From Methylacidimicrobium tartarophylax (lineage in GTDB: Bacteria > Verrucomicrobiota > Verrucomicrobiia > Methylacidiphilales > Methylacidiphilaceae): a stretch of 33,549 bases of DNA. Made by a program: the position numbers and the translations under genes. Under the pieces are notes generated by a model. That model had not been told where the DNA came from, did not search any database, and saw only the letters and a list, made by a program, of their open reading frames with translations. Of the stretch, positions 1 through 33,549 are shown piece after piece. Positions within the stretch are counted from its first letter, which is position 1. Each line of letters starts with the position of its first letter. The DNA is taken from assembly GCF_902143375.2 (NCBI RefSeq), contig NZ_CABFVA020000093.1, forward strand, positions 1-33,549, given 5' to 3'.

Positions 1-5
1 CGCCT

Positions 6-926
6 CTATCGGCTGGAGGGATCGAGCAGGTCCCGCAGCTTGTCTCCGAGGGCGTTCAACGCCCAGAGAGTCCAGGCCAGCATTCCGCTAGGGAAGACCA
101 GGAGCCACCATGCCGTCCGGATCGGGTTGATGGCCTGGGCGCCATCGGCCAAGAGAGTGCCTAGGCTTGCGGAAGGCGGCTCGACTCCCAAGCCTAAAAA
201 GCTCAAGAACGATTCGGCGAGGATGACGGTTGGGACGGTCAAGGTCAGGTAGACCGCCACGATTCCCAAGAGGTGGGGCAAGATATGGTAGCGGAGGATT
301 CCGAAAGGCGATCTTCCGAGAACGCGCGCCGCTTGGACGAAAAGCGCCTCTTTGAGGACGAGGACGCGACTCCGGACCACGCGGGCCATGGTGAGCCATT
401 CGACGAAGCCCAGAGCCAGGAAGAGGAGGAAGATTCGGCTATAGGGGAGCAGGCTCGTGAGTTGCCAGGCGATCAATGTCTTGCGCAGGGGAGCCTCCAA
501 CAGGGCGATCAGGACGATGACAAAGATGAGGGTCGGCAGCGAATAGAGAAGGTCGACCAGTTGCATGAGCAGTCGGTCGACCTTTCCTCCCGCGTATCCC
601 GCAAAAGCACCGTAGGCGGACCCGATCAAGAGGCTCACGAGCGCGCCGAAAAATCCGACCAGAAACGAGATCCGTGCGCCGCAAAGCAGACGCGTCAAAA
701 GATCTCTCCCGTGAATGTCTGTCCCCATCCAGTGACTCGGGCTCGGGCATGCCAAGGATTGATCGCTGATCTCTCCCGTTGAATAGTGGGAGAGAAGAGG
801 GCCGAAGATCGCCGCCAGGAGAAAAAAGGCGAGAGAAGCAGCCGCGAGGGCGGTCCACCCATCGAGCCTCCGCCCGGGGAGTCTGACGCTTGGTTTCACG
901 AAAGTTGCAGCCTCTTGTCGAGCCAT
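6..926 (-). CDS. oppC: Oligopeptide/dipeptide ABC transporter permease, OppC/DppC type
   Basis: This is the second inner-membrane permease of a peptide ABC importer, 306 aa, the usual length for OppC. It has an N-terminal cytoplasmic tail, a first hydrophobic helix near residues 26-42, a GTDIHGRDLLTRLL segment typical of OppC, several further hydrophobic helices, and a cytoplasmic EAA-type loop (EALFVQAARVLGRS) that contacts the ATPase. The frame stays open far upstream, inside oppB, but I place the start at the ATG at 926 because it gives the family length and N-terminus. That start overlaps the end of oppB by 31 nt, so the two are probably translationally coupled. The ATPase genes (oppD/oppF) are not in the window and would be expected just left of it. 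Whether the substrate is an oligo- or a dipeptide cannot be told from sequence. Confidence 0.9.
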   Translation of the reverse strand: MARQEAATFVKPSVRLPGRRLDGWTALAAASLAFFLLAAIFGPLLSHYSTGEISDQSLACPSPSHWMGTDIHGRDLLTRLLCGARISFLVGFFGALVSLLIGSAYGAFAGYAGGKVDRLLMQLVDLLYSLPTLIFVIVLIALLEAPLRKTLIAWQLTSLLPYSRIFLLFLALGFVEWLTMARVVRSRVLVLKEALFVQAARVLGRSPFGILRYHILPHLLGIVAVYLTLTVPTVILAESFLSFLGLGVEPPSASLGTLLADGAQAINPIRTAWWLLVFPSGMLAWTLWALNALGDKLRDLLDPSSR

Positions 927-1813
927 GCGGAAAGGAGGTCGGCCAACAGATTGAAGGCGATCAGGAGAGCGCTGTAGACGAGCGTTACCCCGGCTACTAA
1001 GAAAACGTCGCGGCTCAAGACGCCTTCGACGAAGAAAGATCCCATTCCATGAATGCCAAAGATTTCCTCGACGACGAGGGAGCCGGTCAAGAGGTTGGCG
1101 GCGAGGGGCCCTGCATAGGCGACGATCGGTAGGGAGGCGGGCTTCAGCCCGTGGAGGAAGAGGATGGTCAGAGGGGCCAGCCCTTTTGCTCGGGCCGTTC
1201 GGATATAGTCCATCGGCAGGATTTCCAGCATGCTTGCCCTGGTCAGTCTTGCGACCACTGCTGCATACGGCAGGGCGAGGGAACTCGCCGGGAGAATGAG
1301 TTCGCGGAAGCTCCCCCAGCCGCCGGGGGGGAGCAGCCTGATTTCCAGGGAAAAGAGGAGCACGGCCAGAGGGGCTAGCACAAAGCTCGGAATCGAGATG
1401 CCGCCCAGGCAGAGTATTTGGACGAGACGATCGGCCGTCCGGTTGTGCCGTATCGCGGCCCACACTCCGGCGGAGATGCCGAATCCCAGGGCAAGACAAA
1501 AGGCGCTACCCCCGAGCACCAGGGAGACAGGAAGCGTCTGGGCGATGATCTCGTTGACGGTGCGATTCCGATACCTCGTCGAAAGACGGAGATCCCCGTG
1601 AAGAACATCGGAAACATAGCTGGCATACTGTTCCCATAGCGAGCCGCTCAGCTTGTATTTCGCTTCCAGTTGGCGAAGGATTTCGGGAGGGATGGCTCGC
1701 TCTCCGGCAAACGGGCTTCCGGGAGCTAGGCGGACAAGAAAAAAGGTGATCGTGATCACCCCCAAGAGCACCGGGAGAGCTCCAATCAAGCGGCGAACAA
1801 GAAAGGTGAGCAT
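896..1813 (-). CDS. oppB: Oligopeptide/dipeptide ABC transporter permease, OppB/DppB type
   Basis: This is the first inner-membrane permease of the peptide importer, 305 aa, which matches the family. It opens with the characteristic OppB N-terminus (a hydrophobic helix beginning at residue 3, followed by RLAPGSPF). The family's periplasmic region and five more hydrophobic segments follow. The cytoplasmic coupling loop reads DYIRTARAKGLAPLTI. The ATG at 1813 is the natural start, since the helix begins immediately after it. It lies downstream of oppA but is separated from it by 160 nt containing two perfect inverted repeats, and its 3' end overlaps oppC. That spacing could allow the binding protein to be made in excess over the permeases (inference). 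Confidence 0.92.
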   Translation of the reverse strand: MLTFLVRRLIGALPVLLGVITITFFLVRLAPGSPFAGERAIPPEILRQLEAKYKLSGSLWEQYASYVSDVLHGDLRLSTRYRNRTVNEIIAQTLPVSLVLGGSAFCLALGFGISAGVWAAIRHNRTADRLVQILCLGGISIPSFVLAPLAVLLFSLEIRLLPPGGWGSFRELILPASSLALPYAAVVARLTRASMLEILPMDYIRTARAKGLAPLTILFLHGLKPASLPIVAYAGPLAANLLTGSLVVEEIFGIHGMGSFFVEGVLSRDVFLVAGVTLVYSALLIAFNLLADLLSAWLDKRLQLS

Positions 1814-1881
1814 CAGCGATCCACCAGGGCCGTCCTCGCGTCGAAAACGCCCGCTCCGTGCGAATTCGGACCAGGAAAGGA

Positions 1882-1903
1882 GTCACTTCTCTGCTGAAGT
1901 GAC
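1882..1903 (-). repeat. Perfect 8-bp stem-loop between oppA and oppB
   Basis: GTCACTTC at 1882-1889 and GAAGTGAC at 1896-1903 are exact reverse complements around a 6-nt loop. The site lies in the 160-nt spacer between oppA and oppB. No U-run follows on the minus strand (it reads TCCTTTCC), so this is not a classic terminator. It could be an mRNA stabiliser or processing hairpin protecting the oppA message. Confidence 0.5.
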
Positions 1904-1927
1904 ATTCGCGTTCCAAGCCAAGGATGG

Positions 1928-1943
1928 TCCATCCATGGATGGA
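1928..1943. repeat. 16-bp perfect palindrome in oppA-oppB spacer
   Basis: TCCATCCATGGATGGA reads the same on both strands. It lies 30 nt from the end of oppA and 24 nt before the 1882-1903 hairpin in the direction of transcription. It could bind a dimeric protein or fold as part of the 3' structure of the oppA message. I cannot assign a function. Confidence 0.45.
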
Positions 1944-1973
1944 TACTAAGGCGTTCCTCCATCTTTTTGCAGG

Positions 1974-3581
1974 CTAGGGAACCGGGCGACCCGGTTTCGG
2001 CGGATGACGAAAATAGAATTCTCGGAAGGGATGCTCATCGAGCAGGTTGGCCGCGATGCCTCCAAGGCGGGATCCGTCATAGAGCATGATTCCAGAGTAA
2101 AAGTAGATGGGAAGGATGGGAAGTTCCTCTTTTACAAGAATTGCCTCTGCTTTGTGCAGCAAGGCGAAACGCTCCTCGGGAGCGAGGGTGACTGTCGCTT
2201 CGGCCAGGAGCTTTTCGTATCGATCGCTCGACCAGCCCGTGTTGTTGTTCCCGCTATTGCGAAGAAAGCAGCCGAGGAAGGTGAAGGGATCCTCGTAATC
2301 CCCCACCCAACTGGATCGCGCGACCTCGTAGGAGAGGGATTGGACGGAGTTAAGATAGACCTTCCACTCCTGATTGCGGAGGCTCACCGAGATTCCCAGA
2401 ATTCGTTGCCAAAGGGCTTGAATCTCCGTGGCGACCTGTTCGTTCTGCTCGCTGGAGTTGTAAAGCAGGGTAAATGGAGGAAATCCGCGGCCGCCGGGAA
2501 AGCCGGCCTGGGCAAGGAGGGCTTGGGCCCGAGCCGGATCGAAGGCCAAACCATCCGGTGGGGTATAACCGGGAATTCCGGGAGGAGTCAAAGAATGGGC
2601 TGGGAGTTCTCCGCCCCGGGTGATCGTGCGGATGAGGCGGGCGCGGTCGATGGCCAGGGAAAGCGCCTGCCGGACCCGCGGATCGTTGAGAGGCGGAGCG
2701 GTCACGTTGATCCGGTAAAAATAGGTAGCCAGGAAAGGAGCAGAATGAAAATAGGGCTGATTTCGCAGTTCGGAAAGGAAGAAGGTTGGAATGAGGCCCT
2801 TGTCGAGGACAAGGTCGGCGTTTCCGCTCGCGAAGAGGTTAAACGCCGCCGAAGCGCGAGTCACGGCCAGTGCTTCGATCCAGGGGATCCGGACCGTGTC
2901 CGCGCGCCAGTATCGGGGATTTTTCCGGAGGATGATGCGATCATTGATCATCCATGATTCGAGCAGGTAGGGACCGTTACCGATGAGGTTGCCCGGCTTG
3001 ATCCAGTTTTCTCCCTGTTTTTGTATCGCGGCCAGTGGAACTGGGCAAAAGATGGGTTGAGCGCAGAGGGAGGGGAAAAACGGGGTAGGGCCGATCAGTC
3101 GGACTTCCAGTGTCCGAGAATCGATCGCGTGCACGCCGACTTGGGAAAAATCTCGAAGACGCCCCCTGTTGTAGGCTTCGGCATTTTCGATAAAATAGAA
3201 AAGATCCGCGTATTTGGCAGCCATTTGCGGATCGAGCGCCCGCCGCCACGATGCGGCGAAATCCTGCGCGGTCAGCGGGCTCCCATCGCTCCAGGAGCTC
3301 GGGCGGAGAGTAAACCGGTAGATCCGCCCATCCGGGGAAGTCGTCCACTCTTGTGCGATTCCCGGGACGATCCGCCCTTCCTTGTCCTCTGTCGTGAGCC
3401 CTTCAAAAACGGCTTTGCAAATGCGCCCTTCGGGTTGCCCCGTGATCACATGGGGGTCGAGGCTTTCCGGCTCGGGCCCGTTGATCAGCACGAGGCGATC
3501 GGACCTCGGCGGTTTACTGCAGTTCGCCAGGATGACGAAGAAGAGTCCGCAAACGAGAGTTCGAAGGCAGCGCGAACCCAT
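1974..3581 (-). CDS. oppA: Peptide ABC transporter substrate-binding lipoprotein (SBP family 5, OppA-like)
   Basis: This is the extracytoplasmic peptide-binding protein of the importer, 535 aa, normal for family 5 solute-binding proteins. The N-terminus has a hydrophobic stretch ending in LANC with Cys21 as the likely lipidated residue; Asn at the -1 position is atypical for a lipobox. Family hallmarks follow: LINGPEPESLDPH near residue 32, the FTLRPSSWSDGSPLTAQDF segment near residue 94, and NDPRVRQALSLAID in the second half. The ATG at 3581 is preceded by a GAGG Shine-Dalgarno-like sequence and lies only 9 nt after secG, so it may be read through from the glycolytic operon upstream. oppB and oppC follow it. 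Confidence 0.92.
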   Translation of the reverse strand: MGSRCLRTLVCGLFFVILANCSKPPRSDRLVLINGPEPESLDPHVITGQPEGRICKAVFEGLTTEDKEGRIVPGIAQEWTTSPDGRIYRFTLRPSSWSDGSPLTAQDFAASWRRALDPQMAAKYADLFYFIENAEAYNRGRLRDFSQVGVHAIDSRTLEVRLIGPTPFFPSLCAQPIFCPVPLAAIQKQGENWIKPGNLIGNGPYLLESWMINDRIILRKNPRYWRADTVRIPWIEALAVTRASAAFNLFASGNADLVLDKGLIPTFFLSELRNQPYFHSAPFLATYFYRINVTAPPLNDPRVRQALSLAIDRARLIRTITRGGELPAHSLTPPGIPGYTPPDGLAFDPARAQALLAQAGFPGGRGFPPFTLLYNSSEQNEQVATEIQALWQRILGISVSLRNQEWKVYLNSVQSLSYEVARSSWVGDYEDPFTFLGCFLRNSGNNNTGWSSDRYEKLLAEATVTLAPEERFALLHKAEAILVKEELPILPIYFYSGIMLYDGSRLGGIAANLLDEHPFREFYFRHPPKPGRPVP

Positions 3582-3590
3582 CGCCTCGGG

Positions 3591-3929
3591 TTATTTTACC
3601 TGCTTCTGCGTTGCGGCCGAAGTAGCGGGGGCGGAGGTGGACGTGGCGGGATGACGTAATTTCTCTTGGATCGTTCCATGATCGGAAGCAAGCCGACCGG
3701 AAAGAAAAGAGAGAATCACCGCCAAGCCGAAAAAGAGGGCCGCCAGCCATGCCGTTCCTTTGACGAGAATGCTCGAGGTTTGTGCTCCGAAGAGAGAATC
3801 GGTGACGCCACCGCCGAATGCAGCTCCCAACCCCTCTTGCTTGCTTCGCTGCATCAGGATGAGAAGGACGAGCAAGACCGCCACCAGCGCATACCCCACG
3901 GCGAGAACATCGAAGAGAATCCGTACCAT
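3591..3929 (-). CDS. secG: Preprotein translocase subunit SecG
   Basis: SecG is a small subunit of the SecYEG protein-export channel. From the ATG at 3929 the protein is 112 aa with two hydrophobic helices (about residues 3-25 and 52-74). Between them is the cytoplasmic linker MQRSKQEGLGAAFGGGVTDS with the glycine-rich signature that identifies SecG. The tail is Ala/Thr/Ser-rich and low in complexity, as is common in this family. An ATG at 3977 would add 16 residues but would overlap tpiA, so the later start is preferred. It sits 7 nt after tpiA and 9 nt before oppA. A tpiA-secG neighbourhood is common in bacteria. Confidence 0.92.
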   Translation of the reverse strand: MVRILFDVLAVGYALVAVLLVLLILMQRSKQEGLGAAFGGGVTDSLFGAQTSSILVKGTAWLAALFFGLAVILSFLSGRLASDHGTIQEKLRHPATSTSAPATSAATQKQVK

Positions 3930-3936
3930 TTCGGGC

Positions 3937-4701
3937 CTATTGTACAGAAAGGAGAATGGAGGTAAAGCTTCGGGCATTCAAGCTCGCGCCTCCCACGAGC
4001 AGCCCGTCTACGTCGGGCTGGCTTAAAAGCTCGCGGGCATTCTGAGGGGTCACGCTCCCCCCATACTGAATGCACATTCGAGCTGCGACGGCGGTCCCGT
4101 GCAGCCTCTCGATCTCTTTACGCAGCAAGGCGTGTGCCTCTTGCGCCTGCTCGGGCCTGGCATTTCGTCCGGTGCCAATGGCCCATATCGGCTCGTAGGC
4201 AAGGACGATGGCGGAGAGCACATCGACCGGAAGGCCGTGAAGAACTCCTTGAATTTGGGAACGGAGATGTGCGGGCCATCGGCCCGATTCCCGATCGGGA
4301 AGCTCCTCTCCGACGCAGAAGATCGGCCGCAATCCCGCAGCGACTGCGGCAAGCAGCTTTTCGCGAAGGAAAGCATCCGTTTCCCCAAAGTAGCGGCGGC
4401 GCTCGGAATGGCCGACAATGACAAATCGGCAGCCGGCCTCGCGGAGCATGGCGGCCGAAATCTCTCCGGTAAATGCTCCTTGGAGCGCGGGATGGAGATT
4501 TTGCGCCCCAAGCTGGATCCTGGGAGAGGAGTGCAAGAGTTTCGCCACGCTGGTCAGCGCGGTGAACGGAGGGCAAAGGATGACCTCGCAGCCTGAGAAG
4601 CCCGCCAACTCTTTCGTGAGCTCCTCGACGAGGGAGACGGCCTCGGCAACCGTTTTGTTCATCTTCCAGTTGCCGGCGACGATTTTTGTACGCGCCGTCA
4701 C
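3937..4701 (-). CDS. tpiA: Triose-phosphate isomerase
   Basis: This enzyme interconverts dihydroxyacetone phosphate and glyceraldehyde 3-phosphate in glycolysis, gluconeogenesis and the Calvin cycle. It is 254 aa, the normal length. The substrate-binding GNWKMN motif is at residues 10-15 with Asn11 and Lys13. The electrophile is His98 in VGHSE, and the catalytic base is Glu170 in AYEPIWAIGTG. The phosphate-binding QYGGSV and GLLVGGASL motifs are near the C-terminus. The start is GTG at 4701, overlapping the pgk stop as GTGA, with no good Shine-Dalgarno of its own, so translation is probably coupled to pgk. It belongs to the gap-pgk-tpiA-secG run. Confidence 0.97.
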   Translation of the reverse strand: MTARTKIVAGNWKMNKTVAEAVSLVEELTKELAGFSGCEVILCPPFTALTSVAKLLHSSPRIQLGAQNLHPALQGAFTGEISAAMLREAGCRFVIVGHSERRRYFGETDAFLREKLLAAVAAGLRPIFCVGEELPDRESGRWPAHLRSQIQGVLHGLPVDVLSAIVLAYEPIWAIGTGRNARPEQAQEAHALLRKEIERLHGTAVAARMCIQYGGSVTPQNARELLSQPDVDGLLVGGASLNARSFTSILLSVQ

Positions 4702-5984
4702 ACCGGGAGAAGAGCTTTGTTGGAACCTTGGGCGGAGGAAGAAGCCGCGTTCTGGTTTTCCTCCTTCTCGACTTTGTCAGGGATCACGGAGACTCCCGGA
4801 AGCGGTTTGCCCTCGAGAAACTCAAGAGAAGCACCGCCTCCCGTGGAGATGAAGGTGATCCGGTCCGCGAGCCCGGACCGATGAAGTGCCTTCACCGAAT
4901 CCCCTCCGCCCACGATGCTTACGGCATCCCGATTTTCCGCGACCATTTCGGCTACGGCGAATGTTCCCTTATCGCAGCCGCGAATCTCGAAAACTCCCAT
5001 CGGGCCGTTCCAGAAAATCGTCCGCGCCCCGGCAATCTTTTTCCGCATGGCGGCGATCGTAGCAGGTCCGATGTCGACTCCTAGCCAGCTTGCCGGAATC
5101 TCTTCCTCCGGTCTCGTGTAGCGTCCCGGTGAGGTTTGGTGATTTTCGAAATCGATCTCTTCGACAATATAGCTGTCCACCGGCAGCAGGAGATCGACGC
5201 CTCGGGCTGCCGCTTTTTCCAGTGCCTCCCGGGCTAACTCCACCCGGTCCGGCTCAACCAGCGATTTTCCAACGGACTTGCCCTGCGCTAAGTAGAAGGT
5301 GTAAGCCATCGCGCCACCGATGAGGATGGCGTCGGCCTTGCCGAGGAGACGGTCGATCACGCGGATCTTGTCGGAGACTTTCGCCCCTCCCAGAATCACC
5401 ACAAAGGGGCGTGCCGGGTCTTTCAACTCTTCTCCAAGAAAGTGGAGTTCCTTTTCGATGAGGAAGCCGATGGCTCGCTCCCCCATGCAATGGGCGACTC
5501 CCTCGGTCGAGGCATGGGCGCGGTGAACCGTTCCAAAGGCATCGTTGACATAGACCTCTCCGAGCCGGGCAAGCTGCTGGCTAAAGGATGGATCATTCTT
5601 TTCTTCTTCGGGATGAAAACGGAGGTTTTCCAGCAGGAGGACATCCCCGTCCTGAAGCGAATTCACGGAATTTTCCGCCCCCGAGCCGATGCAATCGTTT
5701 GCGAAGGAGACCCGCTTTTGCATCAAGTAACTCAGGCGGTCGGCTACGGGGCGAAGGCTCAGTTTCGGATTCGCCTTCCCCTTGGGACGGCCCAAATGGC
5801 TCATCAGCACGACACGTGCACCACGCTTCACAAGGTTCTGAACGGTCGGCAGGCTGGCTCGAATCCGGGTATCGTCGGTGATCCTTGCGTCCCCGTCGAC
5901 GTATTCGACCGGAACATTGTAATCGACCCGTACGAGCACCCGTTTCCCTCGCACGTCCACATCGAGGATTGTCCGCTTCGTCAT
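4698..5984 (-). CDS. pgk: Phosphoglycerate kinase
   Basis: This kinase transfers phosphate between 1,3-bisphosphoglycerate and ADP. It is 428 aa, slightly longer than the roughly 390-400 aa norm because of a C-terminal tail after VSVIPDK (about 25 residues, Glu/Asn/Ala/Ser-rich) that is not part of the fold. Signatures seen: RVLVRVDYNVP near residues 15-25, the MSHLGRPKGK substrate loop near residue 60, and GGGDSVKAL in the nucleotide-binding domain. The ATG at 5984 has a CGGAGG ribosome-binding site 10 nt upstream. It lies 57 nt after gap and overlaps tpiA by 4 nt, forming a lower-glycolysis operon. Confidence 0.97.
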   Translation of the reverse strand: MTKRTILDVDVRGKRVLVRVDYNVPVEYVDGDARITDDTRIRASLPTVQNLVKRGARVVLMSHLGRPKGKANPKLSLRPVADRLSYLMQKRVSFANDCIGSGAENSVNSLQDGDVLLLENLRFHPEEEKNDPSFSQQLARLGEVYVNDAFGTVHRAHASTEGVAHCMGERAIGFLIEKELHFLGEELKDPARPFVVILGGAKVSDKIRVIDRLLGKADAILIGGAMAYTFYLAQGKSVGKSLVEPDRVELAREALEKAAARGVDLLLPVDSYIVEEIDFENHQTSPGRYTRPEEEIPASWLGVDIGPATIAAMRKKIAGARTIFWNGPMGVFEIRGCDKGTFAVAEMVAENRDAVSIVGGGDSVKALHRSGLADRITFISTGGGASLEFLEGKPLPGVSVIPDKVEKEENQNAASSSAQGSNKALLPV

Positions 5985-6041
5985 GCCTTTCTTGCCTCCG
6001 TTAAGGGTGAATACTCTTTTTTGATCGCTCCGCCGTCCGGC

Positions 6042-7085
6042 TTATTTCGATCGGAGGAGATGTTGCACGAGGTCAACGCAACGATTAGCGTAACCCCATT
6101 CATTATCATACCACGAGATCAACTTGAAGAAATTGCCGCTGAGACCGATCCCGGCCCCGGCATCGAAGATGCTCGAACGGGAATCCTTGAGAAAGTCCCG
6201 CGAAACGACCGGGTCTTCCGTGTAGCCAAGGATATCCTTCAGATAGGTCTCGCTTGCCCTCTTCATCGCCGCACAAATTTCCGGATAGCTCGTCGTCTTG
6301 GTCGTCCGCACGGTAAGGTCGACTACGGAAACGGTGGGGGTCGGAACCCGGAACGACATTCCGGTGAGTTTTCCTTTCACTTCCGGCAACACGAGCGCGG
6401 TTGCCTTGGCAGCGCCCGTGCTTGCCGGAATGATGTTGCCCTCGATCGCCCGCCCGCCCCGCCAGTCTTTTCGGGAAGGTCCATCCTGGACCTTCTGGCT
6501 TGCGGTGACGCTGTGCACCGTGGTCATGAGTCCTTCCTCGATGCCGAAACCTTCCTTGAGCAAGACATGGACCACTGGAGTCAGGCAGTTGGTCGTGCAG
6601 CTCGCATTCGAAATGATCGAGTGCCGGCTCCGGTCGATCTCTTCATGATTGACGCCGAAGACCACGGTAATATCGGCATCTTTACCGGGTGCGGTGATGA
6701 CCACGGTTTTGGCTCCGGCCTTGAGGTGGCCTCGCGCCTTGTCAGCACTCGTGAAAAGGCCGGTGGATTCGAGCACGAGATCGACGCTCAGATCAGCCCA
6801 GGGCATGGCCGCTGGGCCTTCCTTTACTTCCAAGCAGCGAATCTCGTGCTTGCCGATTCGCAGAAGATCGTCCTTAGCGAGGCTCGGATTGGATTTGGCC
6901 GACTCGATCGGGTAGGGAAAACCGCCATAGTTGCTGTCGTAACGAAGCAGATAGGCGAGATTGTCGGCAGGAACGAGATCGTTGACCGCAATCACCGGAA
7001 TCTCCTCCAGCAACTTTCGCTCCGCGATGATACGACAAATGAGCCGCCCGATGCGTCCAAACCCATTAATTGCAATTCTTGCCAT
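6042..7085 (-). CDS. gap: Glyceraldehyde-3-phosphate dehydrogenase, type I
   Basis: This enzyme oxidatively phosphorylates glyceraldehyde 3-phosphate to 1,3-bisphosphoglycerate, or runs the reverse in carbon fixation or gluconeogenesis. It is 347 aa. The Rossmann motif GFGRIGR is at residues 8-14. The catalytic Cys163 lies in [12 protein letters not shown], and the C-terminal [12 protein letters not shown] is intact. AVNDL at residues 33-37, ending beta-strand 2, is the usual NAD-binding pattern, although dual NAD/NADP use cannot be excluded. The ATG at 7085 has a GGAG site inside a 12-bp palindrome (7091-7102). It is the first gene of the run gap-pgk-tpiA-secG and diverges from the msr gene. 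Confidence 0.97.
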
Positions 7086-7090
7086 GACGT

Positions 7091-7132
7091 TTCTCCGGAG
7101 AAGTTAGGATGTTCTTGCGCTCATTCGAATGA
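7091..7132 (-). promoter_or_regulatory. Two 12-bp palindromes in the gap leader
   Basis: TTCTCCGGAGAA (7091-7102) and TCATTCGAATGA (7121-7132) are both perfect palindromes upstream of gap. The first contains the GGAG that should serve as the gap ribosome-binding site. The pair is a candidate operator or RNA control element for the glycolytic operon, or for the divergent msr gene. The function is inferred only from position and symmetry. Confidence 0.35.
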
Positions 7133-7262
7133 ATCTTATCGTTTAGCGTAGAAGCCGAATATGCTCGCGTCAACGGCAAAAGACGTAACTACATCAGAAT
7201 CCGGCTTCTCATTTTGGGGGGGTGCCTTTCTTGAAGAGAATGGAGGAAAATGCAACCGTAAA

Positions 7263-8345
7263 ATGGGCGCGAATTTCTATCCGGAAGCGAAAAAGGTGCA
7301 TGCTCTTCTTTTCTTGCTTCTGCTAGGGACCCATTTCCTTCTTTACGGAAGAGTATGTGAAGCCGCACCGGGAGGCGCTATGGAACAGGGAACGTTCGTT
7401 TTTTTAGATGAGTGGGGCCGGCCGAGCGCTCCAACAAAGGGGGCCTACATCCGGATGAGAAACGAGCAGTGGCGTTACCTGCTGGGCGAAACAACCTATG
7501 CGATCACGCGGGAAGCGGGAACGGAGCCGCCGTTCTGCGGGCGCTTCGCGGCTGGGAAAGAAGAAGGGTTCTACTTGTGTGGGGATTGCGGCCTGCCCCT
7601 CTTTTCCTCGACGGCGAAGTATGTTTCGGGAACGGGCTGGCCGAGCTTTTTTGCTCCGTTTGCTCCCCAGAACATTCGGCAGTCGGAAGACAGAAGTCAC
7701 GGGATGGTCCGAGAGGAAATCCTCTGTGCGCGTTGTGGAGCTCACTTGGGACATCTCTTCCCTGACGGGCCTCCTCCGACCGGCCTCCGTTATTGCATCA
7801 ATTCCGGGGCGCTTGTCTTCGTGCCCGAACGTCTCCTGCAGGGAAAGGGGAAGGACGGAAATCCATTGGAGCGCGCGGTCTTCGCGGGAGGTTGCTATTG
7901 GGGGTTGGAGCAAAAGTTCGAGAAGGAGAGGGGCGTGAAAGCGGCATTCGCCGGCTACTCCGGCGGAACGGTTCCGTTCCCGACCTATCAGGAGGTATGC
8001 GCCGGGCGGACGGGGCACGCGGAAGCGGTGCTCGTCCTCTTCGATCCCCGGGAGGTTTCCTACGAAGAGCTTTTGGCCAAGTTTTGGGATTTCCATGATC
8101 CGACGACTCTGAATCGGCAGGGCCCGGATATCGGATCCCAGTACCGCTCGGGGATCTTTGTCTATGACGAGGCCCAGCGTAAGGCTGCCGAACGCTCGCG
8201 CCAGTCTTTAGCGGAGAGTGGGAGGTTTCGCGCGCCGATCGTGACGGAAATCGCTCCGGAAAAGGGCTTTTTTTTCGCCGAGGAGTATCAACAGCGATAC
8301 AACGAAAAGCACGGGCTCTCGGGAGGCTGTGGGCGCATCCCTTGA
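7263..8345 (+). CDS. msrBA: Exported methionine sulfoxide reductase, MsrB-MsrA fusion
   Basis: This protein reduces both methionine sulfoxide epimers in oxidised proteins. From the ATG at 7263 it is 360 aa with a signal peptide (basic start, hydrophobic core about residues 13-27, likely cleavage after an Ala near residue 34), so it should act outside the cytoplasm. The MsrB domain (about 45-190) has zinc cysteines C106, C109, C155 and C158 and catalytic Cys178 in RYCINSGAL. The MsrA domain (about 203-350) has catalytic Cys211 in GGCYWGLE (Tyr where most have Phe), TGHAEAV, and a late Cys356 that could resolve the disulfide. The frame is open back to an ATG at 7161; the later start is chosen because it places the signal peptide at the N-terminus. 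A GGAGG lies 16 nt upstream, which is rather far. Confidence 0.9.
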   Translation: MGANFYPEAKKVHALLFLLLLGTHFLLYGRVCEAAPGGAMEQGTFVFLDEWGRPSAPTKGAYIRMRNEQWRYLLGETTYAITREAGTEPPFCGRFAAGKEEGFYLCGDCGLPLFSSTAKYVSGTGWPSFFAPFAPQNIRQSEDRSHGMVREEILCARCGAHLGHLFPDGPPPTGLRYCINSGALVFVPERLLQGKGKDGNPLERAVFAGGCYWGLEQKFEKERGVKAAFAGYSGGTVPFPTYQEVCAGRTGHAEAVLVLFDPREVSYEELLAKFWDFHDPTTLNRQGPDIGSQYRSGIFVYDEAQRKAAERSRQSLAESGRFRAPIVTEIAPEKGFFFAEEYQQRYNEKHGLSGGCGRIP

Positions 8346-8486
8346 GGTCCCGGCTCCCCTGCAACGGGGCCGATGCGGCTTGAGGATGGCGGGTCTCCTT
8401 TCCCCGGTGTTGGATGCGGTGACGCGGAAGAAAGGGTGCTGCGTCCTGTTCGCTCAGCAAGGATGGGAAATGCCGATGGGGGTTCT

Positions 8487-9965
8487 ATGCCGCTCGCCGC
8501 TGCTGTCGACCTAGGATCCAACAGTTTCCATCTGCTCGTCATCCAGGAGGAGAAAGGGCAATTCCGGCCTATCGATCGGTTGAAAGAGCCGGTACGCTTA
8601 GCCGCGGGACTCGACGCTGCTGGGACCTTAAGCCGAGACGCCATGGATCGCGCCTTGCGATGTCTGGAGCGGTTCGGGCAGAGGTTAAAGCCGATTCCGC
8701 CATCGCGGGTGCGAGTCGCAGGAACCAATACCTTACGGAAGGCGCGGAACGCCGAAGAATTCATTCGGAAGGCCGAAAAGGCCCTCGGCCATTCGATCGA
8801 CGTCATTTCCGGCCATGAGGAGGCGCGTTTGATCTACTTGGGTGTTGCCCATGGCACCGAGGAGGACGGGCGATTGCGCTTGGTGGTGGACATCGGAGGA
8901 GGCAGTACGGAACTCATTCTGGGCAGGGGGCTGATACCGGAACGGATGGAAAGCCTGTTCATGGGTTGCGTCAGCATGAGCGGGGCCCACTTTGCCGACG
9001 GGGCGATCAGCCCCTCTCGTATGCGTCGGGCGGAACTGGAAGCTCTTCGTGAATTGGAGCCGATTGCAGCGACTTACCGGTCCGCAGGATGGGGAAGGGC
9101 CATCGGCTCCTCCGGAACGATTCTCGGCATTTTTGGCGTTGTTCAGGCAGAAGGATGGTCGACGCACGGCATCACGGCCGCTGCGCTTAAGAAGATCGAG
9201 AAGGCTCTGGTGGAAGCGGGCAGGGTGGACAAGCTCCCCTTTGGGGGTCTCGATGAAGAGAGGAAGCTCGTTCTCCCCGGGGGGGTAGCCATCCTCGTTG
9301 CGCTTTTCCAGGCTCTCGGCATCGGTGTGCTGGAAGTTTCGCACAGCGCTCTCCGGGAAGGTCTGCTTTACGATCTCTTGGGCAGGAACTCGGAGGCCGA
9401 TTCCCGGGAGACGACGGTGCGGAACCTAGCCGAGCAATTCCGCATCGATGCGCAGCAAGCCCATCGCGTGCAAAAGCTGGCTTTGAATCTCTTTGAGCAG
9501 GTAGCCGCGATCTGTCGATTCACGAAAGAAGACCGCCATTTTTTGTCCTGGGCAGCCCTTCTCCATGAAATTGGGCTCTTTATCGCTTATTCCCAATATC
9601 ATAAGCATGGTGCCTATATTCTGAGTCACATCGACATGCCGGGCTTTTCCCTCGGGGATCAGCAACGACTGGCCTTTCTGGTCCGGAGCCATCGCCGAAA
9701 GTATCCGGGGCAAGAGCTTCTTCTGCTTCGGGAGGCGGATCGGAATTCGACGTTTTGCTTGAGCATCCTGTTACGGATTGCGATCGTTTTGGCGCGGAGT
9801 CGGCAAGATCCTCTTCTCTTGGAGATCGGGATGGAGGGAGGAGAACGCCGTTGGAAGCTTCGGTTCCCGCCGAACTGGCTGACGGAGCACCCGCTGACGA
9901 AGGCCGACTTGGAAGCCGAAGCAGCTTACCTGGAGCCGCAGGGATTCCGATTACGCTTCGACTGA
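8487..9965 (+). CDS. ppx: Ppx/GppA-family phosphatase (exopolyphosphatase or pppGpp phosphatase)
   Basis: This is an ASKHA-fold phosphatase that degrades polyphosphate or converts pppGpp to ppGpp; sequence alone does not separate the two. From the ATG at 8487 it is 492 aa. The N-terminal phosphate loop is AVDLGSNSFHLLV (residues 6-18), VDIGGGSTEL lies near residue 133, and IGSSGTI near residue 205. A C-terminal HD-like helical region carries LLHEIGLFI with YHKHGAYIL, as in long Ppx proteins. ATGs at 8463 and 8373 are in frame; 8487 is chosen because the first strand begins just after it and GGGGG precedes it. It lies 141 nt after msrBA. Its 3' end overlaps the convergent cutA by 15 nt. Confidence 0.9.
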   Translation: MPLAAAVDLGSNSFHLLVIQEEKGQFRPIDRLKEPVRLAAGLDAAGTLSRDAMDRALRCLERFGQRLKPIPPSRVRVAGTNTLRKARNAEEFIRKAEKALGHSIDVISGHEEARLIYLGVAHGTEEDGRLRLVVDIGGGSTELILGRGLIPERMESLFMGCVSMSGAHFADGAISPSRMRRAELEALRELEPIAATYRSAGWGRAIGSSGTILGIFGVVQAEGWSTHGITAAALKKIEKALVEAGRVDKLPFGGLDEERKLVLPGGVAILVALFQALGIGVLEVSHSALREGLLYDLLGRNSEADSRETTVRNLAEQFRIDAQQAHRVQKLALNLFEQVAAICRFTKEDRHFLSWAALLHEIGLFIAYSQYHKHGAYILSHIDMPGFSLGDQQRLAFLVRSHRRKYPGQELLLLREADRNSTFCLSILLRIAIVLARSRQDPLLLEIGMEGGERRWKLRFPPNWLTEHPLTKADLEAEAAYLEPQGFRLRFD

Positions 9966-10283
9966 AGGCTTGGCAATCTCTGCCGTCCACCACCCGAGGT
10001 ATCGCTCTTCGACCTGCTCTGGAGAGAGGGCGACGATCTCCGGACACTCATAGCTATGAGTGTTTCGGACAACGGCTTGCAATTCATCCCATCGCTCTTT
10101 TGCACTCTTCACCAGCAAAAGGACTTCGTCGGCCTCTTCCCGCTTGCCGCGCCACCAGTAAAAGGAGCGGACTCCGGGCAGGAGGTTGACGCAAGACGCC
10201 GCTCGGGCCTCCAAGAGGGCCCGAGCGAGCCGTGCTCCCTCCTCGGAGGACGAGGCGGTGATGAGAACCAAAAGCGGCTTCAT
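9951..10283 (-). CDS. cutA: CutA1 family protein (divalent cation tolerance, PII-like fold)
   Basis: This is a small trimeric protein linked to divalent metal tolerance; its true biochemical role is unsettled in the literature. It is 110 aa, the usual length. Family features are the opening VLITASS strand, ARALLEARAASCVNLLPGVRSFYWW, and the late block NTHSYECPEIVALS. The start ATG overlaps the mnmA stop as ATGA at 10280-10283, so it is probably translated by coupling from mnmA. The C-terminal 15 nt overlap the end of the convergent ppx gene. Confidence 0.92.
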   Translation of the reverse strand: MKPLLVLITASSSEEGARLARALLEARAASCVNLLPGVRSFYWWRGKREEADEVLLLVKSAKERWDELQAVVRNTHSYECPEIVALSPEQVEERYLGWWTAEIAKPSVEA

Positions 10284-11386
10284 GGAGTAACCTCCTCTTG
10301 GTCTTCGTCGGTCGGTCGTTCAATCCATCCTCCCCCAAGCAAGAGATCATCGACGTAGCAGACGGCTGCCTGGCCTGGAGCGACACCCGCTTGAGGTGAC
10401 TCGAAATCCAGTCGAGCTCGCTGCTCGGAAAGGACGGTGAGCCGAGCCGGGGAGGGGGGGTAGTTGTATCTCACCTTGACGGTTACCGAAAGGGGTGTCG
10501 GCGGCGGCTGCTGCTGCCAGTTCGTCTCGCTTAAGAAACAGTGCGTCTGGTGGAGGGCCTCCCACGGGCCGACGACGATGCGTTGCTGCGCGGGATCAAT
10601 CGTGAGCACGTAGAGGGGTTCCCCTTGGCCTCCGGGAATTCCGCGCCGCTGACCGACGGTGTAAAATTCGATTCCCCGATGACGGCCGAGGGACCGACCG
10701 GAGAGGTCGACGATCTGTCCGACGTCGTTCTTTCCCTCGCCGATCCGTTTCGTCAAAAAAGCTCCGTACTGGTTGCCCGGAACGAAGCAGATCCCTTGGC
10801 TCTCTTCTTTGTCCCAGACCGATAGGCCCGCCTTCCGGGCAATGTTTCGCACCTCCTCTTTGGTGTAGTCGCCAAGAGGGGTCAGCATCCGATCCAGGGT
10901 CTTTCGCTCGAGGCGGAAGAGGAAATAGGTCTGGTCCTTCCGTTCCTCTTTGGGCCGTTTCAGCAGGACGCCTCCCGCTGTGTGTTCGATCCGGGCGTAG
11001 TGGCCGGTGGCCACATATTCCGCGCCCCACGCCTTCGCTTTTTGCGGAAGCCGGCCGAACTTCATCTTTTCGTTGCAGAGCACACACGGGTTGGGAGTAC
11101 GCCCTCCCTGGTATGCTTTCACAAAGGGTAAGATTACTTCCTCTTCGAATGCTTCGGCCTCATCGAGGACGAAGTAGGGAATTCCCAACCGATGAGCGAC
11201 GAGGCGTGCATCGGAGATCGACTGGGGCCCGCAGCATTTTTCCTGAGAATGAGAAATGCATGAGTCGGACCAGACCTTGAGGGTAACGCCGATCACCTCG
11301 TATCCTTGTTGTTGAAGAAGATAAGCGGCAACCGAGGAGTCGACTCCCCCGCTCATTCCTACGACGACTCTGGTCTTGGTCGACAT
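10280..11386 (-). CDS. mnmA: tRNA-specific 2-thiouridylase MnmA
   Basis: This enzyme makes the 2-thiouridine at wobble position 34 of tRNAs for Lys, Glu and Gln, using ATP and a persulfide relayed from IscS-type desulfurases. It is 368 aa. The PP-loop SGGVDSS is at residues 12-18. The catalytic pair is Cys101 (TPNPCVLCN) and Cys200 (SQGICFVPG), and the tRNA-recognition region includes ATGHYARI. An additional CC pair at 51-52 lies in the SQEKCCG loop seen in many bacterial MnmA proteins. The ATG at 11386 has a purine-rich GGGAAGAG upstream. It follows clpX by 87 nt and couples into cutA. Confidence 0.96.
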
Positions 11387-11473
11387 TCTCTCTTCCCTGG
11401 GTTGGCGGTCCGACGAATCCGCAGAGGTCCAGCGTTCTTATCCGGTTGGGGTCGCGAAGCCGGACGATTTGTC

Positions 11474-12736
11474 TCAGGCTGCTTCTCGTTCGGAGCGGCG
11501 GCGAAGGATGGGCAGACGCTTCCCTTCTACGACGGGGCGGCTGATGATGACTTCTTCCAGGTCGGTTCGGGAGGGCAGATCATACATGACTTCCAGCATG
11601 ATCTTTTCCAGCGCGGCGCGAAGGCCGCGCGCACCCGTCCCCTTCCGGATGGCCTCTTGGGCGAGCAGCCGCAGGGCGTCTTTGGTCAGGGAGAGCTTCA
11701 CCTGGTCCATCGCCAACAGTTTCGCGTACTGTTTGACCAGTGCATTCTTTGGCTCTGTGAGAACGCAGACGAGCTCTTCCTCGCTCAATGCCTGCAGCCA
11801 GGAAACAATCGGCAGTCGGCCGACAAATTCCGGGATCATTCCGTACTGGATGAGATCTTCCGGCTCGATCTCCACCTCGGCGGCTTCGGTCTGCTCGACC
11901 TGAGGCGGCCCGGAAAAGCCGAGGCGGCCGTTGCCGCGGCGGCGAGCAACCATCTTATCGAGACCGACGAAGGCTCCTCCGCAGATGAATAGGATATGTT
12001 GTGTGTTCACGCGGATGCATTCCTGCTGGGGATGCTTCCTTCCGCCCTGGGGTGGCACATGGCAGACCGTGCCCTCGAGCATCTTGAGCATGGCCTGCTG
12101 CACGCCTTCGCCGGACACGTCACGAGTGATCGACGGACTCTCGCTCTTTCGAGCGATCTTATCGATCTCGTCGAGATAGACGATGCCCATCTCCGCCCGT
12201 TTCACATCAAAATTTGCGTTCTGGAGCAGTCGGAGAAGGACGCTTTCGACATCCTCGCCTACGTAGCCGGCTTCCGTGAGGGATGTCGCATCGGCCAGGC
12301 AAAAGGGAACATCGAGCATTCGAGCAAGGGTGCGGGCCAAAAGGGTCTTGCCCGACCCGGTCGGCCCAACGAGCAGGATGTTGCTCTTTTCGATCTCTAC
12401 GTCGGGGTGCTTATCTAGGCGGTTTCCCTCTCCTGTACCGCTTCCCAGCGTCGTGAGCCGCTTGTAATGATTATGGACGGCGACCGAGAGAACCTTCTTC
12501 GCCCGTCGCTGACCGATCACATATCGATCCAGAAATCGATGAATCTCCGTTGGCTTCGGAATCGCCATCGCCCCAACGGAAGGGGCATCCCCTTTTCCCT
12601 CCCGCTCGAGAATGTCTTTGCAGACATTGATGCAGCTATCACAGATGTAGACGCCCGGCCCCGAAATCAGCTTGCGAACCTCCGCATGGCTTCTTCCGCA
12701 AAAAGAGCACATGGTTACCTGAACGGGGCGCGCCAT
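11474..12736 (-). CDS. clpX: ATP-dependent Clp protease ATP-binding subunit ClpX
   Basis: ClpX is the AAA+ unfoldase that feeds tagged proteins, including SsrA-tagged ones, to ClpP. It is 420 aa. The N-terminal zinc-binding domain has C10, C13, C32 and C35. Walker A is GPTGSGKT at 124-131 and Walker B YLDEID near 187-192. The pore loop GYVG is at 157-160, an RKH loop at 233-235, and an LGF loop near 272-274 should dock on ClpP. It sits 9 nt after clpP in the standard tig-clpP-clpX order. smpB, part of the tagging machinery that supplies ClpXP substrates, is near the other end of the window. Confidence 0.97.
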
Positions 12737-12745
12737 GGATGACTC

Positions 12746-13384
12746 CTACGCGATGGTCGGCTCGGGTACTTGTGGGATGGTGACTTTGGTTTTTACCACT
12801 TCGTCGACGATCCCGTACTCCTTCGCTTCGTCGGCCGACATGAAGAAATCTCGATCGGTGTCCTTTACCAGCCTCTCCAGGGGCTGGCCGGTATGCATCG
12901 CCAAGATCTGATTGAGTTGACGTTTGGTCCGCAGAATTTCCTTGGCCTGAATGCTGATGTCCGAAGCTTGTCCTTGGGCTCCTCCCAGCGGTTGATGAAT
13001 CATGATCCGGGCATTGGGCAAGGCAAAGCGTTTGCCTTTGCTTCCCGCAGCTAAAAGAACGGCTGCCATGCTTGCCGCCTGGCCGATGCAATAGGTGGCG
13101 ACATCGCAACTGATGAACTGGAGCGTGTCGTAGATCGCCATGCCGGCGGTGACGTATCCGCCGGGAGAATGGATGTAGATGCTCACATCCTTCTTTGGGT
13201 CTTCCATTTGGAGGAAAAGCAGCTGCGCAATGACGACGTTGGCAATCATGTCGTCGATGGGAACGCCCAAGAAGATGATGCGATCTTTCAGTAGCCGGGA
13301 ATAGACGTCGTATCGACGCTCTTCTCGGCCAATCTGCTCAATGACGGACGGAATGATCTGTGCGGTGAACCGTTGCTCTGTCAT
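12746..13384 (-). CDS. clpP: ATP-dependent Clp protease proteolytic subunit ClpP
   Basis: ClpP is the tetradecameric serine peptidase of ClpXP/ClpAP. It is 212 aa. The catalytic triad is complete: Ser105 in GQAASMAA, His130 in MIHQP and Asp179, with exactly the spacing of the E. coli enzyme. IHSPGG and AMHTGQ regions are also normal. The short N-terminal segment before [17 protein letters not shown] probably includes a propeptide. The start ATG overlaps the tig stop codon as ATGA. clpX follows 9 nt later, so the three genes form one unit. Confidence 0.97.
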
Positions 13385-14682
13385 ACGGAGGCAACCTTGG
13401 CTTTTTCGATGAGGAAGTCCATTACTTTCTCCAGCAAGATCTGTCTTTTTAGGGCCTCTAAGCTTTCGCGCGGGACTCGCTGGATGAATTGCCGTGGAGG
13501 GAGATTCTGGCGATGCGCGAGCGAAGCAACCGCTCGGGAGAACTCCTCGTCGCTGACCGTAACCGATTCGTTCTTCGCAATCCGGTCGATGAGAAATCGG
13601 AGTTTGACCCGTTGAGCGCCCAGCCGTCGAGCGTTCGAGAAGATTTCCCCTTTCTTCTCCTCGAGCACGGCCAGGGGAATGCCGCGTTCCTGATTTTCCG
13701 CAACGACTTCTCGAACGGCGTTTGCCGTTTCTTCTTCGACCAGCGACTCCGGCAGCGGGAACTCCACCGATCCGAGGAGGGAATTCAGAATATGATTGCT
13801 CTGTTCGCGCCGCGCGCCCCGCTTTTTCTCCGTTTCCACCGCGGATTGCACCATGGAAAGGAGTCCGGACTGATCGGTCCCGGCAATCTCTTTGGCGAGG
13901 TCATCGGATAGAGAAGGAATATGGCGTTCCTTGAGCGCCGAAAGGGTGATGGAATACTCTGCGGTCTTTCCGCGCAGAGGCTCAAAAAACCAGTCTTCCG
14001 GAAAGCGAACAGAAATCTGTCGGGTCTGCCCAATCTCCATTCCGAGGACTCCTTCCGTGAACCCGGGAACGAAGACGCCCGGCTTCACCAGGAGCCACTG
14101 GTCTTCGGCCCCCGCCAGAATGCCTGCGGCGGGGAGAACGTCTTTCATGCGCTGGCCATCGATGGTCGCTTCGTACCGAAGAACCGCATAGTCGCCTTCG
14201 GACAACGGGCGAGCCGGCACGTCGGTAAACGTGGCACGTGCTTCCAGGAGCTTGTCGACCGCCTGACCCACTTCCTCCTTGCTCACCTCGGTTTCCGTTC
14301 GAGGAAGGGCTGTTGCCGAGTAATCGGGCAGGGTAAAGGCGGGAGCGCAATCGACCAGAACCGCAAAGGAAAAGGAAAGCCCGCTTAGATAGCGTGCGTC
14401 CTCGGTTCCTAGCGCCCGGACTACGTCGATCTGCTGCTTTTGAATGGCTTCTCGAAGACCACGGGTCACGAGCATCTTCTGCAGCTCTTCGTCGATCTCC
14501 TTCTGAAACTGTTTCTCGACCAGCGGAATGGGAGCTTTCCCTGGCCGGTAACCCGGCAGCCGCGCGATTTGGGTGAAGCGCCCAACCACTTCCTTCCGGA
14601 CTTGGGTGACCTCGTCGGCGGAAACCTCGATGCGGAGTCGCTTCCGGCAGGGGGTTAGCTCCTCGATCTGAACCGTTACCAT
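13381..14682 (-). CDS. tig: Trigger factor (ribosome-associated chaperone/prolyl isomerase)
   Basis: Trigger factor binds the ribosomal exit tunnel and shelters nascent chains. It is 433 aa, the usual length. The ribosome-binding signature, normally GFRxGKxP, is here GYRPGKAP at residues 44-51, with Tyr replacing Phe. An FKBP-like prolyl isomerase domain follows (about 150-245), then the helical C-terminal arms. It lies 49 nt after trxB and overlaps clpP by 4 nt. The AT-rich 49-nt spacer before it could hold its own promoter, but I see no clear boxes. Confidence 0.95.
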
Positions 14683-14731
14683 GTTGGCTTTCTTGTAAAA
14701 AGGTTGAGTTTATCCCTTGGGCACCCTCGAA

Positions 14732-15676
14732 TCAAGCGTCGGAAGGCGTGGGGAGCGCGGAGAGATAGCGTTCCGCATCCAGGGCGGCCATGCAGCCCAT
14801 TCCCGCCGCCGTCACCGCTTGCCGATAGGTGAAATCGACGCAGTCCCCTGCCGCAAATACTCCGGGCTGGCTCGTCCGGGAGCCGTCGTGAACGCGGATA
14901 TAGCCGTGTTCGTCCAGGTCGATCTGCCCCTGAAAACACTCGGTGCTGGGTTGGTGTCCAATGGCGACGAAAAGGGCCGCGCAAGAGAGCGAACTCTCCT
15001 TGCCCGCGTGCAGATCACGGAGACTTAAACCCGTGAGTTTGCCCTCGTCACATCCCACCACCTCGGTGACCACGGTGTTCCACACCGGTCGGATCTTGGG
15101 GTCGCTCAGAACGCGATTGGCCATGATCGGAGAGGCGCGCAATCGATCCCGCCGGTGGATTAAGTAGACTTCAGAGGCGAAACGGGTCAAGTAGAGAGCT
15201 TCCTCGCAGGCGGAATCGCCTCCGCCCACGACCACCATGGCTTGATTGCGAAACGCGGGAAGGGCACCGTCGCAGGTCGCGCAATAGCTGACTCCTCGCG
15301 TCTCCAACTCCGTTTCTCCTGGTACATCCAGATGCTTAGGACGCGCTCCCACGGCGAGGATCACGGCTTTGGCTTTCAGCACCCTATCCTCGAGCACGAC
15401 TTGCTTGAAGCCATCGGAGAGTCGGGTGTGGGTTACCGTTGCCATGGAGAGGACACGCGCTCCAAAACGCTTGGCCTGTTCTTCCATGGCAACCATCAGT
15501 TCGGGTCCCTGTATCCCTTGAGGAAAACCGGGGAAATTTTCGACAAGAGTAGTGGTCGTCAAAAGCCCCCCCGGCTCTGTTCCTGTGATGACGAGCGGGC
15601 GAAGGTTCGCGCGCGCGGCGTAGATTGCCGCCGTCCAACCGGCGCAACCGGAACCGATGATGATGAGTTCTTCCAT
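14732..15676 (-). CDS. trxB: Thioredoxin reductase
   Basis: This FAD/NADPH enzyme keeps thioredoxin reduced, and so indirectly supports Msr enzymes such as the msrBA product. It is 314 aa from the ATG at 15676. The FAD-binding GSGCAG is at residues 8-13, the redox pair Cys132/Cys135 lies in CATCDGALP, the NADPH motif GGGDSACEEA is at 151-160, and a C-terminal FAD segment GVFAAGDCVD follows. The frame is open back to an ATG at 15715, but the 15676 start places the first FAD strand at the N-terminus as in the family. It heads the minus-strand run trxB-tig-clpP-clpX. Confidence 0.95.
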   Translation of the reverse strand: MEELIIIGSGCAGWTAAIYAARANLRPLVITGTEPGGLLTTTTLVENFPGFPQGIQGPELMVAMEEQAKRFGARVLSMATVTHTRLSDGFKQVVLEDRVLKAKAVILAVGARPKHLDVPGETELETRGVSYCATCDGALPAFRNQAMVVVGGGDSACEEALYLTRFASEVYLIHRRDRLRASPIMANRVLSDPKIRPVWNTVVTEVVGCDEGKLTGLSLRDLHAGKESSLSCAALFVAIGHQPSTECFQGQIDLDEHGYIRVHDGSRTSQPGVFAAGDCVDFTYRQAVTAAGMGCMAALDAERYLSALPTPSDA

Positions 15677-16100
15677 GGCGAGATCGATATAAGCGGTTCG
15701 CGAGGGATGGCGCAAGTCCTTGAATGAATCCCTCCGATCGAGCGATATTTCGTCGAATCACAAGCCGGAAATCGTTGAAGAGAAGGAGTTCATTCATAAG
15801 GCTAGCTTCTCGCCGCGGTAGATTCAATCATTCCCTGGAGGAACTGCAGTCGCTCTCTCCTCTATCGGAGAAGAGGTTGACGAGCTAATGTCCGGCAAGC
15901 TATGAGAACGCCTGGATTCAAATCCTCTTCCGGAGGCATTTCGAAAGTGAGCTTTCCGCGCCGGCGTCGCGGGTTTGGGGGGGGCTCGAAAGCTCCCGTC
16001 TGGATCTTGCGAAGAAAATGCAGTCGAATCAGGTTCGAAAAGGGAGTTACTTTTGCAAAGACTGCCTAAATCCGGTGGTCATCAAGGATCCGATTAGGTT
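15677..16100. other. 424-bp divergent intergenic region
   Basis: This region separates trxB (minus) from the unknown gene at 16101 (plus). It should hold both promoters, but I see no convincing -35/-10 pairs. It contains an imperfect hairpin around 15851-15873 (CTCTCTCC against GGAGAAGAG), an eight-G tract (15977-15984) inside a hairpin, and weak plus-strand coding signal in its second half, described separately. No known RNA family was recognised. Confidence 0.5.
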
Positions 16101-16104
16101 TTGA
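15889..16104 (+). other. Cryptic small reading frame, possibly a disrupted or phase-variable gene
   Basis: An open frame of 71 codons runs from just after a TAA to a TGA at 16102-16104. I count roughly 53, 44 and 63 percent GC at codon positions 1, 2 and 3, a pattern expected of real coding DNA in a GC-rich genome. Its stop overlaps the TTG start of the next gene as TTGA, as in a coupled pair. The C-terminal end reads SYFCKDCLNPVVIKD, resembling half of a zinc ribbon. The only standard start in frame is the ATG at 16018 (28 codons). A second frame opens with ATG at 15902 and would join this one if the G8 tract at 15977-15984 had one more G. It could be a pseudogene, a slippage-controlled gene, or chance. 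Confidence 0.25.
15980..15997 (+). repeat. Hairpin with G8 tract
   Basis: A 7-bp stem (15980-15986 with 15991-15997, one G-T pair) closes on a CGAA loop. The left arm is part of a run of eight G residues at 15977-15984, the kind of tract prone to polymerase slippage. It lies about 100 nt before the unknown gene at 16101. Confidence 0.4.
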
Positions 16105-17420
16105 ACGCCAACGATCGATTGTCGCTGCTGCGCAGCGGGATGCCGACTTCCGGGCTACTCGCCGAGAAGGAATGGCGCGCGAGCGATGCCGCATTCCCCC
16201 TAAGCGAGCGGCATGTCACTTTGTTAGGGAGGTTGGGTCCGGTTCTGCAGCACTTTGTGCAGGGTTGCAATCTTCTCTACCGATGGAGCGTGCAGGGGAA
16301 GGCTCCGACCTGGATTGCCGATCTTCTCGATCGAGGTAAGCCTCCAGAACTGGTTGCCCTCTCTCGGCGCCCTGCACTAGCGAACCTGATTCCGCGCGTG
16401 ATTCGGCCCGATCTTCTCTGGACGGAGTCGGGCTTTGCCCTTTGCGAGTTGGATAGCGTGCCGGGAGGTATTGGGGTGACGGCCTGGTTGCAGGAACAAT
16501 TCTCCCTCTGGGATTCGGCTCTTCTGGGAGGAGCCGGCAAGATGAAGGAAGGGTTTGCCCGCCTCTTCCCGACGGGAGACGTCGTGGTTTCCGAGGAAGC
16601 TTCTTCCTATCGGCCTGAAATGGAGTATTTAGTGGGAGCCGATCGGGTGTGCGCAGCGGAAGACTATCGCTGCAGCGACCGAGCGATCTACCGCTTTTTC
16701 GAGTGCTTCGACTGGGAAAGGCTCTCCACGATCCGAGAGAGCTTCGATCCAGATCGAGTCCCGATGACGCCGCCGCCGAAGCCCTACTTGGAAGAAAAGC
16801 TGTGGCTTGCCCTCTTCTGGTTCCGGCCGCTGCGGGATTTTTGGCGGCGTCAGCTCACGGACAAGGGATTCCAACTCCTGCGGGAAATCATTCCTCAGAG
16901 CTGGATCCTTGATCCATCTCCTCTTCCGCCGCAGGCGGTCTATCCAGGCTTGGAGATCAACGATTGGCGGGAACTCGGCCATTTTAGCCAATCGGAAAGA
17001 GATCTGGTCCTCAAGGTATCTGGTTTTTCTCCTTTAGCTTGGGGTTCGCGGGGAGTCTTTGTGGGATCCGATTTGGCCCAAGCCGAGTGGCAGAAACGGA
17101 TCGAACATGCGCTTGAGGAGTTTGGATCCCATCCTTGGCTTTTGCAGCGATTTGCCAAGGGCGCGCTCGTCGAACATCGATTTTTTACGTCGAGTGGAGA
17201 GGAAGAACGAATGACCGGGCGCGTCAGAATTTCTCCCTACTATTTCGTATTGGACGGAAAAACAGAACTCGGCGGCGCCTTGGCAACCATCTGTCCCGCA
17301 GACAAGAAACTGGTTCACGGAATGCGCGATGCGATTCTCGTTCCTGCTACCCGGATGGAGGGAGCGGCTGAACCGACGAGACCCCGTGATCGCGATAGAA
17401 AGATGGGCGTTGTCCCGTGA
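16101..17420 (+). CDS. Conserved-looking protein of unknown function, possibly ATP-grasp-like
   Basis: I do not recognise this 439-aa protein with certainty. It is soluble, with no signal peptide or membrane segment. Near residues 101-130 it has a conserved-looking block, IRPDLLW followed by ELDSVPGGIGVTAWL. Near residues 300-360 the block LVLKVSGFSPLAWGSRGV followed by LLQRF, and later RISPYYFVLDG, resemble the lysine-bearing nucleotide-binding and final acidic segments of ATP-grasp ligases, possibly circularly permuted. That is a weak resemblance by eye. The TTG at 16101 is taken as start because an in-frame TAG lies just upstream and it overlaps a small frame's stop as TTGA; ATG at 16140 (426 aa) is the alternative. 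Its stop overlaps the sucC GTG start by 4 nt, so it should be co-expressed with succinyl-CoA synthetase. Confidence 0.6.
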   Translation: MNANDRLSLLRSGMPTSGLLAEKEWRASDAAFPLSERHVTLLGRLGPVLQHFVQGCNLLYRWSVQGKAPTWIADLLDRGKPPELVALSRRPALANLIPRVIRPDLLWTESGFALCELDSVPGGIGVTAWLQEQFSLWDSALLGGAGKMKEGFARLFPTGDVVVSEEASSYRPEMEYLVGADRVCAAEDYRCSDRAIYRFFECFDWERLSTIRESFDPDRVPMTPPPKPYLEEKLWLALFWFRPLRDFWRRQLTDKGFQLLREIIPQSWILDPSPLPPQAVYPGLEINDWRELGHFSQSERDLVLKVSGFSPLAWGSRGVFVGSDLAQAEWQKRIEHALEEFGSHPWLLQRFAKGALVEHRFFTSSGEEERMTGRVRISPYYFVLDGKTELGGALATICPADKKLVHGMRDAILVPATRMEGAAEPTRPRDRDRKMGVVP

Positions 17421-18607
17421 ATCTCTTCGAATATCAGGCAAGGGGTCTTCTGGGTCGATATGGCTTGCCCATCCCGCCTGGGGATGTGGCCACGAGGCCT
17501 GAAGAAGCGCGGCAGATTGCGGAGGGGCTAAGCAAGGGTCCCTTCGTCGTGAAGGCACAGATTTTGGCTGGTGGGCGAGGAAAGGGACACTTCCGGAGCG
17601 GGTTTGCAGGAGGCGTACACCTCTGCAGTTACCCGGCGGAGGTCGAAGAAGTGGCACGGGCAATGCTCGGAGGAGTCTTGGTCACGGCGCAGACTGGTCC
17701 GGAGGGACGGCCGGTGAATAAGGTGTTGGTTGCCGAAGCGCCGCAGATCAGTCGCGAGCTCTACTTGGCGATCCTCATCGATCGTGGACGTCGACGCTCC
17801 GTGGTGGTCGGCAGCGCTCAGGGCGGAGTCGATATCGAAGAGGTGGCCAGAGAAAGTCCCGGAGAAATCCATCGGATCTGGGTCGATCCCCAAGTAGGAT
17901 TTTGGCCGTACCAAGCAAGAACACTCGCTGCGTGCATGGGCTTGTGCGGCTCTCTGCTCCCTCAGACAGCCGATCTGATCGTTCGGCTCTATCGTTTTTT
18001 TTGCGAATGCGATGCGAGCCTTGCCGAGATCAATCCACTTGCCGTGATCGAAAATGAGAAAATCGCCGTGATCGATGCAAAGATCGGCTTGGATGAAAAT
18101 GCTCTATTTCGCCACCCGGAGGTCGCGACCTACCGGAACGAGGTCGTTGAGGACGGCCGTGAGGCGGAAGCCTTGAAGGCCGGCCTCAATTACGTCGGCC
18201 TTTCGGGAGAAATCGGCTGCATGGTCAACGGGGCCGGGCTTGCGATGGCGACGATGGACATCCTCCATCGCTACGGCGGAGAACCGGCCAACTTCCTCGA
18301 CGTCGGGGGAGGAGCCGATCAGAATCAGGTAACCAAGGCATTCGGAATCCTGATGGCGGATCCTAAGGTGCGAGCGATTTTCGTCCATATTTTTGGCGGT
18401 ATCATGCGATGCGATGTGATCGCCCGGGGCATTGTGGAAGCAGTAACTCATACGAAACCCAAAGTGCCCATCGTCGTGCGGCTGCAAGGCACGAACTTCG
18501 AGGAGGGCAAGGCGATCTTGCATCAGTCGGGTTTGCCTATTCGGACCGCAGACGATCTGGCGGATGCGGCCCAAAAAGCGGTAGCTGCGGCTGCGGAGAC
18601 TCGATAA
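17417..18607 (+). CDS. sucC: Succinate-CoA ligase (ADP-forming) beta subunit
   Basis: The beta subunit of the TCA-cycle enzyme that interconverts succinyl-CoA and succinate with nucleotide phosphorylation. It is 396 aa, normal for SucC. The N-terminus NLFEYQARGLLGRYGLPIPPG is typical. The ATP-grasp region contains KAQILAGGRGKG near residue 45, EINPLAV near residue 200, and the C-terminal GGxxRCDVIARGI block. The start is GTG at 17417, overlapping the upstream gene's stop as GTGA. sucD begins immediately after its stop codon with no spacer, matching the equal stoichiometry of the subunits. Malate-CoA ligase is a related alternative but less likely given the close match to SucC/SucD. Confidence 0.95.
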   Translation: MNLFEYQARGLLGRYGLPIPPGDVATRPEEARQIAEGLSKGPFVVKAQILAGGRGKGHFRSGFAGGVHLCSYPAEVEEVARAMLGGVLVTAQTGPEGRPVNKVLVAEAPQISRELYLAILIDRGRRRSVVVGSAQGGVDIEEVARESPGEIHRIWVDPQVGFWPYQARTLAACMGLCGSLLPQTADLIVRLYRFFCECDASLAEINPLAVIENEKIAVIDAKIGLDENALFRHPEVATYRNEVVEDGREAEALKAGLNYVGLSGEIGCMVNGAGLAMATMDILHRYGGEPANFLDVGGGADQNQVTKAFGILMADPKVRAIFVHIFGGIMRCDVIARGIVEAVTHTKPKVPIVVRLQGTNFEEGKAILHQSGLPIRTADDLADAAQKAVAAAAETR

Positions 18608-19492
18608 ATGTCGATTCTTGTCGATGATTCCACCCGGGTCGTCGTTCAAGGAATTACCGGAAGGGCCGGATCGTTTCACGCCCGTGCGTGCCTGGATTAC
18701 GGGACGAGGATCGTGGCTGGAGTGACGCCGGGGAGGGGAGGGCAAAAGCTCGATGAACGCGTACCCATTTTCGACTCGGTAGCCGAAGCGAAGCAGGCGA
18801 CCGGTTGCAATGCGAGCTTGATCTTTGTGCCCGCCTCCGGGGCTGCGGACGCCATCTTGGAGGCCGCGGCATCCGATATCGATCTGATTGTCTGTATTAC
18901 CGAAGGAATTCCCACGCTCGACATGGTTCGGGTCCGCCGATGCTTGGAAGATAAGAAGACGCGCCTGATCGGGCCAAATTGTCCGGGGGTGATTACGCCG
19001 GGGCAATGCAAGATCGGCATCATGCCAGGCTACATTCATCAACCGGGCCCAGTGGGGATTGTCTCTCGCAGCGGGACTCTCACCTATGAGGCAGTCTGGC
19101 AGCTTTCGCAGAGGGGCATTGGGCAGAGCAGTTGCGTTGGGATCGGTGGTGATCCCGTCCACGGTCTTGGGCTGCAAGAGGTCGTCGAAATGTTTGACAG
19201 GGATCCTGCAACGAAAGCGATCCTGGTGATTGGAGAAATCGGCGGGTGTGAGGAACAGGATGCGGCCACATTTTGGAAAACTTCCTCTCGAAAGCCGACC
19301 GCGGCTTTCCTGGCGGGAGCAACCGCGCCGGCGGGAAGGCGCATGGGACACGCTGGGGCCGTCATTACGGGAGCCGCCGGTACGGTAGAGGCGAAAATCG
19401 CGGCTTTCGATAAGGTGGGGATCTCGGTCATCCTCTCTCCGGCGGAGATCGGGGAAGCAATATCCAAGGTCATGGCGGCCGCCGTTTCCTGA
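18608..19492 (+). CDS. sucD: Succinate-CoA ligase (ADP-forming) alpha subunit
   Basis: The CoA-binding and phosphohistidine subunit of succinyl-CoA synthetase. It is 294 aa. The CoA-binding [19 protein letters not shown] is near residues 15-33, followed by GVTPGRGG. The signature [12 protein letters not shown] is at 121-132, [10 protein letters not shown] at 153-162, and the phosphorylated histidine is His248 in [11 protein letters not shown]. Start ATG directly abuts the sucC stop. Its 3' end faces the convergent gene ending at 19524, with only 31 nt between them and no obvious terminator. Confidence 0.96.
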
Positions 19493-19523
19493 ACGGCGCT
19501 TTCGTCAGGCCCAATGCCAATGT

Positions 19524-20156
19524 TCAGGAGATCACGCGGATCTCGCGAATCGGGATGCCCAGCGCTTCGGAAAGCTTATGAGGGAGATCCGGCTGTCGCC
19601 GCAGCGAAAAAGCGAGCGAAGAGTTGAGTGATCGCAGAATCGCCCTCGCAGCCGTCCGGTCGATGCGAACGAGCTGTGATTCCGAAGCGATTCGCGGGCC
19701 GACGGTCTTCTGCCAAAGCAGATCGAGTTCAGCCCGACTCGTCACCCATCGCCGCTCGATGTGCGAGAGGACCCTTTGCACAAGGGTTCGGCGATAGAGA
19801 TAGGCTCGTTGATCCGCCGAAAGCGGGGCGCTTTTGAGATCCGACCGGCGATCTTGCTCCCGCAGCAGCTGATCATATGCGTCGGATCGGAACCGCTCAC
19901 GGAAGTATGCTGTGAGAAAACTAGGGGGGAAAGGGGAGGATTCGTTCGCAAGATCGCGAAGCTGTCGGGAGACGAGTTCGCCCAGGACCTTCTCATATCG
20001 GCTCTGTCCGATGAGCATCCGAGGAAAATCGGGAGTGTCTCCTCCGAGAGCGACGGCCTTTTCCCGAAGACCAGACTCGTGGTCCAGCCGCAAGGGAGCT
20101 CTCCCCAGTCCCAGTGCGCGATAGGTTGTCTCGGCGTCTTTCCGGTCGAGGCTCAC
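19524..20156 (-). CDS. Unknown protein in sulfur-transfer operon, faint DUF721/DciA-like C-terminus
   Basis: This 210-aa protein is not recognised with confidence. It is charged and mostly helical in appearance, rich in Arg and Leu, with no cysteines, signal peptide or membrane segment. The last 70 residues (LLWQKTVGPRIASES, then LPHKLSEALGIPIREIRVIS) faintly recall the DUF721/DciA fold, but the match is too weak to name it. The lack of cysteine makes a sulfur-carrier role unlikely. The start is GTG at 20156, overlapping the SufE-like gene's stop as GTGA, which argues for a linked function or at least co-translation. It is the last gene of a three-gene operon. Confidence 0.6.
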   Translation of the reverse strand: MSLDRKDAETTYRALGLGRAPLRLDHESGLREKAVALGGDTPDFPRMLIGQSRYEKVLGELVSRQLRDLANESSPFPPSFLTAYFRERFRSDAYDQLLREQDRRSDLKSAPLSADQRAYLYRRTLVQRVLSHIERRWVTSRAELDLLWQKTVGPRIASESQLVRIDRTAARAILRSLNSSLAFSLRRQPDLPHKLSEALGIPIREIRVIS

Positions 20157-20638
20157 AGCGCCTGGCTCGCTAAATCTGTTCGTCGTTGTTCAGCAACGAA
20201 CTGGCGGCAAGCGCCTTTCATACGGGCGAGGATGTAATAGACGGTCTGACTCCGTTGACGCACCAGCTCCGTGCCTACGATTTTCGGCACAAAACCGCTC
20301 GGAACTGCCATGACTTCTTCCGCGGTGGAACCCGCCAGACCCTGACAGAGAATGGACGCCATCGCACGCGTGAGGGTCTGCACATGGGAGCCAAGAGACA
20401 TTCGAAATAGCAGCCGATTTTCCGAATCAGCCTTTAAAAAGACTCCTACCGAATCGGTGCACTCCTGGTCCTTGCGGATATCGGAGAGAGTAAACGTCTC
20501 TCCCTCCTTCGGGGAGCATTCGTCGGAGCGATCGCTGTAGGCGATGAGCAACTCGCGTTTCTCCTCCTCCGGAAGATTTTGAAAGAGGTCAATAATCTCT
20601 TGAAGGCGCGGTGGTAAAGACGGGTCGACGTTTTGCAT
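20153..20638 (-). CDS. SufE-like cysteine desulfuration / sulfur acceptor protein
   Basis: SufE proteins accept persulfide sulfur on one cysteine and pass it to Fe-S cluster assembly. This one is 161 aa from the ATG at 20638. Visible family features are the opening LQEIIDLFQNLPEEEKRELLIAYSD, the acceptor cysteine in QECTDSVGVF (residue 60 from this start), then TRAMASILCQGLAG and AEEVMAVPSGF. This pattern recalls the mycobacterial SufE-like protein encoded beside a thiosulfate sulfurtransferase, the same arrangement as here. A TTG at 20659 would add 7 residues; neither start has a strong ribosome site. It follows the sulfurtransferase by 43 nt and overlaps the next gene by 4 nt. Confidence 0.82.
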   Translation of the reverse strand: MQNVDPSLPPRLQEIIDLFQNLPEEEKRELLIAYSDRSDECSPKEGETFTLSDIRKDQECTDSVGVFLKADSENRLLFRMSLGSHVQTLTRAMASILCQGLAGSTAEEVMAVPSGFVPKIVGTELVRQRSQTVYYILARMKGACRQFVAEQRRTDLASQAL

Positions 20639-20681
20639 CGAGGAAGAATCAAATGCCAATTCGGTTCGACGTCAATAGCGG

Positions 20682-21533
20682 CTAGGGCCTTTCGATCGGG
20701 GCACCAACTCGGTTCCCCCATTCGGTCCAGGACCCGTCGTAATTCCTGACCTTCTTGTGACCAAGCAAGTAGGTCAGGACAAACCAGGTGTGGCTGGAGC
20801 GCTCGCCGATGCGGCAGTAGACGATCGCTTCCCGGTCCGTGGAAAGCCCGCAACCCTGCTCGTAAATATGCGCTAGCTCATCGGCCGACTTAAAAGTCCC
20901 GTCCTCACGAACGGCCGTTTTCCAAGGCATGCTCTTGGCACCGGGAATGTGCCCGCCGCGAAGAGCTCCTTCCTGAGGATATTCCGGCATGTGGAGCAGC
21001 TCGCCCGTGAACTCACCCGGGCTGCGGACATCGATCAAAGGCCCGCCCGTCGGCAAAAAGGCCAGCACCTCATCGTAGAAAGCCCGAATCTCTTTGTCAT
21101 GGCGGGTCGTCGGCACCGGATAAGGGGCCTCCGGGTAGGAAGATTTTTCGCGGACCATGGGACGCCCTTCCCGTATCCATTTGTCTCTGCCGCCATTGAG
21201 AATCTTTACGCGGGTATGTCCGTACAGGCGGAAAGCCCAGAGAGCATAGCAAGCCCACCAGTTGGACTTATCTCCGTAGAAAATGCAGGTCGTTGTTTCG
21301 CTGATCCCGTTCTTGCGGCATAGAGCAGCAAATTGATCCGGGGCAATGTAGTCTCTGATCCATGGATCATTGAGGTCTGCCCGCCAGTCGATGTGCACCG
21401 CGCCCGGAATATGGCCGGTATCGTAGAGCAGGACGTCCTCATTGCTCTCGACGATGCGAATGCCGGGGTCTTGCAGGTGATCCGCGAGCCACGCCGTCTC
21501 GACCAGGGACTCTGGATGCGAATATGTCTTCAT
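20682..21533 (-). CDS. Thiosulfate sulfurtransferase (two-domain rhodanese)
   Basis: This rhodanese moves sulfane sulfur from thiosulfate to an acceptor. It is 283 aa with two rhodanese domains. The first (about 10-125) lacks the active cysteine ([11 protein letters not shown] region) and is structural. The second (about 160-280) carries Cys240 in [12 protein letters not shown], the active loop typical of CysA/SseA-type thiosulfate sulfurtransferases. No signal peptide is seen, so it is cytoplasmic. The partner SufE-like gene follows in the same operon and is the likely sulfur acceptor (inference). It is the first gene of the operon; the roughly 100 nt before it, up to the bioB terminator, should hold the promoter. 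Confidence 0.92.
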
Positions 21534-21639
21534 CTACTATAGACTAAAAAGATTAGGAGCGGATTGTCCAGGACGTTCCCGTTTCGTGCAGGTCAGAAGA
21601 ACGTTCCGAAGCGAACGATGGATCGACAGGCGTCGCCGC

Positions 21640-21686
21640 AAAAGGGAGAGCTGATCAAGGAGAACCCGGAAGGAATCGAGCTCTCC
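21640..21686 (-). terminator. Probable intrinsic terminator of bioB
   Basis: On the minus strand GGAGAGCT directly abuts the bioB stop codon and pairs exactly with AGCTCTCC (21645-21652) across a 26-nt loop, followed by CTTTTG. The perfect 8-bp GC-containing stem followed by a short U-run fits a rho-independent terminator, although the loop is long and the U-run only four bases. Confidence 0.5.
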
Positions 21687-22643
21687 TCAAGAGCTTCCGC
21701 AGCGGGCAGAACCGGACGCCTCAATCCCTAGAGCCGCAAAGAGAGATTGATCGGCGTCGAAGGACTGATTGGGGGTCGTGAGAAGCTGCTCCCCGATAAA
21801 AAGCGAGTTTGCTCCCGCAAGGAAGCAGAGTGCTTGGGCCTCCGGCGATAAGCTGCGGTGGCCGGCCGCCAGTCGAATGCGTGGGTGGGGTAAAAGGATG
21901 CGGGTCACGCTGATGAGACGAACAAGGTCAAACGAGTCGACCGGGGTTTGCGATGCCAGCGGAGTGCCCGGAATGGGAACGAGAAGGTTCAACGGGACGC
22001 TCTCCGGCGCGGAGTCGAGCTTGTAAAGTGCGAGCAACATCTCCAAGCGGTCATCGACGCTTTCTCCCATGCCGAGAATGCCTCCGCTGCATAGGCGCAG
22101 GCCGGCCTCCTGCGCCGCCCGAAGCGTCGCGATCCTGTCCGCAAAGGTGTGAGTCGTCGCAACCCGTTCGTAAAAGTTGGGACCCGTGTTCAGGTTGTGA
22201 TTGTAGATCATGACCCCCGCTTCCCGAAGACGACGGGCCGCTCCCGGATCGAGGAGCCCCAATGTCACGCAAATCTCCAGACCTTCCTCTCGGATGGTTT
22301 CCACGAGCCGACAAACCGCTTCCAGTTGTTCGTCCCCTTCTTTAAGGCCGCGCCAGGCAGCCCCCAGGCAGAGGCGTGTAGCTCCGTGGCTGCGGGCCTC
22401 CTCCGCCGCCCGGCGAAGTGCCGCGGGCTCAAGAAGCTTGTGAATCTTCAACCCCGTCGTATACCGGGCACTCTGCGCACAGTAACGGCAGTCCTCTCTG
22501 CAGCCGCCTCCCTTGAGGTTCACGAGCTCACACCGCTGGAACTCCTGGTCGCGATGGTGAGCGGCGTGAACCAAGCGTGCCTGCGTCAACAAAGAAAGAA
22601 AAGGCTGGTGGTAAAGAGCTCGAAGACTCTCCAGGGTCTCCAT
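21687..22643 (-). CDS. bioB: Biotin synthase
   Basis: This radical-SAM enzyme inserts sulfur into dethiobiotin as the last step of biotin synthesis. It is 318 aa from the ATG at 22643. The radical-SAM cluster is C48, C52 and C55 in GGCREDCRYCAQS, followed by LGAAWRG, YNHNLNTGPNFY, and the late RLAAGH segment of the second Fe-S cluster site. The frame stays open to 22919, but that part would overlap upp and carries no homology, so the internal ATG is used. No strong ribosome site is visible. No other biotin gene is in the window. The 232-nt spacer to upp includes an AT-rich stretch (about 22780-22820) that could be its promoter. A probable terminator abuts the stop. Confidence 0.94.
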   Translation of the reverse strand: METLESLRALYHQPFLSLLTQARLVHAAHHRDQEFQRCELVNLKGGGCREDCRYCAQSARYTTGLKIHKLLEPAALRRAAEEARSHGATRLCLGAAWRGLKEGDEQLEAVCRLVETIREEGLEICVTLGLLDPGAARRLREAGVMIYNHNLNTGPNFYERVATTHTFADRIATLRAAQEAGLRLCSGGILGMGESVDDRLEMLLALYKLDSAPESVPLNLLVPIPGTPLASQTPVDSFDLVRLISVTRILLPHPRIRLAAGHRSLSPEAQALCFLAGANSLFIGEQLLTTPNQSFDADQSLFAALGIEASGSARCGSS

Positions 22644-22875
22644 TGCGGCAACGTTATGGGCTTGCCGAGGGAAGGCAAAGCTCTTTTTACCGAAAGACAG
22701 ACCAGGCGCACTGGTCGGTCGGATGGGTGAAGAAAGACCGGAGCCCCAGCAGGATGAGGCGTGCTGGATGCCGGATGCACTAATAATGAATATAAGACGG
22801 AATAAACATGGATTATGTATGGTGCATAGCCAGGAGACGAGGAGACATCTTCCGATGGCCCATCCCCTCTGTTCT

Positions 22876-23514
22876 TCATGGAAAAGTCGGGCAGGCGCCA
22901 AACTGCCGGTCACCCGCATCCCCTAAGCCGGGAAGGATGAAACCATGGCGATCGATCTGTCGATCGATCGCTCCGGCATAAATGACGGCATCCGGATGGG
23001 TTTCATGGACTTGGCGGATTCCTTCCGGGGAGGCCAAGCAGCAGACCAGACGGAGCCGACTGGCGCCCCGTTTCCGGAGAAGCGTGAGGACTGCTGCTGC
23101 GGTGCCCCCCGTCGCAAGCATGGGATCCAGAAGAAAGACGCAGGTATCGCGGGTGATGGGGGTGATGCGGTCAAGATAGATCGACGGCTCGAGTGTTTCC
23201 TCTTCCCGAAGGGCGCCGACGAACGAAACGGCGGCTTGCGGGAGAAGAGCGCGGAAAGGCCGGAGCATCCCCAGGCCGGCTCGGAGGATCGGCACCAGCG
23301 CAATCGAGTCGGCGAGAATAGGCCCCTGAGCTTCTTCCAGCGGGGTGACGACGGGTACCGGCTGCAGAGCAAGATCCCGTGTCGCCTCGACCGCGAGAAC
23401 GAAGGCCGCTTCTTCCAGTAGATGAACGAAGAGACGTTGATCCGTGGTTCGATCCCGAAGACGAGTGATCCGATCGAGAAGGATGGGATGTTGAACTTGG
23501 TGCAAGCGCGGCAT
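22876..23514 (-). CDS. upp: Uracil phosphoribosyltransferase
   Basis: This salvage enzyme makes UMP from uracil and PRPP. It is 212 aa, the usual length. The PRPP-binding motif DPMLATGGTA is at residues 130-139, VPILRAGLGM at 74-83 and the uracil-binding C-terminal GLGDAGDRQFG near the end. The ATG at 23514 begins just before the standard N-terminal helix. It is divergent from hemB across 194 nt and is followed at 232 nt by bioB on the same strand. Confidence 0.95.
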   Translation of the reverse strand: MPRLHQVQHPILLDRITRLRDRTTDQRLFVHLLEEAAFVLAVEATRDLALQPVPVVTPLEEAQGPILADSIALVPILRAGLGMLRPFRALLPQAAVSFVGALREEETLEPSIYLDRITPITRDTCVFLLDPMLATGGTAAAVLTLLRKRGASRLRLVCCLASPEGIRQVHETHPDAVIYAGAIDRQIDRHGFILPGLGDAGDRQFGACPTFP

Positions 23515-23708
23515 GGTCGATGATCTCGTGGAGCCTTTTGCCTTTTCCTAGGGAGACCAAAAGCGAGGGAAAAGCAAGGAGGAGGTTGTGCAATTCTTGC
23601 CTGCTTATCCGGGTGCCGTTCCCTGGAGTGGTCCGTGCATGTCAATCACACTAGATCTGTGGAAAAAAGCCCTTGGAAAGACAAAAGAAGACAACGTAGC
23701 GTGGAGGC

Positions 23709-24713
23709 ATGGCCAAGCCGTCCCATAAACTCGCATTGCGGCGCCGTCCCCGAAGACTCCGAGCGTCGGAAGGGATTCGTCGGCTGATCGAAGAGCATCT
23801 CCTGACCGCCAACGACCTGATCGCTCCCGTCTTTTGCAAAGAGGACGGTTTACGACAAGAGATCGAGTCGATGCCCGGCGTTTTTCGTCACAAACCCGAG
23901 GACGCTTGTCGGTTCGCCCTCGAGCTACATGAGCGCGGGGTCCGCGCCGTCGCTCTCTTCCCCTGCATTCCCGAAGGAAAGAAGGACGCGCAAGGGACTG
24001 CTGCGCTCGATCCCAACGGCTTAATTCCCCAGGTGATTCGAGAGATCAAGGGAAGGGCTCCCGGGCTACTCGTGATTGCCGACGTTGCGTTGGATCCCTA
24101 TACGAGCCATGGGCACGATGGTCTTTGGAATCCTGAAAATGGGGAGATCGAAAACGATGCTACCGTACGCCTCCTCTGCGAGATGGCGCGGATTCTCGGC
24201 GAGGCGGGAGTCGATTTGGTCGCTCCCTCGGACATGATGGACGGGAGGATCGGTGCGATCCGGGCGAGCTTGGACGACGCGAGCCTTGAACGGGTAGGGG
24301 TGCTTGCGTATGCCGTCAAGTTTGCCTCCGCCTTTTACGGGCCGTTTCGTGATGCAATCGGGAGCCGGAGAGGGAAGGGATACCTGGATAAGCGGACCTA
24401 TCAACTCAGCCCGACGAATCTTCGAGAAGGGCTGTTGGAAGCGCAGTTGGACGAGGAGGAAGGCGCCGATATTCTCATGGTAAAACCGGCGGGTCCTTAT
24501 CTGGACGTGATTTCGCAAGTCCGTGCCCGGACGCTGCTTCCTCTTGCGGCCTATCAGGTGAGTGGGGAGTATGCGCAAATCGTGGCTGCTGCACGGAATG
24601 GATGGCTCGATCTGGAAGCTGCTTATCGGGAGTCGCTGATCGCAATCAAGCGGGCAGGAGCCGACATGATTATTACGTATTTCGCATCACGGTTTGTCGG
24701 AAATGCAGAATAA
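23709..24713 (+). CDS. hemB: Delta-aminolevulinic acid dehydratase (porphobilinogen synthase), Mg-type
   Basis: This enzyme condenses two 5-aminolevulinates into porphobilinogen for haem and corrinoid synthesis. It is 334 aa. The Schiff-base lysines are Lys204 (AYAVKFAS) and Lys259 (LMVKPAG). In the metal-site segment DVALDPYTSHGHDG the three zinc cysteines of the E. coli type are replaced by Ala127, Asp129 and Asp137, the pattern of magnesium-dependent enzymes. The ATG at 23709 has GGAGG only 2 nt upstream, which is unusually close, but the family N-terminus (RRRPRRLR) begins right after it. It lies 113 nt before glnE on the same strand. Confidence 0.95.
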   Translation: MAKPSHKLALRRRPRRLRASEGIRRLIEEHLLTANDLIAPVFCKEDGLRQEIESMPGVFRHKPEDACRFALELHERGVRAVALFPCIPEGKKDAQGTAALDPNGLIPQVIREIKGRAPGLLVIADVALDPYTSHGHDGLWNPENGEIENDATVRLLCEMARILGEAGVDLVAPSDMMDGRIGAIRASLDDASLERVGVLAYAVKFASAFYGPFRDAIGSRRGKGYLDKRTYQLSPTNLREGLLEAQLDEEEGADILMVKPAGPYLDVISQVRARTLLPLAAYQVSGEYAQIVAAARNGWLDLEAAYRESLIAIKRAGADMIITYFASRFVGNAE

Positions 24714-24826
24714 TCTATTGTAGGAGATCGTCTTACAGTCTGTTATCTTTTTACGCGGCAGACCAGCCTGCCACTGCTGCCGGGTTGTGTGGCCCGAGCG
24801 GCGCGAGTGGGTGAGGAGTAGGATCG

Positions 24827-27424
24827 ATGGGGAGAGTTTCAGGGCGCTTCTCGACATTTGACTCGGGCCTGGCGGCTTTCGAGGAGTTTTCTCGCGTCTC
24901 CCGCAGTCGGTTAGCCGCTCATCCGGATTGGATCGATTGGCTCTCCGCGGTTGTGGCGACCCCCGAGACGGCAAACCGTGGTCCCGGAAGATGGAGGATG
25001 GATTGGTGCGAGCTTTCCGGGGTTCGCGCCGACGCGGTCAGGAAGCTGGACGCAGTCCGGTTGCTCAAACAGCGAGAGCAGCTACGGATCGGCTTCCTCG
25101 ATTTCGCGGGCTTTTATTCGTGGGAAGAAACAACCTCGGATCTTTCTCGTCTTGCCGATTTTTGTGTCTGCACCGTCCTTCAGGTTGCTTGCGAGGAACT
25201 GCGGGCAAACCGGATGCCCCTTGCCATTCTGGCGCTAGGGAAGCTGGGCGCGCAGGAACTCAACTACAGCTCGGACATCGATATCATGTTTATTGCCGAG
25301 GACGAGGAGACTGCTTTTGCGCAGACGCTCCGCACGACGATGGCCCAACGCACAGTGTCGGCTCTCTCGGATTCGGGCGGAATCGGACCGCTCTTCCGGG
25401 TGGATTTGCGGCTGCGGCCGGATGGCAACGCCGGAGCGCTCGTGCCATCGTTCTCCGAGTGCGAGCGTTATTATGCCGCCTCGGGAGAAACCTGGGAGAG
25501 AATGGCGCTGATCAAGGCGCGATTTGTCGCAGGGGAGCCGGATTTGGGGTACGAGTTCGAGGTCCTTCGACAGCAATTTTGTTTTCCGCGTCATCTCTCG
25601 GAGGAGGTCTTCGAGGAGATCGCCGCTATGAAGGCGAGGATCGACGGAGAAATCCTCCTCGGAGATCGGCGGCAGAGGGACGTAAAGCTTGGTCCAGGAG
25701 GAATTCGAGAGATCGAGTTCCTCGCTCAGGCACTTCAGCTCTTTTACGGAGCACGTCAGCCGATCGTTCAAGTTCGTCCCACCTGTGCCGCATTGCGCGC
25801 ATTGGCAACGGTCGGGATTTTGCCGCGACCGCAAGTGGATGCGCTGATCGACGCTTACGGGTTTCTTCGAAATCTCGAACACCGGTTGCAAATGAGAGAA
25901 GAGATTCAGACTCACTTGCTTCCGACCGAAGAAAAGGCGCGGACGGAGATCGCGGAGTCGCTCGGATTCGCCCCTACGGAGTTCGAATCGGCGCTGCAAT
26001 CCCACCGCTCGCTGGTTCATGATCTATTCCAGCAATATTTCATAAAAAGAGAGTCAACTGCCATGCCTGTTCGTCTGGAATTGTTTGCTTCTCCGGAAGA
26101 GGCGGAGCGCAATCTCGATGCACTCCAAGCGAGGGACTCTCTCTTGAGCGCTCCGCGGGCGGCGCGAGCCTATCGCCGTTTGGCTCCATTCCTGGAAAAG
26201 GCGCTTCGAGCGACGGTCGATCCCGATGCCGTTCTTCGTCGATTTGTCTCTTTCGTCTCGAAGTATGGGGCTAGGTCGTTTCTCTTTGAAACCCTCGCGG
26301 TCAATCCCAAGGCGCTTGAGCTTTTAATGAAGCTTTTCGACGCCAGCTCTTTCTTTAGCGAGATCCTCTTTGCCCAGCCGGAACTCTTTGAGGAGATTAC
26401 GCAGAGCCGGTCCTTGGGGAAGCAGAAGGGAAGGGAGGCTTATCTCGAAGAACTGAGCCGTTTACAGGGGGACGTTGCGCTTGCCGCCCGGCTTTATCGG
26501 CGCGGCGAACTCTTGCGCATCTTGCTTCGTGACATCTTGAGGTTGGCTGATCTGCCGGAGGTTCAACAAGAATACACGGCGCTTGCCGAAGCCTGCTTGG
26601 AGCTGGCCTGTCGAACCTTTGGCTCCGGCAGCCTCGCGTATGTCGCGCTTGGTCGGTTCGGCGGCGGGGAACTTGCGTACGGGTCCGATCTCGATTGCCT
26701 CTGCGTCGGTTCTCGAGAGGAGGCGGCGTTGGCCGTCCATCGATTCCTTGGAGAAACTCTCCCTGCCGGCATTCTTTTTGCGATGGACTACAGGCTGCGG
26801 CCCCACGGCGAAGGGCCTCTCGCGCTGCCGCTGGAAGCATACGAGAGCTATTACACGGATGAAGCCCACTTCTGGGAGATTCAGGCGCTAACCCGGGCAC
26901 GGTTTGTGGCGGGGGACTTGAAAACGGGAGAGAGATTCATTGCGATGGTTGATCGGCTATGGAGCGAACGGACTGCGTCCTGTCCCGTGGACGAAATTGT
27001 CTCGATGCGAGAGCGGATTGAGCGGGAACGCCATACCGATGTTCCTCTCCTCCAACGTTTCAAAACCGGGCCGGGAGGGCTGCTTGACATAGAATTTGGG
27101 ATGATCCTTTGGTTGATGAAGAAGAAAAGGAGGGAGCCCAATCTCTGGAAAGCAATTGGTCATCTTCGTTCCAGTGAACCGGAGCTGGCTCGGATGTGTG
27201 AAGAAGGCTATCAATTTCTGCGGCGCTTGGAAGCCGTGCTTCGAAGAGAAAGGAACCAGCAGCAAGAGGTCTTGCCGGAAGATCCGGCTGCCTTGGAAAA
27301 ACTAGGGCGGTTCATGGGGTTTTCCACTCGGGAAGAGTTCATTGAGGCTTATGAGGGGCAACGGAAGACGATCCGAGCGGCTTACCGGGAGCTATGCGAG
27401 CAAGCGCGTCACTTGCCGCGTTGA
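24827..27424 (+). CDS. glnE: Bifunctional glutamine synthetase adenylyltransferase/deadenylylase
   Basis: GlnE adds and removes AMP on glutamine synthetase in response to PII and glutamine. It is 865 aa, somewhat shorter than the roughly 946 aa E. coli protein. Both nucleotidyltransferase domains are intact: the N-terminal one with GKLGAQELNYSSDID (Asp150, Asp152), and the C-terminal one with GRFGGGELAYGSDLD (Asp621, Asp623). Each is followed by a paired block (RVDLRLRPDGNAG; MDYRLRPHGEGP) and a KxGPGGxxxIEF motif. The start ATG has GAGGAG 8 nt upstream. No glnA or glnB is in the window. Its last 86 nt overlap the convergent rnc gene. Confidence 0.95.
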   Translation: MGRVSGRFSTFDSGLAAFEEFSRVSRSRLAAHPDWIDWLSAVVATPETANRGPGRWRMDWCELSGVRADAVRKLDAVRLLKQREQLRIGFLDFAGFYSWEETTSDLSRLADFCVCTVLQVACEELRANRMPLAILALGKLGAQELNYSSDIDIMFIAEDEETAFAQTLRTTMAQRTVSALSDSGGIGPLFRVDLRLRPDGNAGALVPSFSECERYYAASGETWERMALIKARFVAGEPDLGYEFEVLRQQFCFPRHLSEEVFEEIAAMKARIDGEILLGDRRQRDVKLGPGGIREIEFLAQALQLFYGARQPIVQVRPTCAALRALATVGILPRPQVDALIDAYGFLRNLEHRLQMREEIQTHLLPTEEKARTEIAESLGFAPTEFESALQSHRSLVHDLFQQYFIKRESTAMPVRLELFASPEEAERNLDALQARDSLLSAPRAARAYRRLAPFLEKALRATVDPDAVLRRFVSFVSKYGARSFLFETLAVNPKALELLMKLFDASSFFSEILFAQPELFEEITQSRSLGKQKGREAYLEELSRLQGDVALAARLYRRGELLRILLRDILRLADLPEVQQEYTALAEACLELACRTFGSGSLAYVALGRFGGGELAYGSDLDCLCVGSREEAALAVHRFLGETLPAGILFAMDYRLRPHGEGPLALPLEAYESYYTDEAHFWEIQALTRARFVAGDLKTGERFIAMVDRLWSERTASCPVDEIVSMRERIERERHTDVPLLQRFKTGPGGLLDIEFGMILWLMKKKRREPNLWKAIGHLRSSEPELARMCEEGYQFLRRLEAVLRRERNQQQEVLPEDPAALEKLGRFMGFSTREEFIEAYEGQRKTIRAAYRELCEQARHLPR

Positions 27425-28073
27425 GCTCCGCCTCTTTTTTGCTGCTGCCGAAACCTTCGCCGAGACGTTCGGCACCCCATTCGACGACGACGTGGTACCA
27501 TTTCCGGTGAGCGGCGCCGGATTGGCTCACGCATTGATACCGGGGCGGTTCCCCACCTTGCTTCTGCAGCAGCTCTTGCAGCATCCCTTTTGGGTTGCCG
27601 AGCAGGGCCTCCGGTGAGAATGCAAGCTCTTGGATGGCCTCAGAGAAGAGCTTGCGGATCACGCCTTTGGCTTTACGCCACCCACCGTCTCGATAGACGG
27701 CGCCGATCAGCGCTTCAAACGAATCGGCCAAATTCGATTCCTTTGTCCGACCGCCGCTCTTTTCTTCTCCTTTACCCAAGTGGAGGAGCTCTCCAATGCC
27801 CAATTTACCGGAAATCGCGGCAAGACTGGAGCGATTGACCAGGAAAGAGCGCATTTTGGTAAGAAGACCCTCCCTGTGCCCAGGAAACAGGGCATGGAGA
27901 TGATCCGTGATCGCGAGTTGGAGGACGGCGTCGCCGAGGAACTCCAGTCGCTGGTAGTTTGGGCCGTCGAATCTCCTTTCCGCGGTGTGGGAAGGGTGCG
28001 TAAGAGCCTCACGTAGCAGTTGAGGGCTCCGGAACTGATAACCGATCACTGCTTGAAGAGACTCCAGGTTCAT
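27339..28073 (-). CDS. rnc: Ribonuclease III
   Basis: RNase III cuts double-stranded RNA, processing rRNA precursors and some mRNAs. It is 244 aa. Catalytic residues Glu44 and Asp48 in RLEFLGDAV and Asp117 and Glu120 in LADSFEALIGA match the E. coli positions with a constant offset of three. A double-stranded-RNA-binding domain occupies about 160-227, and the last 17 residues form a Pro/Ser-rich tail. The 3' end lies inside glnE on the opposite strand for 86 nt, including part of the RNA-binding domain. A 206-nt spacer separates it from the recombinase gene upstream and may hold a structured leader. Confidence 0.95.
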   Translation of the reverse strand: MNLESLQAVIGYQFRSPQLLREALTHPSHTAERRFDGPNYQRLEFLGDAVLQLAITDHLHALFPGHREGLLTKMRSFLVNRSSLAAISGKLGIGELLHLGKGEEKSGGRTKESNLADSFEALIGAVYRDGGWRKAKGVIRKLFSEAIQELAFSPEALLGNPKGMLQELLQKQGGEPPRYQCVSQSGAAHRKWYHVVVEWGAERLGEGFGSSKKEAELNAASDALARIAPGKPLGSSSVAPHKPQ

Positions 28074-28279
28074 TTGCGCTTTTCCTTTCGCCTAAGTAAT
28101 GACGCGCGCATCACCTTTGCCTACAGCATCTTAAAAAGACACCTCATTCCTGAACGGCAGGAGTGAAAGTTCCACTGACCACGTCCAAGGCCGTCTGTCT
28201 TCCGGCAGGGCGCGACAAACCGCGCGCAGGAGTGGGACTTATTTTGCTCAACGGTAAAAAACCATCTCCAACCTAAAAC

Positions 28280-29191
28280 TCACTTTCCCCTGGGGTGAAA
28301 CCTACGGTGGACTTCTCGCAAACGGTCAATTTCCACGTGAGTGTAGATTTGAGTTGTGGCGAGATCGGCGTGTCCGAGCAAGAGTTGAAGGGAGCGGAGA
28401 TCGGCGCCGCGATGAAGAAGGTGAGTGGCGAAGGAATGCCGCAAAAGGTGAGGGTGGATCCCGTGACGAAGCCCGGCCTTTCGTGCCATCTGCAAAAGAA
28501 GCTGATTGACCGAAAAGCGACTCAGCGGCCTTCCCCCTCTTTTTAAAAAAAGGAAATCACACCTCCTTGTACCGACAAGGCGCGGGCGACCGCTTCGTAG
28601 GTATTCCTCCAGCGCGTGAATGGCTGCACATCCCAAGGGGACGACCCGTTCCTTCCGGCCTTTCCCGAATACCCGCAACAGCTGTTCCTCGGGCAAGAAA
28701 GAAGTCAGACGCAGGTCCACTAGTTCGCTCGCCCGCAGTCCGGCGCCATAGAGCATCTCGACGATTGCCCGATTGCGCACTCCCTCCTCTGTTTCTGGTA
28801 AATCAATGGATAATAACTGGAGCACATCCTTCTCTGACAATATGCGAGGAATACGCAGGCCAACCTTGGGTAACTCTAGATCTTGCGAAACATCTACGGA
28901 GATCAAGCCTTCTTGCCGCAAGTAGGAAAAAAAATGGCGCAGAGCCACGATCGACGCTTTTAATGAACTGGGAGCCAATCCTCTCTCCTTCTCCTTTTCC
29001 AGATACTCGTACAGATGCTCGCTGGTGACCGAGGCTGGGCTGACGAGATTCTTCGCGACCGCCCATCGGGCAAACGCCTCAAGGAGTAGGCGATTGGTCA
29101 TCTGCGTGTTGACCGAGTGATCCTTTTCGGTCGCAAGAAAGCGCAGGGTCGACTCAAGCGCTCCCGACCATGTGTCGCCCCTGATTTTCAT
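28280..29191 (-). CDS. Tyrosine recombinase of the XerC/XerD type
   Basis: This site-specific recombinase probably resolves chromosome dimers at dif. It is 303 aa from the ATG at 29191, the normal Xer length. The N-terminal SAM-like core-binding domain is about 5-95. The catalytic set is complete: Arg153 (GAGLRASEL), Lys177, His248 and Arg251 (HPHLLRHSFATHLL), His274 (LLGHADLATTQ) and nucleophile Tyr283. An in-frame ATG at 29254 would add 21 basic residues and overlap the previous gene; the later start fits the family. XerC and XerD cannot be separated here. No dif-like site was found, and the neighbours are housekeeping genes, so it is unlikely to be a phage integrase. Confidence 0.88.
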   Translation of the reverse strand: MKIRGDTWSGALESTLRFLATEKDHSVNTQMTNRLLLEAFARWAVAKNLVSPASVTSEHLYEYLEKEKERGLAPSSLKASIVALRHFFSYLRQEGLISVDVSQDLELPKVGLRIPRILSEKDVLQLLSIDLPETEEGVRNRAIVEMLYGAGLRASELVDLRLTSFLPEEQLLRVFGKGRKERVVPLGCAAIHALEEYLRSGRPRLVGTRRCDFLFLKRGGRPLSRFSVNQLLLQMARKAGLRHGIHPHLLRHSFATHLLHRGADLRSLQLLLGHADLATTQIYTHVEIDRLREVHRRFHPRGK

Positions 29192-29207
29192 CGCATGCCG
29201 GCGGCTT

Positions 29208-29915
29208 CTACTGGCTGTGATTGAGGCCCGCAAGGATTTCAGGATCCCGGACATCAGCCCAGTCCCCTTTCAAAAGGAATCCATGGACCTTCCCTGTGCG
29301 GGAAAGTTGCCGCAAGGCATCGGTAAGCTCATATTCGCCCCGCCGTGATTTTTCCAGCCGATCCATAAAAAGAAAGACTCGAGGGTTAAGTGCGTAAATG
29401 CCTGCATTGTAGAGACTCTTCGCGAGGAGTTCCGGATTATCCGTTTTTTCGATAATATCCTCGACCAGGCCGGACTCGTTGAGGAGAACGGCGCCACCCA
29501 GGCGAACATCTTGACCGGAGCAGAGAGCAATGACTCCGTCATCTTGATAGGCTGCAACCAGACGGCCGTATTCCTCAGGCTTGATTAGTATATCGCCGTA
29601 GGAAAGGAGGAAGGGGTCGTCGTGCACCCACTCTCGCGCGAGGAGGGGCGCGCGGCCGGTGCCATCGAGGACGAGTTGTTCCCGATAGGTGATCGAAACT
29701 CCAAGCGCGATTCCGTCTTTGAAATGAGAGAGGATCCTCTCCTTCTGGTGGCCGATGACGATGCAAAACTCGGTGACGGCAGCGGAGTCGCGCAACCCAC
29801 GGACAATCCATTCGAGTACCGGGAGCCCGCGCACGACCAACATGGGCTTAGGGATGTCCGAGGTCAATGGACCCATGCGGGTGCCTCTACCCGCCGCAAG
29901 GATCAACGCTTTCAT
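29208..29915 (-). CDS. Sugar-phosphate nucleotidyltransferase family protein
   Basis: A single-domain nucleotidyltransferase of 235 aa that should activate a sugar phosphate with an NTP. The nucleotide-binding signature AGRGTRMGPLT is at residues 8-18, PKPMLVV follows near residue 23, and the metal-binding Asp is in LLSYGDILI near residue 107. It lacks the left-handed helix domain of GlmU, so it is not a full GlmU; the size fits MurNAc-1-P or mannose-1-P-type transferases. The substrate cannot be assigned. It lies 16 nt before the recombinase and 66 nt after rdgB. Confidence 0.85.
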   Translation of the reverse strand: MKALILAAGRGTRMGPLTSDIPKPMLVVRGLPVLEWIVRGLRDSAAVTEFCIVIGHQKERILSHFKDGIALGVSITYREQLVLDGTGRAPLLAREWVHDDPFLLSYGDILIKPEEYGRLVAAYQDDGVIALCSGQDVRLGGAVLLNESGLVEDIIEKTDNPELLAKSLYNAGIYALNPRVFLFMDRLEKSRRGEYELTDALRQLSRTGKVHGFLLKGDWADVRDPEILAGLNHSQ

Positions 29916-29981
29916 TGCGGGATTCTGGTCCGAGCCGTTACAAAAGGTCGAGAGATTTGGGGGAGAAAACCGCGAATGAGG

Positions 29982-30578
29982 CTAGCCCCAACGCTTGGTC
30001 AAAAGAATAGGGAGAAGCTGCGCAACCGCCCGCGCCCGATGGCTGTACCGGTCTTTTTCGGCAGGAGGCATCTGAGCAAAGGTAGCGGTAGCGCCCGATG
30101 GAACGAAGATCGGGTCATATCCGAACCCTTCGCTTCCGCCGGGAAATGCCGTGATTCTTCCGGGGCAGGTTGCCTCGACGGTGGTCAAGAGCTTTCCATC
30201 GCGTGCCAAGGCCAAGGCACAAATGAAGGTTGCTTCACGAGCTTCCTCGGGCACGCGGGCAAGGCGAGCCAGCAGCAGGCTTCGATTCTCGGCGTCGCTT
30301 GCCTCGGGGCCGGCATAGCGGGCGGAGTGAACACCGGGTTCTCCTCCGAGCGCTGCGACGCAAAGCCCGGAATCATCGGCAAGGACGAGTCCACTCCCAA
30401 GCTTGCTATAAAATACAGCTTTTTTTATGGAATTATCCATGAATGTACTTCCATCTTCAAGCCACTGTGTACTAGAGGACGTATGCTGAACGGATGTCAA
30501 GATAAAGGCGGAGCCGAAGAGACGCGCGAACTCTTTGAGTTTGTGAGGATTGGTGGAGGCCAGATGGAGTGTGGGCAT
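29982..30578 (-). CDS. rdgB: dITP/XTP pyrophosphatase (RdgB/HAM1 family)
   Basis: This house-cleaning enzyme hydrolyses non-canonical purine nucleoside triphosphates (dITP, XTP, ITP) to monophosphates. It is 198 aa, the usual length. Family features are ASTNPHKLKEF at residues 7-17, FMDNSIKKA near residue 46, the LADDSGLCV active-site block near residue 67, and GFGYDPIFVPSG then SHRARA near the end. The ATG at 30578 is a clean start. It diverges from the tRNA-Val gene across 109 nt. Confidence 0.95.
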   Translation of the reverse strand: MPTLHLASTNPHKLKEFARLFGSAFILTSVQHTSSSTQWLEDGSTFMDNSIKKAVFYSKLGSGLVLADDSGLCVAALGGEPGVHSARYAGPEASDAENRSLLLARLARVPEEAREATFICALALARDGKLLTTVEATCPGRITAFPGGSEGFGYDPIFVPSGATATFAQMPPAEKDRYSHRARAVAQLLPILLTKRWG

Positions 30579-30687
30579 CCCCTTCTTTAGCGCAAAAGAG
30601 GTGACGAGGCGAGGGAAGCAGGGCGGCGCGCTCGATCTTTTCTCTCCTTGCCTCGAGCGAGGCGGTACGCTAACGTGGCCTACTCGA

Positions 30688-30759
30688 GCGCGGTTAGCTC
30701 AGCGGTAGAGCACTACCTTGACACGGTAGGGGCCACAGGTTCGATCCCTGTACCGCGCA
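30688..30759 (+). tRNA. tRNA-Val (anticodon GAC)
   Basis: A complete 72-nt cloverleaf. The 7-bp acceptor is GCGCGGT with ACCGCGC (30752-30758), discriminator A at 30759. The D-stem is GCTC/GAGC, the anticodon stem CTACC/GGTAG with loop TTGACAC and anticodon GAC at 30720-30722, and the T-arm ACAGG TTCGATC CCTGT. CCA is not encoded. No intron and no adjacent integrase or att-like repeat is seen. Confidence 0.97.
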
Positions 30760-30806
30760 GGCGTCTTCCTCTTCCCTTTGGCGCGCCCTCATGAAAAGTG
30801 GGCAGA

Positions 30807-30829
30807 TTGCACTGGTCGAGCATGTGCAA
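30807..30829 (+). repeat. Inverted repeat downstream of tRNA-Val
   Basis: TTGCAC (30807-30812) and GTGCAA (30824-30829) are exact inverted copies 11 nt apart, in the 230-nt spacer between the tRNA and the exported SIMPL protein. No T-run follows, so a terminator is doubtful; an operator for the downstream gene is equally possible. Confidence 0.25.
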
Positions 30830-30989
30830 AAATAACGGATTGCAAGCTCGCCTTTCCTCCATATCCAGCAAGGACATAGACAGTTAACACGTTGAGAAGT
30901 AAAAACGGTGGGCCGCCTGGTGTCGCTTTTACAGGGGAACGGGAAGAAGGGATTCGAGACGGTCCGCGGGCTTGAGCAGGGAGGTTGGA

Positions 30990-31739
30990 ATGAACGGGCA
31001 GCGGCAGTGCGGGCGGATACTGGTGGGCGCCTTCCTTCTTCTCTGGATGGCATGGAGCGGTTCCGGAGGGATCGGCATAGCCTGGGCGGAAGCGGAGAGT
31101 GTCCGGGCCGTACGTGTCCATGCCGGCGCGGAAGAACGTGCGCCCATCGACCGCGCGGTGGTGGATTTTATCCTGATCAGCGAAGGGAAGACACCGGGTG
31201 AGGCGGAGAAGAAGGATGAGGCGCGTTTTGCCGAGGTCCGGAAGCAGGTCGAGGTAGTTTTGGGCGGAAAGGGGAGCTGGCGAACTTCGGAGATCGGACT
31301 TATGCCGGTCATGAGCGAAGAGAAGGCGAAAAGAGAGGGGAGAGAACATGTGGCGGCATACCGCGTGACGCGGTCGGAAGCGGTGGAACTCGCAGAGTTC
31401 ACTCGCTTACCGGAGCTCCTGGGGACCCTTTTTGCGGCAGGGGTGGACGAGGTAGGCGGGGTGGAATGGATCTCCGATCGGGCGGAGAGCCTTTACCGGA
31501 AGTTACTCGGGAAGGCGATGGTGAAGGCCAGGGAGAAGGCGGAATGTCTGGCCAAGGCGGCGGGCGCCCAACTTGGACCGATCATCCATATTCAGGAAGG
31601 GGGTGGACCAGTGCAGCCGGTGGCGCGCTTCCAGCGCACCGCGATGGGAGTCCACCAGGGCGCTTCCGCCCCGGTACCGATCAGCGGAGGTGAGATGAAG
31701 GTCCGCGCGTCGGTTCAGGCGATCTATCGCTTATGGTGA
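30990..31739 (+). CDS. Exported SIMPL-domain (DUF541) protein
   Basis: A 249-aa exported protein with a signal peptide (basic QRQCGR, hydrophobic core about residues 10-30, likely cleavage after AWA). The rest looks like a SIMPL domain: IDRAVVDFILISEGKTPGEAEKK near the start, an alternating strand/helix pattern, a KAREKAECLAKAAGAQLGPI block near residue 185, and closing beta-strand KVRASVQAIYRLW. Bacterial members are periplasmic or outer-membrane-linked and tied to oxidative stress, but no enzyme activity is established. The ATG at 30990 has GGGAGG 5 nt upstream; a TTG at 30972 is the less likely alternative. Recognition of the domain is by eye. Confidence 0.7.
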   Translation: MNGQRQCGRILVGAFLLLWMAWSGSGGIGIAWAEAESVRAVRVHAGAEERAPIDRAVVDFILISEGKTPGEAEKKDEARFAEVRKQVEVVLGGKGSWRTSEIGLMPVMSEEKAKREGREHVAAYRVTRSEAVELAEFTRLPELLGTLFAAGVDEVGGVEWISDRAESLYRKLLGKAMVKAREKAECLAKAAGAQLGPIIHIQEGGGPVQPVARFQRTAMGVHQGASAPVPISGGEMKVRASVQAIYRLW

Positions 31740-31811
31740 AGTCGTTGGGTAGCGGGAAATGCAGTGGCTGTTCCTTGCCTTTGCGCATGGTCGGCTGTAT
31801 GGGAAGGGAAG

Positions 31812-32516
31812 ATGCATCCGGACCTCCCCCCATTGATTGATCTGCAAGAATTAGACCAGAAGATTACGCGTCTTCGTTCGGAGCTTGCTCAGCTGCCCGT
31901 TGCCAAAAGACGGGTAGAGGGGGAACTCGAGGAAGCAAAGCAGAAGCTGCACCAGGCCAAGCACGAGCAGCAAGCGTCTGAACTCGTTCGCCGACAAAAA
32001 GAAGGAGAGATCGAAGAGCTGCGGCGCCAGCTCGCCCGATACCAAGCGCAACAGATGCAGGCGCGAAAAAACGAAGAATATCAAGCGCTCACGCATGAGA
32101 TCCTGCTGGTGAAGGCCAAGGTGGAGCGCGAAGAGGACGATGTCTTGTTGCTGCTTGAGAAGGCCGACGAATTGAAGGCTGGCGTGAAGCAAGAGGAGCG
32201 GAAGGCCGAGCAGGTGGAAAGGGAGACGCAAGAGAAGAGAAAAGAGTTAGCCGACAAGGAATTACGGCTGTCGGCCCTGTTGGCCGAGGCGGAAAAGGCG
32301 TGGGAGGAAAAAAAAGGTAGAGTAGAGCCGGGCCTCTTTGTCCGCTATCAAAGACTTGTCCATGGGCATCGGGAAAATGCCGCCGTCCCGGTTATTCACG
32401 GGAGTTGTGGAGGGTGTCACATGAAGTTGACGCGGCAAACCCTCTTGCGCGCGGAAGCGGCAACGGAAATTGCTTTTTGCGAAAATTGCGGGCGGATCGT
32501 GTTTGTTGCTCTGTGA
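31812..32516 (+). CDS. Coiled-coil zinc-ribbon protein (CT398/FlgZ-like, C4-type zinc ribbon)
   Basis: A 234-aa protein. Residues about 5-175 are a long charged coiled coil rich in Glu, Lys, Arg, Gln and Leu. The C-terminus has a four-cysteine zinc ribbon, CGGCH then CENC, separated by about 20 residues. This architecture matches the CT398 (Chlamydia) and HP0958/FlgZ (Helicobacter) family, members of which bind the RpoN sigma factor and secretion or flagellar partners; the role here is unknown. The ATG at 31812 is chosen because GGGAAGGGAAG precedes it and the coil begins right after; an earlier in-frame ATG at 31764 is weaker. It sits 72 nt after the SIMPL gene and upstream of rpoZ. Confidence 0.8.
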   Translation: MHPDLPPLIDLQELDQKITRLRSELAQLPVAKRRVEGELEEAKQKLHQAKHEQQASELVRRQKEGEIEELRRQLARYQAQQMQARKNEEYQALTHEILLVKAKVEREEDDVLLLLEKADELKAGVKQEERKAEQVERETQEKRKELADKELRLSALLAEAEKAWEEKKGRVEPGLFVRYQRLVHGHRENAAVPVIHGSCGGCHMKLTRQTLLRAEAATEIAFCENCGRIVFVAL

Positions 32517-32633
32517 GGCCGTTGGAAAGGCCTTAGCCGTGCGGCAGCCGGGACAGCCTTTTTCGAGAAGGGATTGCTTTTCCAAGAGGATTGATTTATA
32601 TGTACCAACTTAACTTAAGATTGGGCAAAAACA

Positions 32634-32888
32634 GTGAGTGATACGATTACCGTGCTTCTTTCCTCGGCTCTCGGGAAAATGGACTCTCCCGAAGTATTGA
32701 TCAATGCAGTCTCCGCCCGAGTTCGCCAACTGGCGAAAGGGGCCAGACCTTTGGTGGAGGTGCATCCTCAATGGAGTTTTCTGCAAGTAGCCTTGAAGGA
32801 GATCGCCGGCGGGAAGCTGACGGTTGCGCCTGCGGAGGAGGCTCCTGCGGCGTTTACCTCTCTTGTTTCGGAAGAACCGACGGATTAG
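32634..32888 (+). CDS. rpoZ: RNA polymerase omega subunit (RpoZ-like)
   Basis: A small protein of 84 aa. The segment VSARVRQLAKGARPLVEV followed by LQVALKEIAGGKLTV matches the omega pattern of a helix with RARQL, then PLV, then ALREIxxGKI, the fold that clamps the beta-prime C-terminus. Omega also forms part of a ppGpp site in proteobacteria; that is not testable here. The start is GTG at 32634 with a weak upstream purine stretch. The short acidic/Ala tail is normal for this subunit. It lies 117 nt after the zinc-ribbon gene and 104 nt before smpB. Confidence 0.75.
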   Translation: MSDTITVLLSSALGKMDSPEVLINAVSARVRQLAKGARPLVEVHPQWSFLQVALKEIAGGKLTVAPAEEAPAAFTSLVSEEPTD

Positions 32889-32992
32889 GCCGCTCATTCA
32901 GTGGCGGTTTCGGTAAAAGGGAATGAACGATCCCGAGGGCATGCTCATTCCTTGGCCTGAGCGATCCAAGGGGAAAAGCCGTTCGAAAGATC

Positions 32993-33457
32993 GTGAGTGG
33001 AAAAGCCGTCGTGGATCTGCTGGTGAACCGCCGGGCGCGACGGGATTATACCGTTCTCGACACCTACGAAGCAGGCTTGGTTCTGCTTGGCTCAGAGGTT
33101 AAATCCCTTAGGCAGGGAAAGGGACAACTCGAGGGAGCGTACGCGCAAATCGAGGGTGGCGAGGCTTGGCTCTACCAAGCGAATATTCCGATTTATGCAA
33201 ATGCGGCCAGCTTCACGACCCGCGATCCGAAGGCGCGAAGGAAATTACTGCTCCATCGGGCAGAGATTCGGAAACTTTTTGGAGCGGTCTCTCTCAAGGG
33301 AAGGGCTCTGATCCCTCTCAAGCTCTACTGGAAGAACGGGACGGTCAAAGTTCTCCTTGGGCTAGGAGTCGGAAAGGCGGAGCATGACAAGAGAGAAGAA
33401 CTCCGCTCGATCGAAGCAAAAAAGGACATTCGAACCGCCTTACACCGCCGCCGCTAG
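32993..33457 (+). CDS. smpB: SsrA-binding protein SmpB
   Basis: SmpB carries tmRNA to stalled ribosomes for trans-translation. It is 154 aa, the usual length. The N-terminal block RRARRDYTVLDTYEAGLVLLGSE and VKSLRQGKGQL form the tmRNA-binding beta-barrel, and the basic C-terminal tail (KREELRSIEAKKDI then ALHRRR) inserts into the mRNA channel. The start is GTG at 32993; no other start fits the family N-terminus. A possible hairpin (GGAATGA with TCATTCC, 32920-32951) lies upstream. The tmRNA gene itself is not seen in the remaining 92 nt of the window. Confidence 0.95.
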   Translation: MSGKAVVDLLVNRRARRDYTVLDTYEAGLVLLGSEVKSLRQGKGQLEGAYAQIEGGEAWLYQANIPIYANAASFTTRDPKARRKLLLHRAEIRKLFGAVSLKGRALIPLKLYWKNGTVKVLLGLGVGKAEHDKREELRSIEAKKDIRTALHRRR

Positions 33458-33549
33458 ACAACATGCTGTGGTGGCTAGCTGTCAGGTCCCGGATGATTAC
33501 GTACTGGTTTTTGGAAGAGCTGCGGATGGGATTGTTGCCATGTTTTTAG

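Follow-up and report, generated by a model that had tools for sequence, protein, structure and literature searches.

A predicted ATP-grasp ligase family linked to a lysine 2,3-aminomutase-like enzyme in three bacterial phyla

The window that we analyzed, a stretch of 33,549 nucleotides of Methylacidimicrobium tartarophylax DNA (contig NZ_CABFVA020000093.1), contains an open reading frame at 16101–17420 whose product, an uncharacterised ATP-grasp ligase, we refer to as X. X represents a new ligase family that is recognisable by structure and not by sequence, and it very probably shares a pathway with KamA, an enzyme of the radical-SAM lysine 2,3-aminomutase type. The two genes are adjacent in Nitrospinota and most sampled Nitrospirota, and in Verrucomicrobiia they are almost always present or absent together. 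Our favored reading, which we hold to be probable, is that X uses ATP to ligate the beta-lysine made by KamA to a partner.

A conserved gene with lineage-specific neighbors

A preliminary description, made from the DNA sequence without database searches, had reported a 439-residue protein that begins at a TTG codon and overlaps sucC by four nucleotides, and both this reading frame and the three motifs quoted from its translation are present as described (Table 1). Homologues of X occur in 56 of 60 relatives, the full-length ones being 47–93% identical, and the frame is therefore not a chance one. All seven members of the genus that we examined share its TTG start (in the context TTGAA) and its overlap with sucC; the stop codon TGA and the GTG start of sucC (17417) share the letters GTGA, and the X start overlaps an upstream TGA as TTGA. 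That upstream stop closes an open frame (15885–16104, forward strand) which ends CKDC...DPIRF, has no plausible start codon, and is not retained in most genus members, with similar sequence directly upstream of X found only in the closest relatives. The conserved portion of X comprises residues 1 to ~419.

Table 1. Features of X and its neighbors in the window.
Feature	Position	Strand	Remarks
X, uncharacterised ATP-grasp ligase, 439 aa	16101..17420	+	TTG start, TGA stop
Catalytic/Mg2+ motif R102-x-D104 ... E116-x-D118	16404..16454	+	invariant in three phyla
K305 and glycine-rich lid loop (KVSGFSPLAWGSRGV), putative ATP-binding P-loop	17013..17057	+	lid modeled with low confidence in X
R374-x-R376, C-terminal sheet	17220..17228	+	invariant
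CPxDKKxxHGM, residues 398–408, family-specific	17292..17324	+	possible substrate or A-loop site
X C-terminal tail, residues 420–439, reaching into the sucC overlap	17358..17417	+	non-conserved, disordered in model
sucC, succinate-CoA ligase beta	17417..18607	+	4-nt overlap with X; lineage-specific neighbor
sucD, succinate-CoA ligase alpha	18608..19492	+	NCBIfam match
trxB, thioredoxin reductase	14732..15715	-	divergent from X

The family is widespread within one class of Verrucomicrobiota and extends to two other phyla. X was found in 78 of the 95 Verrucomicrobiia genomes of our phylum sample, although most genomes of one genus (g17, Akkermansia-like) are without it, and was not found in the other classes of that sample, bar one partial match. 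Among 60 Nitrospinota genomes 46 carry X, as do 73 among 148 from Nitrospirota, the phyla being named after the record titles of the centre loci; the plasmid and phage sequences searched gave no match. Seven X-bearing loci (L036, L040, L067, L072, L094, L107, and L108) come from records titled Betaproteobacteria, Bacteroidetes, Akkermansia muciniphila, or Alphaproteobacteria; their X sequences are verrucomicrobial or Nitrospinota-like, and the records are probably mislabelled MAGs.

The NCBIfam models for succinate-CoA ligase beta and alpha match sucC and sucD with scores over their cut-offs. The preliminary description had pictured a ligase that might use succinate or another carboxylate, or regulate SucCD; this link found no support in the comparison across genomes. 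sucC directly follows X only in Methylacidiphilaceae (at a distance in one member) and is found close by in a single sister family. The total lack of homologues near sucCD that the preliminary description named as a refutation is thus not what we see, but the adjacency is clearly lineage-specific, and homologues do not generally sit next to sucCD as those of a SucCD-associated ligase would, the partner found across phyla being instead the KamA-type enzyme. The placement of trxB beside X is likewise confined to Methylacidiphilaceae. If X served SucCD, whether as its regulator or as a ligase of succinate, malate, or another TCA acid, this would fit the sucC overlap retained in all seven genus members and the close linkage in the sister genus, as well as the ability of the structural relative Cp1B to activate a C4 dicarboxylic acid. 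However, outside Methylacidiphilaceae and the one sister family the neighbors of X are ruvA, proA, or others, and in two other phyla the neighbor is KamA, which leaves a SucCD-serving role very improbable. As for ruvA, a neighbor of X at 36 of the 80 loci, most of them verrucomicrobial, we read the pairing as conserved gene order with a housekeeping gene rather than as a functional one.

Fold and conserved residues of X

No Pfam or NCBIfam model recognises the sequence of X, and neither that sequence nor two family profiles had a significant match among PDB chains, GSS included; no characterised ATP-grasp ligase was significantly similar to X in sequence or by profile. A weak Pfam H-NS match at residues 62–83 was discarded, as it fell below cut-off and lies in the N-terminal helical region of the structure model. 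We describe the placement of X from models, using Foldseek and VIA-align. The AlphaFold2 model of X (pLDDT 85, pTM 0.87) matched Cp1B and human glutathione synthetase with Foldseek E values of 1.1e-10 and 2.9e-10, respectively, and structural alignment spanned the full length, with Z scores of 25.3 for YjfC, 24.6 for Cp1B, and 24.2 for human GSS. The separation from other folds was wide: Z was 20.7–25.3 for 25 entries of the GSS/GSPS class and at most 10.9 for the next group. A second AlphaFold model (pLDDT 92), for a homologue from Nitrospinota that is ~40% identical to X, gave Z of 26.7 for YjfC and 26.2 for YgiC-ADP, with 22–27 for the GSS/GSPS class as opposed to at most 12.5 for other folds. 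By full-length structural match X thus falls in the GSS/GSPS class. Because the two models agree on this class and the catalytic motif is invariant, the preliminary description was right to guess at an ATP-grasp protein, and the modeled fold is almost certainly the true one. Of the checks that it had proposed, structure prediction returned an ATP-grasp fold of the GSS/GSPS class, while the profile search returned no family, the class being visible through structure only.

We rejected membership of X in GSPS or GSS at the sequence level, where profile searches detect nothing: a Pfam match to GSP_synth (PF03738) is absent, and profile–profile alignment of the X family with the GSPS alignment (hhalign) gave a probability of 0.5%, which is not significant. 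A relaxed alignment of the two profiles was co-linear across most of their length. X very likely has the chemistry of the GSS/GSPS class too, yet it has no sequence-level place in a named family.

The residues that would carry out this chemistry are strongly conserved. R102, D104, E116, and D118 are invariant in alignments from Verrucomicrobiota, Nitrospinota, and Nitrospirota, and they are the counterparts of R139/D141/E163/N165 in Cp1B and R101/D103/E116/N118 in the GSPS family, such that X contains the R-x-D...E-x-N/D catalytic set with Asn replaced by Asp. Changing the four Cp1B residues to alanine abolished or greatly reduced activity (PMC12568646). Confidence in the modeled lid loop (residues 306–316) was low for the window protein, and the loop is well modeled in the homologue from Nitrospinota. 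The motif CPxDKKxxHGM was not seen in the GSPS-family alignment, and may be a substrate or A-loop site.

That YjfC and YgiC rank among the highest-scoring structural matches, and that the two halves of the catalytic motif are spaced nearly as in GSPS (14 residues in X and 15 in the GSPS family), would be expected if X were a peptide–polyamine (spermidine) ligase like YgiC, YjfC, and GspS and only indirectly linked to KamA. We consider this improbable, given that no sequence relationship to GSPS is detectable, that the conserved GSPS Asn is Asp in X, and that joint loss with KamA would be left unexplained.

Gene order and joint loss of X and KamA

Of 26 Nitrospinota loci, 25 have a KamA match in the neighborhood of X (a few of them partial, rearranged, or at the end of a contig), as do all 25 of the Nitrospirota loci that we examined; a glutaredoxin is found at 26 of 26 and 18 of 25 of these X loci, respectively. 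Almost all Nitrospinota loci have the order X, glutaredoxin-like gene, KamA, whereas Nitrospirota loci have either X–glutaredoxin–KamA (18 loci) or X–KamA–dCTP deaminase (7 loci); a few Nitrospirota loci contain X without an adjacent KamA. The loci L106 (7362–8770) and L105 (2975–5171) illustrate the X/glutaredoxin-like/KamA order conserved in the two phyla. In Nitrospirota a dCTP deaminase-like gene follows KamA, and at L260–L263 the two are separated by a conserved ORF that looks nitroreductase-like by eye.

Most Verrucomicrobiia genomes have KamA somewhere other than beside X, and in the window genome it is on another contig (G000:C12). With the genes unlinked, their tie in this class rests on co-occurrence: 77 genomes have both, 16 have neither, and one each has only X (G411, in 150 contigs) or only KamA (G009, in 90 contigs), which makes 93 of 95 concordant (Fisher p = 5e-16, a statistic that ignores shared ancestry). 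Since genome counts share ancestry, we place the weight on the operons and on repeated joint loss. In the EF-P gene tree of genus g17, which is built from a single short gene, the genomes lacking X did not form one clade; the tree implied at least three changes of state, each concordant for KamA, and three independent pairs were all concordant for X and KamA. These correspond to approximately three independent joint losses (sign test, p = 0.25). KamA relatives also occur without X, in other classes of the phylum.

A Verrucomicrobiia genome reduced to a single 0.92-Mb contig (G306) has retained X, KamA, and a glutaredoxin homologue. In this genome (L279–L324) X is beside ruvA, and KamA is beside flagellar or secretion-apparatus-like genes. 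In another verrucomicrobial genome, which has X elsewhere, a glutaredoxin-like ORF is directly divergent from KamA (L123, 1432–3035).

KamA resembles lysine 2,3-aminomutase more than it does related mutases. Its scores against the Clostridium enzyme 2A5H were 454 and 371 bits, and it keeps R134, D293, and D330 of that protein, which we take to be the lysine-binding residues. The best curated model was NCBIfam lysine 2,3-aminomutase, with Glu and Arg mutase models fitting less well; because the score of 440.9 is under the cut-off of 525.4, lysine is a candidate substrate. By analogy, KamA would make beta-lysine.

A candidate beta-lysine ligase among known systems

Two known consumers of beta-lysine were sought in 27 genomes, in which EpmA gave no match over cut-off and AblB no match at all; as AblB is absent from these, we rejected the N-acetyl-beta-lysine osmolyte route. 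With X co-inherited with KamA and of an amide-making kind, and EpmA and AblB absent, the simplest reading of the product is an amide containing beta-lysine. The "peptide-like product" that the preliminary description had offered comes close to this, but its suggestion of succinate is not supported. X would then be a soluble carboxylate–amine ligase of the GSS/GSPS fold in the same pathway as KamA, which would convert L-lysine to beta-lysine. K305, the glycine-rich lid, R102, D104, E116, and D118 would hold ATP and Mg2+; X would phosphorylate a carboxylate to give an acyl phosphate; and an amine would attack the acyl phosphate to yield a beta-lysine amide, ADP, and phosphate. X is thus presumed to be active and to form an amide link, with beta-lysine, contributing either its amine or its carboxylate, the probable substrate.

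The recurrence of the glutaredoxin may point to a redox function for the product, or to a supply of electrons for KamA. As a special case of the beta-lysine reading, X would be a glutathione-like thiol synthetase that adds beta-lysine, or some other residue, to a cysteine peptide, its product then being used by the glutaredoxin. Among the nearest folds are indeed GSS and homoglutathione synthetase, the latter an enzyme that adds beta-alanine; most Nitrospinota loci and many of those in Nitrospirota have a glutaredoxin gene separating X from KamA, and one verrucomicrobial genome has such a gene next to KamA. Nonetheless, the GCS2-type gamma-glutamylcysteine ligase had no convincing match in the 27 genomes, with one marginal fragment in this search of the GCS2 class, and X has its own C-terminal motif, CPxDKKxxHGM. 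GCS2 being missing save for that fragment, we set aside the classical glutathione route and regard a glutathione-like product as a minor option, and thus this special case as unlikely.

X might instead modify protein. It could, for example, take over the role of EpmA and attach beta-lysine to EF-P, which would fit the kinship of KamA with EpmB and the lack of EpmA. Yet the EF-P loops of g17 genomes with and without X are identical and so fail to separate the two groups, and the EF-P tip of the window genome is TPGN, without the usual lysine. EF-P, judged by its sequence, is an unlikely target and was set aside; other protein targets are possible, with protein modification as a whole the least probable of the alternatives we weighed. 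Across the loci L230–L250, EF-P loop tips are TPGN or PPRM in verrucomicrobial genomes, without the usual modified lysine, and PGKG in Nitrospirota.

Returning to the beta-lysine amide, we tentatively suggest that KamA and X form an undescribed pathway to a new compound of this kind, possibly redox-active and served by the linked glutaredoxin, and that this pathway is near-universal in Verrucomicrobiia, present in most Nitrospinota and much of Nitrospirota, and important enough to be kept in a 0.9-Mb genome. A search of the open-access literature found no report of a pathway combining a lysine aminomutase with an ATP-grasp or beta-lysine ligase. Such a pathway would put beta-lysine to a purpose other than EF-P modification, N-acetyl-beta-lysine, and antibiotics, in lineages whose members are prominent in oxidizing methane and nitrite and in turning over soil carbon. 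A core enzyme without a family model and its KamA-type partner would thereby lead to a metabolite for which we found no report, and the ligase class familiar from glutathione, trypanothione, and E-64 would gain a new family in X.

Among known systems, SucC belongs to the ATP-grasp superfamily in the broad sense, but it is absent among the structural matches listed for X, which is of the GSS/GSPS class. The peptide–spermidine ligases YjfC and YgiC of Escherichia coli (GSPS family) give the highest Z (25–27), are similar in length, lack the amidase domain, and have nearly the same motif spacing; they differ in that X has no significant GSPS profile match, has Asp118 in place of Asn, and has a distinct P-loop, C-terminal motif, and set of genomic partners. 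Eukaryotic-type glutathione and homoglutathione synthetases share the fold, lid architecture, and catalytic motif (Z 24–26), whereas the sequence relationship is undetectable, the GCS2 partner is essentially absent, and CPxDKKxxHGM is specific to X. Cp1B (9cjn), of the fungal E-64 pathway, resembles X in its full-length fold (Z 24.6–25.6), its catalytic set, and its want of a detectable Pfam domain; the two have no sequence similarity, the motif halves of Cp1B are spaced farther apart, and Cp1B resides in fungal natural-product clusters, where it joins trans-epoxysuccinate to hydrophobic amino acids. The closest parallels at the level of the pathway are EpmA/EpmB, which acts on EF-P, and the osmolyte pathway AblA/AblB. 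There too a KamA-type aminomutase supplies beta-lysine, but in the X system, from which EpmA and AblB are absent, an enzyme of an unrelated kind, X, stands in the consumer's place.

Follow-up and report, generated by a model that had tools for sequence, protein, structure and literature searches.

Why do glnE and rnc, which converge in Methylacidimicrobium tartarophylax, share their 3' coding ends, and is the shared stretch kept because it does something or because it is difficult to lose? In the window, by which we mean the whole stretch of 33,549 nucleotides that was analysed (contig NZ_CABFVA020000093.1), glnE (24827–27424, plus strand, 865 aa) encodes a glutamine synthetase adenylyltransferase/deadenylase and was identified from its open reading frame (ORF) and from Pfam matches to GlnE (PF03710, E = 8e-81) and GlnD_UR_UTase (PF08335). 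The facing gene, rnc (27339–28073, minus strand, 244 aa), encodes ribonuclease III and was identified from its ORF and the Pfam families Ribonucleas_3_3, Ribonuclease_3 and dsrm (RNase III match PF14622, E = 1e-31; dsrm match PF00035, residues 161–225). A previous, sequence-only reading of this DNA had placed the two genes on opposite strands with 86 bp in common, and the ORF coordinates agree with it exactly. The tail-to-tail coding overlap runs from 27339 to 27424 on both strands, and its register is kept in relatives. Both overlapping genes are genuine, and the overlap is real.

The overlap spans GlnE residues 838–865 and RNase III residues 218–244, together with two bases of residue 217. 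The sequence-only reading had also put part of the RNA-binding domain of RNase III opposite glnE. This holds for just the last eight or so residues of that domain (218–225, at 27399–27424 on the minus strand, delimited by the Pfam dsrm limit and the substitution pattern), which face an unconserved glnE tail; the rest (residues 226–244) is a poorly conserved tail lying opposite glnE. The rnc tail faces the conserved C-terminal end of GlnE (27339–27394, plus strand; R850, Y853 and, as the last, L856), as judged from alignments and from the substitution pattern in genus g1. With the GlnE core ending at 27394, a boundary placed by eye, and the dsrm domain ending at 27399, a boundary taken from Pfam, the conserved cores are 4 bp apart and do not overlap. 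Because they abut in this way, each stop codon sits inside the other gene: a distance of 16 nt separates the glnE TGA (27422–27424, plus strand) from the codon for the first Lys in the SKKEAE motif of rnc, and the rnc TGA (27339–27341, minus strand; TCA on the plus strand) falls within glnE codons F836–I837. The phase of the overlap (123:132) sets glnE codon positions 1, 2 and 3 opposite rnc positions 1, 3 and 2, so that first positions face each other and the third positions of each gene face the second positions of the other.

The distribution of the arrangement was followed in 62 genomes of the window's order and in a class sample of 335 genomes, of which 109 carried glnE at E <= 1e-20 and 104 had the 3' end of glnE read. 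Five genomes of the order sample (G021, G047, G049, G052 and G054) fall outside the 3'-end reading, and the 28 rows of the profile HMMs used for the class survey include L099 (G077), with one rnc stop misread. An in-register overlap of 44 to 92 bp was found in 21 of the 104 glnE 3' ends. The window's family, f1, which includes acidophilic methanotrophs, contributes 13 of 13 genomes, with 86 bp in six and 83 bp in one of the g1 genomes, 62 bp in three and 77 bp in two of g2, and 86 bp in g3. Family f9 adds three genomes, all three of genus g11, with 77 bp each. Beyond the window's order, the overlap is present in four of four glnE-bearing genomes of a second order (G083 and G107, 80 bp; G091, 92 bp; G075, 44 bp), from which five genomes were sampled, and in one of six glnE-bearing genomes of a third order (G101, 86 bp).

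Long overlaps of this kind may be sequencing or ORF-calling artefacts, arising from a lost stop or a frameshift; in the excerpted part of one survey, 968 overlaps longer than 60 bp were studied and just 54, all of them convergent, were possibly real (PMC2478687). At glnE-rnc, one register recurs in 21 separate assemblies from three orders, and in 13 of 13 family genomes each frame continues cleanly into the other gene. We therefore reject an artefact, which we regard as vanishingly improbable.

The sequence-only reading had proposed to check whether relatives keep the overlap. They do so throughout the window's family, where an earlier glnE stop without overlap is absent from every relative; this does not extend to all other families, some of which have a gap or non-adjacent genes. 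In 12 of the 104 loci rnc was convergent nearby but out of register. One of these (G115) has a 12-bp overlap, and the 11 non-overlapping pairs have gaps of 7, 7, 14, 15, 43, 154, 539, 1179, 1652, 1757 and 3331 bp, among them the f12 pairs (L117, L118, L121, L123 and L125; 7–43 bp) and the f10 genome G077 (154 bp). The near-contact state of f12 may represent a stage preceding the formation of the overlap or one following its relaxation. rnc was absent from the stretch read in 71 of the 104 glnE loci, several of which end at contig ends. Outside the class, 80 named loci were checked and rnc was found in four (L151, L168, L173 and L180), which are Verrucomicrobia records or a match to a class genome; the rest had none within flanks of up to 2.5 kb. 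glnE is itself patchy, being found in 109 of the 335 class genomes and missing at E <= 1e-20 from several genomes of the order that are close to complete. Weak glnE matches with frames of about 900 aa may, as a guess from their length, be GlnD.

The age of the arrangement can be approached through its register. The LP motif of glnE and the KKEAE motif of rnc are 168 nt apart throughout f1 and 159 nt apart in f9, f24, G075 and G101; in G091 the distance is 156 nt and glnE is one codon shorter. The same distance is 215–264 nt in the non-overlapping f12 pairs and 185 nt in G115. The glnE stop lies 16 nt from the rnc K codon in g1, g3, f9, f24 and f21, 25 nt in g2 and −5 nt in G101. The overlap length equals 2 modulo 3 in 21 of 21 cases, while the length itself drifts between 44 and 92 bp. 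This shared register points to one inherited overlap for the first two orders.

A GlnE tree agrees with this picture. It was built by a quick method from 98 rows with the last 30 residues dropped, leaving aside L048 and L054 (cut by contig ends), L062 (the second G046 copy), G015, G051 and G053, and some of its branches have support below 90. The second order is placed next to that of the window (SH-aLRT 88), and the overlap label needs 3 changes on the tree compared to 19.2 when shuffled; nothing among the 98 rows suggested that the pair had moved from one order to another. The 20 overlaps of the first two orders fit a single origin, with loss in f2/f4, and the G101 overlap may have been inherited or formed again. 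The overlap is ancient, its register being fixed across at least two orders and probably a third.

The surroundings of the pair change over the same range. The order hemB-glnE-rnc-xer is kept in the f1 genomes G006, G011 and G008, and xer-rnc-glnE in the examined loci of f1, f9 (G020 and G030), f12 (G103) and f14 (G115); this comparison of gene order excludes matches of ORF w27, which is probably an antisense frame of minus-strand genes. In the second order (four loci) and the third (one locus), glnE and rnc were the only genes of the window to be found, so that the overlapping pair itself is the only adjacency common to the window and those loci.

We then asked how exceptional the overlap is against other convergent genes, using a home-made gene caller on 400-kb samples. 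In G005, from the window's genus, 19 of 63 convergent pairs overlap, seven by at least 60 bp and four, including glnE-rnc, by at least 86 bp. An unusual length for the genus was thereby rejected as an explanation, because four of the 63 pairs equal or exceed 86 bp. In G007, from the next genus, 7 of 41 convergent pairs overlap, and glnE-rnc is the longest at 62 bp. Overlaps of at least 40 bp were seen in 11 of the 63 pairs in the G005 sample versus 1 of the 41 in the G007 sample. A looser comparison of the two samples, in which both genes were traced for just 11 of the 63 and 10 of the 41 pairs, showed glnE-rnc alone to overlap in each.

Three further overlaps of G005 served as controls: PDT/YkuD (77 bp), Der/P-type ATPase (71 bp) and DapF with an unknown partner (67 bp). 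They are three of the seven G005 overlaps of at least 60 bp, the others being glnE-rnc and pairs of 137, 109 and 103 bp. The controls are kept in 6, 5 and 5 of six g1 genomes, the seventh, incomplete g1 genome (G003) having no match for the control pairs, and in none of the six genomes of g2 and g3, which are the only family genomes outside g1; the control values L306, from a partial partner match, and L319 were counted as no overlap. The DapF pair is still convergent in g2 and g3, with gaps of 94–247 bp. The glnE-rnc overlap is kept in six of six g2 and g3 genomes. We conclude that the length of the overlap is ordinary within the window's genus, whereas its retention is not.

We propose that an ancient, structurally locked and passively kept convergent overlap is the best and simplest explanation, and we consider it likely. 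In the window, the conserved core of GlnE and that of the dsRNA-binding domain of RNase III have come to stand end to end, separated by about 4 bp. With no spacer left to hold the stops, each frame would continue as a short tail, antisense to the other core, until a stop codon is reached; the positions of the stops can be seen directly, and the tails would be dispensable, judging by the substitution pattern. Given the phase, a mutation that creates a stop in either tail would usually alter an amino acid in the facing core, and a rearrangement that broke the chromosome within the overlap would be expected to harm both genes. These costs would allow the pair to persist while its surroundings shuffle. 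Since passive locking should hold for the three lost controls as well, something may favour the glnE-rnc pair beyond locking.

The seven g1 genomes provide the substitution pattern. Where the glnE core faces the rnc tail, differences per site are 0.127, 0.150 and 0.414 at glnE codon positions 1, 2 and 3; over glnE alone, the mean pairwise differences per site are 0.205, 0.149 and 0.458. Where the rnc core faces the glnE tail, the values at rnc positions 1, 2 and 3 are 0.057, 0.105 and 0.314, similar in shape to those of rnc alone (0.150, 0.105 and 0.461). Both tails appear free in g1, and no nucleotide- or RNA-level constraint beyond the two protein frames was seen in the substitutions of these seven genomes. 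The pattern is blurred in f9, f24 (0.333/0.316/0.263, two sequences) and partly in g2, which offer fewer sequences and where the core/tail split, being fixed relative to the glnE stop, takes in non-overlapping sites.

These values bear on a regulatory alternative that the sequence-only reading had raised, in which the two mRNAs pair over 86 nt and RNase III cuts the duplex, lowering rnc mRNA with glnE transcription and conversely. Its premise of at least 86 nt of complementarity stands: any glnE mRNA and rnc mRNA reaching their stops necessarily share 86 nt, and between full-length messages the match is unavoidable. Sense-antisense pairing needs no particular sequence, so the lack of extra constraint leaves the duplex possible, and the deep in-register conservation and a retention better than that of the three controls would suit such a circuit. 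So would the lengths, as all 21 in-register overlaps measure at least 44 bp, compared to products of about 22 nt that RNase III yields from long dsRNA in E. coli, according to the extracts of that study used here (PMC7373196). Precedents are found in the excerpts available for S. aureus rnc (PMC3386247), overlapping transcripts (PMC7154746) and the arfA/mscL pair (PMC10070815). Yet relatives manage without the overlap (gaps of 7–43 bp in f12 and 154 bp in the f10 genome G077, or non-adjacent genes), nothing above protein-level constraint is seen in g1, and the overlap varies in length from 44 to 92 bp. Furthermore, ribosomes translating the two coding 3' ends would stand in the way of pairing. 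Altogether, we consider the circuit unlikely. RNase III cutting of the 86-bp sense-antisense match is possible, and the feedback loop is hypothetical and of low probability. In its widest form, with the level of RNase III set by transcription of glnE, and hence nitrogen regulation, through a loop held in overlapping frames across several Verrucomicrobiota orders, the proposal is rather improbable. Under passive locking, RNase III may still trim the 3' ends of the two mRNAs, more likely as an incidental effect than as the reason for retention.

A structured element was also looked for at the site. When 27300–27460 was folded, neither the plus strand (z = −1.27) nor the minus strand (z = −0.28) formed an exceptional hairpin. 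The unusually stable hairpin expected in the rnc mRNA under autoregulation of RNase III through a structured site was thus not found within this folded stretch. A search of the window against Rfam returned one tRNA and no other structured RNA match.

The arrangement could instead be kept for transcription, with facing polymerases or Rho terminating there and each gene serving as the terminator region of the other. In the window, no canonical intrinsic terminator lies near the glnE or the rnc stop, and terminator-like sites are no commoner than in shuffled sequences (4 versus 5.0 +/- 2.0), as this idea would allow. In a home-made scan of convergent ends (L251–L290), canonical intrinsic terminators seemed nearly absent, with 1 among the 208 ends of the two genera, and this scarcity suggests that transcription in the group may end through Rho or by some other route. 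However, gapped convergent pairs are equally without terminators, so that the property is not specific to glnE-rnc and the absence at this pair is uninformative, and weak terminator-like sites do occur in overlapping genomes (4 of 21 on the glnE side and 1 of 21 on the rnc side). A role in termination as the reason for retention therefore seems to us quite improbable, and passive locking remains the preferred explanation.

Convergent overlap is a known kind of arrangement, and what is notable at glnE-rnc is its depth and durability. In the excerpts of the survey mentioned above, long overlaps of more than 60 bp also lie tail to tail between conserved genes, and for most of the 54 that might be real, conservation is said not to reach beyond very close species (PMC2478687). 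The register of glnE-rnc, in contrast, holds in two orders at least and probably in a third, over a range in which the two proteins have drifted apart to about half identity. Cutting of overlapping sense and antisense transcripts by RNase III is known from elsewhere (PMC7154746, PMC7373196 and PMC3386247, as far as the extracts go). For arfA/mscL of Enterobacteriaceae, RNase III-dependent antisense control was shown by experiment; as described in the part consulted, this pair too consists of convergent neighbours with complementary 3' ends, but there the mscL 3' UTR is complementary to the arfA 3' coding end, whereas at glnE-rnc the complementary ends are coding on each side, and RNase III itself is the product of one partner (PMC10070815). 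Work on excludons and RNase III-digested 3' ends indicates, in the passages at hand, that convergent genes without an evident terminator can overlap in their transcripts (PMC7154746), while glnE-rnc is known from the genes alone. In S. aureus, rnc is likewise a candidate substrate, but in the excerpted account RNase III cleaves within its own coding mRNA (PMC3386247), unlike the duplex with a facing gene considered here.

Our literature search found no publication on the glnE-rnc overlap or on overlapping genes and antisense in Verrucomicrobia, and no transcriptome of the group. The pair is well suited to testing whether mechanical locking or function makes overlaps persist, and because one partner destroys sense-antisense duplexes, the functional alternative is directly testable.

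Other overlaps are present in the window. The ORFs at 8373–9965 (plus strand) and 9951–10283 (minus strand) form a second convergent overlap of 15 bp (9951–9965). On the minus strand, the ORF at 28280–29254, which from the look of its sequence we take to be a xer-like recombinase, starts within the 3' end of the ORF at 29208–29915, presumably a nucleotidyltransferase, giving a same-strand overlap of 47 bp (29208–29254); the real start of the former may be further in.
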